From positions 1 through 36,555 of IMG/VR virus record IMGVR_UViG_3300020183_006548: a stretch of 36,555 nucleotides of DNA; one strand, written 5' to 3'. A program made the position numbers and the translations under genes. This DNA comes from a virus. Shown one piece after another: positions 1 to 36,555 of the stretch. The notes under the pieces were generated by a model. It had not been told where the DNA came from, made no database searches, and saw only the letters and a list, made by a program, of their open reading frames with translations. Within the stretch, counting starts at the first letter, position 1. The number at the start of each line of letters is the position of its first letter.

Positions 1-217
1 TACCAAAAATGCCGTCAACAGATTGAACCCAAGTGGAATCTGCTGGTGAGTTTATTGTCAGAAACATTTGAACGCTGTCTTCAGTTGAATTTACAACTTC
101 AAATCCTGTGTTTCCAAAAGTAGGGTCAACAGGATGAGTTGTTGAACAAGTCTTCCATACGATTGCTCCTGCTATTACAAGACCAATTCCGATTAAAATT
201 TTTGTGATTTTTTTCAT
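1..217 (-). CDS. N-terminally anchored or exported protein, partial
   Basis: Leftward reading frame that starts with ATG at 217 and runs off the left edge, so only the first 72 residues are visible. The N-terminus (MKKITKILIGIGLVIAGAIV) is a short basic region followed by a hydrophobic stretch, which fits an uncleaved signal anchor or export signal. The rest is Ser/Thr/Asp rich with no catalytic motif that I recognise, and it contains VNSTEDSVQMFLTIN and a SVDGIFG ending. The start is preceded by an A-rich stretch without a Shine-Dalgarno, as elsewhere in the window. It lies downstream of, and probably in the same leftward unit as, the lipoprotein ending at 233. Function unknown. Confidence 0.7.
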   Translation of the reverse strand, partial: MKKITKILIGIGLVIAGAIVWKTCSTTHPVDPTFGNTGFEVVNSTEDSVQMFLTINSPADSTWVQSVDGIFG

Positions 218-232
218 AATTTTTATTTTTTT

Positions 233-1132
233 TTATGGTAAAGTTATTGTTCTAATATTACCATTTATGTTTAATGATGCTTGATTATCGCATCTGCCAT
301 CTCCGAAATTAAGAATACCAATCCAAGGACTAGGGTTAGAAAGATTTCTTCTTACAGTTTTAATTTGCCCTTTTACTATCCATCTACATGTGTTCTTTTT
401 TATGAGTGGTTCGATTATTTCTGAAGACCAACTTGTCGCTCTAAGTCCTCTTACAGATTGACCACTTGAATTACCAGTTTTCTTAAATATATCATCACGA
501 AGTATAGGTGTATGAGAACCTTCAATTTGTTCAATTGTTTTTGTTGAGTTCCATTCTACCACATCACCATTAGGATAACCTAATCTTCCACCAACAACTG
601 TTACCAACCATTTATGATTGTATTGTGGAGGGAATATCATAATTTGTACCGGATCAACTATATTTTTAATTTTGTACGTTCCTCCAACTGTGACGGAATC
701 AACACTATAATTAAGGAAATTTGTGACTGATTCTGCACCAGGAATCATCAATCTACATCCGTAAACAGTTTTTATTTGTCCCCTTCTCACCCTTCCGTCA
801 GGACCCATACAACCTGATTGTGGGAATGTAATTGTTACAATCATTGGAAATGCTTGAGGTGCCAATGGGCGTTCTATTCTAACTGTAAAACATCTCTGTG
901 CTGTGTCTAGACCATATTCTCTTCCAAAAATGCCTGAACCCATAACTCCTACCTCATCACTCATCCCCATCACATCATCAAAGACATGACTGAAAGATTG
1001 CTCTGAAAAGGCATCACCCTCAGAAGCAACTTGAGACAGTTCAATCTCTTTTTGTTCAACTATGTTTGTGTTTTCTTTTTTACAAGAAAAAAGTATTAGA
1101 GTAAAACCTAATAATAATAATAGTTTTTTCAT
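233..1132 (-). CDS. Bacteroidota-type lipoprotein
   Basis: About 299 residues. A start 13 codons further upstream is possible, but the internal ATG at 1132 gives a textbook lipoprotein signal (MKKLLLLLGFTLILFSC) with the lipobox Cys at residue 17, and it avoids overlap with the upstream gene ending at 1143. The mature part contains GCMGPDGRVRRGQIK followed by a predicted beta-rich segment (NYSVDSVTVGGTYKIKN). This pattern resembles large families of Bacteroidota cell-surface lipoproteins of unknown role. It is probably exported and lipid anchored in the host envelope. Its presence in a phage suggests a lysogeny- or infection-time surface modification gene, but that is inference. Confidence 0.8.
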   Translation of the reverse strand: MKKLLLLLGFTLILFSCKKENTNIVEQKEIELSQVASEGDAFSEQSFSHVFDDVMGMSDEVGVMGSGIFGREYGLDTAQRCFTVRIERPLAPQAFPMIVTITFPQSGCMGPDGRVRRGQIKTVYGCRLMIPGAESVTNFLNYSVDSVTVGGTYKIKNIVDPVQIMIFPPQYNHKWLVTVVGGRLGYPNGDVVEWNSTKTIEQIEGSHTPILRDDIFKKTGNSSGQSVRGLRATSWSSEIIEPLIKKNTCRWIVKGQIKTVRRNLSNPSPWIGILNFGDGRCDNQASLNINGNIRTITLP

Positions 1133-1142
1133 AGTTTTGATT

Positions 1143-1466
1143 TTAATTTTTTTTGTTTCTGTCGTTTCCAAAAATCAATTTTCCGTTAAAATATAAGGTA
1201 ATAATACTGAAACCAGCATCGTCAACTCTTTTTTTTAGGTTTTTAAATTGAAATTCGTCCTTTTTGTATTCCAAATCCCATTCTTGTGTCTTAAGATTCG
1301 GTTTTATTTTTTGAATGAATTTATCATTAGAAAGTGATTCGTGAATTGCTCTCGAACACATTGAACAAGTAACTCCACCTGTAGTGAATTTAATTTTATC
1401 TTGTCCAAAAGTAATAAATGGTAGTAAAAAAAATAAAAAAATTACTGCGGTTATAAATTTTTTCAC
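1143..1466 (-). CDS. Exported heavy-metal-associated (HMA-like) domain protein
   Basis: 107 residues. The N-terminus is a cleavable signal peptide (MKKFITAVIFLFFLLPFITF then GQ). It is followed by an HMA-like, ferredoxin-like fold with the metal-binding motif GVTCSMCSRAI (Cys34 and Cys37) and an end that matches the last strand of HMA domains (VDDAGFSIITLYFNGK). Such proteins bind Cu(I) or Zn(II), and small secreted HMA proteins are common in Bacteroidota. It lies 10 nt upstream of the lipoprotein gene on the same strand, so the two are probably co-transcribed. The role in a phage is unknown; it may be a host-derived accessory gene. Confidence 0.8.
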   Translation of the reverse strand: MKKFITAVIFLFFLLPFITFGQDKIKFTTGGVTCSMCSRAIHESLSNDKFIQKIKPNLKTQEWDLEYKKDEFQFKNLKKRVDDAGFSIITLYFNGKLIFGNDRNKKN

Positions 1467-1485
1467 TGTTTTATTTTTTTTATCA

Positions 1486-1722
1486 TTAATTTTTATTTAT
1501 TATGAATCTGAAAGAACGAAGTGGGTAGTGATTTAATTCTCGTTCAATACATTTACGATTACTTGTAATGTAATTACGATTTACCATCTCAACCGAATCC
1601 CAAAATTGGTTTATAAAAATTGGCGATGATAGTATCCGAGATGCATAATTCCCAATTTGAATTTTTTGTAAATCTAATTTGGGAGTTTTACGGACGAGTG
1701 TAATGCTTTTAGATTTAGTCAC
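1486..1722 (-). CDS. Small protein of unknown function
   Basis: 78 residues if translation begins at the GTG at 1722; no good ATG lies nearby. The protein is basic at both ends with no signal peptide, membrane segment or known motif (it ends LRSFRFIINKN). It lies between a 23-residue ORF (4 nt upstream) and the HMA gene, all leftward. The non-ATG start and lack of recognisable homology make it uncertain. It could be a real small phage gene or a chance ORF. Confidence 0.45.
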   Translation of the reverse strand: MTKSKSITLVRKTPKLDLQKIQIGNYASRILSSPIFINQFWDSVEMVNRNYITSNRKCIERELNHYPLRSFRFIINKN

Positions 1723-1725
1723 AAT

Positions 1726-1797
1726 TTATTTTTTACACCAACCAAAACATACTTTTCCAAAAGTAAGTTTGTTGATTAGATTACAGATGTGTTTCAT
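1726..1797 (-). CDS. Very small protein (23 aa)
   Basis: ATG at 1797, stop at 1726-1728. The peptide (MKHICNLINKLTFGKVCFGW then CKK) has three Cys and a C-terminal CFGWCKK that resembles small zinc-knuckle-like peptides found in phages. It is preceded 13 nt upstream by an ATATATTTATA box of the kind seen in front of likely late genes, which is the main reason for calling it. Function unknown. Confidence 0.4.
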   Translation of the reverse strand: MKHICNLINKLTFGKVCFGWCKK

Positions 1798-1810
1798 AGC
1801 TTAATATTAA

Positions 1811-1820
1811 TATAAATATA
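1811..1820 (-). promoter_or_regulatory. Candidate late promoter box (TATTTATA)
   Basis: On the minus strand this reads TATATTTATA, 13 nt upstream of the 23-aa ORF start at 1797. It matches the TATTTAT(T/A) box found in front of about fourteen other starts in this window. In DNA this AT rich a single match is weak evidence. Confidence 0.35.
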
Positions 1821-1835
1821 TCAAAAATAAATTAA

Positions 1836-1912
1836 TGGTGGACCAAGATGGATTCGAACCATCGACCTTCACATTATGAGTGTGCTGCTCTAACCTTCTG
1901 AGCTAATGGTCC
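1836..1912 (-). tRNA. tRNA-Met (CAT), CCA encoded
   Basis: The minus strand folds as a full cloverleaf: acceptor GGACCAT with TTGGTCC (one U-U at the inner pair), D arm TAGCTCAGAAGGTTAGAGC, anticodon loop CTCATAA, T arm GATGG-TTCGAAT-CCATC, discriminator A and an encoded CCA. The anticodon is CAT, so it is elongator Met or, if lysidine-modified, an Ile tRNA. It lacks the initiator features (GGG/CCC anticodon stem, 1-72 mismatch). It lies downstream of tRNA-Trp on the same strand. Confidence 0.95.
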
Positions 1913-1955
1913 GTTTAGGAAAGGAGAAGATGGTTGCGTGGACATCTCCTTTTAC

Positions 1956-2044
1956 GATTGGCATTACTCAGAGGTATTTACCCCAACTCAGATGATACTG
2001 ACTGATATACAATCTCTTGTCATCAGAATCACCATTCCCCAATC
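1956..2044. other. Possible structured RNA between two tRNAs
   Basis: An 89-nt stretch closed by GATTGG at 1956-1961 and CCAATC at 2039-2044. Inside are a GGTATTTACC palindrome and a GATGA/TCATC pair. It sits between tRNA-Trp and tRNA-Met in the leftward tRNA unit, so it could be the processed spacer or a decayed tRNA. There is no GGTTCGAATCC-like T arm, so it is not a functional tRNA. Confidence 0.25.
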
Positions 2045-2054
2045 AACCTATCTG

Positions 2055-2127
2055 CACGTACGGTAGGATTTGAACCCACAACTCCTGGGTTTGGAAGCCA
2101 GTACTCTACCAATTGAGCTACGCACGC
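2055..2127 (-). tRNA. tRNA-Trp (CCA)
   Basis: The minus strand gives acceptor GCGTGCG with CGTACGT (one G-U end pair), D arm TAGCTCAATTGGTAGAG, anticodon loop TTCCAAA (anticodon CCA) and T arm GTGGG-TTCAAAT-CCTAC. The innermost anticodon-stem pair is a C-C mismatch. The 3' CCA is not encoded; the discriminator G is followed by CAG. It is the first tRNA of a leftward pair with tRNA-Met. Confidence 0.93.
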
Positions 2128-2131
2128 TTGA

Positions 2132-2139
2132 CAAATATA
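2132..2139 (-). promoter_or_regulatory. Bacteroidota-type -7 box for the tRNA pair
   Basis: The minus strand reads TATATTTG, an exact match to the Bacteroidota -7 consensus TAnnTTTG, 4 nt upstream of the tRNA-Trp 5' end at 2127. No exact TTTG lies at the expected distance; the closest is ATTG about 21 nt upstream. Confidence 0.5.
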
Positions 2140-2172
2140 GGAAATACTTTTACAAAAATACAATTAGTAATA

Positions 2173-2180
2173 ATATTTAT
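2173..2180 (+). promoter_or_regulatory. Candidate late promoter box (ATATTTAT)
   Basis: ATATTTATG lies just before a 34-aa ORF beginning at 2185, with a strong terminator after the ORF. The box, ORF and terminator together make a self-contained transcription unit of about 160 nt. Confidence 0.4.
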
Positions 2181-2184
2181 GACT

Positions 2185-2289
2185 ATGAGTATAAGACAAG
2201 ATATATTGTGTCTTTTGGAGACAACATGTTTATATGAGAATTTGGTTGCAATGAGACGTGGAAAATCTCGAACCATAAACTATTTCTAA
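2185..2289 (+). CDS. Small basic protein (34 aa)
   Basis: ATG at 2185, TAA at 2287-2289. The peptide starts MSIRQDILCLLETTCLYENL and ends with the basic segment MRRGKSRTINYF. It is framed by an upstream ATATTTAT box (4 nt before the ATG) and a 9-bp-stem terminator 13 nt after the stop, which argues that this short region is deliberately transcribed. It has two Cys and no known motif. The alternative is a small RNA with an accidental reading frame; an imperfect hairpin (AGACA...TGTCT) covers the first codons. Confidence 0.45.
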   Translation: MSIRQDILCLLETTCLYENLVAMRRGKSRTINYF

Positions 2290-2302
2290 ATTGTGATATA
2301 CC

Positions 2303-2338
2303 AAAAGGGTCGAATAAAATTGACCCTTTTTTGTTTTT
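2303..2338 (+). terminator. Rho-independent terminator
   Basis: The 9-bp stem AAAAGGGTC/GACCCTTTT (2303-2311 and 2322-2330) has a 10-nt AT-rich loop and is followed by TTGTTTTT. It ends the small unit at 2173-2289 and insulates the HNH gene starting at 2374. Confidence 0.85.
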
Positions 2339-2373
2339 CAAAAATAAATAATATAATATTGTAAAAATTTGGA

Positions 2374-2862
2374 ATGAACGGAGTATTAGTGTTGAATTTT
2401 GACTACACCCCGTTGAATGTAACAACCATTCGACGAGGATTTGTTTTGGTAGATAAAGGGAAAGCAGAGATTGTCAAGTCTGACAAATCCCCAATTGTTA
2501 CAGGTTTTAAAACATATGTTCGTCCTTTGATTATTAGATTACTAAAATATATTAAACATTTCAGGAAAAACCTTCGCCCCAACAGAAATAGAATTTATAA
2601 GAGGGATAACCATCAATGTGTTTATTGTGGTTCAAGTAAACATCTAACCTTGGATCACGTAATTCCCAAATCACGAGGTGGAAAAAATGATTGGCAAAAC
2701 CTTGTTACCTCTTGTTTCAAATGTAACCTCAAAAAAGCTGATATGACTCCTGAAGAAGCAAAAATGTCTATGAGACACAAACCATTCGCCCCAACTTTGC
2801 TTGGTGAAAACGTGATTGTAAACAAGGTTTGGGATGACTTCCAAAAATCATTCATTTATTAA
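2374..2862 (+). CDS. HNH endonuclease
   Basis: 162 residues. The C-terminal half is a classical HNH domain with two zinc-knuckle Cys pairs: CVYCG (about residues 83-87), LTLDHVIPKSRGG with the metal-binding Asp-His, NLVTSCFKCN (second Cys pair) and a closing K. The N-terminal half (MNGVLVLNFDYTPLNV...) is the conserved non-catalytic part of the bacterial HNH family of about 160 aa that is widespread in free-living bacteria and phages. It is probably a DNA nickase/endonuclease. It stands alone rather than inside another gene, so it could be a free-standing homing endonuclease or a replication/packaging nuclease. Confidence 0.92.
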   Translation: MNGVLVLNFDYTPLNVTTIRRGFVLVDKGKAEIVKSDKSPIVTGFKTYVRPLIIRLLKYIKHFRKNLRPNRNRIYKRDNHQCVYCGSSKHLTLDHVIPKSRGGKNDWQNLVTSCFKCNLKKADMTPEEAKMSMRHKPFAPTLLGENVIVNKVWDDFQKSFIY

Positions 2863-2879
2863 CAAATAAAATTATAATT

Positions 2880-3194
2880 ATGAAAATGACCAGCAACACT
2901 AAAATAACAATTGGTTTTACAATATTGACCTTATTATTTTTGTGGGCTTACGTTGACCTAAAACGTGAAAAGGATTTAAACGAAAACACTCGTATTGAAG
3001 TTTTGGGTGGCGGAGATATTACTAAAGCAAATACAATTGATTCACTACAAAAGCTAATCGACTCCTTACACGCAGATTGTTTCCCTTGTCAAATCGAACT
3101 TGGAAGATATCAGGTGGCGTATGAAATTTTCATGAAAAGGAATCCTAAAGCCGCGTCTCAATACGGGACCATTATATCTGAAGAAACAGAATGA
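2880..3194 (+). CDS. Conserved phage membrane protein, single TM
   Basis: 104 residues. One N-terminal transmembrane helix (about residues 9-25, ITIGFTILTLLFLWAYV) is followed by a charged region and a possible coiled coil (TIDSLQKLIDSL). The C-terminus (ELGRYQVAYEIFMKRNPKAA) resembles a motif that I associate with T4-like phages of aquatic bacteria. Codon 1 and codon 3 are both Met, and either could start. It lies 17 nt downstream of the HNH gene and directly upstream of tRNA-Leu. Function unknown. Confidence 0.8.
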   Translation: MKMTSNTKITIGFTILTLLFLWAYVDLKREKDLNENTRIEVLGGGDITKANTIDSLQKLIDSLHADCFPCQIELGRYQVAYEIFMKRNPKAASQYGTIISEETE

Positions 3195-3201
3195 CTTAAT
3201 A

Positions 3202-3287
3202 CCTTGGTGGCGAAATAGGTATACGCGCAAGACTTAAAATCTTGTGGACCGAAAAAGTCCGTGCGGGTTCGACCCCCGCCCAAGGTA
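3202..3287 (+). tRNA. tRNA-Leu (TAA)
   Basis: 86 nt with a perfect 7-bp acceptor (ACCTTGG/CCAAGGT), anticodon loop with TAA, a class II variable arm (TGGACCGAAAAAGTCCG) and T arm GCGGG-TTCGACC-CCCGC. The discriminator is A; CCA is not encoded (CTG follows). It starts 7 nt after the preceding gene, so it is probably processed from the same transcript. Confidence 0.95.
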
Positions 3288-3360
3288 CTGAGTTTCCTCG
3301 AAGTCATGTCTGATCGTTAAGTACATTTATTTTGTAACACTATTTTATTATATTTCACCT

Positions 3361-5052
3361 ATGATTGTAATGGGAATGTCCGCCGGACACGATAGAGGGG
3401 CTGTATTAATTAAAGATGGAAAAATCTTGATTGGTATTACTCAATCTAGATTATCAAGAATTAAAAATGATGGTGGAAAATTTAGAAATGGTGGAGAGGG
3501 TTTGCCCTTACTGTGTATTGAGTATTGTCTCAACCACTATGGTTTAAATTATAACGACGTAGACCTATACGTCTATTCCTCTACTGAATTTTTTTCTAAT
3601 ATGGAGGATCAATTTGAACAACATTTGGGTCAATCTATCGAAAAACTCAAATTTATACCTCATCATTTAGCTCATGCTTTTTCATCTTTTTATTCTTCAG
3701 GTTTTAAAAAAAGTGCTGTAGTTGTTGCTGATGCAATGGGTAACACTATTGAGGAAACTAATTCATTTGGTCGAAGAAAAGAAAACTGGTATCCTAATGA
3801 AAACTTGCCAATTTTGCCCGAAGGTCATACATGGGGTGAGTCTGTCAGCATTTATAATTTTACAATGGACGGATATAAAGAAGTTTTCAAAAAGTGGCAA
3901 CCATTTCCACATCCTTTTAACACTGAAGGACAAGGATCACTTGGCACAATGTATGGAATGGGTACATATCAATTAGTTTATGACAAAGAAAAGAATTGGT
4001 GGTCGGCGGGAAAACTTATGGGATTAGCATCATACGCTGATAAAAAATTTGTAGATGAGCATCAACTTTCAGTTCAGGAACTTGACAACGATATTTCAAT
4101 AAAATTAATAGAATTCTATTCAGAGGTCAGATATTATAGTGATTTTTATCAAAGAGCTAACGTGGCTGGTCTGTACCAAAGGGAACAAGAACAATCTTCT
4201 TTGATTCTCGGAAGAATGGCAAAAAAACTCACAGGATCGGATAATATTTGTCTAGCTGGAGGATCGTTTCTAAATTGCAACTCCAATGAATTGATTATAA
4301 AATCAGAACTTTATAAGGATTGTTATTTTGTACCACCAGCAGATGACTCAGGTATTCCATTAGGTTGTGCTTGGTATGGTTATCAAAGCTTAGTAAAAAT
4401 GGACAAGACAACATTTTTGAGTCCATATTTGGGGAAGACATACTCTAAGGGAGAAATAATAGCCGAGATATTAAAATTTGAAGATTGTAAATATGAATAT
4501 TTTGAGGATTTTGATAAATTGACTGAAGTCGTATCCAATTATCTGTCAGAAAACAAAGTTGTTGGGTGGATGCAAGGGGGTTCTGAAATCGGTCCAAGAG
4601 CTTTGGGTAATAGGTCCATCTTAGCATCACCCCAAAAACCGTGGATGGAAAAAAATATCAATTTTCTAAAAGGTAGAGAGTGGTATAGACCTTTTGCTCC
4701 TGCGGTTCTTTATGATCATCAGTCAGACATATTTGAATCTGATGTCTTCTCACCATACATGCTTGTAACGACCACTGTAAAAGAAGAATGGAGAGACAAA
4801 ATACCTGCGGTAACGCACATTGATTACTCGTCAAGACACCAATCAGTTACACCCAAAACTAATCAAAGGTTTTATAAATTGTTACAAAAATTCTTTGATA
4901 AAACAGGTGTACCCGTTCTTTTAAATACAAGTTTTAATGGTCCTGATGAACCAATTATTGAAACTCCATCCGATGCATTGAAAACTTTCCTCGATAGAAA
5001 ATTAGATATCTTGGTGATTGGAGACTATTTGATTACAAGGAAAATTTTTTGA
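3361..5052 (+). CDS. Carbamoyltransferase, NodU/CmcH family
   Basis: 563 residues, the family's usual length. The N-terminal Kae1-like (ASKHA) domain contains HHLAHA (residues 101-106) and the ADAMGN segment near 123. A middle LAGGSFLNCN motif follows, and the C-terminal YrdC-like half carries GSEIGPRALGNRSI, REWYRPFAPAV and NTSFNGPDEPI. The family transfers a carbamoyl group from carbamoyl phosphate, through a carbamoyl-adenylate, to a sugar hydroxyl (Nod factors, antibiotics). The substrate here is unknown; the GT17-like glycosyltransferase at 10.5 kb suggests a glycan, and some phages use such enzymes on modified DNA bases. A weak TATATTTC box lies 4 nt before the ATG. No truncation is seen. 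Confidence 0.95.
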   Translation: MIVMGMSAGHDRGAVLIKDGKILIGITQSRLSRIKNDGGKFRNGGEGLPLLCIEYCLNHYGLNYNDVDLYVYSSTEFFSNMEDQFEQHLGQSIEKLKFIPHHLAHAFSSFYSSGFKKSAVVVADAMGNTIEETNSFGRRKENWYPNENLPILPEGHTWGESVSIYNFTMDGYKEVFKKWQPFPHPFNTEGQGSLGTMYGMGTYQLVYDKEKNWWSAGKLMGLASYADKKFVDEHQLSVQELDNDISIKLIEFYSEVRYYSDFYQRANVAGLYQREQEQSSLILGRMAKKLTGSDNICLAGGSFLNCNSNELIIKSELYKDCYFVPPADDSGIPLGCAWYGYQSLVKMDKTTFLSPYLGKTYSKGEIIAEILKFEDCKYEYFEDFDKLTEVVSNYLSENKVVGWMQGGSEIGPRALGNRSILASPQKPWMEKNINFLKGREWYRPFAPAVLYDHQSDIFESDVFSPYMLVTTTVKEEWRDKIPAVTHIDYSSRHQSVTPKTNQRFYKLLQKFFDKTGVPVLLNTSFNGPDEPIIETPSDALKTFLDRKLDILVIGDYLITRKIF

Positions 5053-5066
5053 AATAGTTTTTTTAC

Positions 5067-5093
5067 AAAAAAAAGAGGGTGATTAACACCCTC
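5067..5093 (-). terminator. Rho-independent terminator of the leftward virion operon
   Basis: The stem GAGGGTG/CACCCTC (5075-5081 and 5087-5093) has a 5-nt loop. Read leftward it is followed by eight T (5067-5074). It lies 67 nt past the stop at 5160, and no U tract follows on the plus strand, so it mainly serves the leftward genes 7843-5160. Confidence 0.85.
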
Positions 5094-5159
5094 CTTAAGA
5101 TCAAAAATACCTCCCTTAATTTTCACCCATTTATAATCAAAGGTCGTTAACCTGTGATA

Positions 5160-5852
5160 TCAACTTGTGGCTACTGCTGGTTTCGGTGGTGTTTGATTAA
5201 TTGCATTTAATATTTGTGTTCCTTTTGAAGTTGCGCTCGAGAAAAATCCACAGATTAAACCTGAGAATTGGTCACCTAGTTTTTTTCCAAAATCACTATT
5301 TTCCATTGTCTCAAACAAGGCATTTCTTACAAAGTCCATTGCTGTTCCCGTCACACCATATTGCCTCTGTAATTTTACAAGGATTGCTTCTAATACAGCC
5401 TGTCCCATGTTTGCGGCGAGAGCTTTACAATCTGAGAACGATTCCAAAACCTTTTTGGGGTTCCTCACAAAGAAAAATGTTATTGCATCAGCTATGAATC
5501 CTGAAGCACCCATTTTCTTCAAGAAAGATGAGATCATCGCTTCGAATATAGTCTCAAATCCTGAGGAAAAAGTGGTTCCGAATATTTTACCTAAAAGATT
5601 TGAAAGACTTTGTTCGTTAATCAAGTTATCATCTACTCCAAGTTTCTTGAGATAATATACTTCTTGCATAAATGGAACACCTATCTCCCATTGTCTTTCG
5701 AATGTTAAATTTTTAAAGTTTCCAAAATCGGGTGTAGATTCTAAAAGAGTTATTAATCTTGATTGAACAATTTTTGATTCAATTAATCTATTCTCTTTTT
5801 GTTTTTTTGCCTCTAAAAGAGACTTTCTAATATCTTTTTTTAAATTTTTCAT
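5160..5852 (-). CDS. Virion-like protein with leader containing prohead-protease-like sites
   Basis: 230 residues. The N-terminus is a basic amphipathic helix with two (L/I)xE-small sites, SLLEAKK and RLIESK, resembling the capsid-targeting leaders of T4 internal proteins. The body is mostly helical with two amphipathic or weakly hydrophobic segments around residues 90-130 (FSSGFETIFEAMISSFLKK and FIADAITFFFV) and a C-terminal hydrophobic patch (FSGLICGFFSS). I recognise this as a recurring gene in T4-like phages of Bacteroidota, without known function. It is the last gene of a leftward operon that ends at the terminator 67 nt further on; the gap to the upstream gene is 3 nt. Confidence 0.85.
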   Translation of the reverse strand: MKNLKKDIRKSLLEAKKQKENRLIESKIVQSRLITLLESTPDFGNFKNLTFERQWEIGVPFMQEVYYLKKLGVDDNLINEQSLSNLLGKIFGTTFSSGFETIFEAMISSFLKKMGASGFIADAITFFFVRNPKKVLESFSDCKALAANMGQAVLEAILVKLQRQYGVTGTAMDFVRNALFETMENSDFGKKLGDQFSGLICGFFSSATSKGTQILNAINQTPPKPAVATS

Positions 5853-5855
5853 ATC

Positions 5856-6806
5856 TTAAAATGATGGTAATTGATCGAGTCTGTAAACTCTCCTTTCATT
5901 ATCTTGTCTTATATTTCCAATCTGCTTGAACTTTTTCATACCAAGTATGTTTTTAGCGTTTTCTTCATTTCCGCTAAGCCATCTCAATTGGTCTTTACTG
6001 TTGGGACTCAGATTTCTCATGTTTTTTCTATAACATCCGTAGATAGTTTTTTTAATTTCATCTAACTCTTTTGGATCTTGTGTTTTTGCAAATTGTGCCA
6101 TTTCGAAATATGAGTTAATCAGTCCTTCACAAGCAACTTTATTAAAATCAGTTTTAGCCCTTTCCAACTGATCCTTCAATCCTTGACTTAGAGTTGAGGG
6201 TGTTGGATCGGCTTGATTGGTTGTTTTTGTGGTTGTTGTTGTGGTTGCAGTTACTTGAGAAGTTGGTACTTTAGGTATGTTTCCACCTTTCCTATAAACA
6301 AAAAAATTATCATCAGTAAACCCAGTAAACCATTTACTATATTTCAATAAACTTGTTTGTCCTGAAGTCGGGTTCTTTAGATCTTCTCTAGTGAAAGTTC
6401 CGTCTTCAATTTCTACTTCTGAGGGTACAGGTTTTGTAAACCAACCACCGTTTTCAGGCTTACCAATAATTTTCAATACGTCTAATTGGTATCTATCCAA
6501 TGGTGTTTCAGGTACAACATTCATAGCATCACATACCCAAGGATGTGATTTACCACTTTTAAGATTCTTAAGAGTTCCATCGGCGTAAAAAAGGAACACA
6601 GTTCCATCTTTGGTGCCCTTTCCCGCTACGACATCTTTACCTGTAGCCGCTTCTTTTCTCAATGATGGGTATTTTTGGTCCTTTCCACCTGTCAATGGAA
6701 CGAACCACTTGTATTTTGCAATACATCCAGCATCAATTGCCCTTTTCAATTTATCTAAATCAGTACCTGTATTAGGTTGAGGTTGTTCAAATATGTTCTT
6801 TTTCAT
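5856..6806 (-). CDS. Virion-like protein with Thr-rich linker
   Basis: 316 residues. It begins MKKNIFEQPQPN, then has a region with repeated Gly/Lys (residues 30-100), an acidic central part, a Thr/Pro linker (around 190-207, TATTTTTTKTTNQ) and a helical C-terminal domain with three Cys (ACEGLINSYFEMA and IYGCYRKN). The linker implies two separately folded parts. No catalytic motif is recognised. It is the third gene of the leftward operon, with short gaps of 5 nt upstream and 3 nt downstream, and is probably produced late with its neighbours. Confidence 0.8.
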   Translation of the reverse strand: MKKNIFEQPQPNTGTDLDKLKRAIDAGCIAKYKWFVPLTGGKDQKYPSLRKEAATGKDVVAGKGTKDGTVFLFYADGTLKNLKSGKSHPWVCDAMNVVPETPLDRYQLDVLKIIGKPENGGWFTKPVPSEVEIEDGTFTREDLKNPTSGQTSLLKYSKWFTGFTDDNFFVYRKGGNIPKVPTSQVTATTTTTTKTTNQADPTPSTLSQGLKDQLERAKTDFNKVACEGLINSYFEMAQFAKTQDPKELDEIKKTIYGCYRKNMRNLSPNSKDQLRWLSGNEENAKNILGMKKFKQIGNIRQDNERRVYRLDQLPSF

Positions 6807-6811
6807 AGAAA

Positions 6812-7525
6812 TTAATCCGGTTGTTCTTCTGTTGATCCTCCACCACCACCTTCTAATCCCTCTTCACCCGTTGCTGTCGAGTTTCCACCTAAATATTCAT
6901 TTTTATATTGATTCCAAGCCTTAGAAGTTCTTGGACCGAATTTACCATATCCTGATCCACGATTCAACTTCCCTTCTTTGAATCCTGTAGCCCATCCAGC
7001 TTTATTTGTATCGGCCCAATCTTGGAATTTTTTTACTCCTTCGATGTCTTTGAGTTCTGTTGGTATAGAAGGTTGTGTGCCTTTAGACTCTCCTGATTTT
7101 TCACCTGAACCTACACTTGAAAATTTCCACTCCCAGTATCTGCCGTTAGTTCCAGGAATACTGCCGGCCTCGGCATTCATACCAAGATTTTTGGCCCAGT
7201 CTTTCAAGTCCTGAGACTCTTTTGGATCATTCGCATTGATCATATCATAAAGAGCTTGACCAATCCCTACATTATATTTTTCTTTATATGCCTTTGCTAA
7301 TTTATCAAAGTTGGCTTTTGTTTTATAGTTTTGTAAGATTTTAATAACATTTGTTTCATTCGAGTTAAATTTTTTGACCTCATCGTTAATGTCTCTGATG
7401 TGGCCACTTATATCAATTTGCTCAACAATTTTAATATTCTCATTAAGGGTTTTCTTCGAATCATAATTCATTCTGAGTTTGATCAATTTCAAAGATTCTT
7501 CGGGTGTAAGTTTTTTATGATACAT
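6812..7525 (-). CDS. Virion-like protein with leader and C-terminal peptidoglycan-binding-like domain
   Basis: 237 residues. The leader (MYHKKLTPEESLKLIKLRM) is followed by TLNENIKIVEQ, a candidate LNE-N processing site near residue 27. The central part is helical. The region at about 160-215 (VKKFQDWADTNKAGW then GSGYGKFGPRTSKAWNQYK) has the look of a peptidoglycan-binding or cell-wall recognition module: a repeat of Trp/Gly and a GxFGPxT pattern as in PG_binding_1. The C-terminus is Gly/Glu rich. It has its own TATTTATA box 15 nt upstream. A tail or baseplate role is plausible but inferred. Confidence 0.8.
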   Translation of the reverse strand: MYHKKLTPEESLKLIKLRMNYDSKKTLNENIKIVEQIDISGHIRDINDEVKKFNSNETNVIKILQNYKTKANFDKLAKAYKEKYNVGIGQALYDMINANDPKESQDLKDWAKNLGMNAEAGSIPGTNGRYWEWKFSSVGSGEKSGESKGTQPSIPTELKDIEGVKKFQDWADTNKAGWATGFKEGKLNRGSGYGKFGPRTSKAWNQYKNEYLGGNSTATGEEGLEGGGGGSTEEQPD

Positions 7526-7540
7526 CGTAAAATTTTTATT

Positions 7541-7548
7541 ATAAATAT
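7541..7548 (-). promoter_or_regulatory. Candidate late promoter box (ATATTTAT)
   Basis: The minus strand reads ATATTTATA, 15 nt upstream of the start at 7525 and just past the stop of the gene ending at 7550. Confidence 0.45.
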
Positions 7549-7549
7549 C

Positions 7550-7843
7550 TCAAGGAACTGGATTTGCATGTCCTCTACTTGCTCCTGAGTCCCATTTATA
7601 TTTTGGATCGTTCATATATGTTTTTCCAAAATTTCGATCACTACTCCATTTATATTTAGGATCGTTCATATAACTTTTGCCGAATTTTCTACCTGATTCC
7701 CATTTTTTCATTGGAGATGCTGATGAAGTTGATCCACCTTGATCCGACCCTCCTGTTTTAGCATCTTGCTCTATCAACTCATCGTTTTGATTCATTGAAA
7801 ATTTGTTCAGAAAGTTAATTATGATATCAATATCCAAAACCAT
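7550..7843 (-). CDS. Small protein with 18-residue tandem repeats
   Basis: 97 residues. After a hydrophobic N-terminus (MVLDIDIIINFLNKF) and a Gly/Ser-rich linker there are two near-identical 18-residue repeats, each of the pattern KWxSxRxFGKxYMNDPKY (residues about 47-82). A partial third copy, KWDSGASRGHANPVP, closes the protein. RGxANP(V/I) endings after a KW start occur, as I recall, in other phage structural proteins. An internal Met17 (MNQNDELIEQ) is an alternative start. It is the first gene of the leftward virion operon and carries an ATATTTATT box 3 nt upstream. It may be a small decoration or tail component. Confidence 0.75.
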   Translation of the reverse strand: MVLDIDIIINFLNKFSMNQNDELIEQDAKTGGSDQGGSTSSASPMKKWESGRKFGKSYMNDPKYKWSSDRNFGKTYMNDPKYKWDSGASRGHANPVP

Positions 7844-7846
7844 GTA

Positions 7847-7855
7847 AATAAATAT
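7847..7855 (-). promoter_or_regulatory. Candidate late promoter box (ATATTTATT)
   Basis: The minus strand reads ATATTTATT, 3 nt before the ATG at 7843. If it is a promoter, the transcript would be leaderless or start inside the gene, which would favour the internal ATG at residue 17. Confidence 0.4.
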
Positions 7856-7890
7856 TTGTTGTTATGGAAAATGTTTCATATCTTCGAATT

Positions 7891-8433
7891 ATGAAAATTA
7901 AGATATTGTTTTTACTAGCCCTCGTATCATTATTTTTCGTCAGTTGTGAGAAATATGTTGCGGGAACAACTGTAACCCTGAGTGGAAAATATATGATCAA
8001 CAGGATAACAATGAAATCTGTTGATCAAAACACCACCACTGATTCAACCTACAGAATTGGTGATGTTTATATCGATACGAGTAGGAATGCTCCGGTGCCT
8101 TTCGATCGAATCCGAGTTGGGTATACATTTTTACACTTCGGGTATGATCTCATAAATTTAAGATATTTGGGTGTGAGTCAAACAGGTTCAGACCTGTGGG
8201 ATTTTAGATATCAAACATCTTATTGGATTTGGGGTAACAATCAATGGCAATCAGGTTATTTACAATTCTCTTACACCGATGTTTTAAAAACAAATGCTAG
8301 ACACACCCTCACTTTTCAAATAACAGAGGACAAATTGGAAAGTTTGGAACTCACAAGTAGTGGAATTTGGCCATCATATAAATTTGGTGAGAAAAAAATA
8401 ATGATTATCAATCTAACAAGAGTTGGTCCTTAA
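7891..8433 (+). CDS. Bacteroidota-type lipoprotein
   Basis: 180 residues from the internal ATG at 7891, which gives the signal MKIKILFLLALVSLFFVSC with the lipobox Cys at residue 19. A longer start at 7864 adds nine residues that spoil the signal. The mature part is rich in Tyr/Trp and predicted beta strands (IWGNNQWQSGYLQFSY), suggesting a lipocalin-like or small beta-barrel fold. No known family motif is seen. It is probably lipid anchored in the host envelope. Its stop codon overlaps by 4 nt with the stop of the convergent gene at 8430. Confidence 0.75.
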   Translation: MKIKILFLLALVSLFFVSCEKYVAGTTVTLSGKYMINRITMKSVDQNTTTDSTYRIGDVYIDTSRNAPVPFDRIRVGYTFLHFGYDLINLRYLGVSQTGSDLWDFRYQTSYWIWGNNQWQSGYLQFSYTDVLKTNARHTLTFQITEDKLESLELTSSGIWPSYKFGEKKIMIINLTRVGP

Positions 8434-8732
8434 AAAATTATCGCTTCAGGTAGTCTGTTGGGATTTACTAAAAAATACTCATTCAAGAAACTCACAAGCT
8501 CCTCCTCTTCCAATTCCACGTAATCCGATACATCGTTTCCTAAATCTTCTTCCTCATCAAAAAAGAAATCTATTGACTCAGTTTCTAACTCAAAACCATA
8601 GTCGGCGACCTCACTATACTCTATCACTACATTCCTAATATGCTCGTCAGTATCATCTATTGTCCTAAATGCAACCTCCAAAATGTTCGCTGAAGGCAAT
8701 ACCGAATAAGATACAATCTCCTTTATTTCCAT
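8430..8732 (-). CDS. Acidic protein of unknown function
   Basis: 100 residues from ATG 8732. A longer open frame reaches 9071 but would overlap the strongly coding oxygenase-like gene on the other strand, so the short start is preferred. The N-terminus has a beta-strand pattern (MEIKEIVSYSVLPSANILEV), and the C-terminal half is strongly acidic (FFFDEEEDLGNDVSDYVELE). No motif is recognised. It ends convergently with the lipoprotein, sharing the four bases TTAA as both stop codons. Confidence 0.65.
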   Translation of the reverse strand: MEIKEIVSYSVLPSANILEVAFRTIDDTDEHIRNVVIEYSEVADYGFELETESIDFFFDEEEDLGNDVSDYVELEEEELVSFLNEYFLVNPNRLPEAIIF

Positions 8733-8816
8733 AAACTTTTTATAAGAAATATTACAATATAATGTAAAAGTGTATTTCAAAAAAAAATTTTTACTATTAT
8801 ATTTTAAAAAAAAAGT

Positions 8817-9392
8817 ATGAAGATCAATTCGATTACAGTAGATGACTTCTACACAAATCCTTGGCAAGTAAGGGACTTTGCCCTCAAACAAGAATTTGCT
8901 GTTAGAGGAAACTATCCAGGACAGAGGACAATTTCTTTCATGAATGATAGCCTTAGAAATACAATACAGTCGATTGTTGGACCTCACGCTGGAAAAGTAA
9001 CCTTTTGGGGTGAAGATCAATATACAGGATCTTATCAATACACGATTGCAACCGACCGATCTTGGATTCATGCAGATTCTACGACCGATTGGGCAGGTGT
9101 TTGTTATTTAACACCAGATGCCCCTCTGTCTTCAGGAACAGGATTATTTAGACACAAAGAAACTGGTAGAAGATCATATGATTACAAAACTGAAAAACCT
9201 GAGGAAGCACAAGAAGCTTGGGATGAGTGTCAAGACATGACAAAATGGGAAATGGTAGATCGTGTTGGAAATATATTTAACCGACTAATCCTATACAGAG
9301 CAGATAACTTCCACGTCTCTTTAGACTATTTTGGGAAAAACATTTATGATGGAAGATTGTTTCAAGTTTTCTTTTTCAATACGGAATATTAA
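8817..9392 (+). CDS. 2OG-Fe(II) oxygenase-like protein (DUF6445-like)
   Basis: 191 residues. The layout matches a double-stranded beta-helix oxygenase: an HxD pair at His85-Asp87 (SWIHADSTT), a GTGLFRHK strand, a distal His166 in YRADNFHVS and Arg180 in GRLFQVFFFN, where the 2-oxoglutarate carboxylate would bind. This compact type is common in large phages and bacterial biosynthetic clusters; the substrate is unknown. It faces the neighbouring PKHD-type oxygenase at 9.8-10.4 kb. Its stop overlaps the convergent gene's stop by 4 nt. Assignment to DUF6445 is from memory. Confidence 0.7.
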   Translation: MKINSITVDDFYTNPWQVRDFALKQEFAVRGNYPGQRTISFMNDSLRNTIQSIVGPHAGKVTFWGEDQYTGSYQYTIATDRSWIHADSTTDWAGVCYLTPDAPLSSGTGLFRHKETGRRSYDYKTEKPEEAQEAWDECQDMTKWEMVDRVGNIFNRLILYRADNFHVSLDYFGKNIYDGRLFQVFFFNTEY

Positions 9393-9847
9393 TCAGGGAC
9401 TAATACTAAGTCAGGGTTCAGTCTTAACAAACCCTCAATAATTGACTCAAAACAATAACAATTATTTTGTGTATTGTGGAAGACTTTTCCTTGATGTATT
9501 ATCATCATTGTAGGAAGGAAAGAAATTCGCGGTATGCCCTTGACAAAATCTGTTCTGAAAATGTTTCTATTGTCGTACCCAAAATCCAACATAATATCCA
9601 CAGCATCTTTCATTTCTATTTCATAATAGTTTAAATTAACAAATTTCAACCATATCTCGAAAGGATCCGCATCGATTCCAGTAGATTCCTTTCTTTTTTC
9701 AATTGAGTTTATTGAAATAAATGTTGTCTGTAAATTTTGTATGTCGTCAATCAGGTGTAAAAGAAAAGTTTCATTTTCACGAATAATTTTCTTAAAGTCT
9801 TTGGATGAAATAACTTGTCTTATCTTAGTGGAGGTCCCGCTATCCAT
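9389..9847 (-). CDS. Possible thioredoxin-fold protein without CxxC
   Basis: 152 residues. The C-terminal part FLPTMMIIHQGKVFHNTQ resembles the cis-Pro strand and following beta turn of thioredoxin-like proteins (PT-hydrophobic-hydrophobic-x-x-x-G), with a preceding helix and strand. The CxxC catalytic pair is absent, so if the fold is right the protein is not a normal thioredoxin. It overlaps the upstream oxygenase gene by 28 nt on the same strand, indicating co-translation. Function unknown. Confidence 0.6.
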   Translation of the reverse strand: MDSGTSTKIRQVISSKDFKKIIRENETFLLHLIDDIQNLQTTFISINSIEKRKESTGIDADPFEIWLKFVNLNYYEIEMKDAVDIMLDFGYDNRNIFRTDFVKGIPRISFLPTMMIIHQGKVFHNTQNNCYCFESIIEGLLRLNPDLVLVPD

Positions 9848-10413
9848 GTTACTAAAGATTTTCTAATTCCTGTCAAAACAGGTGTGACTCTATGTAGTAC
9901 AAACGATGGAAAAATTATTACAGTGTTTTTTTCTTTAGGGCATTCTATCATTCCGTTACCTCCGTTGAGATTGAGTACTCCTCCTGTATATTCTGATGGA
10001 TCAGACAATTGAACTACAACTGAAATCTTTCTGTTTGCCATACCAGGCCCTACGTCGGTGTGCCAATCATAGTGACCACCTCCCCCATAATATGTGGTGT
10101 ATTGTAAACTATCATTGTATCCTAATAGATCAAAATTCCACATCGCATCATTTCCCTCAAAAACCAAAGTGGTCAATTTATTAAAAAGCCACATCGATTC
10201 TGAATCGGGCATAATCCAACCAATCTCACTTATTCTAGTATCTGAAATCTTACCTTCTTCTGTAACACCCCCCTTTTCTTTTTTAGTTTTTTCGCCAAGT
10301 AAATTTAGGTCCAAAAGTTCTACGGGGGTAAAAACGTTTGTAAAATAATAGTAGTTACTGTAATTTATATTGGAGTTTCTATGTCTTGAGATGAATGGGG
10401 TTGATTCATGCAT
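9820..10413 (-). CDS. PKHD-type 2OG-Fe(II) hydroxylase
   Basis: 197 residues. The core shows all ligands: His118 and Asp120 in GGHYDWHTDVG, distal His174 in FPSFVLHRVTPV and the 2OG-binding Arg184 in TGIRKSLVTW. The strand spacing (SVVVQLSDPSEYTGGVLNL) matches prolyl 4-hydroxylase/PiuC-like enzymes, which use O2 and 2-oxoglutarate to hydroxylate a protein or small-molecule target. Similar genes are frequent in T4-like phages of aquatic bacteria. It overlaps the next gene by 28 nt. The target is unknown. Confidence 0.92.
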   Translation of the reverse strand: MHESTPFISRHRNSNINYSNYYYFTNVFTPVELLDLNLLGEKTKKEKGGVTEEGKISDTRISEIGWIMPDSESMWLFNKLTTLVFEGNDAMWNFDLLGYNDSLQYTTYYGGGGHYDWHTDVGPGMANRKISVVVQLSDPSEYTGGVLNLNGGNGMIECPKEKNTVIIFPSFVLHRVTPVLTGIRKSLVTWIAGPPLR

Positions 10414-10473
10414 AATATTAATGTTTAATATCGAAAATATAATATTATTATTTTCAATAAGAAATATCTCACT

Positions 10474-11682
10474 ATGAAAAAAAGGATATTCGAAATAGAT
10501 TTATTGTCAAATTTTGAAAAAAACCCGTTGAGAAAATTCAATGAGTCAATCGAAACACTTTTTATAACTGATCAAGAAAATTTTACGAATAAAATAAACG
10601 AATCAATTTTTTATTTCGATAAAAAATATAATTTGACTCCTACGGATATTTTTATTGTTTCCAAACATACCGAGCCCTTTAGAATGAAAATGGAAAATTG
10701 GTATGTTGATCTTCTTTCAAACCCGTGTTTGTTAGTGTCTAATGATCATGGTTACTTTGAATGTGTTGGATACGTTTTTACATTTTCACATTTCCTCAGT
10801 AAAAAAAACCTCTTGGAGTGGGTAATCTCTGAATCAAAAAAAATTAATTCTATCAATATATCTCTTACTGAAACCGTAAGAGAAAAAACAAATGTAAAAT
10901 TTATAGAACCAAAAGTTTATGATTGTTTTGTGTTCAACGATGAATTTAATATTTTAGATTTGAGATTAGAACTTCTTAATGACAAAGTAGATAAGTTTAT
11001 AATTGTAGAATCGAAACAAACTCACTCAGGGAAATTCAAGCCAGCATTTTTCGACCTCAACAAACATTTATATGAAAAATATTCAGATAAAATATCCCAC
11101 ATTGTTATTGAAAAATTCCCCGAGAAGATTCTTTATCAACCAAGTGAAATAGATGTTCCCGAAGATCTTCACATACATTGGTTTAGAGAGAATTTTCAGA
11201 GAAATGAAATCTTGAGGTCTCTCCATAGATTTAATTTGAATCCTGATGATATGATTCTGATTTCAGACTTGGACGAGATTCCTGATCCACAAAAACTTGA
11301 TATGTTCCTAAATTCAATACCTCAGGATGATTATGGGTTTCAATTACAAAAATGGTGTATTTGGGATTTTGATAGATATCATAATGGTTATTGGCCAGGT
11401 ACCGCAGCCGTTAGATGGAAGACGTTGTTAAAAACAACTCCACAAGAAATAAGAAAAAATCGATATTCTTTAGATAAATTTCACAGTGATAATTTATGCG
11501 GATGGCATTGCTCTTGGTTCGGGGGTATCGATGTTGTAATGAATAAGTTGAGTTCCTTTGCTCATCAAGAACTCAGAGATATGGTAAGAGAGGATGTGGA
11601 AAATAAAATGACCATGAATTTAGATATCCATGGTCATAAATTAATTTATGATAAAGAAGGTTATAGACCTTTTATTAAATAA
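10474..11682 (+). CDS. GT17-like glycosyltransferase with extra N-terminal domain
   Basis: 402 residues. Residues about 148-400 match glycosyltransferase family 17 (relatives of the eukaryotic bisecting GlcNAc transferase): VYDCFVFNDEFNILDLRLEL, FIIVESKQTHSGK, RENFQRNEILR, the acidic nucleotide-sugar motif ILISDLDEIPDP (near 261-272), and CGWHCSWFGG. Residues 1-145 form a separate alpha/beta-looking domain that I do not recognise. The product is probably cytosolic, acting on a host or phage glycan. The neighbours are oxygenases, and a carbamoyltransferase lies 5 kb away, suggesting a glycan-decoration theme. Its end overlaps the convergent gene by 8 nt. Confidence 0.85.
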   Translation: MKKRIFEIDLLSNFEKNPLRKFNESIETLFITDQENFTNKINESIFYFDKKYNLTPTDIFIVSKHTEPFRMKMENWYVDLLSNPCLLVSNDHGYFECVGYVFTFSHFLSKKNLLEWVISESKKINSINISLTETVREKTNVKFIEPKVYDCFVFNDEFNILDLRLELLNDKVDKFIIVESKQTHSGKFKPAFFDLNKHLYEKYSDKISHIVIEKFPEKILYQPSEIDVPEDLHIHWFRENFQRNEILRSLHRFNLNPDDMILISDLDEIPDPQKLDMFLNSIPQDDYGFQLQKWCIWDFDRYHNGYWPGTAAVRWKTLLKTTPQEIRKNRYSLDKFHSDNLCGWHCSWFGGIDVVMNKLSSFAHQELRDMVREDVENKMTMNLDIHGHKLIYDKEGYRPFIK

Positions 11683-12130
11683 CTTTCATTCTTTGGAACA
11701 TTTCCATAATTGTCGTCCTTTCTAACTCTAGTGATTCAGAAATTTCTTCATCCATACCCTCGTAAGTGTCGGTTTCATTGTCCGCACCTCCAACATAATC
11801 AAATTCAGCGGAGGGATTTAAATCCTCAACATCATCCAAATCCTCTTCTTGTGATGTTAGTTCTTCCAAATTCTCCATTTCATTTCCACATTGTTCACAC
11901 TTTTCTTGTTCTTCAATTTGTTCGTGTATTTTGGTGTTAGTGTATTCTTTAACCTCACCCTTGCTATTGATAGTAACACCCATTTTATCATTTGCAAAAT
12001 CTTGAACGTATAATGTTTGAGGATTCTTAGATTCCCAACCCATAGTTCTAAGTCCGTCATACGGTTTTTTATGTTGATCCAAAATGTTCTGTCTTTCGGA
12101 GTCTGTAACATTGAAAAAATATGCTGGCAT
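11675..12130 (-). CDS. Virion-like acidic protein with zinc-knuckle
   Basis: 151 residues. The N-terminus (VTDSERQNILDQHKKPYDGL) belongs to a leader type (T-E/D-S-E-R-x-x-I-L-x-x-H) that I recall at the start of many proteins of Bacteroidota T4-like phages. Then comes a CEQCG half-knuckle near residue 78, a long acidic stretch (residues 86-130) and a C-terminal amphipathic helix (LERTTIMEMFQRMKVI). It has a CTATTTATA box 13 nt upstream. A structural or scaffold role is possible, but no function is known. Confidence 0.75.
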   Translation of the reverse strand: MPAYFFNVTDSERQNILDQHKKPYDGLRTMGWESKNPQTLYVQDFANDKMGVTINSKGEVKEYTNTKIHEQIEEQEKCEQCGNEMENLEELTSQEEDLDDVEDLNPSAEFDYVGGADNETDTYEGMDEEISESLELERTTIMEMFQRMKVI

Positions 12131-12143
12131 ATATTATTTTTTT

Positions 12144-12152
12144 TATAAATAG
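12144..12152 (-). promoter_or_regulatory. Candidate late promoter box (CTATTTATA)
   Basis: The minus strand reads CTATTTATA, 13 nt upstream of the ATG at 12130. Confidence 0.4.
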
Positions 12153-12256
12153 TTTGTATTTGAAAAATAAATAATTTTTTTCCACCCACATTCTTGATTT
12201 ACTAGATGAATTTCGGTATCAAGTATCTCAAGCTGGTAAAAATAATTTGAAATTCT

Positions 12257-12288
12257 TTTGACCTTACGAATGAAGTAGATTAAATTTG
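12257..12288 (+). promoter_or_regulatory. Bacteroidota-type promoter of the umuD-like gene
   Basis: TTTG at 12257-12260, a 20-nt spacer and TAAATTTG at 12281-12288 match the Bacteroidota -33/-7 consensus. The ATG follows only 4 nt later (12293), so the transcript is probably leaderless. No obvious LexA-type operator palindrome is visible. Confidence 0.75.
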
Positions 12289-12292
12289 TAAC

Positions 12293-12604
12293 ATGTTACA
12301 ATCATCATTAGATGTAAAAACAAGAACCACTGGTTTTGCTTCTCCTGCTGAAACTTATGTATCAAAAAGATTAGATCTCAACGAATTAATAGTAGAGGAC
12401 GTTTACTCAACCTTCTACCTAAAATATAAAGGTCCCTCCACTCTCGGTATTACGACTGATAGTATCTTGGTAGTTTCTAAAGCCGATGATCCTGAAGTGG
12501 GGGATCTTTGTGTTTTAACAGAATCCAACCATTTCAAGGTTAGGAAGTTTTCAGGACAATCAAACGTCTTTGGAAAAATTACATGGGTTCTGTCTCCTAA
12601 ATAA
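12293..12604 (+). CDS. umuD: Shortened UmuD-like protein
   Basis: 103 residues, against 139 in E. coli UmuD. TGFASPAETYVSKRLDLNEL (residues 13-32) matches the UmuD segment that begins at its self-cleavage site, so the part normally cut off is reduced to 13 residues. The catalytic Ser appears kept (Ser49 in KGPST, aligning with Ser60 in GDSM), but the catalytic Lys97 aligns with Arg84 (FKVRKF). About 25 residues before the last strand (NVFGKITWVLSPK) are missing. I infer that it acts as a ready-made UmuD'-like partner of the UmuC at 19.9 kb, which is not adjacent. The Ser/Lys alignment is by eye. Confidence 0.8.
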   Translation: MLQSSLDVKTRTTGFASPAETYVSKRLDLNELIVEDVYSTFYLKYKGPSTLGITTDSILVVSKADDPEVGDLCVLTESNHFKVRKFSGQSNVFGKITWVLSPK

Positions 12605-12615
12605 ATTTTTTTTAT

Positions 12616-12623
12616 TACCTTTG
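12616..12623 (+). promoter_or_regulatory. Bacteroidota-type -7 box
   Basis: TACCTTTG, an exact TAnnTTTG match and identical to the box of the umuC unit, lies 5 nt before the ATG at 12629. No TTTG is found at the usual upstream distance, so it is either weak or activator dependent. Confidence 0.45.
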
Positions 12624-12628
12624 TTGTG

Positions 12629-13282
12629 ATGATAAAAATAGACTACGATACAAACGTATGGGTCACCTCCGACACGCATTACCATCACAAAAACATATGT
12701 CGTGGTGTAACGAACTGGAGAACGATTGAAGGTAAAATTCCTGTCAACCAAACCCGCGATTTCCCTGACCTTGACAGAATGGATGCAACAATTGTCAATA
12801 ACCTGAACAAAGTTGTTGGTCAAGATGATATTCTAATACATTTAGGTGATTGGTCATTTGGTGGATTTGAAAAAATACTTGAGTTCTCGGGTAGATTAGT
12901 TTGTAAAAATATTCACTTGATCCTCGGAAACCACGACAATCACATCGAAAAAAACCGCGAGGGATGTCAGGGATTATTCATGAGCACTAGTAACTATAAT
13001 ACACTCGAGTACGGACAATTTAAATTACGCTTGATGCACTACCCAATATCATCTTGGGATGGTTTAGCAAAGGGTGTAATGCACTTACACGGTCACTGTC
13101 ACCTTAAAACACAATTTCGTTTTGGTATGGGACAAAGAATGGATGTTGGTATGGATGGTCATCCTGAATTTAGGCCCTATAATTTAAAAACTGAAGTGAT
13201 ACCTATGTTACGGCATAGAGAAAAACTATCTGAGATGCAAAAAGATCATCACATTGAACAACTTCTAAAAATAGACCAATGA
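12629..13282 (+). CDS. Metallophosphoesterase (calcineurin-like)
   Basis: 217 residues from the ATG at 12629 (a GTG one codon earlier is possible). All five metal-site motifs are present in order: TSDTHYHH (DxH), LGDWSFGG (GD), LGNHDNH (GNHD/E), LMHYPI (His) and HLHGHCH (GHxH). The size and spacing fit the small single-domain phage/bacterial phosphoesterase group related to YfcE-type enzymes. The substrate (cyclic nucleotide, phosphorylated end or protein) cannot be told from sequence. It overlaps the next gene by ATGA, so the two are translationally coupled. Confidence 0.93.
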   Translation: MIKIDYDTNVWVTSDTHYHHKNICRGVTNWRTIEGKIPVNQTRDFPDLDRMDATIVNNLNKVVGQDDILIHLGDWSFGGFEKILEFSGRLVCKNIHLILGNHDNHIEKNREGCQGLFMSTSNYNTLEYGQFKLRLMHYPISSWDGLAKGVMHLHGHCHLKTQFRFGMGQRMDVGMDGHPEFRPYNLKTEVIPMLRHREKLSEMQKDHHIEQLLKIDQ

Positions 13283-13686
13283 AAAATCTTTACTTAGTAA
13301 GGGGTTTACCAGGCCCTGATAAATCTACCGTTGCCAGATCTTTAGGTAAACCATGGCAAATTTTTGAAGTAGACCAATTTTTTATTAAAGACAAAACCCA
13401 TAATTTAGATCCTACAAAATTACAGGAGGCTCACAATTTGTGTAAAAGAAAAATTGCACATTGGATGCATCCGAGTATTTTTGGATGGATTTTTTTTCGT
13501 AATATTATCGTGTCAAATACTTTTATACAAGACTCTGAAATGAGATTTTATCGAATAGTGGCAAAAAAATATGGATACAAAATACACACGATAATCGTAG
13601 AAAGTCCTAATGTAGAACAAAATGTTCATGGTACATCTGAGGAAAAGATAGACCTGACCAAAAACAGATTTCAAATTAAACTTTAA
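13279..13686 (+). CDS. P-loop kinase-like protein (N4BP2L-like) with altered Walker A
   Basis: 135 residues, a normal length for the small phage family that I recall as N4BP2-like kinases. Expected landmarks are present: LVRGLPG at the start, EVDQFF after the first helix, IIVSNTFIQ (Walker B-like strand plus Thr), an IIVES strand and NVHGTSEEKI...RFQIKL at the end. The Walker A is GLPGPDKST where the family has GLPGSGKST: Ser-Gly is replaced by Pro-Asp, which should hurt ATP binding. The ATG overlaps the phosphoesterase stop. It is either an inactive relic, a sequencing error or a repurposed protein. Confidence 0.75.
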   Translation: MKNLYLVRGLPGPDKSTVARSLGKPWQIFEVDQFFIKDKTHNLDPTKLQEAHNLCKRKIAHWMHPSIFGWIFFRNIIVSNTFIQDSEMRFYRIVAKKYGYKIHTIIVESPNVEQNVHGTSEEKIDLTKNRFQIKL

Positions 13687-13696
13687 AATACAAAAA

Positions 13697-13909
13697 ATGC
13701 AAACACTACTTTTCAACACAACAACAAAATCAGTTAAACTCTATGATGGACCATCTGCGAGTGGGACTATACTATTAGAATTAGAAAATACACCAACAGT
13801 GAAAATTCTTGATGGTTATTATGAAGTTATGCAAAGAGATCAATTCGAAAAACAACTACCTGTATTGAGATTAGGTATTCAATCCACCAATATGATTATT
13901 AAAAAATAG
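13697..13909 (+). CDS. Small conserved phage protein
   Basis: 70 residues with a beta-rich pattern: MQTLLFNTTTKSVKLYDGP, then TVKILDGYYEVMQ and PVLRLGIQSTNMIIKK. The ending PVLRxxIxxTNMxI is one that I associate with a short gene recurring in T4-like phages of aquatic Bacteroidota. No function is known. It lies 10 nt downstream of the kinase-like gene in the same rightward unit. Confidence 0.7.
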   Translation: MQTLLFNTTTKSVKLYDGPSASGTILLELENTPTVKILDGYYEVMQRDQFEKQLPVLRLGIQSTNMIIKK

Positions 13910-13983
13910 TATCAGTATCATAATACATGTTATGTGTTAATGTAACTCGGTATTTTTAAAACATTATGTAAAAAACGAAAATC

Positions 13984-14184
13984 ATGAAAATAGAGCTTGA
14001 AAAAATAATTGAAAATAATATTGTTCATCACATACTTTTAGACAGACAATCGGTTGAAAAATGTGTTGAGGAATCTTATAATTTAGGTGTTAACGATGTG
14101 TTGGGTTGGTTATCTAAAATGGATTATCTTTGCAACAACATAGGGTACATTATCGAAGAATGGAACAATAAACATTTGTCATGA
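13984..14184 (+). CDS. Small protein of unknown function
   Basis: 66 residues, predicted all-helical with no Cys motif or signal (MKIELEKIIENNIVHHILLD ... IIEEWNNKHLS). It is preceded by a 74-nt non-coding gap with no clear promoter and overlaps the next ORF by ATGA. It is therefore the first of three coupled genes: this one, a 55-aa gene and thymidylate synthase. Confidence 0.65.
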   Translation: MKIELEKIIENNIVHHILLDRQSVEKCVEESYNLGVNDVLGWLSKMDYLCNNIGYIIEEWNNKHLS

Positions 14185-14348
14185 CAAACGAAGAAATTAT
14201 AGATGAGTTGTTGCACCAAGCTTATGAGTTGAAAATTCGTGATCAGGTATTAGATCTTTCAAGACTTTTGAGAGAAAAAAATAATAAAATGACGATGTTA
14301 GAATCACTCGAATTAGCAATGGAACACATAAAATCAAGTTATGAATAA
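14181..14348 (+). CDS. Small helical protein (55 aa)
   Basis: ATG at 14181 overlaps the previous stop (ATGA), and its own TAA at 14346-14348 lies 8 nt inside the thymidylate synthase gene, so it is embedded in a coupled cluster. The sequence starts MTNEEIIDELLHQAYELKIR and ends EHIKSSYE, all helical. Short genes of this kind (MTNEEII...LL.EA) recur, as I recall, in large Bacteroidota phages. Function unknown. Confidence 0.7.
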   Translation: MTNEEIIDELLHQAYELKIRDQVLDLSRLLREKNNKMTMLESLELAMEHIKSSYE

Positions 14349-15447
14349 TTTAGATTCAAGTTATCAAGCCTTATTGAAAGATATTCTCAGTACAGGTGTG
14401 GAAAAAAAAGATAGGACTGGAACTGGTACCATATCAGTTTTTGGTAGACAAATTCGTCACAAGATGAGTGAAGGGTTTCCATTACTCACAACAAAAAAGA
14501 TGCATTGGAAATCGATTGTAACAGAACTCCTATGGTTTTTAAGAGGTGATACAAACATTAAATACTTAGTTGATAATAATTGCCATATTTGGGATGGAGA
14601 CGCTTATAAAAACTGGGTATTAAAAAATTCAGAACCTGACCCATATTGTTTGACACAAGAAGAATTCATCAACAAAATTAAAACCGATGATGAGTTTGCT
14701 AAGAAATGGGGTGAATTGGGACCAATCTACGGTAAGCAATGGAGGAGTTGGAAAGGATTTCATGAAGGACAACATGACATATTAAAAGTAATTGAGGGTA
14801 TTGAAAAACATAAAGATTACTTAGAAGGTACAGACCAAATTTTTAATCTAATCTATAATCTTAAAACAAATCCAGACTCAAGACGATTAATGGTATCAGC
14901 TTGGAATGTAGGTGAATTAGACCAAATGGTTCTTCCACCTTGTCATTATGGATTTCAAGTTTATACAAGAGAATTGAGTGGCGAGGAGAGATGGAAACTA
15001 TTGGAACAAAAAATGGGTACAGAAAAATTCAAATCTACAGTCGATGATCTAATACCATTCGGTGGTGGGTTGAGTGAAGAATTGCAATTATACAATATAC
15101 CAAAACGAACAATCTCTTTAATGTGGAATCAACGTTCAGTAGATACATTTTTAGGATTACCATTTAACATTGCTTCCTATGGATTACTACTTGAAATAAT
15201 TGCTAAGGAAGTGAACATGATACCTGAAGAATTGATTGGAAACCTCGGTGATACCCATTTATATTCGAATCATATCGAACAAGCAAAGGAACAAATTGTT
15301 AGAACACCATTTGAGTTACCTACAATCAAGATAGAAGATGAAGTAGTATGGACAGAATATAATTGTTTACCATCCTATAAAATCGATGACTTTACTCTAA
15401 AAAACTACAAATCACACCTAACAATTAAAGCACCATTGTCAAATTAA
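14341..15447 (+). CDS. thyA: Thymidylate synthase (ThyA type)
   Basis: 368 residues. Catalytic Cys201 lies in LPPCHYGFQVY. Phosphate-binding Arg25 and Arg181-182 (SRRLMVSAWN), GPIYGKQWR and GDTHLYSNH are all present. The residue that separates dUMP from dCMP enzymes is Asn276 (GLPFNIASYG), so the enzyme should methylate dUMP to dTMP rather than make 5-hydroxymethyl-dCMP. Two insertions relative to the 264-residue E. coli enzyme are visible: about residues 86-122 and 211-250. No dihydrofolate reductase is seen nearby. It overlaps the 55-aa gene by 8 nt. Confidence 0.97.
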   Translation: MNNLDSSYQALLKDILSTGVEKKDRTGTGTISVFGRQIRHKMSEGFPLLTTKKMHWKSIVTELLWFLRGDTNIKYLVDNNCHIWDGDAYKNWVLKNSEPDPYCLTQEEFINKIKTDDEFAKKWGELGPIYGKQWRSWKGFHEGQHDILKVIEGIEKHKDYLEGTDQIFNLIYNLKTNPDSRRLMVSAWNVGELDQMVLPPCHYGFQVYTRELSGEERWKLLEQKMGTEKFKSTVDDLIPFGGGLSEELQLYNIPKRTISLMWNQRSVDTFLGLPFNIASYGLLLEIIAKEVNMIPEELIGNLGDTHLYSNHIEQAKEQIVRTPFELPTIKIEDEVVWTEYNCLPSYKIDDFTLKNYKSHLTIKAPLSN

Positions 15448-15452
15448 AAAAT

Positions 15453-16937
15453 ATGAAAAAAACAGTTATAACACTGACCTTATTAGCAATCACTTTTTGC
15501 CTATTTTTCTACATGTGTTCAAATAGAAATTTAGGAGAAACTAAATTTAATTTTTCTATTGTAGAAAATAAAGATTTTAAAAATCTTCCTGCATTACAAT
15601 CTTTTGCATTTGCCACGCATAAAGATTATTGGATTATTTTAGGAGGAAGAACAAATGGATTTCACGGTTTTCCAAATCAACCAACTCCCGCTTTTCCTTA
15701 TTCAAAAGCTAATAAGTACATATATGTCTATGATACAAAAACACATATTCTTGATAGTATGAGTGTTTATGAATTGCCACAAACAATTCAAAATCAGTAT
15801 GCAACCACAAATATGCAACAAACCCAATATAGAGATTTTCTTTATTTGTGTGGTGGATATGGTAAAGCTGGTTCATCTTCTTCATCAAAATTCATAACAG
15901 ATAGTACTATCTCGAGAATAAATTTACCTGCGTTAATAGAAAGAGTTTCTCTTAAACGAAAAAATATAATGCTTGAAACAATATTCGCTTTTGATTCAAA
16001 TCCGAACCTTCATGTTTGTGCTACTGGCGGGGAATTAATAAGACTTGAAAATGGTAGTTTCTATCTTTGTGTTGGACATAGATATTATGGAGAATATGTA
16101 GATACTTTGCCGGCTCCAATACAAAAATATAGAAACAATGTTACGGTTTTTGATTTAATAGAAAAATCAAATTCTATTTCTATAAATCCATCTACCATAA
16201 AAATAATAACAGATGGTCTTCCAGACAGCACTACTCAATTTCGTAGACGAGATTTAGTTGTTGCTCCAGAAATATTGGGAGATAAAAAATCTGTTGGTAT
16301 CAGTATTTACGGAGGAGTTTTCACTAAAAAAAATGGAACACCTTATTTGCATCCAATTTATTTATCAGAAAAATCATATAAAGTTTCTCCATTTGAACAA
16401 CCTTCAAATCACTATTCAGCAGCACACATTGAAATGTATTCAAAAGAAAGCAACAAAATGTTTACAACCATTGTGGGCGGAATAGTAGATGGTTTTTCAG
16501 ATACATCTTATGCAAGTTTTACAAAAAAGATTTTAACATTAGAAAAGAATTATGAATTAGATAGTGTAAAATCATTTTATAATAAAACAGAGCTTGAAAC
16601 GTTTATGGGTTCAGAATCTGTGTTTGCGTTATCGAATAATTTATCTAAATACAAAAACAATTACAGTATCATAGATTTTGATAAAATACCAGTTATGAAC
16701 AAAGATTCAGATTCTTTATTGATAGGATATATTTACGGAGGAATTTTATCAACAGCTGCAACATCAAATCAATATCCAAAACCTGGAGAAACTTTTAAAC
16801 CAACATTTTCTTCAAATAAAGTTTATTCTGTTTACATAAACAAATATTCAGAAGGAACGGAGTCAAACAATAATATTATTTTTGTTTTTTTAATTTTTAT
16901 TATTTTTATTGTTATTGCGATATCAAACAAAAAATAA
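15453..16937 (+). CDS. Kelch-like beta-propeller membrane-anchored protein
   Basis: 494 residues. The N-terminus (MKKTVITLTLLAITFCLFFY) is a signal sequence, and the C-terminus is a single hydrophobic helix followed by a basic tail (IIFVFLIFIIFIVIAISNKK). In between, repeated strands with GG-Y/R patterns (WIILGGRTNG, LYLCGGYGKAG, ISIYGGVF, TTIVGGIVDG, IGYIYGGILS) suggest a kelch-type propeller facing outside the cytosol. It starts 5 nt after thymidylate synthase. It looks like a host-derived surface gene rather than a phage replication gene; codons are especially AT rich. Function unknown, possibly surface exclusion or adhesion. Confidence 0.75.
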   Translation: MKKTVITLTLLAITFCLFFYMCSNRNLGETKFNFSIVENKDFKNLPALQSFAFATHKDYWIILGGRTNGFHGFPNQPTPAFPYSKANKYIYVYDTKTHILDSMSVYELPQTIQNQYATTNMQQTQYRDFLYLCGGYGKAGSSSSSKFITDSTISRINLPALIERVSLKRKNIMLETIFAFDSNPNLHVCATGGELIRLENGSFYLCVGHRYYGEYVDTLPAPIQKYRNNVTVFDLIEKSNSISINPSTIKIITDGLPDSTTQFRRRDLVVAPEILGDKKSVGISIYGGVFTKKNGTPYLHPIYLSEKSYKVSPFEQPSNHYSAAHIEMYSKESNKMFTTIVGGIVDGFSDTSYASFTKKILTLEKNYELDSVKSFYNKTELETFMGSESVFALSNNLSKYKNNYSIIDFDKIPVMNKDSDSLLIGYIYGGILSTAATSNQYPKPGETFKPTFSSNKVYSVYINKYSEGTESNNNIIFVFLIFIIFIVIAISNKK

Positions 16938-17002
16938 GTAAAGTACCTTTATCAAATTAAAAAAATAATTAACTAAAAAATTTTTAAAATCAGAGAAAAA
17001 AT

Positions 17003-17716
17003 ATGTCATATCTCAATACTCCAACACCTGTAGTAGAAGCTTTTATACGTGGTAATTTTTTACGTAATCAAGAGGACTCTTTTGATAAAAAGTTTCCTTG
17101 CTACATTTTCGGTATGTCTTCAATACCAGCACAAGCACCGTTGTTTCATTTTATAATGGAAGACGGGGGTCTATGGTGGAGAATGCCAATACATGCTTTT
17201 TGTTGGAAAGAAGAATCTGAACAACAAGAATTAGATGAACTTGTATTATGGGATTCCTATACTTACCATGTTGGAGTTACTTGTTTTCCTATTCTAAAAA
17301 ATAAAACTTGTAAGTTTGTTTCGAGACGAAGGGTAGAATATTCTGGAAGATATCTTTTTACTCTTGATTGGGGAAGTTCAAACGATATGAGTGATACTGA
17401 TTTTGGGCTTAGTGAGTTTCCTTCACAACATAAATGTGGTCATTTTATCGCAATGGATAACGGAAACTTTGCGATTCAACCTAATAATCGACTCAAAATG
17501 CATGACCCATCATTTACAGTAAAACAAGAAACTGTAATCAATAGAAAATATAATACAACCCTTTGGACTGCAGAAAGAAATTCACGTTGGGTTACACCTG
17601 ATACCGATATAATGAATTATGACCACACCGATTTATTAAAAGGAGAATCCAACAAAGAGCGGTCAGAATATTACGATAAAATGGACTCCGAAAACCATGA
17701 AAATAATATTCGATAA
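17003..17716 (+). CDS. Conserved phage protein of unknown function
   Basis: 237 residues, Trp/Tyr/His rich. Landmarks are MSYLNTPTPVVEAFIRGNF, FHFIMEDGGLWWRMPIHAF, YLFTLDWGSS, HKCGHFIAMDNGNFAIQPNN and a C-terminal RWVTPDTD. I recall this combination (CGH...DNGN...QPNNR) in a conserved gene of T4-like cyano- and pelagiphages with no assigned function. There is no signal peptide or membrane segment. It overlaps the next gene by 20 nt. Confidence 0.8.
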   Translation: MSYLNTPTPVVEAFIRGNFLRNQEDSFDKKFPCYIFGMSSIPAQAPLFHFIMEDGGLWWRMPIHAFCWKEESEQQELDELVLWDSYTYHVGVTCFPILKNKTCKFVSRRRVEYSGRYLFTLDWGSSNDMSDTDFGLSEFPSQHKCGHFIAMDNGNFAIQPNNRLKMHDPSFTVKQETVINRKYNTTLWTAERNSRWVTPDTDIMNYDHTDLLKGESNKERSEYYDKMDSENHENNIR

Positions 17717-18314
17717 TACTCACGGTCATGTAGTTGGTGACAAAGTTTTTTGTGAAGTATGGGCTTTACCTGAAGGAGAAAGTGAAGATACTCTTTTAGA
17801 AAATGGTTGGTTGCCCACCACACGTGGTTTTTGGTACCAATCACAAAGCATTCGTATAAATTCAGAAAAAATAGTGTTTGGAAAAAAACAAACTAAAATA
17901 TTACCTAAATTAAAATGTAATTTCTTTGATTATTGTGGCCAAAAAGAAATAGATACTTTCTTCATAAATTTCTTCGCAGATAAAGAATTCGATATGAATG
18001 AATTTTATAAATACAATTCTGAAAACTACAAACTGAAAATTATGTCCGTAGAACTAAATTCAGAAATTGTTGCCTACACTAGATTTATGGTTTTCAATAA
18101 ATCACTTTTAGGATTTGAAAGTGGATACAAAAATGGATTACCAAAATACTCTTTAGGGTTTAACTCAATTTATCTTCTATCAAACTACGGAAAGGAACTC
18201 GGTAAAAAATATTTATACATATTTGAGGGATACAAAGATTTGTTTCCACACAAACTTCAGTTGTTAGGCTCCGAATATTGGGAGGGTGAGGAGTGGTTAT
18301 CAAGTGATATTTAA
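17697..18314 (+). CDS. Possible GNAT-fold or arginyl-tRNA-protein transferase-like protein
   Basis: 205 residues. The C-terminal part IVAYTRFMVFNKSLLGFESG followed by LGFNSIYLLSNYGKELGKKY and GSEYWEGEEW resembles the GNAT-like domain of aminoacyl-tRNA-protein transferases (ATE/Bpt), where a helix with many basic residues follows a strand ending in S-I-Y-L. The N-terminal part (CEVWALPEG, GFWYQSQSIRIN) is unlike that family, and the Cys-rich N-degron domain of ATE is missing. The assignment is tentative. It overlaps the upstream gene by 20 nt. Confidence 0.5.
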   Translation: MKIIFDNTHGHVVGDKVFCEVWALPEGESEDTLLENGWLPTTRGFWYQSQSIRINSEKIVFGKKQTKILPKLKCNFFDYCGQKEIDTFFINFFADKEFDMNEFYKYNSENYKLKIMSVELNSEIVAYTRFMVFNKSLLGFESGYKNGLPKYSLGFNSIYLLSNYGKELGKKYLYIFEGYKDLFPHKLQLLGSEYWEGEEWLSSDI

Positions 18315-18318
18315 TTAT

Positions 18319-19032
18319 ATGAAGGACGCGAACTACAGACAGATTGACGCAACTATAGAAAAACTTGAAAAATTCGAAAAAATATTATTTCTGACTTGTT
18401 CAAATAGAGCGAAAGAAATCGAAAAAAAACAAACACCAAAATCAACCATATTGGCGGAGGTAATTGCTGAAAACTCCAACAATGTAACAATAATAAATGT
18501 ACCCGACCTCAATATCTACCCATGTGAAGGTAATGTGTCTTTAGAGGAAGGGAACAGGTGTGGTCTCAAAGAGGCTCTTCTCAAAAACAAAGAAAAAAAT
18601 CCATCAGGTTATCACAGATGTTGGGCTTCGTTGAATAATCCTGATGATGAGTTGTGGAAAATCTCCAAGGAGTTGTTTGAATCTGATTGTGTTATCTTTT
18701 TTTGTTCTGTGAGATGGGGTCAAACAAACATGTTTTACCAAAAACTAATAGAGAGACTGAATTGGATTAATAATCGATACATCCCTTTGGGGGAATCTAA
18801 CATCATAAAAGATATCACCTCAGGTATGATAATTGTTGGACAACATGAAGGTGCCGATAAAATTTGTGAGCTTCAATATGAGGTTCACAAATATTATGGT
18901 TTCAAAGCAGATAAAAGTCTTTATTGGTATTGGATGGCAGAGGATATAAATTTTCAGAAGGAAACAATGAGTGGTTACAAAAAAAGTTATCCTGAATTTT
19001 TCAAAGAATTCAAAATAAATAAAGTCAATTAA
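18319..19032 (+). CDS. NADPH-dependent FMN reductase / flavodoxin-like protein
   Basis: 237 residues starting at ATG 18319; an in-frame ATG at 18286 would lie inside the preceding gene. Strand one (KILFLTCSNRAKE) leads into the FMN-phosphate loop. DCVIFFCSVRWGQTNMFYQK (the S-R/W-G-Q-x-N-x-x-Y flavodoxin-fold segment) and GMIIVGQHEG support an NAD(P)H-dependent FMN reductase or flavodoxin-like fold. The family reduces quinones, azo compounds or FMN. It could supply reducing power to the 2OG or TS reactions, but that is speculation. Confidence 0.75.
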   Translation: MKDANYRQIDATIEKLEKFEKILFLTCSNRAKEIEKKQTPKSTILAEVIAENSNNVTIINVPDLNIYPCEGNVSLEEGNRCGLKEALLKNKEKNPSGYHRCWASLNNPDDELWKISKELFESDCVIFFCSVRWGQTNMFYQKLIERLNWINNRYIPLGESNIIKDITSGMIIVGQHEGADKICELQYEVHKYYGFKADKSLYWYWMAEDINFQKETMSGYKKSYPEFFKEFKINKVN

Positions 19033-19082
19033 CAATCAATTGAATAAAGAGAATATTTCCCCCATCTATTAAAAATAATTTC

Positions 19083-19091
19083 ATATTTATT
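19083..19091 (+). promoter_or_regulatory. Candidate late promoter box (ATATTTATT)
   Basis: ATATTTATT followed by TGT and the ATG at 19095. The distance of only 3 nt means either a leaderless transcript or another role for the motif at start codons. Confidence 0.4.
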
Positions 19092-19094
19092 TGT

Positions 19095-19652
19095 ATGACT
19101 CTTCCTCATGTGAAAAAGTTTTTTTTATTTATCGGATTTATACTCTCAGTACAATTTTCAACTTTTTCTCAAACTGAAAAACAAATTAAAAATAAGTTTC
19201 CTACAAAATTTGAAAATAACGAATACACCAATAAAAGTTACACTACGTTTGACGATGTAGACCTTTATAGTTTACAAGCTTATCCAAATCTTTATAGGTT
19301 TATGGAAAATTGGATTGGTACACCTTATAGATTGGGGGGTACAAATAGAAGAGGAGTTGATTGTACACAATTTAACATACGTTTATACAAAGATGTTTAC
19401 AATTTAGATTTAGAAAATACTGCGCAAAAACAATGGGAACAAACCCTAAGAATTTCGAAAGATTTCTTGAGTTGTGGGGACTTAGTGTTTTTCAGAAATA
19501 AACTTTCTCAATCAAGTTGGCATACAGGGGTCTATATTGGCAATTCTTTTTTTATACATGCATCAAAACGAAATGATGGAGTAAGGATTAATTCAATAGA
19601 TGAACCAATCTACAAAGAAGAATTTATAGGTTCAGGTAGATTGTTAAAATAA
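19095..19652 (+). CDS. Secreted NlpC/P60 peptidoglycan endopeptidase
   Basis: 185 residues. A signal peptide (about residues 1-25, ending FSTFSQ) is followed by an NlpC/P60 domain: Cys90 in RRGVDCTQFN, His143 in SSWHTGVYIGN and His155 in SFFIHAS form the catalytic triad, with GTPYRLGG and SCGDLVFF as supporting motifs. These enzymes cut D-iGlu-mDAP bonds of the stem peptide in the periplasm. It is distinct from the GH19 endolysin at 28.4 kb, which has no signal. A secreted hydrolase in a phage may loosen the wall during late infection or derive from the host. It carries a TATTTATT box upstream. Confidence 0.9.
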   Translation: MTLPHVKKFFLFIGFILSVQFSTFSQTEKQIKNKFPTKFENNEYTNKSYTTFDDVDLYSLQAYPNLYRFMENWIGTPYRLGGTNRRGVDCTQFNIRLYKDVYNLDLENTAQKQWEQTLRISKDFLSCGDLVFFRNKLSQSSWHTGVYIGNSFFIHASKRNDGVRINSIDEPIYKEEFIGSGRLLK

Positions 19653-19763
19653 TTTATGATTGATGAAATTATATCTTAAATTCTAGTATCAATAACAATT
19701 GAATGGAAAGAAGCTATAAAATTACATTATTATCGTCAAAATATTCAAGATAGGGTTAAAAAT

Positions 19764-19796
19764 TTTGTGTTATTAAATTAAAAAGAGTTACCTTTG
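19764..19796 (+). promoter_or_regulatory. Bacteroidota-type promoter of the umuC unit
   Basis: TTTG at 19764-19767, a 21-nt spacer and TACCTTTG at 19789-19796 fit the TTTG/TAnnTTTG consensus. The first start codon is 25 nt further, at 19822. The 169 nt between 19653 and 19821 hold no other feature that I can support. Confidence 0.7.
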
Positions 19797-19821
19797 TGTT
19801 ATAACGGGCAAGTCTGAATTT

Positions 19822-19932
19822 ATGAAAAATAGAGTTTGTGAAATTTTAAATCACCACAAATTTGAATATTACGCCACCGTGCATAATTCGGGAAAGGTAA
19901 TTATCATCTTTGACAAAGAGTTTATGTCATGA
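19822..19932 (+). CDS. Small protein coupled to umuC (36 aa)
   Basis: ATG at 19822 and TGA at 19930-19932, which overlaps the umuC ATG at 19929 (ATGA). The peptide starts MKNRVCEILNHHKFEYYATV and ends in an IIIFDKEFMS strand, a helix-beta-hairpin pattern. It is the first gene after a clear host-type promoter, so it is very likely translated. It may only serve to couple translation of umuC or may be a small partner protein. Confidence 0.65.
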   Translation: MKNRVCEILNHHKFEYYATVHNSGKVIIIFDKEFMS

Positions 19933-21134
19933 TATCCAAAAAAATTGGTATTGTAGATTGTAATAATTTTTATGTTAGTTGTGAGAGAGTATTCAATCCT
20001 GTTTCAACTGGTCGTCCTACAGTTGTATTATCAAATAACGATGGTTGTGTAATTGCTAGATCTCAAGAAGCAAAAGATTTAGGAATAAAAATGGGAGAAC
20101 CTTTCTTTCAAAAAAAAGAATTTATGGACGAACATAGATTTTGTGTTTATTCCTCCAACTATAATCTTTATGGTGACATGTCCGATCGTGTTATGAGTGT
20201 GATTAGAGAACACGTATCTTCTCTTGAAATATATTCAATTGATGAATCTTTTATTGATGTTTCTCATGTTGAAGAAAAGGATATGATGGACTTTCTCCAC
20301 ATCATCAGAGAAGATGTTAAAAAAAGAATTGGTATCCCTGTTTCGATTGGGGTTGGTCCAAACAAAACTCTTGCAAAACTCACCTCACATATTGCAAAAC
20401 AAAACTCAAATTATAAAGGAGTGTGTTCTTTTTGGGATCTTGAAGAAGTAAGAAATATGTATTATGGTATTGACGTTGGTGAAGTTTGGGGTATTGGTAG
20501 AAAATGGAAAAAGAAATTAAATTCTATTGGTGTGGATAGCGTTGGTCAGTTTGTCAACTCAACTGATGGGTGGATTAGAAAAAACATGTCAATTCTTGGT
20601 CTTCGTACCAAATATGAACTTCTTGGACATTATTGTAATCCTATTGTAACAACACCTAAAACAAAAAAGAACGTTGCTTCTGCCAGATCTTTTGGACAGG
20701 ACGTAGATGACTTTTCTCAAATTGCCGAAGCAATGTATGTCTATATTCAAAACGGACTAAGAAAAATCAAAGATGACTCTTTGGAAGCCAAAAAAGCCAC
20801 CATATTTGTGTCGGGTAATAAACATAAAGGACAAACACATTCTTATTATAAAAGTGTCTCTTTTCAAAAAGCGACTTGTGATACTGAGGAGATATGGGCT
20901 CAAGTCTATCCAGAACTACGTAAACTGTTCAAAAAAGACAAATCTTATAAAAAATGTGGTATTGTATTCTCAGAATTAACCCCCTCTAATCAACATCAGA
21001 TTACGTTATTCCAATCATCTCTTCAAATGGTATCTCCACCATCTAACACAGAAAAAAAATGGGAGATGAAACAAGAATTTATAACAAAAAAATATACAAC
21101 GAAGTGGGAGGATATTCCCGAGTGTTTTGTTTAA
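19929..21134 (+). CDS. umuC: Y-family DNA polymerase, UmuC type
   Basis: 401 residues. IGIVDCNNFYVSCERVF carries the first catalytic Asp10 and the steric-gate Tyr15. SSNYNLYGDMS and YSIDESFID (Asp105-Glu106) give the other catalytic acids. VSIGVGPNKTLAKL and WGIGRKWKKKL (helix-hairpin-helix-like) follow, then the little-finger domain begins with KNVASARSFG. The length is slightly less than the 422 residues of E. coli UmuC; the C-terminal tail (EKKWEMKQEFITKKYTTKW) is shorter. It performs translesion synthesis, here probably with the UmuD-like protein at 12.3 kb. Its stop overlaps the convergent gene's stop by 4 nt (TTAA). Confidence 0.97.
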   Translation: MISKKIGIVDCNNFYVSCERVFNPVSTGRPTVVLSNNDGCVIARSQEAKDLGIKMGEPFFQKKEFMDEHRFCVYSSNYNLYGDMSDRVMSVIREHVSSLEIYSIDESFIDVSHVEEKDMMDFLHIIREDVKKRIGIPVSIGVGPNKTLAKLTSHIAKQNSNYKGVCSFWDLEEVRNMYYGIDVGEVWGIGRKWKKKLNSIGVDSVGQFVNSTDGWIRKNMSILGLRTKYELLGHYCNPIVTTPKTKKNVASARSFGQDVDDFSQIAEAMYVYIQNGLRKIKDDSLEAKKATIFVSGNKHKGQTHSYYKSVSFQKATCDTEEIWAQVYPELRKLFKKDKSYKKCGIVFSELTPSNQHQITLFQSSLQMVSPPSNTEKKWEMKQEFITKKYTTKWEDIPECFV

Positions 21135-21739
21135 CGGTTAGGTAGGGGAAAACTAATGTAAATGTTCATCATCTTTTTGGCAAATTCTCTGAGATAACGT
21201 TGAGCATCTTCAATTTCCCATCCTTCCTTATTTTTATCCAAATATTTTACAGTACCAGCAATCATTATATCTCTTGCACGCTCTGCCATATCTAAAACCT
21301 TTTGAAATTTAGGATCATCTTCTCTACCCTCACCGAAGTATCTATCGATCCATTCTTTACCTCCAATTAAAAAAGGACCGGCTTCTAACATATTGACTGG
21401 CCCCGCTTCTCTTACAGCAACCAAAAAATCTCTGAGATATCTCCAATCGAAATTTTCAAAAATTTCATTGGATTTTTTGAATGCGGAATATTCAGGTGGT
21501 TCTTTTACTGATTCAGTTACTTTTTCCTTATCAAGTTTCCAAAAATCAGTTGCGGTTAGTAACGACAATCGACTACCATTATCCCAGTTGACTCTGATGA
21601 TTTCTTGACCGTCAGAGGACTCAAATGGATCTCTTGATACTCCACTTACAGTGCCTTTCGTACCTGGAGGAACGCCTAATTCCCCTTCCATATGATAACA
21701 GATTATTCTGTCTCCTTCTTTTAATTTCGGATTCATCAT
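21131..21739 (-). CDS. Conserved virion-like protein with SH3/KOW-like N-terminus
   Basis: 202 residues (MMNPK; either of the first two Met may start). Residues 5-70 form a small beta barrel pattern: KLKEGDRIICYHMEGE, PPGTKGTVSGVSRDPF, IIRVNWDNGSRLSLL. The rest is helical with a conserved-looking VREAGPVNMLEAGPFLIGG motif. I recall the combination in T4-like phages of Bacteroidota; no function is known. Controlled by a TATATTTATT box 3 nt upstream that faces a second box for the opposite gene. Confidence 0.8.
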   Translation of the reverse strand: MMNPKLKEGDRIICYHMEGELGVPPGTKGTVSGVSRDPFESSDGQEIIRVNWDNGSRLSLLTATDFWKLDKEKVTESVKEPPEYSAFKKSNEIFENFDWRYLRDFLVAVREAGPVNMLEAGPFLIGGKEWIDRYFGEGREDDPKFQKVLDMAERARDIMIAGTVKYLDKNKEGWEIEDAQRYLREFAKKMMNIYISFPLPNR

Positions 21740-21742
21740 TTT

Positions 21743-21752
21743 AATAAATATA
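21743..21752 (-). promoter_or_regulatory. Candidate late promoter box (TATATTTATT)
   Basis: The minus strand reads TATATTTATT, 3 nt before the ATG at 21739. It pairs with a plus-strand box 6 nt away at 21759, forming a divergent control region only 34 nt long. Confidence 0.45.
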
Positions 21753-21758
21753 ATTCAA

Positions 21759-21767
21759 GTATTTATT
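21759..21767 (+). promoter_or_regulatory. Candidate late promoter box (GTATTTATT)
   Basis: GTATTTATT lies 6 nt before the ATG at 21774, back to back with the leftward box at 21743-21752. Confidence 0.45.
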
Positions 21768-21773
21768 GTTTGT

Positions 21774-22403
21774 ATGAATTATTTGTTATCCGAGTCTCAA
21801 GTTCAATTAATTATTAGTGAATCTTTAAAAGAGAGATTCAGTGAAAATATGAAAGAACTTAACAAAATCAGCAAGAAGGTCATAGATGACGTTGCTTCGG
21901 TTTACAAGTTGAACTTCTCATTCCTTTTGACTTGGGGTGCTTCTCTCGGTGGTATGATTGGTCCCCTCAAGTCTTGGATAGAGGGTAACATACCAAATCT
22001 CAGTGATCAAGAAATTTCACTTCTTGCCCTCGGGGCTGTTGCTCATTTTTATTATGACAACGAAAAGAGATTAAAAAGTTTATACAAGAAAATATCAGAT
22101 AAGAATCTTGATAGTGAATTCGAGCTCGTACGATTAAAAGCTGATGAATTGAGAGTATCTTTCGGTAATTTTATAATGATGTTGGGTTTAACTGCATCAA
22201 GTATGATTAATACAATGTCATATGCATTCATTTTACCAATATTAGAGGATCTATATCACTTATCTGTTGGTGCCGATGACACCAAAGCACTCATTCAATT
22301 GATTGGTAAAAGACTCGTGGCCTCTGGTGTAATGGTTGTGACTGGTGCGGTTCTAATGAATTTGATTAAGAAATTAGTTTCTAAGTTTCAAGAAAAAGAT
22401 TAG
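21774..22403 (+). CDS. Virion-like polytopic membrane protein with leader
   Basis: 209 residues. The N-terminal leader MNYLLSESQVQLIISESLKE holds two (L/I)SE-S sites, the strongest match in the window to prohead-protease cleavage sites. Then come a helix and four likely membrane segments: about residues 48-68 (FSFLLTWGASLGGMIGPL), 80-95 (EISLLALGAVAHFYY), 132-155 (FIMMLGLTASSMINTM...) and 182-200 (SGVMVVTGAVLMNLI). I recognise the protein type from other T4-like phages of Bacteroidota. A packaged membrane-active protein could act during DNA entry; this is inference. The stop overlaps the convergent gene by 4 nt. Confidence 0.82.
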   Translation: MNYLLSESQVQLIISESLKERFSENMKELNKISKKVIDDVASVYKLNFSFLLTWGASLGGMIGPLKSWIEGNIPNLSDQEISLLALGAVAHFYYDNEKRLKSLYKKISDKNLDSEFELVRLKADELRVSFGNFIMMLGLTASSMINTMSYAFILPILEDLYHLSVGADDTKALIQLIGKRLVASGVMVVTGAVLMNLIKKLVSKFQEKD

Positions 22404-23131
22404 ATAAATATTTTATTTAATTCTCCAATTTTTCTTTGCTTCCCACCCTGTTTAGTTACACCCAAAATACTTCTGACAACAAACCAACAATTATAGTAAA
22501 TCTCGTAGTTTCCAATTTTCATTTCAGGTTCCAAAATTGGTATTATTATTTCATCAAGTTGACTTTGGTAACCATTATCATATAAAAAGTCCTGTAAAAA
22601 ATCGCGTACAACATCTAAATTTAGATCAGGATTTAACTTTAAATGCTTACCGTTTATGTCTTGGGCTGAAATAATTTCGAGATCAAAATTGAGATCTATT
22701 GTTTCCACTGTATCTTGAGAATAGGGTTTGTTTTTTCTAATGTTAAACTCTAATCCCAAATTCAAATTGGTATTACCCTTTTGGATTTCGATATAATTAA
22801 AGGATTTTACCTCAGAGTTGATTTTATTCAACAAAGATTTTTTTATGTAAAGTCTTTTTACTAAATCGCCCTTATCGGTGTAGATCTTCACCTCATCATT
22901 TTCAGAAAGCTCCGACAGATATTTTAAGCGATCCGAGACTATTTCGTAGACATCTGTTTTAATTTTTTCAATAAAGTATGAGTGAGGGAAGTAATCTGGT
23001 AGCCAGCAAACACTATATCTCAAATTATCTTTTGGTCCCTTTTCTATATTATCAAACCTATAGTTATACCCATGTTCGGGTATAATTTGTCCCTCGAAAA
23101 ATTTACGGAATATCTTTTTCTCGTCGATCAT
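22400..23131 (-). CDS. Unknown protein coupled to the zincin-like gene
   Basis: 243 residues, mixed alpha/beta, no Cys motif, signal peptide or membrane helix. Segments include FRKFFEGQIIPEHGYNYRF, a FNIRKNKPY region and an EMKIGNYEIYYNCWFVV strand. I do not recognise it. The ATG overlaps the stop of the upstream zincin-like gene (ATGA on the minus strand), so the two are made together. Its C-terminus overlaps the convergent membrane-protein gene by 4 nt. Confidence 0.75.
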   Translation of the reverse strand: MIDEKKIFRKFFEGQIIPEHGYNYRFDNIEKGPKDNLRYSVCWLPDYFPHSYFIEKIKTDVYEIVSDRLKYLSELSENDEVKIYTDKGDLVKRLYIKKSLLNKINSEVKSFNYIEIQKGNTNLNLGLEFNIRKNKPYSQDTVETIDLNFDLEIISAQDINGKHLKLNPDLNLDVVRDFLQDFLYDNGYQSQLDEIIIPILEPEMKIGNYEIYYNCWFVVRSILGVTKQGGKQRKIGELNKIFI

Positions 23132-23703
23132 CTCTCTAATATTTTTGCAATAACTCTTTCAACCTGATCGGGTTTCATCTTATATTTATTCTTATTTTTT
23201 TCAAACCAATTTCTTACCAAAACTTCCATAGGTACTTTTTCTTTTTTCGACCTCCTTTTGAATCCGGCTCGTTGTGCATCAAGCTCGTGGGGTTGACTAT
23301 AGTATTTCTCGTGGTCCTTTGGTTCTTTAGGAAAAACATAATACTGCTCATATTGGTTAATGTGTTCCAGTTCATGTCTGATAGTTTGGTTCAACTCCTT
23401 TAGTAAGTCTTGCAGTATAGAGTGTCTATGATTTGGATTTGATTTTATCTTTACATACATTGTCTGATCATCGTCCCAATACTCAGCATCAACGTCAAAT
23501 TCTTCAATATTTTTGTCTTCTTCCAAATCCAAAATAACGTTAAATTTAGTATCAAGGTTCGAAAAATCATACACTTCGTCTTGAGTGATATCATGTGGTA
23601 AATAAAACTGACCATTTCTATGATTTTTGAAATGCGTGATTAAATCCCTTACAATTGTACGAGTTATAAAGTCAAATTTACCCTCAACAATAAATTTTTT
23701 CAT
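23128..23703 (-). CDS. Zincin-like metalloprotease with virion-type leader
   Basis: 191 residues. The start MKKFIVEGKF contains IVE-G, a perfect T4-type prohead cleavage site. HELEHINQ at residues 110-117 is an HExxH zinc motif, and the downstream SQPHELDAQRAGF supplies Glu140 as a likely third ligand, as in many small phage zincins. Substrate unknown; a virion-borne or maturation protease is plausible. It has its own GTATTTATT box 4 nt upstream and is co-translated with the following gene. Confidence 0.8.
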   Translation of the reverse strand: MKKFIVEGKFDFITRTIVRDLITHFKNHRNGQFYLPHDITQDEVYDFSNLDTKFNVILDLEEDKNIEEFDVDAEYWDDDQTMYVKIKSNPNHRHSILQDLLKELNQTIRHELEHINQYEQYYVFPKEPKDHEKYYSQPHELDAQRAGFKRRSKKEKVPMEVLVRNWFEKNKNKYKMKPDQVERVIAKILER

Positions 23704-23705
23704 TA

Positions 23706-24146
23706 TTAATAAATACCGCGGAATGGTATTGATAAACCGACACCATATCGAACACCCTTCATATAGTTCACACCAATAGAAAAATCAAACCCTTTAGGTG
23801 TTTTTAATAGTGTTCTCAGAGGATTGAATCTTATCCAAATGTCAGGTTGGATTGATAAACTATCGAAATAAGATTCGAGATATCCGCCACCCATAATACT
23901 TATTGAGTTATTAAAAACCACTATATTAACACCTGCTCTATTAATTAAAGAAAGTGGTGTTGTGTAAATGTACGGTTGAGGAAAAGAAGTTCTGAAGTAA
24001 CCTCCCATGTAAAACCCCAAAAAGTTGTGATTATTATTATAAGTTAATACCAAAGATTTTTGATCTGGTACATACAAAATATCAGAGGTTTGTCCAAATG
24101 TGGACGAACAAAAAAGTAAAAAAATTGATAGGAGTATTGTTTTCAT
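23706..24146 (-). CDS. Exported small outer-membrane-like protein
   Basis: 146 residues. A cleavable signal (MKTILLSIFLLFCSSTFGQ) is followed by alternating beta strands with many aromatic residues (FLGFYMGGYFRTSF, VRYGVGLSIPFRGIY). The pattern suggests a small beta-barrel or periplasmic protein in the host outer envelope. It stands upstream of the zincin-like gene with a 2-nt gap and has a TATATTTATT box 2 nt before its ATG. No known family. Possibly superinfection exclusion at the surface. Confidence 0.75.
   Translation of the reverse strand: MKTILLSIFLLFCSSTFGQTSDILYVPDQKSLVLTYNNNHNFLGFYMGGYFRTSFPQPYIYTTPLSLINRAGVNIVVFNNSISIMGGGYLESYFDSLSIQPDIWIRFNPLRTLLKTPKGFDFSIGVNYMKGVRYGVGLSIPFRGIY
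23708..23716 (-). promoter_or_regulatory. Candidate late promoter box (GTATTTATT)
   Basis: The minus strand reads GTATTTATT, 4 nt upstream of the ATG at 23703, and overlaps the last codons of the preceding gene. Confidence 0.4.
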
Positions 24147-24148
24147 AA

Positions 24149-24158
24149 AATAAATATA
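24149..24158 (-). promoter_or_regulatory. Candidate late promoter box (TATATTTATT)
   Basis: The minus strand reads TATATTTATT, 2 nt before the ATG at 24146. Confidence 0.4.
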
Positions 24159-24183
24159 ATATTTTTATTTTGAAACACAAAAT

Positions 24184-24273
24184 GGAGGTTTGGCAGAGCG
24201 GTCGAATGCGTCAGTCTTGAAAACTGAATTACTCGTAAGGGTAACTGGGGTTCGAATCCCTGAGCCTCCGCCA
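24184..24273 (+). tRNA. tRNA-Ser (TGA), CCA encoded
   Basis: Class II cloverleaf: acceptor GGAGGTT/AGCCTCC, D arm GGCAGAGCGGTCGAATGC, anticodon loop CTTGAAA (anticodon TGA), long variable arm (TACTCGTAAGGGTA), T arm CTGGG-GTTCGAAT-CCCTG, discriminator G and an encoded CCA. The oxygenase ATG follows 10 nt after the CCA, with a T-run between, so tRNA and gene are probably co-transcribed and cut apart. Confidence 0.95.
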
Positions 24274-24283
24274 CTTTTTTTTA

Positions 24284-24856
24284 ATGATTATCCAAGAACA
24301 AAATTTTCTAACAGATTACGAGAACAACACCCTGTTGGAAATCATGGATTATAAACTCAAAGATTTCTTGATTCCTGAACACCCATTTTATGAATGGACC
24401 ACAATCAGGACTGAAGACTTAATTTACAGCACAGGTTTTTTTCAAAATATAATTTATAGACAAATTAATTTACTTAACTCCAAAGTAAAGGAACGTGATT
24501 GGGTAATAAACTATGTAGGATTTGCATTTCAAACTGATGGATTTCCCTATCACGCTGATAACAGCTATCCTGAGGATCTTGAAGACAGAAATATGGGAAC
24601 TCCAGACTCTCAAGGTAATGGATTCGTCTATCCAAAATCGAAATGGATTCCAAATTACGTCCCAACAAGAATATTTACGACTGTTACATACTTGAATGAG
24701 GTGGAAGGAGGTGGAACACATTTTCCAATTTTGAATTTGTATGTTAAAACCGAAGCAAAAAAACTATTAGGGTTTCATTGTGATTATGATCACATACATG
24801 GTGTATTACCAACAACAAATGGAATCAGAAAAGCTTTGATCTTTTGGTTTGATTAG
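24284..24856 (+). CDS. 2OG-Fe(II) oxygenase
   Basis: 190 residues. The iron ligands are visible as His90-x-Asp92 (FPYHADNSYP) and distal His172 (DHIHGVLPTTNG), with the 2OG-binding Arg182 (GIRKALIFWF). The strand TTVTYLNEVEGGGTHFP matches the P4H/PKHD core. This is the third oxygenase-like gene of the window and the second with a complete PKHD-like site. The substrate is unknown; phage members of this family are numerous and rarely characterised. Confidence 0.9.
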   Translation: MIIQEQNFLTDYENNTLLEIMDYKLKDFLIPEHPFYEWTTIRTEDLIYSTGFFQNIIYRQINLLNSKVKERDWVINYVGFAFQTDGFPYHADNSYPEDLEDRNMGTPDSQGNGFVYPKSKWIPNYVPTRIFTTVTYLNEVEGGGTHFPILNLYVKTEAKKLLGFHCDYDHIHGVLPTTNGIRKALIFWFD

Positions 24857-24871
24857 CTTGATTCCATATTT

Positions 24872-25135
24872 TTATTCTTCTATCTCTACAATCAATTTTC
24901 CCGGCCCTTTTATTACTCGATGCCAAACAAGTTTTGGAATTAAAAATTGTTTCGCAGATTCTAATTTGGTTGGCAATGAATCTTCGATTTGAAATTGCCA
25001 CCCACCATCTTGTATGATTGTAACTTTACGATCATTCAGATCTTGATGCCACTTCAACTCCTCAGACTCAACGTCAGGAGTGAAAACTCTTCTAAGTTTA
25101 TTACCAATTATTTCCTGTTGAAATGGATATTCCAT
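24872..25135 (-). CDS. Small cupin-like phage protein
   Basis: 87 residues with a beta-rich cupin-like layout: RRVFTPDVESEELKWHQDL, KVTIIQDGGWQFQIED, then FLIPKLVWHRVIKGPGKLIV. It has two conserved-looking His (WHQD and WHRV) that could bind a metal. The same pattern recurs, in my memory, in T4-like phages. It is the last gene of a leftward unit starting at the outer-membrane-like gene, and follows the previous gene by 1 nt. Confidence 0.75.
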   Translation of the reverse strand: MEYPFQQEIIGNKLRRVFTPDVESEELKWHQDLNDRKVTIIQDGGWQFQIEDSLPTKLESAKQFLIPKLVWHRVIKGPGKLIVEIEE

Positions 25136-25136
25136 A

Positions 25137-25418
25137 TTAAAATAATGGTCTTTTGTCCCAATGAATTTTTACCTTAGAGTTTAATGAAAATATTTTCAAA
25201 AAATCAACTATTCTTTTTTCTATACCCGACAAAGACATTTTGGGCGTGTTCTTTGGAGTAACATCAATGAAAACATGGAATATTGGAGGTTGGTAACTTC
25301 CGAGTCTTAAATCATTAATGTTCAGAGATATCGGTTCACTTCTATTTTCATTGTAACTCGGGAGCACAATATTATCAAGATAACCTTGTAAATAATGGTG
25401 GATTCTTTCGGTGTTCAT
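25137..25418 (-). CDS. Small protein of unknown function
   Basis: 93 residues from the ATG at 25418, which overlaps the previous stop by one base (TAATG); a TTG two codons earlier is less likely. It has an alpha-beta-beta-alpha-beta look (IFHVFIDVTPKN, KVKIHWDKRPLF). No motif is recognised. It is coupled to the virion-like gene upstream and to the cupin-like gene downstream. Confidence 0.7.
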   Translation of the reverse strand: MNTERIHHYLQGYLDNIVLPSYNENRSEPISLNINDLRLGSYQPPIFHVFIDVTPKNTPKMSLSGIEKRIVDFLKIFSLNSKVKIHWDKRPLF

Positions 25419-26041
25419 TACCAAGAGTTTGAAGATGATAATCCCAACTGTTTGGCATATCTACCGACATTACAAGACCAATATCCCGCAGTTGTTCTAT
25501 CTTTCTTTTGGTCACATCTGTGTCTGGCTCTGAAAGATTTGGCTGCCCCTTTATTTCTATTTCTAATTTTGAGATTTGGGTCACCGAAAGTTACTTTTTT
25601 TACTCCGCCACCAGGTTTTTTTACATATACTGCGAATTTTTTGGGTCCCCCTGGTGTTCTAAAAGGTTTACCCAAATTTACTTTCTTTCCTCTGTGTTCT
25701 GCCTCTTCGATAAGGTCTTGTTCTGTCCATGTATCAGAGATATAAGGTGCGTCCAAGTAAATATATTCTTTTCCCACCTTAATTTTTTGTCCCAAATCAG
25801 ATTCTACCATCAAAGTATCCTCCTCATTTAATTTAATTTTACCCTCTTTCCATAATTGTCTCACTTCACTGACCAACTCGAAATATTTTTCAGAGTATAC
25901 TCTAAAAATATTATTGGTTAGTGACAACTCGTTATCTATGTGATATTTTAAATTTTCTGAAATTTCAATAGATTCTGTCAAAATCAATGTTTTTTCAACA
26001 TGTTTTTCTAAGGTTTCTTTAATGATAGATTTTAAATCCAT
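25418..26041 (-). CDS. Virion-like protein with leader and Cys/Arg-rich C-terminal domain
   Basis: 207 residues. The leader (MDLKSIIKETLEKHVEKTLI then LTES) offers an LTE-S site around residue 24. The C-terminal half has a conserved-looking domain: KPFRTPGGPKKFAVYVKKPG, VKKVTFGDPN, then AKSFRARHRCDQKKDRTTAG and YWSCN, with paired Cys that could bind zinc. I recall this RHxC...TAGYWSC domain from several T4-like phages of aquatic bacteria, always without function. AGTATTTATG lies 13 nt upstream. Starts a unit with the two genes after it. Confidence 0.82.
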   Translation of the reverse strand: MDLKSIIKETLEKHVEKTLILTESIEISENLKYHIDNELSLTNNIFRVYSEKYFELVSEVRQLWKEGKIKLNEEDTLMVESDLGQKIKVGKEYIYLDAPYISDTWTEQDLIEEAEHRGKKVNLGKPFRTPGGPKKFAVYVKKPGGGVKKVTFGDPNLKIRNRNKGAAKSFRARHRCDQKKDRTTAGYWSCNVGRYAKQLGLSSSNSW

Positions 26042-26054
26042 GGTGTTTTTTTTT

Positions 26055-26064
26055 CATAAATACT
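26055..26064 (-). promoter_or_regulatory. Candidate late promoter box (AGTATTTATG)
   Basis: The minus strand reads AGTATTTATG, 13 nt upstream of the ATG at 26041, and overlaps the end of the preceding gene. Confidence 0.35.
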
Positions 26065-26945
26065 TAAAAATTCAAACCAGCGCCCGCAGTCACTCGTTTA
26101 GTCAAAGGATCAGCGTCTAATTTTATTGTGAATATTCCAACGTCCATCAGTGCCCCCGCCTTTATGGTAAACATTTTCTTGTTAGATTTCGGAAAAGTTA
26201 TGTAACCTACATCATCTTTGTACCTATATCTTTGTTTTGTATTATCTAAACCGACCAAAAAATGAAAGCCTGTTCTCTTAATTTTTCTTCCCAATCCAAC
26301 ATAATATGAATTGTTAATTTCCAAATCTTTTTGTAGTGGAAATAGTTGATTGATTGTGAATGGAGATCCATTAACGATCATGACATCATTATAGTAATTC
26401 CAAATTGTCTTATTTGACGCAAAATATTGATCTTCTATGTTGATTGGCGCGTTGAACTCACCAATAAAGTAGACTCTATCCCCGATTGTAAACCAACCGC
26501 CAGCTTGATCTTTAAATGCGGTTGTTTGAAATCCGAAAGAGAAATGTACTTTTCTACCTCTGACAGTATCCCGTCTACCTTCTCTATAATAAATCCTTGC
26601 AGGTTCTCTGTACCCCCAATTATTATAATAAAATGATGGGGTCCAATAATCAAAAAATGTTGGTGCTCCCCAACCGTACCATCTATTAGGGCCGAAATAG
26701 TTTGGAGAATAGAAAGTGCTTAAAGGTCTTCTTGGTGGGTTATAATAATTCGGTGTTTCGCTTTTTGGTGGGTCTTTTCTCCAACTACTAATTTTGGGGG
26801 TTTCATCTGTTGTTCTTCTTGTATTGTTCGAAGGTGGGGAAATAGTATTCTGCGAGGAAGAATTATTTGATTCTTTTCTCCAATTCGAGACTTGACCAAT
26901 TGATAGAGTGGGAATCAATGTAAGAAATAACAAAATTTTTTTCAT
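26064..26945 (-). CDS. Exported outer-membrane beta-barrel-like protein
   Basis: 293 residues. A signal peptide (MKKILLFLTLIPTLSIGQ) is followed by a Ser/Pro/Arg-rich disordered part (residues 20-75), a Tyr/Trp-rich stretch (NRWYGWGAPTFFDYW, FYYNNWGYREPARI) and a C-terminal set of amphipathic beta strands (VHFSFGFQTTAF, GWFTIGDRVYFIGEF, FTIKAGALMDVGIF, VTAGAGLNF) ending in an aromatic Phe, as in outer-membrane barrels. It is a large, conserved-looking surface protein of these phages; perhaps it protects the infected cell from other phages. It is first in the leftward unit 26945-24872. Confidence 0.78.
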   Translation of the reverse strand: MKKILLFLTLIPTLSIGQVSNWRKESNNSSSQNTISPPSNNTRRTTDETPKISSWRKDPPKSETPNYYNPPRRPLSTFYSPNYFGPNRWYGWGAPTFFDYWTPSFYYNNWGYREPARIYYREGRRDTVRGRKVHFSFGFQTTAFKDQAGGWFTIGDRVYFIGEFNAPINIEDQYFASNKTIWNYYNDVMIVNGSPFTINQLFPLQKDLEINNSYYVGLGRKIKRTGFHFLVGLDNTKQRYRYKDDVGYITFPKSNKKMFTIKAGALMDVGIFTIKLDADPLTKRVTAGAGLNF

Positions 26946-27001
26946 AGTTTTTTTATCACGTCCGTGATTATATTTTTCTTACTGATAGAATCGTGGTGTT
27001 C

Positions 27002-27010
27002 TATAAATAT
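27002..27010 (-). promoter_or_regulatory. Candidate late promoter box (ATATTTATA)
   Basis: The minus strand reads ATATTTATA, 56 nt upstream of the ATG at 26945. It overlaps a plus-strand ATATTTATT at 27007-27015, so this is another divergent region. Confidence 0.35.
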
Positions 27011-27020
27011 TTATTGAGGA

Positions 27021-27029
27021 CTATTTATT
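27021..27029 (+). promoter_or_regulatory. Candidate late promoter box (CTATTTATT)
   Basis: CTATTTATT lies 6 nt before the PPK2 ATG at 27036, with a second copy (ATATTTATT) 14 nt upstream at 27007-27015. Confidence 0.45.
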
Positions 27030-27035
27030 TGCGTC

Positions 27036-28139
27036 ATGGGAATATTAATTGAGGAACTAGATAAAATCAAAAAGGTAATGGGTATCATTAATGAAGAAAA
27101 AGATATCCCCTCTATGAACATAAACTTGGATCGTATGATCCTAACACTGAAGTTTTTAAAACTTTTCACATCACGTATCGAAAAGATGTTAATGGACATC
27201 TCTCAATTTGCAAAAAATCGAGTTGTTGATTTTGGATTACTTGAAAGAGGTCTACGCAAACGTCTTCTAAAAAAGGGGGATCGAGTTAAAAACGTGGAGG
27301 ATTACTTAGGTAAAGTTTTGAACTCGTTGAAATACAGAGAAAGAGTGGGATATGGTACTGAGCCCGAGTCAGAAGATTATGATTTCGAAATTGAGGAACC
27401 TTCAATTATTCCAAAAAAGATTTATAAAAAAGAATTATACGAATTACAAGTTGAGCTTCTGAAAATGCAAGAATGGTTATCTGAAACAAAAAAAACTGTG
27501 ATTATAGTTTTTGAGGGAAGAGACTCTGCAGGAAAAGGTAGCACAATAAAAAAATTTATTGAAAATCTGAACCCGAGATATTACAACGTGGTTGCATTGG
27601 GGATTCCATCACCTGAGGACAGAAAAAATTGGTGGAATAGGTATAAAAGCCAGATCAAGCCAGGTATGATTAATCTTTTTGACAGAAGTTGGTATAATAG
27701 AGGCTTAATTGAGCCCGTCATGGGATATGGGAGTCCTGATGAATATGAGGATTTCATGGAAAACGTTGCGGACTTTGAAAATGACTTGGTAAAGTCGGGA
27801 GACTATCTATTCAAACTATGGTTCTCAATAGAAAAAGAAACTCAGAAAAGAAGATTTGATATAAGACAACAATCCCCTTTGAAATATTGGAAATATTCTC
27901 CAAATGACGAAAAAATGCAGGATCTTTGGGATAGATTTACAGAATTCAAAGAAAAGTTATTCGATAAAACTTCTACTATGAACCATCCATGGGTCATAAT
28001 TGATGCTGAGGACAAAAGGGTTTCTGGTTTGAATGCTATAAGATACATTCTTCAAAATATCCCATACAAAGGAAAAAATGAGGATGTTGTAAATCAATCA
28101 TACCCCGAAGTATTGTCTGTCCTTAGACCAAACAACTAA
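27036..28139 (+). CDS. ppk2: Polyphosphate kinase 2 (PPK2) with virion-type leader
   Basis: 367 residues. Residues about 125-345 are a complete PPK2 domain: Walker A EGRDSAGKGSTIK (160-172), Walker B INLFDRSWYNRG (212-223), EPVMGYGS, KLWFSIEKETQKRRF and PWVIIDAEDKR. PPK2 phosphorylates nucleoside mono- or diphosphates using polyphosphate. The first 120 residues are extra: a leader MGILIEELDKIKKVMGIINE with IE-E and INE-E sites, a helical stretch and an acidic linker (residues 108-121). That N-terminus resembles the other leader-bearing proteins here. The gene has TATTTATT boxes upstream and overlaps the convergent gene by 4 nt. Confidence 0.95.
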   Translation: MGILIEELDKIKKVMGIINEEKDIPSMNINLDRMILTLKFLKLFTSRIEKMLMDISQFAKNRVVDFGLLERGLRKRLLKKGDRVKNVEDYLGKVLNSLKYRERVGYGTEPESEDYDFEIEEPSIIPKKIYKKELYELQVELLKMQEWLSETKKTVIIVFEGRDSAGKGSTIKKFIENLNPRYYNVVALGIPSPEDRKNWWNRYKSQIKPGMINLFDRSWYNRGLIEPVMGYGSPDEYEDFMENVADFENDLVKSGDYLFKLWFSIEKETQKRRFDIRQQSPLKYWKYSPNDEKMQDLWDRFTEFKEKLFDKTSTMNHPWVIIDAEDKRVSGLNAIRYILQNIPYKGKNEDVVNQSYPEVLSVLRPNN

Positions 28140-28348
28140 TCGTCTCTTTTTTGTAAAATTCCTGTGATCTCAATTTTTGTTTGAGAGACTAGCCAAGTGT
28201 CTATAATTATCATTACTAGTATCCAATCTATTTCGGTTATAGGGTGAAGATTTGGAAAGTTGATTCTGTAATAAATCCATTCTAATCCTTTGTATAGTAA
28301 GAAGAATTTAAATAGTAATAAAACCAAGGAGAGAATTTTTTTTGCCAT
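28136..28348 (-). CDS. Small two-helix membrane protein
   Basis: 70 residues with two likely membrane segments: residues 4-24 (KILSLVLLLFKFFLLYKGL) and 40-57 (IDWILVMIIIDTWLVSQT), and a charged C-terminus (QKRDD). Orientation cannot be judged. It could be an inner-membrane accessory such as a superinfection-immunity or lysis-timing protein, but no family is recognised. It ends tail to tail with PPK2 (4-nt overlap of the stop codons, CTAA). Confidence 0.65.
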   Translation of the reverse strand: MAKKILSLVLLLFKFFLLYKGLEWIYYRINFPNLHPITEIDWILVMIIIDTWLVSQTKIEITGILQKRDD

Positions 28349-28362
28349 AAGAAAATATAAAA

Positions 28363-28371
28363 ATATTTATT
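28363..28371 (+). promoter_or_regulatory. Candidate late promoter box (ATATTTATT)
   Basis: ATATTTATT lies 15 nt before the endolysin ATG at 28387. Because lysis genes are classic late genes, this is one of the better supports for reading the box as a late promoter. Confidence 0.5.
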
Positions 28372-28386
28372 AAAAAAGAAATCACC

Positions 28387-29220
28387 ATGTTACTAAAAGT
28401 AGGATCCGAAGGGGGGGATGTAAAAAAGCTCCAATCAAAATTAGGACTAAGTTCAGATGGAATATTCGGAAAAACCACTGAGGCCGCTGTGAAATCATTC
28501 CAATCTAAGAATGGTTTATTATCCGACGGTATTGTTGGGATTCAAACTTGGGGAAAAATTATGGGTCAGGCTCATATGATTACTGAACCCGCCTCCGTTC
28601 CTTCACAACAAATAACAAATAGTGGATCTCTGAAACTTGAAAAATTGAAGGGTCATATACCTGACTTTGTCATTTTGCAAATACCTGAAACGGCAGTAAA
28701 ATTTGGTATTGACACTAACCTAAAATTATCTCATTTTCTGGCGCAATGTGGTCATGAGTCTGGAGGATTTAAATTAACTCAAGAGAATTTGAACTACTCT
28801 GCACAAGGTTTGAAAAAAATTTTCCCGAAGTATTTTCCGGGAAATTTATCTGAATCTTACGCAAGAGATCCACAAAAGATTGCTAATAAGGTTTATGGTG
28901 GTCGTATGGGCAACGGCAACGAGTCTACTGGTGAGGGGTATAAATTCAGAGGTAGAGGGTATATTCAACTGACAGGGAAAGATAACTACACTGCGTTCGG
29001 TTTGGCAATCAACGAAGATATCTTATCTAATCCTGATTTGGTTTCGACAAAGTATCCACTTTTATCTGCTGCATGGTTTTTCAGTAAGAATTGTCTTAAA
29101 AAATGTGTTGACGCTTCTGATGTAACTATATCGTCAGTCACAAAGTGTGTTAACGGTGGAACAATTGGTTTACCTGATAGATTAAAACATTTCAAAGAAT
29201 ATTATCATTTGTTGTCATAA
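28387..29220 (+). CDS. Endolysin: peptidoglycan-binding plus GH19 lysozyme/chitinase domain
   Basis: 277 residues. Residues 1-60 are a PG_binding_1 module (GGDVKKLQSKLGLSSDGIFG then TWGKIMG). Residues about 85-277 are a GH19-type muramidase/chitinase: AQCGHESGGF with catalytic Glu124, EGYKFRGRGYIQLTG with Glu183 just before it, and AAWFFSKNCL. There is no signal peptide, so release needs a holin; the holin-like gene at 35.2 kb carries the same type of promoter box. It cleaves glycan strands of peptidoglycan at the end of infection. Confidence 0.95.
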   Translation: MLLKVGSEGGDVKKLQSKLGLSSDGIFGKTTEAAVKSFQSKNGLLSDGIVGIQTWGKIMGQAHMITEPASVPSQQITNSGSLKLEKLKGHIPDFVILQIPETAVKFGIDTNLKLSHFLAQCGHESGGFKLTQENLNYSAQGLKKIFPKYFPGNLSESYARDPQKIANKVYGGRMGNGNESTGEGYKFRGRGYIQLTGKDNYTAFGLAINEDILSNPDLVSTKYPLLSAAWFFSKNCLKKCVDASDVTISSVTKCVNGGTIGLPDRLKHFKEYYHLLS

Positions 29221-29225
29221 TTGAT

Positions 29226-29233
29226 TACATTTG
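29226..29233 (+). promoter_or_regulatory. Possible Bacteroidota-type -7 box
   Basis: TACATTTG lies 12 nt before the ATG at 29246. The nearest TTTG is only 14 nt upstream of it, which is too close for the usual spacing, so this is weak. Confidence 0.3.
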
Positions 29234-29245
29234 TAAAACTAACTA

Positions 29246-29491
29246 ATGAAGAAATACGATCTTGATATAAAAAAAGATTTTGATTGGGTTTTACAAATAT
29301 TGAAATCTTGTAAAAACGATATTCATTTAAATATTGCAGAAAATTGTTTCATGTTATGGTACAAAAAGTGGTCTTTTTTACTCAAGGATCGAGTTTATGA
29401 ATACATGATAGGATCCTTAAAATCAAAATACAAAGCTCATAAAAGCACTGAAATTTTGAAACATGGATGGAATACAAACATATCAAAGTGA
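29246..29491 (+). CDS. Small protein of unknown function
   Basis: 81 residues, Lys/Trp rich and helical (FDWVLQILKSCKNDIHLN, CFMLWYKKW). No motif. It overlaps the zincin-like gene by 29 nt in a different frame, which suggests coupled translation. It could be a partner of that protein. Confidence 0.65.
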   Translation: MKKYDLDIKKDFDWVLQILKSCKNDIHLNIAENCFMLWYKKWSFLLKDRVYEYMIGSLKSKYKAHKSTEILKHGWNTNISK

Positions 29492-29885
29492 ATTTTTACC
29501 TGAAACAATCATAATGATTGTGACAGATGATAGCCCTTTTTATGAAAATTTAGTTCCAAAATTTCAAGAGTTTGGGTATGGATTTTTGGTTCCTGATAAA
29601 GATGTTATCGTTATCGATGGAGAAAAACTTATTGATCTTGGAGCAAAATCTGAACTTTTCAAATTCATAGAGGCTCATGAAGTCGCTCACATTTTGCTTG
29701 GTCACAACGGTCCTCGCAATAATAATGAGGAGTTTGAAGCAGATCTTGGAGCTTATCTTTTATTGAGTCAATATGGTTATAATGAGTCACTCAAACTTTT
29801 GGTTAAGAATTTCAAGTTCAGACATGGTATAAAATTTAATAATTCCATGCTCGATAAAGTGAAAAATCGTCTACCAGACATATAA
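29463..29885 (+). CDS. Small zincin-type metallopeptidase
   Basis: 140 residues. IEAHEVAHILLGHNGPRN carries the zinc-binding HExxH (His72, Glu73, His76), and NNEEFEADLGAYLLL gives Glu92 and Asp94 as the third-ligand region, a layout of ImmA/IrrE-like and related small peptidases. No DNA-binding domain accompanies it. It lacks the leader seen on the other HExxH protein at 23.1 kb. Substrate unknown; ImmA-like proteins cleave repressors. No clear -33/-7 promoter is seen in front of it. Confidence 0.8.
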   Translation: MDGIQTYQSEFLPETIIMIVTDDSPFYENLVPKFQEFGYGFLVPDKDVIVIDGEKLIDLGAKSELFKFIEAHEVAHILLGHNGPRNNNEEFEADLGAYLLLSQYGYNESLKLLVKNFKFRHGIKFNNSMLDKVKNRLPDI

Positions 29886-29910
29886 TTTTTGATATTTTTT
29901 TATTTTTGGA

Positions 29911-29999
29911 TATATTTATCATCACATCACTCCTTAAGAGTGTTCTCATATATCCCTTTTCCAAAAGACCCGTCAGATTTATTTGTCGGGTCTTATTTT
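29911..29999 (+). ncRNA. Candidate small RNA between a late-type box and a terminator
   Basis: TATATTTATC at 29911-29920 is followed by a region with no start codon, a small CACTC/GAGTG hairpin near 29930, and then the terminator at 29965-29999. A transcript starting at the box would be about 70-80 nt and non-coding. It may instead just be the 3' end of the preceding unit. Confidence 0.3.
29965..29999 (+). terminator. Rho-independent terminator
   Basis: AAGACCCG and CGGGTCTT form an 8-bp stem with a 14-nt loop, followed by ATTTTTC. It ends the rightward unit 29246-29885. The loop and 3' arm also contain the TTTG at 29982 that serves the next promoter. Confidence 0.85.
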
Positions 30000-30012
30000 T
30001 CTTGTATATTTG
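29982..30012 (+). promoter_or_regulatory. Bacteroidota-type promoter
   Basis: TTTG at 29982-29985, a 19-nt spacer and TATATTTG at 30005-30012 match the consensus exactly. The ATG comes 3 nt later, so the mRNA is probably leaderless. It drives the six-gene rightward cluster 30016-32487. Confidence 0.8.
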
Positions 30013-30015
30013 AAT

Positions 30016-30615
30016 ATGAAAGTAGAATTCGCAGATAGTTTTTGGAAGTCATTGAAAGTGATGGCAAGACATCAAACTTGGTGGTATAAAACCTATGAAG
30101 TTTTCAGATATAAAATACCTATGTTTTTTGAAAACGTTTGGTATTTCAGAAAGGTCCTTTGGAGATTCAGGTCTTGGGATTATACTTTTAACTTAATGAT
30201 GCTGTCCAAATCCCTCGAAAAAACAGCACACACTCTTGAATTTCACGGAAATGAAATTGAAGAAACCAAAAACAAAAAGGTTGAAAAAATTAAGAGGGTT
30301 ATCGAAATTATAAACTCTTTGAACGAATCGAACTATATTAATAGAGCGGAAGAACAACTTGGAGAGTTAAGAGGTGTTGGATTTTGGGAAGATAAAGAGG
30401 ACACCCCTGAAGATAAAGAACACAATAAAAAAGTTTTTGACTTATCTTCAAAAATTGAGGAAGATGAATGGAGTGAATTGTTTGATATTCTACAGGGACA
30501 GAATCATCAAGATTATGTGAATTTGATGGAAAATGCAACTGAAGAAGAAAAAATGAAAACTGACCTTTGGAAAAAATGGTTTGATGGGTCAGGTATGAAA
30601 CATTGGTGGGATTAA
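30016..30615 (+). CDS. Conserved phage protein of unknown function
   Basis: 199 residues. The ATG at 30016 is chosen because an upstream in-frame ATG at 29983 lies inside the terminator and upstream of the promoter. The N-terminal half is Trp/Arg/Phe rich (RHQTWWYKTYEVFRYKIPMF, FRKVLWRFRSWDYTFNLMML) and the C-terminal half is acidic and helical with a coiled-coil-like part (HGNEIEETKNKKVEKIKR). I recall this type from large phages of marine bacteria; no function is assigned. It is the first gene of the cluster. Confidence 0.85.
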   Translation: MKVEFADSFWKSLKVMARHQTWWYKTYEVFRYKIPMFFENVWYFRKVLWRFRSWDYTFNLMMLSKSLEKTAHTLEFHGNEIEETKNKKVEKIKRVIEIINSLNESNYINRAEEQLGELRGVGFWEDKEDTPEDKEHNKKVFDLSSKIEEDEWSELFDILQGQNHQDYVNLMENATEEEKMKTDLWKKWFDGSGMKHWWD

Positions 30616-30628
30616 AAAATAATTAAAC

Positions 30629-30790
30629 ATGTGGAAAGTTTATCTGTTAATGTACACGATTGTTGCAATAATATCCTACCTTTGGGTTCGAGGAATTGAT
30701 AATATGAATCGAAATTACCCTGATTATAAAGGGGAGGATTTTCTAAATTGGGACGAAGATGAAAACAATAAAAATAACATTCATAAGTGA
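30629..30790 (+). CDS. Small single-TM protein (53 aa)
   Basis: ATG at 30629 and TGA at 30788-30790. One N-terminal membrane helix (YLLMYTIVAIISYLWV) is followed by a cytosolic acidic tail (NYPDYKGEDFLNWDEDENN). It starts 13 nt after the previous gene and overlaps the phosphoesterase gene by 32 nt, so it is part of the coupled cluster. Function unknown. Confidence 0.75.
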   Translation: MWKVYLLMYTIVAIISYLWVRGIDNMNRNYPDYKGEDFLNWDEDENNKNNIHK

Positions 30791-31442
30791 TACTCATAAC
30801 AAACATGAGTACTTAACCTCTAAGGCATACAACAATATCTTAGGTAGTGGTGACGTACTTGTTCATGCGGGTGATATCAGTATGATGGGTAAGACAGGTG
30901 AAATCAAAAATTTCTTGGATTGGTTTTCTAATGTTGATTACACCCACAAGATTTTTATTGCTGGCAACCATGATTGGGGATTTGAATTGATTAGTGATAT
31001 TGCACCCGAATATAAAGAGAAAGGTGTTCATTATCTTTTCGATAGTGGTGTTGAAATCGAAGGTGTGAAGTTTTATGGTAGCCCGTGGCAACCTGAGTTT
31101 TTAAATTGGGCATTCAACTTGCCAAGAGGAGAAAAACTCGCGGAAAAATGGGCCATGATTCCTGGTAATACCGACATCTTAATCACTCACGGTCCCGCAC
31201 ATGGAATGCTGGATTGGGTTCCAAATGGTCAAAGAGTTGGTTGTGAGGATTTGTTTCAAAGAATTATGGAAGTTCAACCGAAAATCCATGTTTGTGGTCA
31301 CATCCATTGTGCCTTCGGACAAAAAAGTTTCAACGGTGTAGAATTTTTAAATGCATCTGTGTTAGGTGAAAGATATACTCATGAGAATAAACCAATTTCT
31401 CTTTTATTTGATACTGAAACAAAACAAATCGATTACCCATGA
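30759..31442 (+). CDS. Metallophosphoesterase (MPPED/UPF0046-like)
   Basis: 227 residues. The metal-site motifs are FISDTHNKH (DxH), HAGDISMMG (GD), IAGNHDWGF (GNHD), LITHGPAHG (His) and VCGHIHCAFG (GHxH). The inner segment FYGSPWQPEFLNWAFNLPRG and the closing FLNASVLGERY are typical of the MPPED1/2-like group, known from metazoan cyclic-nucleotide esterases and bacterial relatives. It is not closely similar to the phosphoesterase at 12.6 kb, so the window carries two independent lineages. It overlaps the small membrane gene upstream by 32 nt and the next gene by ATGA. Confidence 0.95.
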   Translation: MKTIKITFISDTHNKHEYLTSKAYNNILGSGDVLVHAGDISMMGKTGEIKNFLDWFSNVDYTHKIFIAGNHDWGFELISDIAPEYKEKGVHYLFDSGVEIEGVKFYGSPWQPEFLNWAFNLPRGEKLAEKWAMIPGNTDILITHGPAHGMLDWVPNGQRVGCEDLFQRIMEVQPKIHVCGHIHCAFGQKSFNGVEFLNASVLGERYTHENKPISLLFDTETKQIDYP

Positions 31443-31921
31443 AAAATGAGACTGTAATCTCAGAACTCAAAAAGTTGAATCTTGATGATTCTGTGAAAGT
31501 CATTATAGACCTTTACAGAAAATCTCTTTTCGAAATTTGTTATCATAATGGCTCAAAGTATGGTAAAAAATTTACTTGTGATAGCGAAACATATTGGAGA
31601 GGTGCGAGTCTTGTTTGTGAACAATTCAATGTTCAGGAATTAATCGAACTTTTAGAATCCAAAGAGTTAAGCGAACTTCAAGATGTGGACTTCCCCGATT
31701 TGTCTGTAGAGACCACTACGGACGGCGACGTTGACGTAATTAATGTCGAATGGGAAGAACCCTTAACTGAAGAAGAAGAGTCAGATTTCAGTCCTATGGA
31801 CCTTTACTGGGATTCTGAGATTACAGATTCTGAATTGAATTTTGGAACAGGTAGTATTCACACTATTATAATTGAAAAAGATGATTCTATAATCGCTAAA
31901 ATTTCTGAAAATGAAGATTAA
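31439..31921 (+). CDS. Acidic protein of unknown function
   Basis: 160 residues. The first half is helical with VKVIIDLYRKSLFEICYHN and YWRGASLVCEQFNVQELIEL; the second half is strongly acidic (about 90-140, EEPLTEEEESDFSP). No domain is recognised. Its ATG overlaps the phosphoesterase stop and its 3' end overlaps the next gene by 11 nt. Acidic small proteins of phages sometimes mimic DNA, but nothing specific supports that here. Confidence 0.75.
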   Translation: MKNETVISELKKLNLDDSVKVIIDLYRKSLFEICYHNGSKYGKKFTCDSETYWRGASLVCEQFNVQELIELLESKELSELQDVDFPDLSVETTTDGDVDVINVEWEEPLTEEEESDFSPMDLYWDSEITDSELNFGTGSIHTIIIEKDDSIIAKISENED

Positions 31922-32162
31922 TGATGGTCATTATTTAGAATTAATGGATAGACTCCACGTCCAAACATGCACGATTGACTCCCATCTATTAAGTCATCCA
32001 TTAACATACAAATTAAAAAAAGTTAGAAAACTAATTGATACTGCTCAGTGGGCTCTATTGGAAGCTTATCAAGTGGTTGGACAAAAAGATTATGAAAGAG
32101 AACAAAAAAATAATCCAATTTCGCAAATTGTACTTAGACGACGTAAGAACCCCAAAAAGTGA
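31911..32162 (+). CDS. Small conserved phage protein
   Basis: 83 residues, helical: DGHYLELMDRLHVQTCTIDS, LKKVRKLIDTAQWALLEAYQ and a basic tail (VLRRRKNPKK). I recall the DGHYxELMDRLH start from T4-like phages. It overlaps the upstream gene by 11 nt and the next by about 70 nt. Function unknown. Confidence 0.75.
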   Translation: MKINDGHYLELMDRLHVQTCTIDSHLLSHPLTYKLKKVRKLIDTAQWALLEAYQVVGQKDYEREQKNNPISQIVLRRRKNPKK

Positions 32163-32487
32163 GGGTTGGGAAATCGTCAGGAACTACGAAGATTTTGTCA
32201 CATGGATTTCTGAAAATGGGTTACCTGATGAGATTTCCTTCGACCATGATTTGGGTAGAGAACACACAGTATTTTTTATGAAAAATGGGGGTTTCGAAAA
32301 TCCACCGAATCCACTGAACACCAAATTTGAATCTAAAACAGGATATGATGCGGCAAAATGGCTTTGTGATTATTGTTGGACAAACGGACTTCCCATTCCT
32401 AAGTGGAATGTCCACTCAGCCAATCCTGTGGGGCGTTATAACATAACACAATTAATTGAAAATTTTGAAAAAAAGTTAAACTATTAA
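32092..32487 (+). CDS. Cyclic-phosphate-processing receiver (cREC)-like protein
   Basis: 131 residues from the ATG at 32092; the frame is open from 32035, but the upstream start would overlap the previous gene more deeply and adds no conserved sequence. KLYLDDVRTP, WISENGLPDEISFDHDLG, GYDAAKWLCDYC and NVHSANPVGRYNI match the receiver-like cREC domain predicted in RNA-repair and cyclic-phosphate systems. Two Asp (LYLDD) and the FDHDLG acids are the likely metal site. It closes the rightward cluster that also contains a phosphoesterase. Confidence 0.8.
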   Translation: MKENKKIIQFRKLYLDDVRTPKSEGWEIVRNYEDFVTWISENGLPDEISFDHDLGREHTVFFMKNGGFENPPNPLNTKFESKTGYDAAKWLCDYCWTNGLPIPKWNVHSANPVGRYNITQLIENFEKKLNY

Positions 32488-32513
32488 GGTAGGAAAAATT
32501 TAACCTTATGTGT

Positions 32514-32702
32514 CTATTTGACTTGGTATTTTAATTTTTTTTGACCAGGGTGTACATACCCTTTCTTGTATTTATATTCTACTTCTACGGGACCACTGGT
32601 TGTGATCTTAGAGTTGTATTTCCATATTGAAATACACTCATCGTCTTCAAACACATATTCGTATTTTGTTGGTTTGGGTTCGGGTTTTTTTTCAAAAGAC
32701 AT
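32514..32702 (-). CDS. Small conserved phage protein
   Basis: 62 residues starting at ATG 32702 (MSFEKKPEPKPTKYEYVFED); an ATG five codons earlier is possible. The rest is beta-rich and basic: ISIWKYNSKITTSGPVEVEY and KKLKYQVK. I recall similar short genes in large Bacteroidota phages. It lies 35 nt downstream of the nuclease-like gene and may be the last gene of that leftward unit, 26 nt before the convergent cREC-like gene ends. Confidence 0.7.
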   Translation of the reverse strand: MSFEKKPEPKPTKYEYVFEDDECISIWKYNSKITTSGPVEVEYKYKKGYVHPGQKKLKYQVK

Positions 32703-32737
32703 GTTACAAAAATACATAATTTTTTGAAATCATAAAA

Positions 32738-34033
32738 TTAATTATCAAATTTTTTACAAAATTGAGAATCTTCTTTTTTTCTACATTTGTTATAAATCAA
32801 CAATTCATCTAAAGATTTTTCGGTTCCGAACCTCACCGTTAAATAACCATAGTTACCCATGATTTCAGGATTCTTGGTTGGAAATATTGAAATACCTCCG
32901 ATATCAAATTTCAATAAAATGCTTTTGTTGGCTGAAGGTTTATCTGATTTTGCCTGAACAGGAACCCAACGTTTTTCATCTCCAAATGATGGAACATACA
33001 TATAGACTAACATATCAATACCAAAAACTTGGTCAACTCTATTTCCGTGAGAAGAAAAGTGTATAATATCACTGTCAGTTATTGCACCACCAGAGAAAAG
33101 TTTGATGGTTCCTGTAATATTATTTTCATTTTTGTCCCCTCTAACGGTGCTATTCATCAATCTCTTTTTAATATTGAGAAAATCTTTGTTGTATTCTTTC
33201 AAAATCTCGAAGTCAGCTTGACTCAAAGTTGGAATTTCGATACCAAACTCCTTTTCAATTGCCATCAAATTTTCAACTTTTTGAGGAATTAATATCTCCG
33301 TTACAGGAACTTGTTTAAAGAAATTCTCTACTTTTTGTCTTGGGTTACTACCTTTCAATTTACCTTTCGAATCAAGCTCACCTAATATTCTGAACCAATT
33401 CGAATAATTTGTGTCTAGCTTATTTACAATACTCCATTCACCGTTTTCTATGAATCCAGGGTAAGCATCAGGGTCGTTTTCCAAGGTCTCAAGAATTTGT
33501 TCCACTTTCGATTTAATTGTTGTCACCTCACCACTTGGAAGTTCGATTTGTTTTGATAATGATTTCTCTGAGAGCTTTTCGTTCAACTCCGTTAGGTCGT
33601 GAATGTTCCTTTCAATCCACGCAGGACCAGGTGTTCCAACCTTGATAGTCAAATCATCTCTTGTTTTAAAAAGATGTTTTTTCGCGGACTTGATCAAGTT
33701 TACATATGTGTCTATACCTAATCTTATCACTTCTCTTCCCAAGGGATTTACCGGATCAAGTTGTGCGGAAATCGTGTGAGATAATTTTTCTCTCACAAAA
33801 AAATCTTTTGCGGCTTCTTTTTGCTTATCAGTAAAATTTTGACCAATTGTTGTTTTCCTCTTGAAATCATTAATCATCTTGTTACTTCCTGTGTAATTTT
33901 TGATTAATCCGATCATCTCATCATCTGAAATTTCCAAATTTTCGTTAAGAAGTTGTTTGTATTTCTCGAAGTCTTCCGATCTTCTTTTCAATCTTAATTT
34001 ATCGTATTGGTCCTCTGTGATTTTTATTCTCAT
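32738..34033 (-). CDS. Nuclease-like protein (QxK type) with virion-type leader
   Basis: 431 residues. The leader MRIKITEDQYDKLRLKRRSE gives ITE-D, and LLNENLEI gives LNE-N at about residues 28-34. The C-terminal third has HFSSHGNRVDQVFGIDMLVY followed after a turn by RWVPVQAKSD: Asp340 and Gln360-x-Lys362 in consecutive strands resemble the D...(E/Q)xK core of PD-(D/E)xK nucleases. The middle part is helical and unrecognised. It follows another nuclease-like gene by 34 nt, and I infer a virion-borne or late DNA-acting role. Confidence 0.65.
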   Translation of the reverse strand: MRIKITEDQYDKLRLKRRSEDFEKYKQLLNENLEISDDEMIGLIKNYTGSNKMINDFKRKTTIGQNFTDKQKEAAKDFFVREKLSHTISAQLDPVNPLGREVIRLGIDTYVNLIKSAKKHLFKTRDDLTIKVGTPGPAWIERNIHDLTELNEKLSEKSLSKQIELPSGEVTTIKSKVEQILETLENDPDAYPGFIENGEWSIVNKLDTNYSNWFRILGELDSKGKLKGSNPRQKVENFFKQVPVTEILIPQKVENLMAIEKEFGIEIPTLSQADFEILKEYNKDFLNIKKRLMNSTVRGDKNENNITGTIKLFSGGAITDSDIIHFSSHGNRVDQVFGIDMLVYMYVPSFGDEKRWVPVQAKSDKPSANKSILLKFDIGGISIFPTKNPEIMGNYGYLTVRFGTEKSLDELLIYNKCRKKEDSQFCKKFDN

Positions 34034-34067
34034 TTTTCTACCGATTGTCTTTGTATTATTTTCGTAT

Positions 34068-35036
34068 TTACCTAGCGAGTAATCCAGTTGTTAGTTGTTG
34101 GACCGTATTTTTACTTAAACCGAAGTGGTCAGCGATTTTACTATTGGACATTTGAGGGTTTTCTTTTTTGAATTTAATTATTTCGTTTTTATCCACGGAG
34201 TGTCTGAATCTTTTTATACCTTGTCTTTTTTTGTATTCTTTTATACCATATCCATACAATTGATTCAAATATTTGTTTAAATTATATCTCTGTTGTAATG
34301 TGTAAGGTATACTATTAATGTTATCTTCAATATATTTTTCTTTAAAGTTTTTTGTAGGTTCACTATAACCTAAATACTTGTACGGAGAGTCAATTACTTC
34401 TTGTTTTACATCGAATCCTAATAATTGACACAGGTATTTATAATAGGCAATATACTTACTTTGTTTTTCGAATTTTCTTGCATCTATAACGTATACCGTA
34501 TAACCCAAGTTTTTGAAACAATCCTCTGCGAAGTTTAATTTTTTCCAATAATCCTCACCTTCCATACCTGCAACTTCAATAATTATCTTTTTATTTTCCC
34601 AAACAAAATCAGGTTCCTTACCTTGACAGATATTTTTAAATCTTTTTGAATCTACCTCAATTTGATTTGCAATATTTTCAATAACAAAAATATTGTAAGT
34701 CAAAACTTCTAATTCACTTCTTAAAATCTTCTTGGCATCTTTGGAAACATATCGTCTTGCACCTCTTTTTTTATCTGAAAGTGATATACCCATCTCGTTG
34801 GAGAGTTTTGCAACTATAAGATTCAAAAACTTACCGAGGTGTTTGTCAACATACTCTTTGGTGGTCATATTTGATTTCGGGTGAGTTGATAATGTTGATT
34901 CGACCCTTTGACCACTCTGTTGTAATTGTCTAAAACCAGGGAATGATCCGTTCTTCTCTCTCCAAGCAATAACAAAATCCTCATCTTCTTGAGGTATCAA
35001 ATTTTCTACTTGATTTGGAGTAAGTATTATTTTCAT
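34068..35036 (-). CDS. PD-(D/E)xK-like protein with C-terminal HTH and virion-type leader
   Basis: 322 residues. N-terminus MKIILTPNQVENLIPQEDED resembles the leader class but has no clean (L/I)xE-small site. A nuclease-like core follows: SELEVLTYNIFV (about 107), EPDFVWENKKIIIEVAGMEG with Pro142-Asp143 and Glu154, and LGYTVYVIDARKF, close to the Vsr/DUF559 type. The usual Lys after Glu-x is Ala or Gly here, so activity is uncertain. The last 40 residues form an HTH of resolvase type (MSNSKIADHFGLSKNTVQQL). An AGTATTTAC box lies 11 nt upstream. Confidence 0.75.
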   Translation of the reverse strand: MKIILTPNQVENLIPQEDEDFVIAWREKNGSFPGFRQLQQSGQRVESTLSTHPKSNMTTKEYVDKHLGKFLNLIVAKLSNEMGISLSDKKRGARRYVSKDAKKILRSELEVLTYNIFVIENIANQIEVDSKRFKNICQGKEPDFVWENKKIIIEVAGMEGEDYWKKLNFAEDCFKNLGYTVYVIDARKFEKQSKYIAYYKYLCQLLGFDVKQEVIDSPYKYLGYSEPTKNFKEKYIEDNINSIPYTLQQRYNLNKYLNQLYGYGIKEYKKRQGIKRFRHSVDKNEIIKFKKENPQMSNSKIADHFGLSKNTVQQLTTGLLAR

Positions 35037-35047
35037 TCAAAACTTAA

Positions 35048-35056
35048 GTAAATACT
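35048..35056 (-). promoter_or_regulatory. Candidate late promoter box (AGTATTTAC)
   Basis: The minus strand reads AGTATTTAC, 11 nt upstream of the ATG at 35036; the last base departs from TATTTAT(T/A). A second match (TATATTTATA) lies on the minus strand near 35085-35095. Confidence 0.3.
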
Positions 35057-35097
35057 GATTAGGTGTTTGAGTATCTCTTGTAAGTTGCTATAAATAT

Positions 35098-35133
35098 AAA
35101 AAAATAAAAAATCCCCTCAATTAAGAGGGGATT
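35098..35133 (-). terminator. Rho-independent terminator of the holin-like gene
   Basis: The stem AATCCCCTC/GAGGGGATT (35110-35118 and 35125-35133) has a 6-nt loop. Read leftward it is followed by TTTTTATTTT. It separates the holin-like gene from the nuclease-like operon. Confidence 0.88.
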
Positions 35134-35151
35134 AATAAACAAGATTAAGTT

Positions 35152-35394
35152 TTATTTTTCTGAAGGGGGTCGAACTGCGGTCAACTGAGAAGTTAATCCC
35201 ATAGCAGCACAGACAGCAATTGCATATTTGCAAATCGTCAAAATATTATCATCTAATTCAAGGGAAAGGGACTGATTTGCCATTAAAACTGCCATTGCTG
35301 AAGTTCCTAATGATAGTGCCAATTTTTTAATTCCTCTAAAAAACTCGGGAGTTTCTGCACCCCATCTTTTTTTTATTGTTTTTAATATTTCCAT
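35152..35394 (-). CDS. Putative holin-like membrane protein
   Basis: 80 residues. MEILKTIKKRWGAETPEFFR is a charged N-terminus, followed by hydrophobic segments at about 26-42 (LALSLGTSAMAVLMANQ) and 54-72 (ICKYAIAVCAAMGLTSQL) and a charged end (PPSEK). The size and two-helix layout fit class II holins or small holin-like proteins of Bacteroidota phages, and I recall the same start from such genes. It is a single-gene unit: late-type box upstream, terminator downstream. It could also be another small inner-membrane protein. Confidence 0.65.
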   Translation of the reverse strand: MEILKTIKKRWGAETPEFFRGIKKLALSLGTSAMAVLMANQSLSLELDDNILTICKYAIAVCAAMGLTSQLTAVRPPSEK

Positions 35395-35414
35395 GGTTTG
35401 GTAGTTTACTTACC

Positions 35415-35424
35415 AATAAATACT
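35415..35424 (-). promoter_or_regulatory. Candidate late promoter box (AGTATTTATT)
   Basis: The minus strand reads AGTATTTATT, 20 nt upstream of the holin-like ATG at 35394. With the terminator 35098-35133 it frames a single-gene lysis-type unit. Confidence 0.5.
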
Positions 35425-35491
35425 CCGAAAATTAAATTTTATTCATATTTGTCCTAACAAATCATCAACAGCTACGATGATACTACAAGTA

Positions 35492-36555
35492 CTAAAGACA
35501 ACCAGAATCACAACTTACCTCCAAATCTACTGCCAAATTAGTTCCTATATCTCCACTTACTACTGTATAGGTAGGTGAAGTATATGAAATTGAACCATTG
35601 TTTTGACAAGCTAAATCACTTATTTCCCCAACAACCGATATATTCGTATAAGTATTTCCACCACCCGTACATTGGTCAGCATCGCATGAAACCCCGATAA
35701 CATCACCTACGTTTACTGTATAACTTCCGTTTGAAGTAGAGTTTCGGGTTTCAACTGAACTTCCATTTATCAATAAATTATAAATTCCATTACCTCCATT
35801 AGTTTCAGTAAAAGTCCAGTTTAATGTTGCCGAAGCTATAGTGGGTGTTGGTGTCACAGTTGGAGTTTCGGTTGGTGTCACAGTTGGAGTTTCGGTTGGT
35901 GTCACAGTTGGAGTTTCGGTTGGTGTCACAGTTGGAGTTTCGGTTGGTGTCACAGTTGGAGTTTCGGTTGGTGTCTCAGTTGGTGTCATAGTTGGTGTTT
36001 CGGTTGGTGTCACAGTTGGTGTGGGTGTTTGAGTCGGACAAGCAGAACACAATTGAATAGATATGATTACACCAACTTTCGTAATTTGAATTGCATATAA
36101 ATTACCACCCCAACTTGTCTTCCACCATTGACTATTCCCGGACCATGGGTTTGTTAAAGAAGTGTTTGAATAGACAACATCATTTACAGTTGGTGTAGAA
36201 TCTGCTGCGGATACGTAACCATCGTTACTATAAGTTGTTAATCTACATGCAGTACAACTATCATTCTGTGGTGTTGAAAGTTGTATTGATTGATAAACAT
36301 TCGTTGGTGTCGGTGTTTGAGTAGGTGTTTGTGTATTAGTAGGTGTCGGTGTTTGAGTTTGGCTAGCTGTTATAGAAGGTGTGGGTGTTTGAGTAGGTGT
36401 TTGTGTATTGGTTGATGTTTGTGTATTGGTCGGTGTTTGGGTTTGGCTAGCTGTTATAGAAGGTGTCGGTGTTTGGGTTTGGCTAGCTGTTATAGAAGGT
36501 GTCGGTGTTTGGGTTTGGCTAGCTGTTATAGAAGGTGTCGGTGTTTGGGTTTGGC
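35492..36555 (-). CDS. Thr/Pro-repeat fibre or adhesin-like protein, partial at the right edge
   Basis: The leftward frame is open from the right edge to the TAG at 35492, at least 354 residues; the start is outside. From the edge inward: repeats of TASQTQTPTPSI, a Thr/Pro linker, a folded segment with paired Cys and many Trp (DSCTACRLTTYSNDGYVSAA, NPWSGNSQWWKTSWGGN), CSACPTQTP, a second run of TPTETPTV repeats, then a Cys-rich beta-type C-terminal domain (LNWTFTETNGGNGIYNLLIN ... SCDSGC). Such Thr/Pro stalks separate binding domains in phage fibres and bacterial adhesins. A shorter start at the TTG at 36052 is not credible, because the folded segment upstream continues in frame. Confidence 0.8.
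   Translation of the reverse strand, partial: QTQTPTPSITASQTQTPTPSITASQTQTPTPSITASQTQTPTNTQTSTNTQTPTQTPTPSITASQTQTPTPTNTQTPTQTPTPTNVYQSIQLSTPQNDSCTACRLTTYSNDGYVSAADSTPTVNDVVYSNTSLTNPWSGNSQWWKTSWGGNLYAIQITKVGVIISIQLCSACPTQTPTPTVTPTETPTMTPTETPTETPTVTPTETPTVTPTETPTVTPTETPTVTPTETPTVTPTPTIASATLNWTFTETNGGNGIYNLLINGSSVETRNSTSNGSYTVNVGDVIGVSCDADQCTGGGNTYTNISVVGEISDLACQNNGSISYTSPTYTVVSGDIGTNLAVDLEVSCDSGCL
35850..36025. repeat. 24-bp tandem repeat (TPTETPTV coding)
   Basis: The unit GGTGTCACAGTTGGAGTTTC plus GGTT occurs five times without a change at 35850-35969. It is followed by a 12-bp half unit, a 24-bp variant and a partial copy. Read leftward each unit codes for eight residues of Thr/Pro/Glu. 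Copy number is likely to vary between strains. Confidence 0.92.
36445..36555. repeat. 36-bp tandem repeat (TASQTQTPTPSI coding)
   Basis: Units beginning GGCTAGCTGTTATAGAAGGT start at 36445, 36481 and 36517 with exact 36-bp spacing and continue past the window edge. One more copy lies at 36361 after a diverged stretch. Each codes for a 12-residue Ser/Thr/Pro/Gln repeat. Confidence 0.92.

Follow-up and report, generated by a model that had tools for sequence, protein, structure and literature searches.

The analysed DNA, a fragment of 36,555 bases from the IMG/VR virus collection (referred to below as the window), contains a gene for a polyphosphate kinase 2 (PPK2) of 367 aa, which begins with an ATG and occupies positions 27036..28139 on the plus strand. 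The Pfam PPK2 profile (PF03976, E 4.8e-70) spans residues 127-348 and is matched from position 4 to 227 of 229, i.e. by a near-complete domain. Both Walker motifs are present, namely Walker A, GRDSAGKGST (27516..27545, +), and Walker B with the class residue, LFDRSWYN (27675..27698, +), which confirms the complete PPK2 domain reported in the initial annotation. The kinase domain, delimited from Pfam, structural and sequence relatives and the class residue, comprises residues 125-348 (27408..28079, +). The residue following Walker B is Asn in class I, Gly in class II and Glu in class III enzymes (PMC8776046), and Asn, within the signature WYN, was found at this position in 56/56 phage PPK2 sequences. 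By this signature the phage PPK2 is of class I type, for which ADP and GDP would be the predicted substrates and ATP and GTP the products. By fold, the nearest solved structures are the Francisella and Sinorhizobium enzymes of class I; by sequence, the class II enzyme of Pseudomonas joins these two. The bacterial class I proteins (Francisella 4YEG/5LLB, Sinorhizobium 3CZQ) have the same kinase domain and class I residue, with 40-46% identity in structural alignments; in contrast to the phage PPK2, the tested bacterial PPK2s lack the leader and the helical domain described below.

An AlphaFold2 model (mean pLDDT of 69, only moderate) divides the approx. 124 residues that precede the kinase into three parts rather than one: a leader helix (residues 2-14, with low-confidence residues at 12-26), a helical domain and a linker. 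The leader (residues 1-20, MGILIEELDKIKKVMGIINE; 27036..27095, +) ends in a predicted prohead-protease site, I-N-E (27087..27095, +), proposed from the conserved [ILV]xE motif and the T4 gp21 motif L/I-X-E, and the cut would fall after E20. It is followed by the helical domain (residues 29-102; 27120..27341, +) and by an acidic, low-confidence linker (residues 103-124; 27342..27407, +; pLDDT <50 over 104-120). The initial annotation had described 120 extra residues with a leader of the packaged-protein type; the leader is there, but it accounts for the first ~20 residues, and since the model resolves separate parts, the rest is to be read mostly as the helical domain, then the linker. Among PPK2s the helical domain is confined to those of phages: its HMM matched one megaphage PPK2 weakly (E 0.004), and on other proteins it gave weak matches only (best E 0.0096).

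A scan of viral sequences with the PPK2 yielded 56 loci (54 to 80% identity), and an N-terminal extension was present in 55/55 relatives with a readable start; L052 was left out of this comparison, as the contig end cuts the gene. The commonest leader is M..LxExIxRIKxVMGIIxEE, and shorter ones occur in some lineages (MRNLNKHLINEE, MSNLYKFIIEE); in several lineages (L023-L046) a shorter leader goes together with a PPK2 gene that has no upstream box of its own, which speaks against packaging. Other phage PPK2s thus share this N-terminus, a question raised at the outset together with its possible presence on ordinary bacterial PPK2s, which the initial annotation had named as refuting its proposal. 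When the latter were collected by a genome scan, their alignments started no earlier than residue 77 and mostly at 122-137, and neither leader nor helical domain was found in any of the 70 with a readable start, which rules out that the leader is the N-terminus of a bacterial PPK2. An artefact of a mis-called start was ruled out as well: the position of the Met is kept, and the leader has a pN/pS of ~0.4 in three groups of relatives and is therefore constrained as protein. The [ILV]xE motif lies at positions 7-36 in 33 of 34 distinct PPK2 N-termini, compared with 20.6 +/- 2.7 in shuffled sequences (maximum of 29 in 2000 runs), which argues that the leader is more than a chance feature. The strict form [IL]xE, represented by INE in the window, accounts for 29/34, the count of 33 requiring that V be allowed. 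Counting against the packaging reading, the motif is short, and some leaders carry V-x-E, and that of L011 P-D-E, for which cleavage by T4 gp21 is not known. The positional enrichment of [IL]xE across all proteins of a genome gave only a mild N-terminal rise and was not decisive. Two further PPK2 matches were set aside, one in the Acinetobacter record MD-2021a (annotated as polyP:AMP phosphotransferase beside recC and ubiE, and probably bacterial sequence) and one in MT835589, where the surrounding ORFs resemble GC-rich bacterial DNA. Flavobacterium phage immuto gave no PPK2 match, a search for virion data on it found none, and it was rejected as a proteomics test case.

Two TATTTATT boxes precede the gene, 28 nt (27008..27015, +) and 14 nt (27022..27029, +) before the ATG. 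Among the 7-mers upstream of genes, TATTTAT shows the strongest orientation bias (forward in 330 of 725 intergenic upstreams, reverse in 124) and peaks 10-29 nt before the ATG in the 20 related contigs, and both properties indicate that the PPK2 boxes are not there by chance. Over all 20 contigs two distances are preferred, 10-14 and 20-29 nt; the shorter spacing would leave nearly no 5′ untranslated RNA. The box is found before the genes for scaffold (4/4), protease (6/7), endolysin (19/20) and PPK2 (11/20), and is rare before those for the major capsid protein (MCP, 0/4), portal (2/7) and TerL (2/7), which are possibly operon-internal, and before thyA (0/13). In phage immuto it precedes 17/57 genes of the structural region vs 6/83 of the early region (p 0.0008). 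The boxes therefore look like a phage late-type element, and this bias towards head and lysis genes fits with packaging. As to the earlier proposal that such boxes stand here in place of a host-type promoter, the boxes are present above chance; that they act as promoters is what we infer.

The leader is not confined to PPK2. An HMM built from the PPK2 leaders alone was compared with the N-terminal, internal and C-terminal segments of ~1,900 ORFs on 20 phage contigs. Three unrelated proteins were matched (E 5.8e-6, 6.1e-5 and 7e-4), the best E on internal segments being 0.21. After iteration (E<=0.01) the HMM recovered 15 N-terminal clusters, PPK2 included, and five C-terminal clusters, with 0 matches in both internal controls; it may drift through iteration, but the flat controls argue against this here. 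One of the matches is an unrelated ORF of the window (6812..7525, -; E 5.7e-5 after iteration), whose leader, MYHKKLTPEESLKLIKLRMNYDSKKTLNEN, is of this kind. In 14/14 leader families [ILV]xE stands no more than ~25 residues behind the helix (shuffles 6.5 +/- 1.8, 0/2000 as high). These results support the view that the PPK2 leader belongs to a leader family borne by unrelated proteins of T4-superfamily phages, most of which received no function from Pfam and PHROGs. Among them is a homologue of the anti-CBASS protein Acb1 (PF23474, E 1.1e-7) on the contig of L046 (L105:12195-12761, -), which starts with MKTLNEQISKIKRIMGLNEN; the packaged cargo may accordingly include an anti-defence protein. 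A leader-like helix, NExIxRIKxLM, stands at the extreme C-terminus of M23 and VanY peptidases and of a SET-domain protein (L101:9260-9871, -; L107:18580-19791, +; L111:9567-10862, +; L117:17946-18377, -). Two other leader families, (I/V)xLTExE...LI and LTExERNRILxLH...EQ, were seen on unrelated proteins of related contigs, e.g. in G017 (81788-84281), adjoining the MCP gene, and hardly ever internally.

In phage T4, cargo is addressed to the head by an N-terminal capsid targeting sequence (CTS), 10 residues long and sufficient for the purpose, and foreign enzymes have been packaged and delivered in this way (PMC9026906). The T4 prohead protease gp21 cuts at L/I-X-E (PMC9026906; PMC9958956), and the C-terminus of Alt is processed as well (PMC9026906). 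The window contig, being a fragment, has no head genes, and its T4 kinship is known through relatives: a gp21-type protease (PF03420) was identified in 7/24 related records and a gp23-type match in 7/24, the two together in four (G012, G015, G017 and G018). The MCP N-termini of relatives read ...FLINEATS or HLINESSS, with LINE where T4 gp23 is cut (placed by eye). The carrier would be a T4-superfamily phage, probably of Bacteroidota hosts. As with T4 IPI-III and Alt, unrelated cargo of a phage of gp21/gp23 type begins with a shared short leader that ends in [I/L]xE, and the action on the host at injection known for the T4 proteins is proposed, by analogy, for PPK2. In contrast to the T4 CTS cargo, the leader here has another sequence (a RIKxLMG helix), the cargo would be a metabolic kinase, and matching tags are also found at the C-termini of other proteins. 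No homology to the T4 CTS (MKTYQEFIAE) was found in the T4-like group, and we infer that the leader is a packaging tag like the T4 CTS in function and not a member of the T4 CTS family itself. The ejection proteins of phiKZ and SPN3US offer a second parallel, in that many proteins packaged into their heads are cleaved after Glu by a relative of gp21, but their motif is A/S-x-E, their propeptides are mostly longer, and no PPK2 is reported among them in the literature examined.

The clade formed by the phage PPK2s also includes those of two megaphages, 642 and 735 kb in size (support 100/99). Both megaphages have gp23 above the Pfam cut-off and sub-threshold gp21-like matches, and the trace of the helical domain mentioned above occurs in one of their PPK2s, while the other does not score. 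Their PPK2 leaders (MINNFIKFINE and MISNYDNFMNE) differ from the leaders of the T4-like group and, alone among the PPK2 leaders, resemble the CTS of T4 ipII/ipIII. From one phage group to the other the enzyme thus stays the same while its leader changes, as is more readily expected of an address tag than of a domain of the enzyme. Around the PPK2 gene of LR756501 (leader MISNYDNFMNE; L250, 130000-179999), T4-CTS-like starts were found in 22/65 ORFs vs 1-6 internally; around that of LR756502 (leader MINNFIKFINE) the enrichment is weak (5/47 vs 1-5). A third of the ORFs near the LR756501 gene is a lot for packaged cargo, and this counts against packaging. Examples of such leaders near the LR756501 PPK2 are MIKTFDEFINE and MIKKYIQFINE.

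In the window the PPK2 gene is followed by an endolysin gene (28387..29220, +; PHROG 181, E 4.8e-65) with a TATTTATT box of its own (28364-28371). Five relatives (L040, L037, L041, L056 and L057) encode PPK2 proteins of 570-660 aa with an extra C-terminal region. In L040 of G015 (L081:6125-8074, -) a GH24 phage lysozyme was identified within it (PF00959, E 5e-12), the extra regions of the other four having been read by eye only. At the junction between PPK2 and the extra region, [LIV]NE is present in 5/5 of the long proteins.

Starting from what is observed here, i.e. the gene, its fold and class signature, the leader family, the conserved motif and the gene contexts, we consider it probable that PPK2 is packaged into the prohead as cargo of the T4 type, is trimmed by the head protease and, once injected, converts host polyphosphate into NTPs. 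This reading is drawn from sequence; the delivery suggested in the initial annotation is thereby partly borne out, with good support from comparison. The protein would be (i) made late, from TATTTAT-type promoters, (ii) directed to the prohead scaffold core by a short helix within its first ~20 residues, as by the T4 CTS, (iii) cut after I-N-E by a gp21-type head protease, with the helical domain and kinase (~40 kDa) staying in the head, (iv) injected with the DNA at infection, before any phage gene expression, and (v) active in phosphorylating NDPs to NTPs at the expense of host polyphosphate, the presumed direction of the reaction.

A wider proposal, which we advance tentatively and would rate slightly below an even chance, is that the T4-superfamily phages infecting Bacteroidota rely on a general address tag at protein termini, distinct from the T4 CTS, for loading a set of injected tools: a polyP-driven NTP generator, the anti-CBASS protein Acb1, peptidoglycan hydrolases and enzymes of unknown function. 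In some lineages PPK2 and lysozyme would then form a single polyprotein that is separated at [LIV]NE within the prohead.

PPK2 might instead be an ordinary auxiliary metabolic enzyme of the infected-cell cytoplasm, its leader an ornament or enzyme regulator that is never cut. Virus-encoded PPKs were already known (Li et al. 2025 Water Res 268:122678, cited in PMC13188868); ppk1/ppk2 on phage contigs are reported as auxiliary metabolic genes, with no packaging leader or virion role in the parts of these accounts available to us, and the neighbours of PPK2 are, in most lineages, accessory rather than head genes. This explanation nevertheless seems unlikely, as neither the occurrence of the leader on unrelated proteins nor the site motif nor the exchange of leaders between phage groups would be expected of an enzyme regulator. 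Considerably less probable is a role of prohead PPK2 in assembly, as a core protein or a source of ATP from polyP for the packaging motor, with delivery as a side effect. A class I PPK2 does make ATP from ADP, and in G020 the gene is located 20 bp behind that of the terminase (TerL) and before that of the portal, all on one strand except for two small ORFs of opposite orientation between PPK2 and portal, an arrangement that also favours the prohead-cargo reading; however, such a location occurs in one lineage only, the ADP of the terminase is released outside the head, and other carriers, e.g. Acb1, make sense after injection. Since the leader is also found at C-termini, among them those of M15/M23 peptidoglycan peptidases, and since PPK2 is fused to lysozyme, the tag could address another virion part or complex (tail or membrane-associated machinery) instead of the head core, but this is very improbable, given that no clear tail protein was matched, that Glu-directed gp21 cleavage takes place in proheads and that the C-termini of putative scaffolds (LIESKTYENPQFLRMKDLMSKIK, and SEQVSRWQKLAGIIK in phage immuto) resemble the tag, albeit weakly.

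If PPK2 is indeed injected prohead cargo, the phage would bring its own means of turning stored host polyphosphate into NTPs ahead of phage transcription. To our knowledge, the known injected T4 proteins act on host proteins or defences and not on energy supply. A review of PPK2 does not mention phages (PMC8776046), and no description of PPK or PPK2 as a virion component was found in the literature searched, most subscription papers lying outside the search; the packaging architecture of PPK2 thus appears to be new, the viral PPK genes themselves being known. Injection of PPK2 would also provide a sequence rule for predicting injected cargo, counter-defence proteins included, in uncultured phages, and viral ppk genes would be read differently in studies of the phosphorus cycle.

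Near PPK2, small ORFs conserved in three contigs carry portions of gp23, the capsid protein, in a permuted order, first the C-terminal, next the middle and last the N-terminal part: G019 8269-9266 (-) in L141, G021 515-1350 (+) in L144 and G022 15550-16412 (-) in L146. Elsewhere in the window, a carbamoyltransferase-like ORF (3361-5052), a thymidylate synthase (14341-15447) and a Y-family polymerase-like ORF (19929-21134) were named from the sequence by eye, the latter two without TATTTAT boxes, and an ORF running off the end of the window (35492-36553, -) contains threonine/proline-rich repeats, TPTPSITASQTQTPT.
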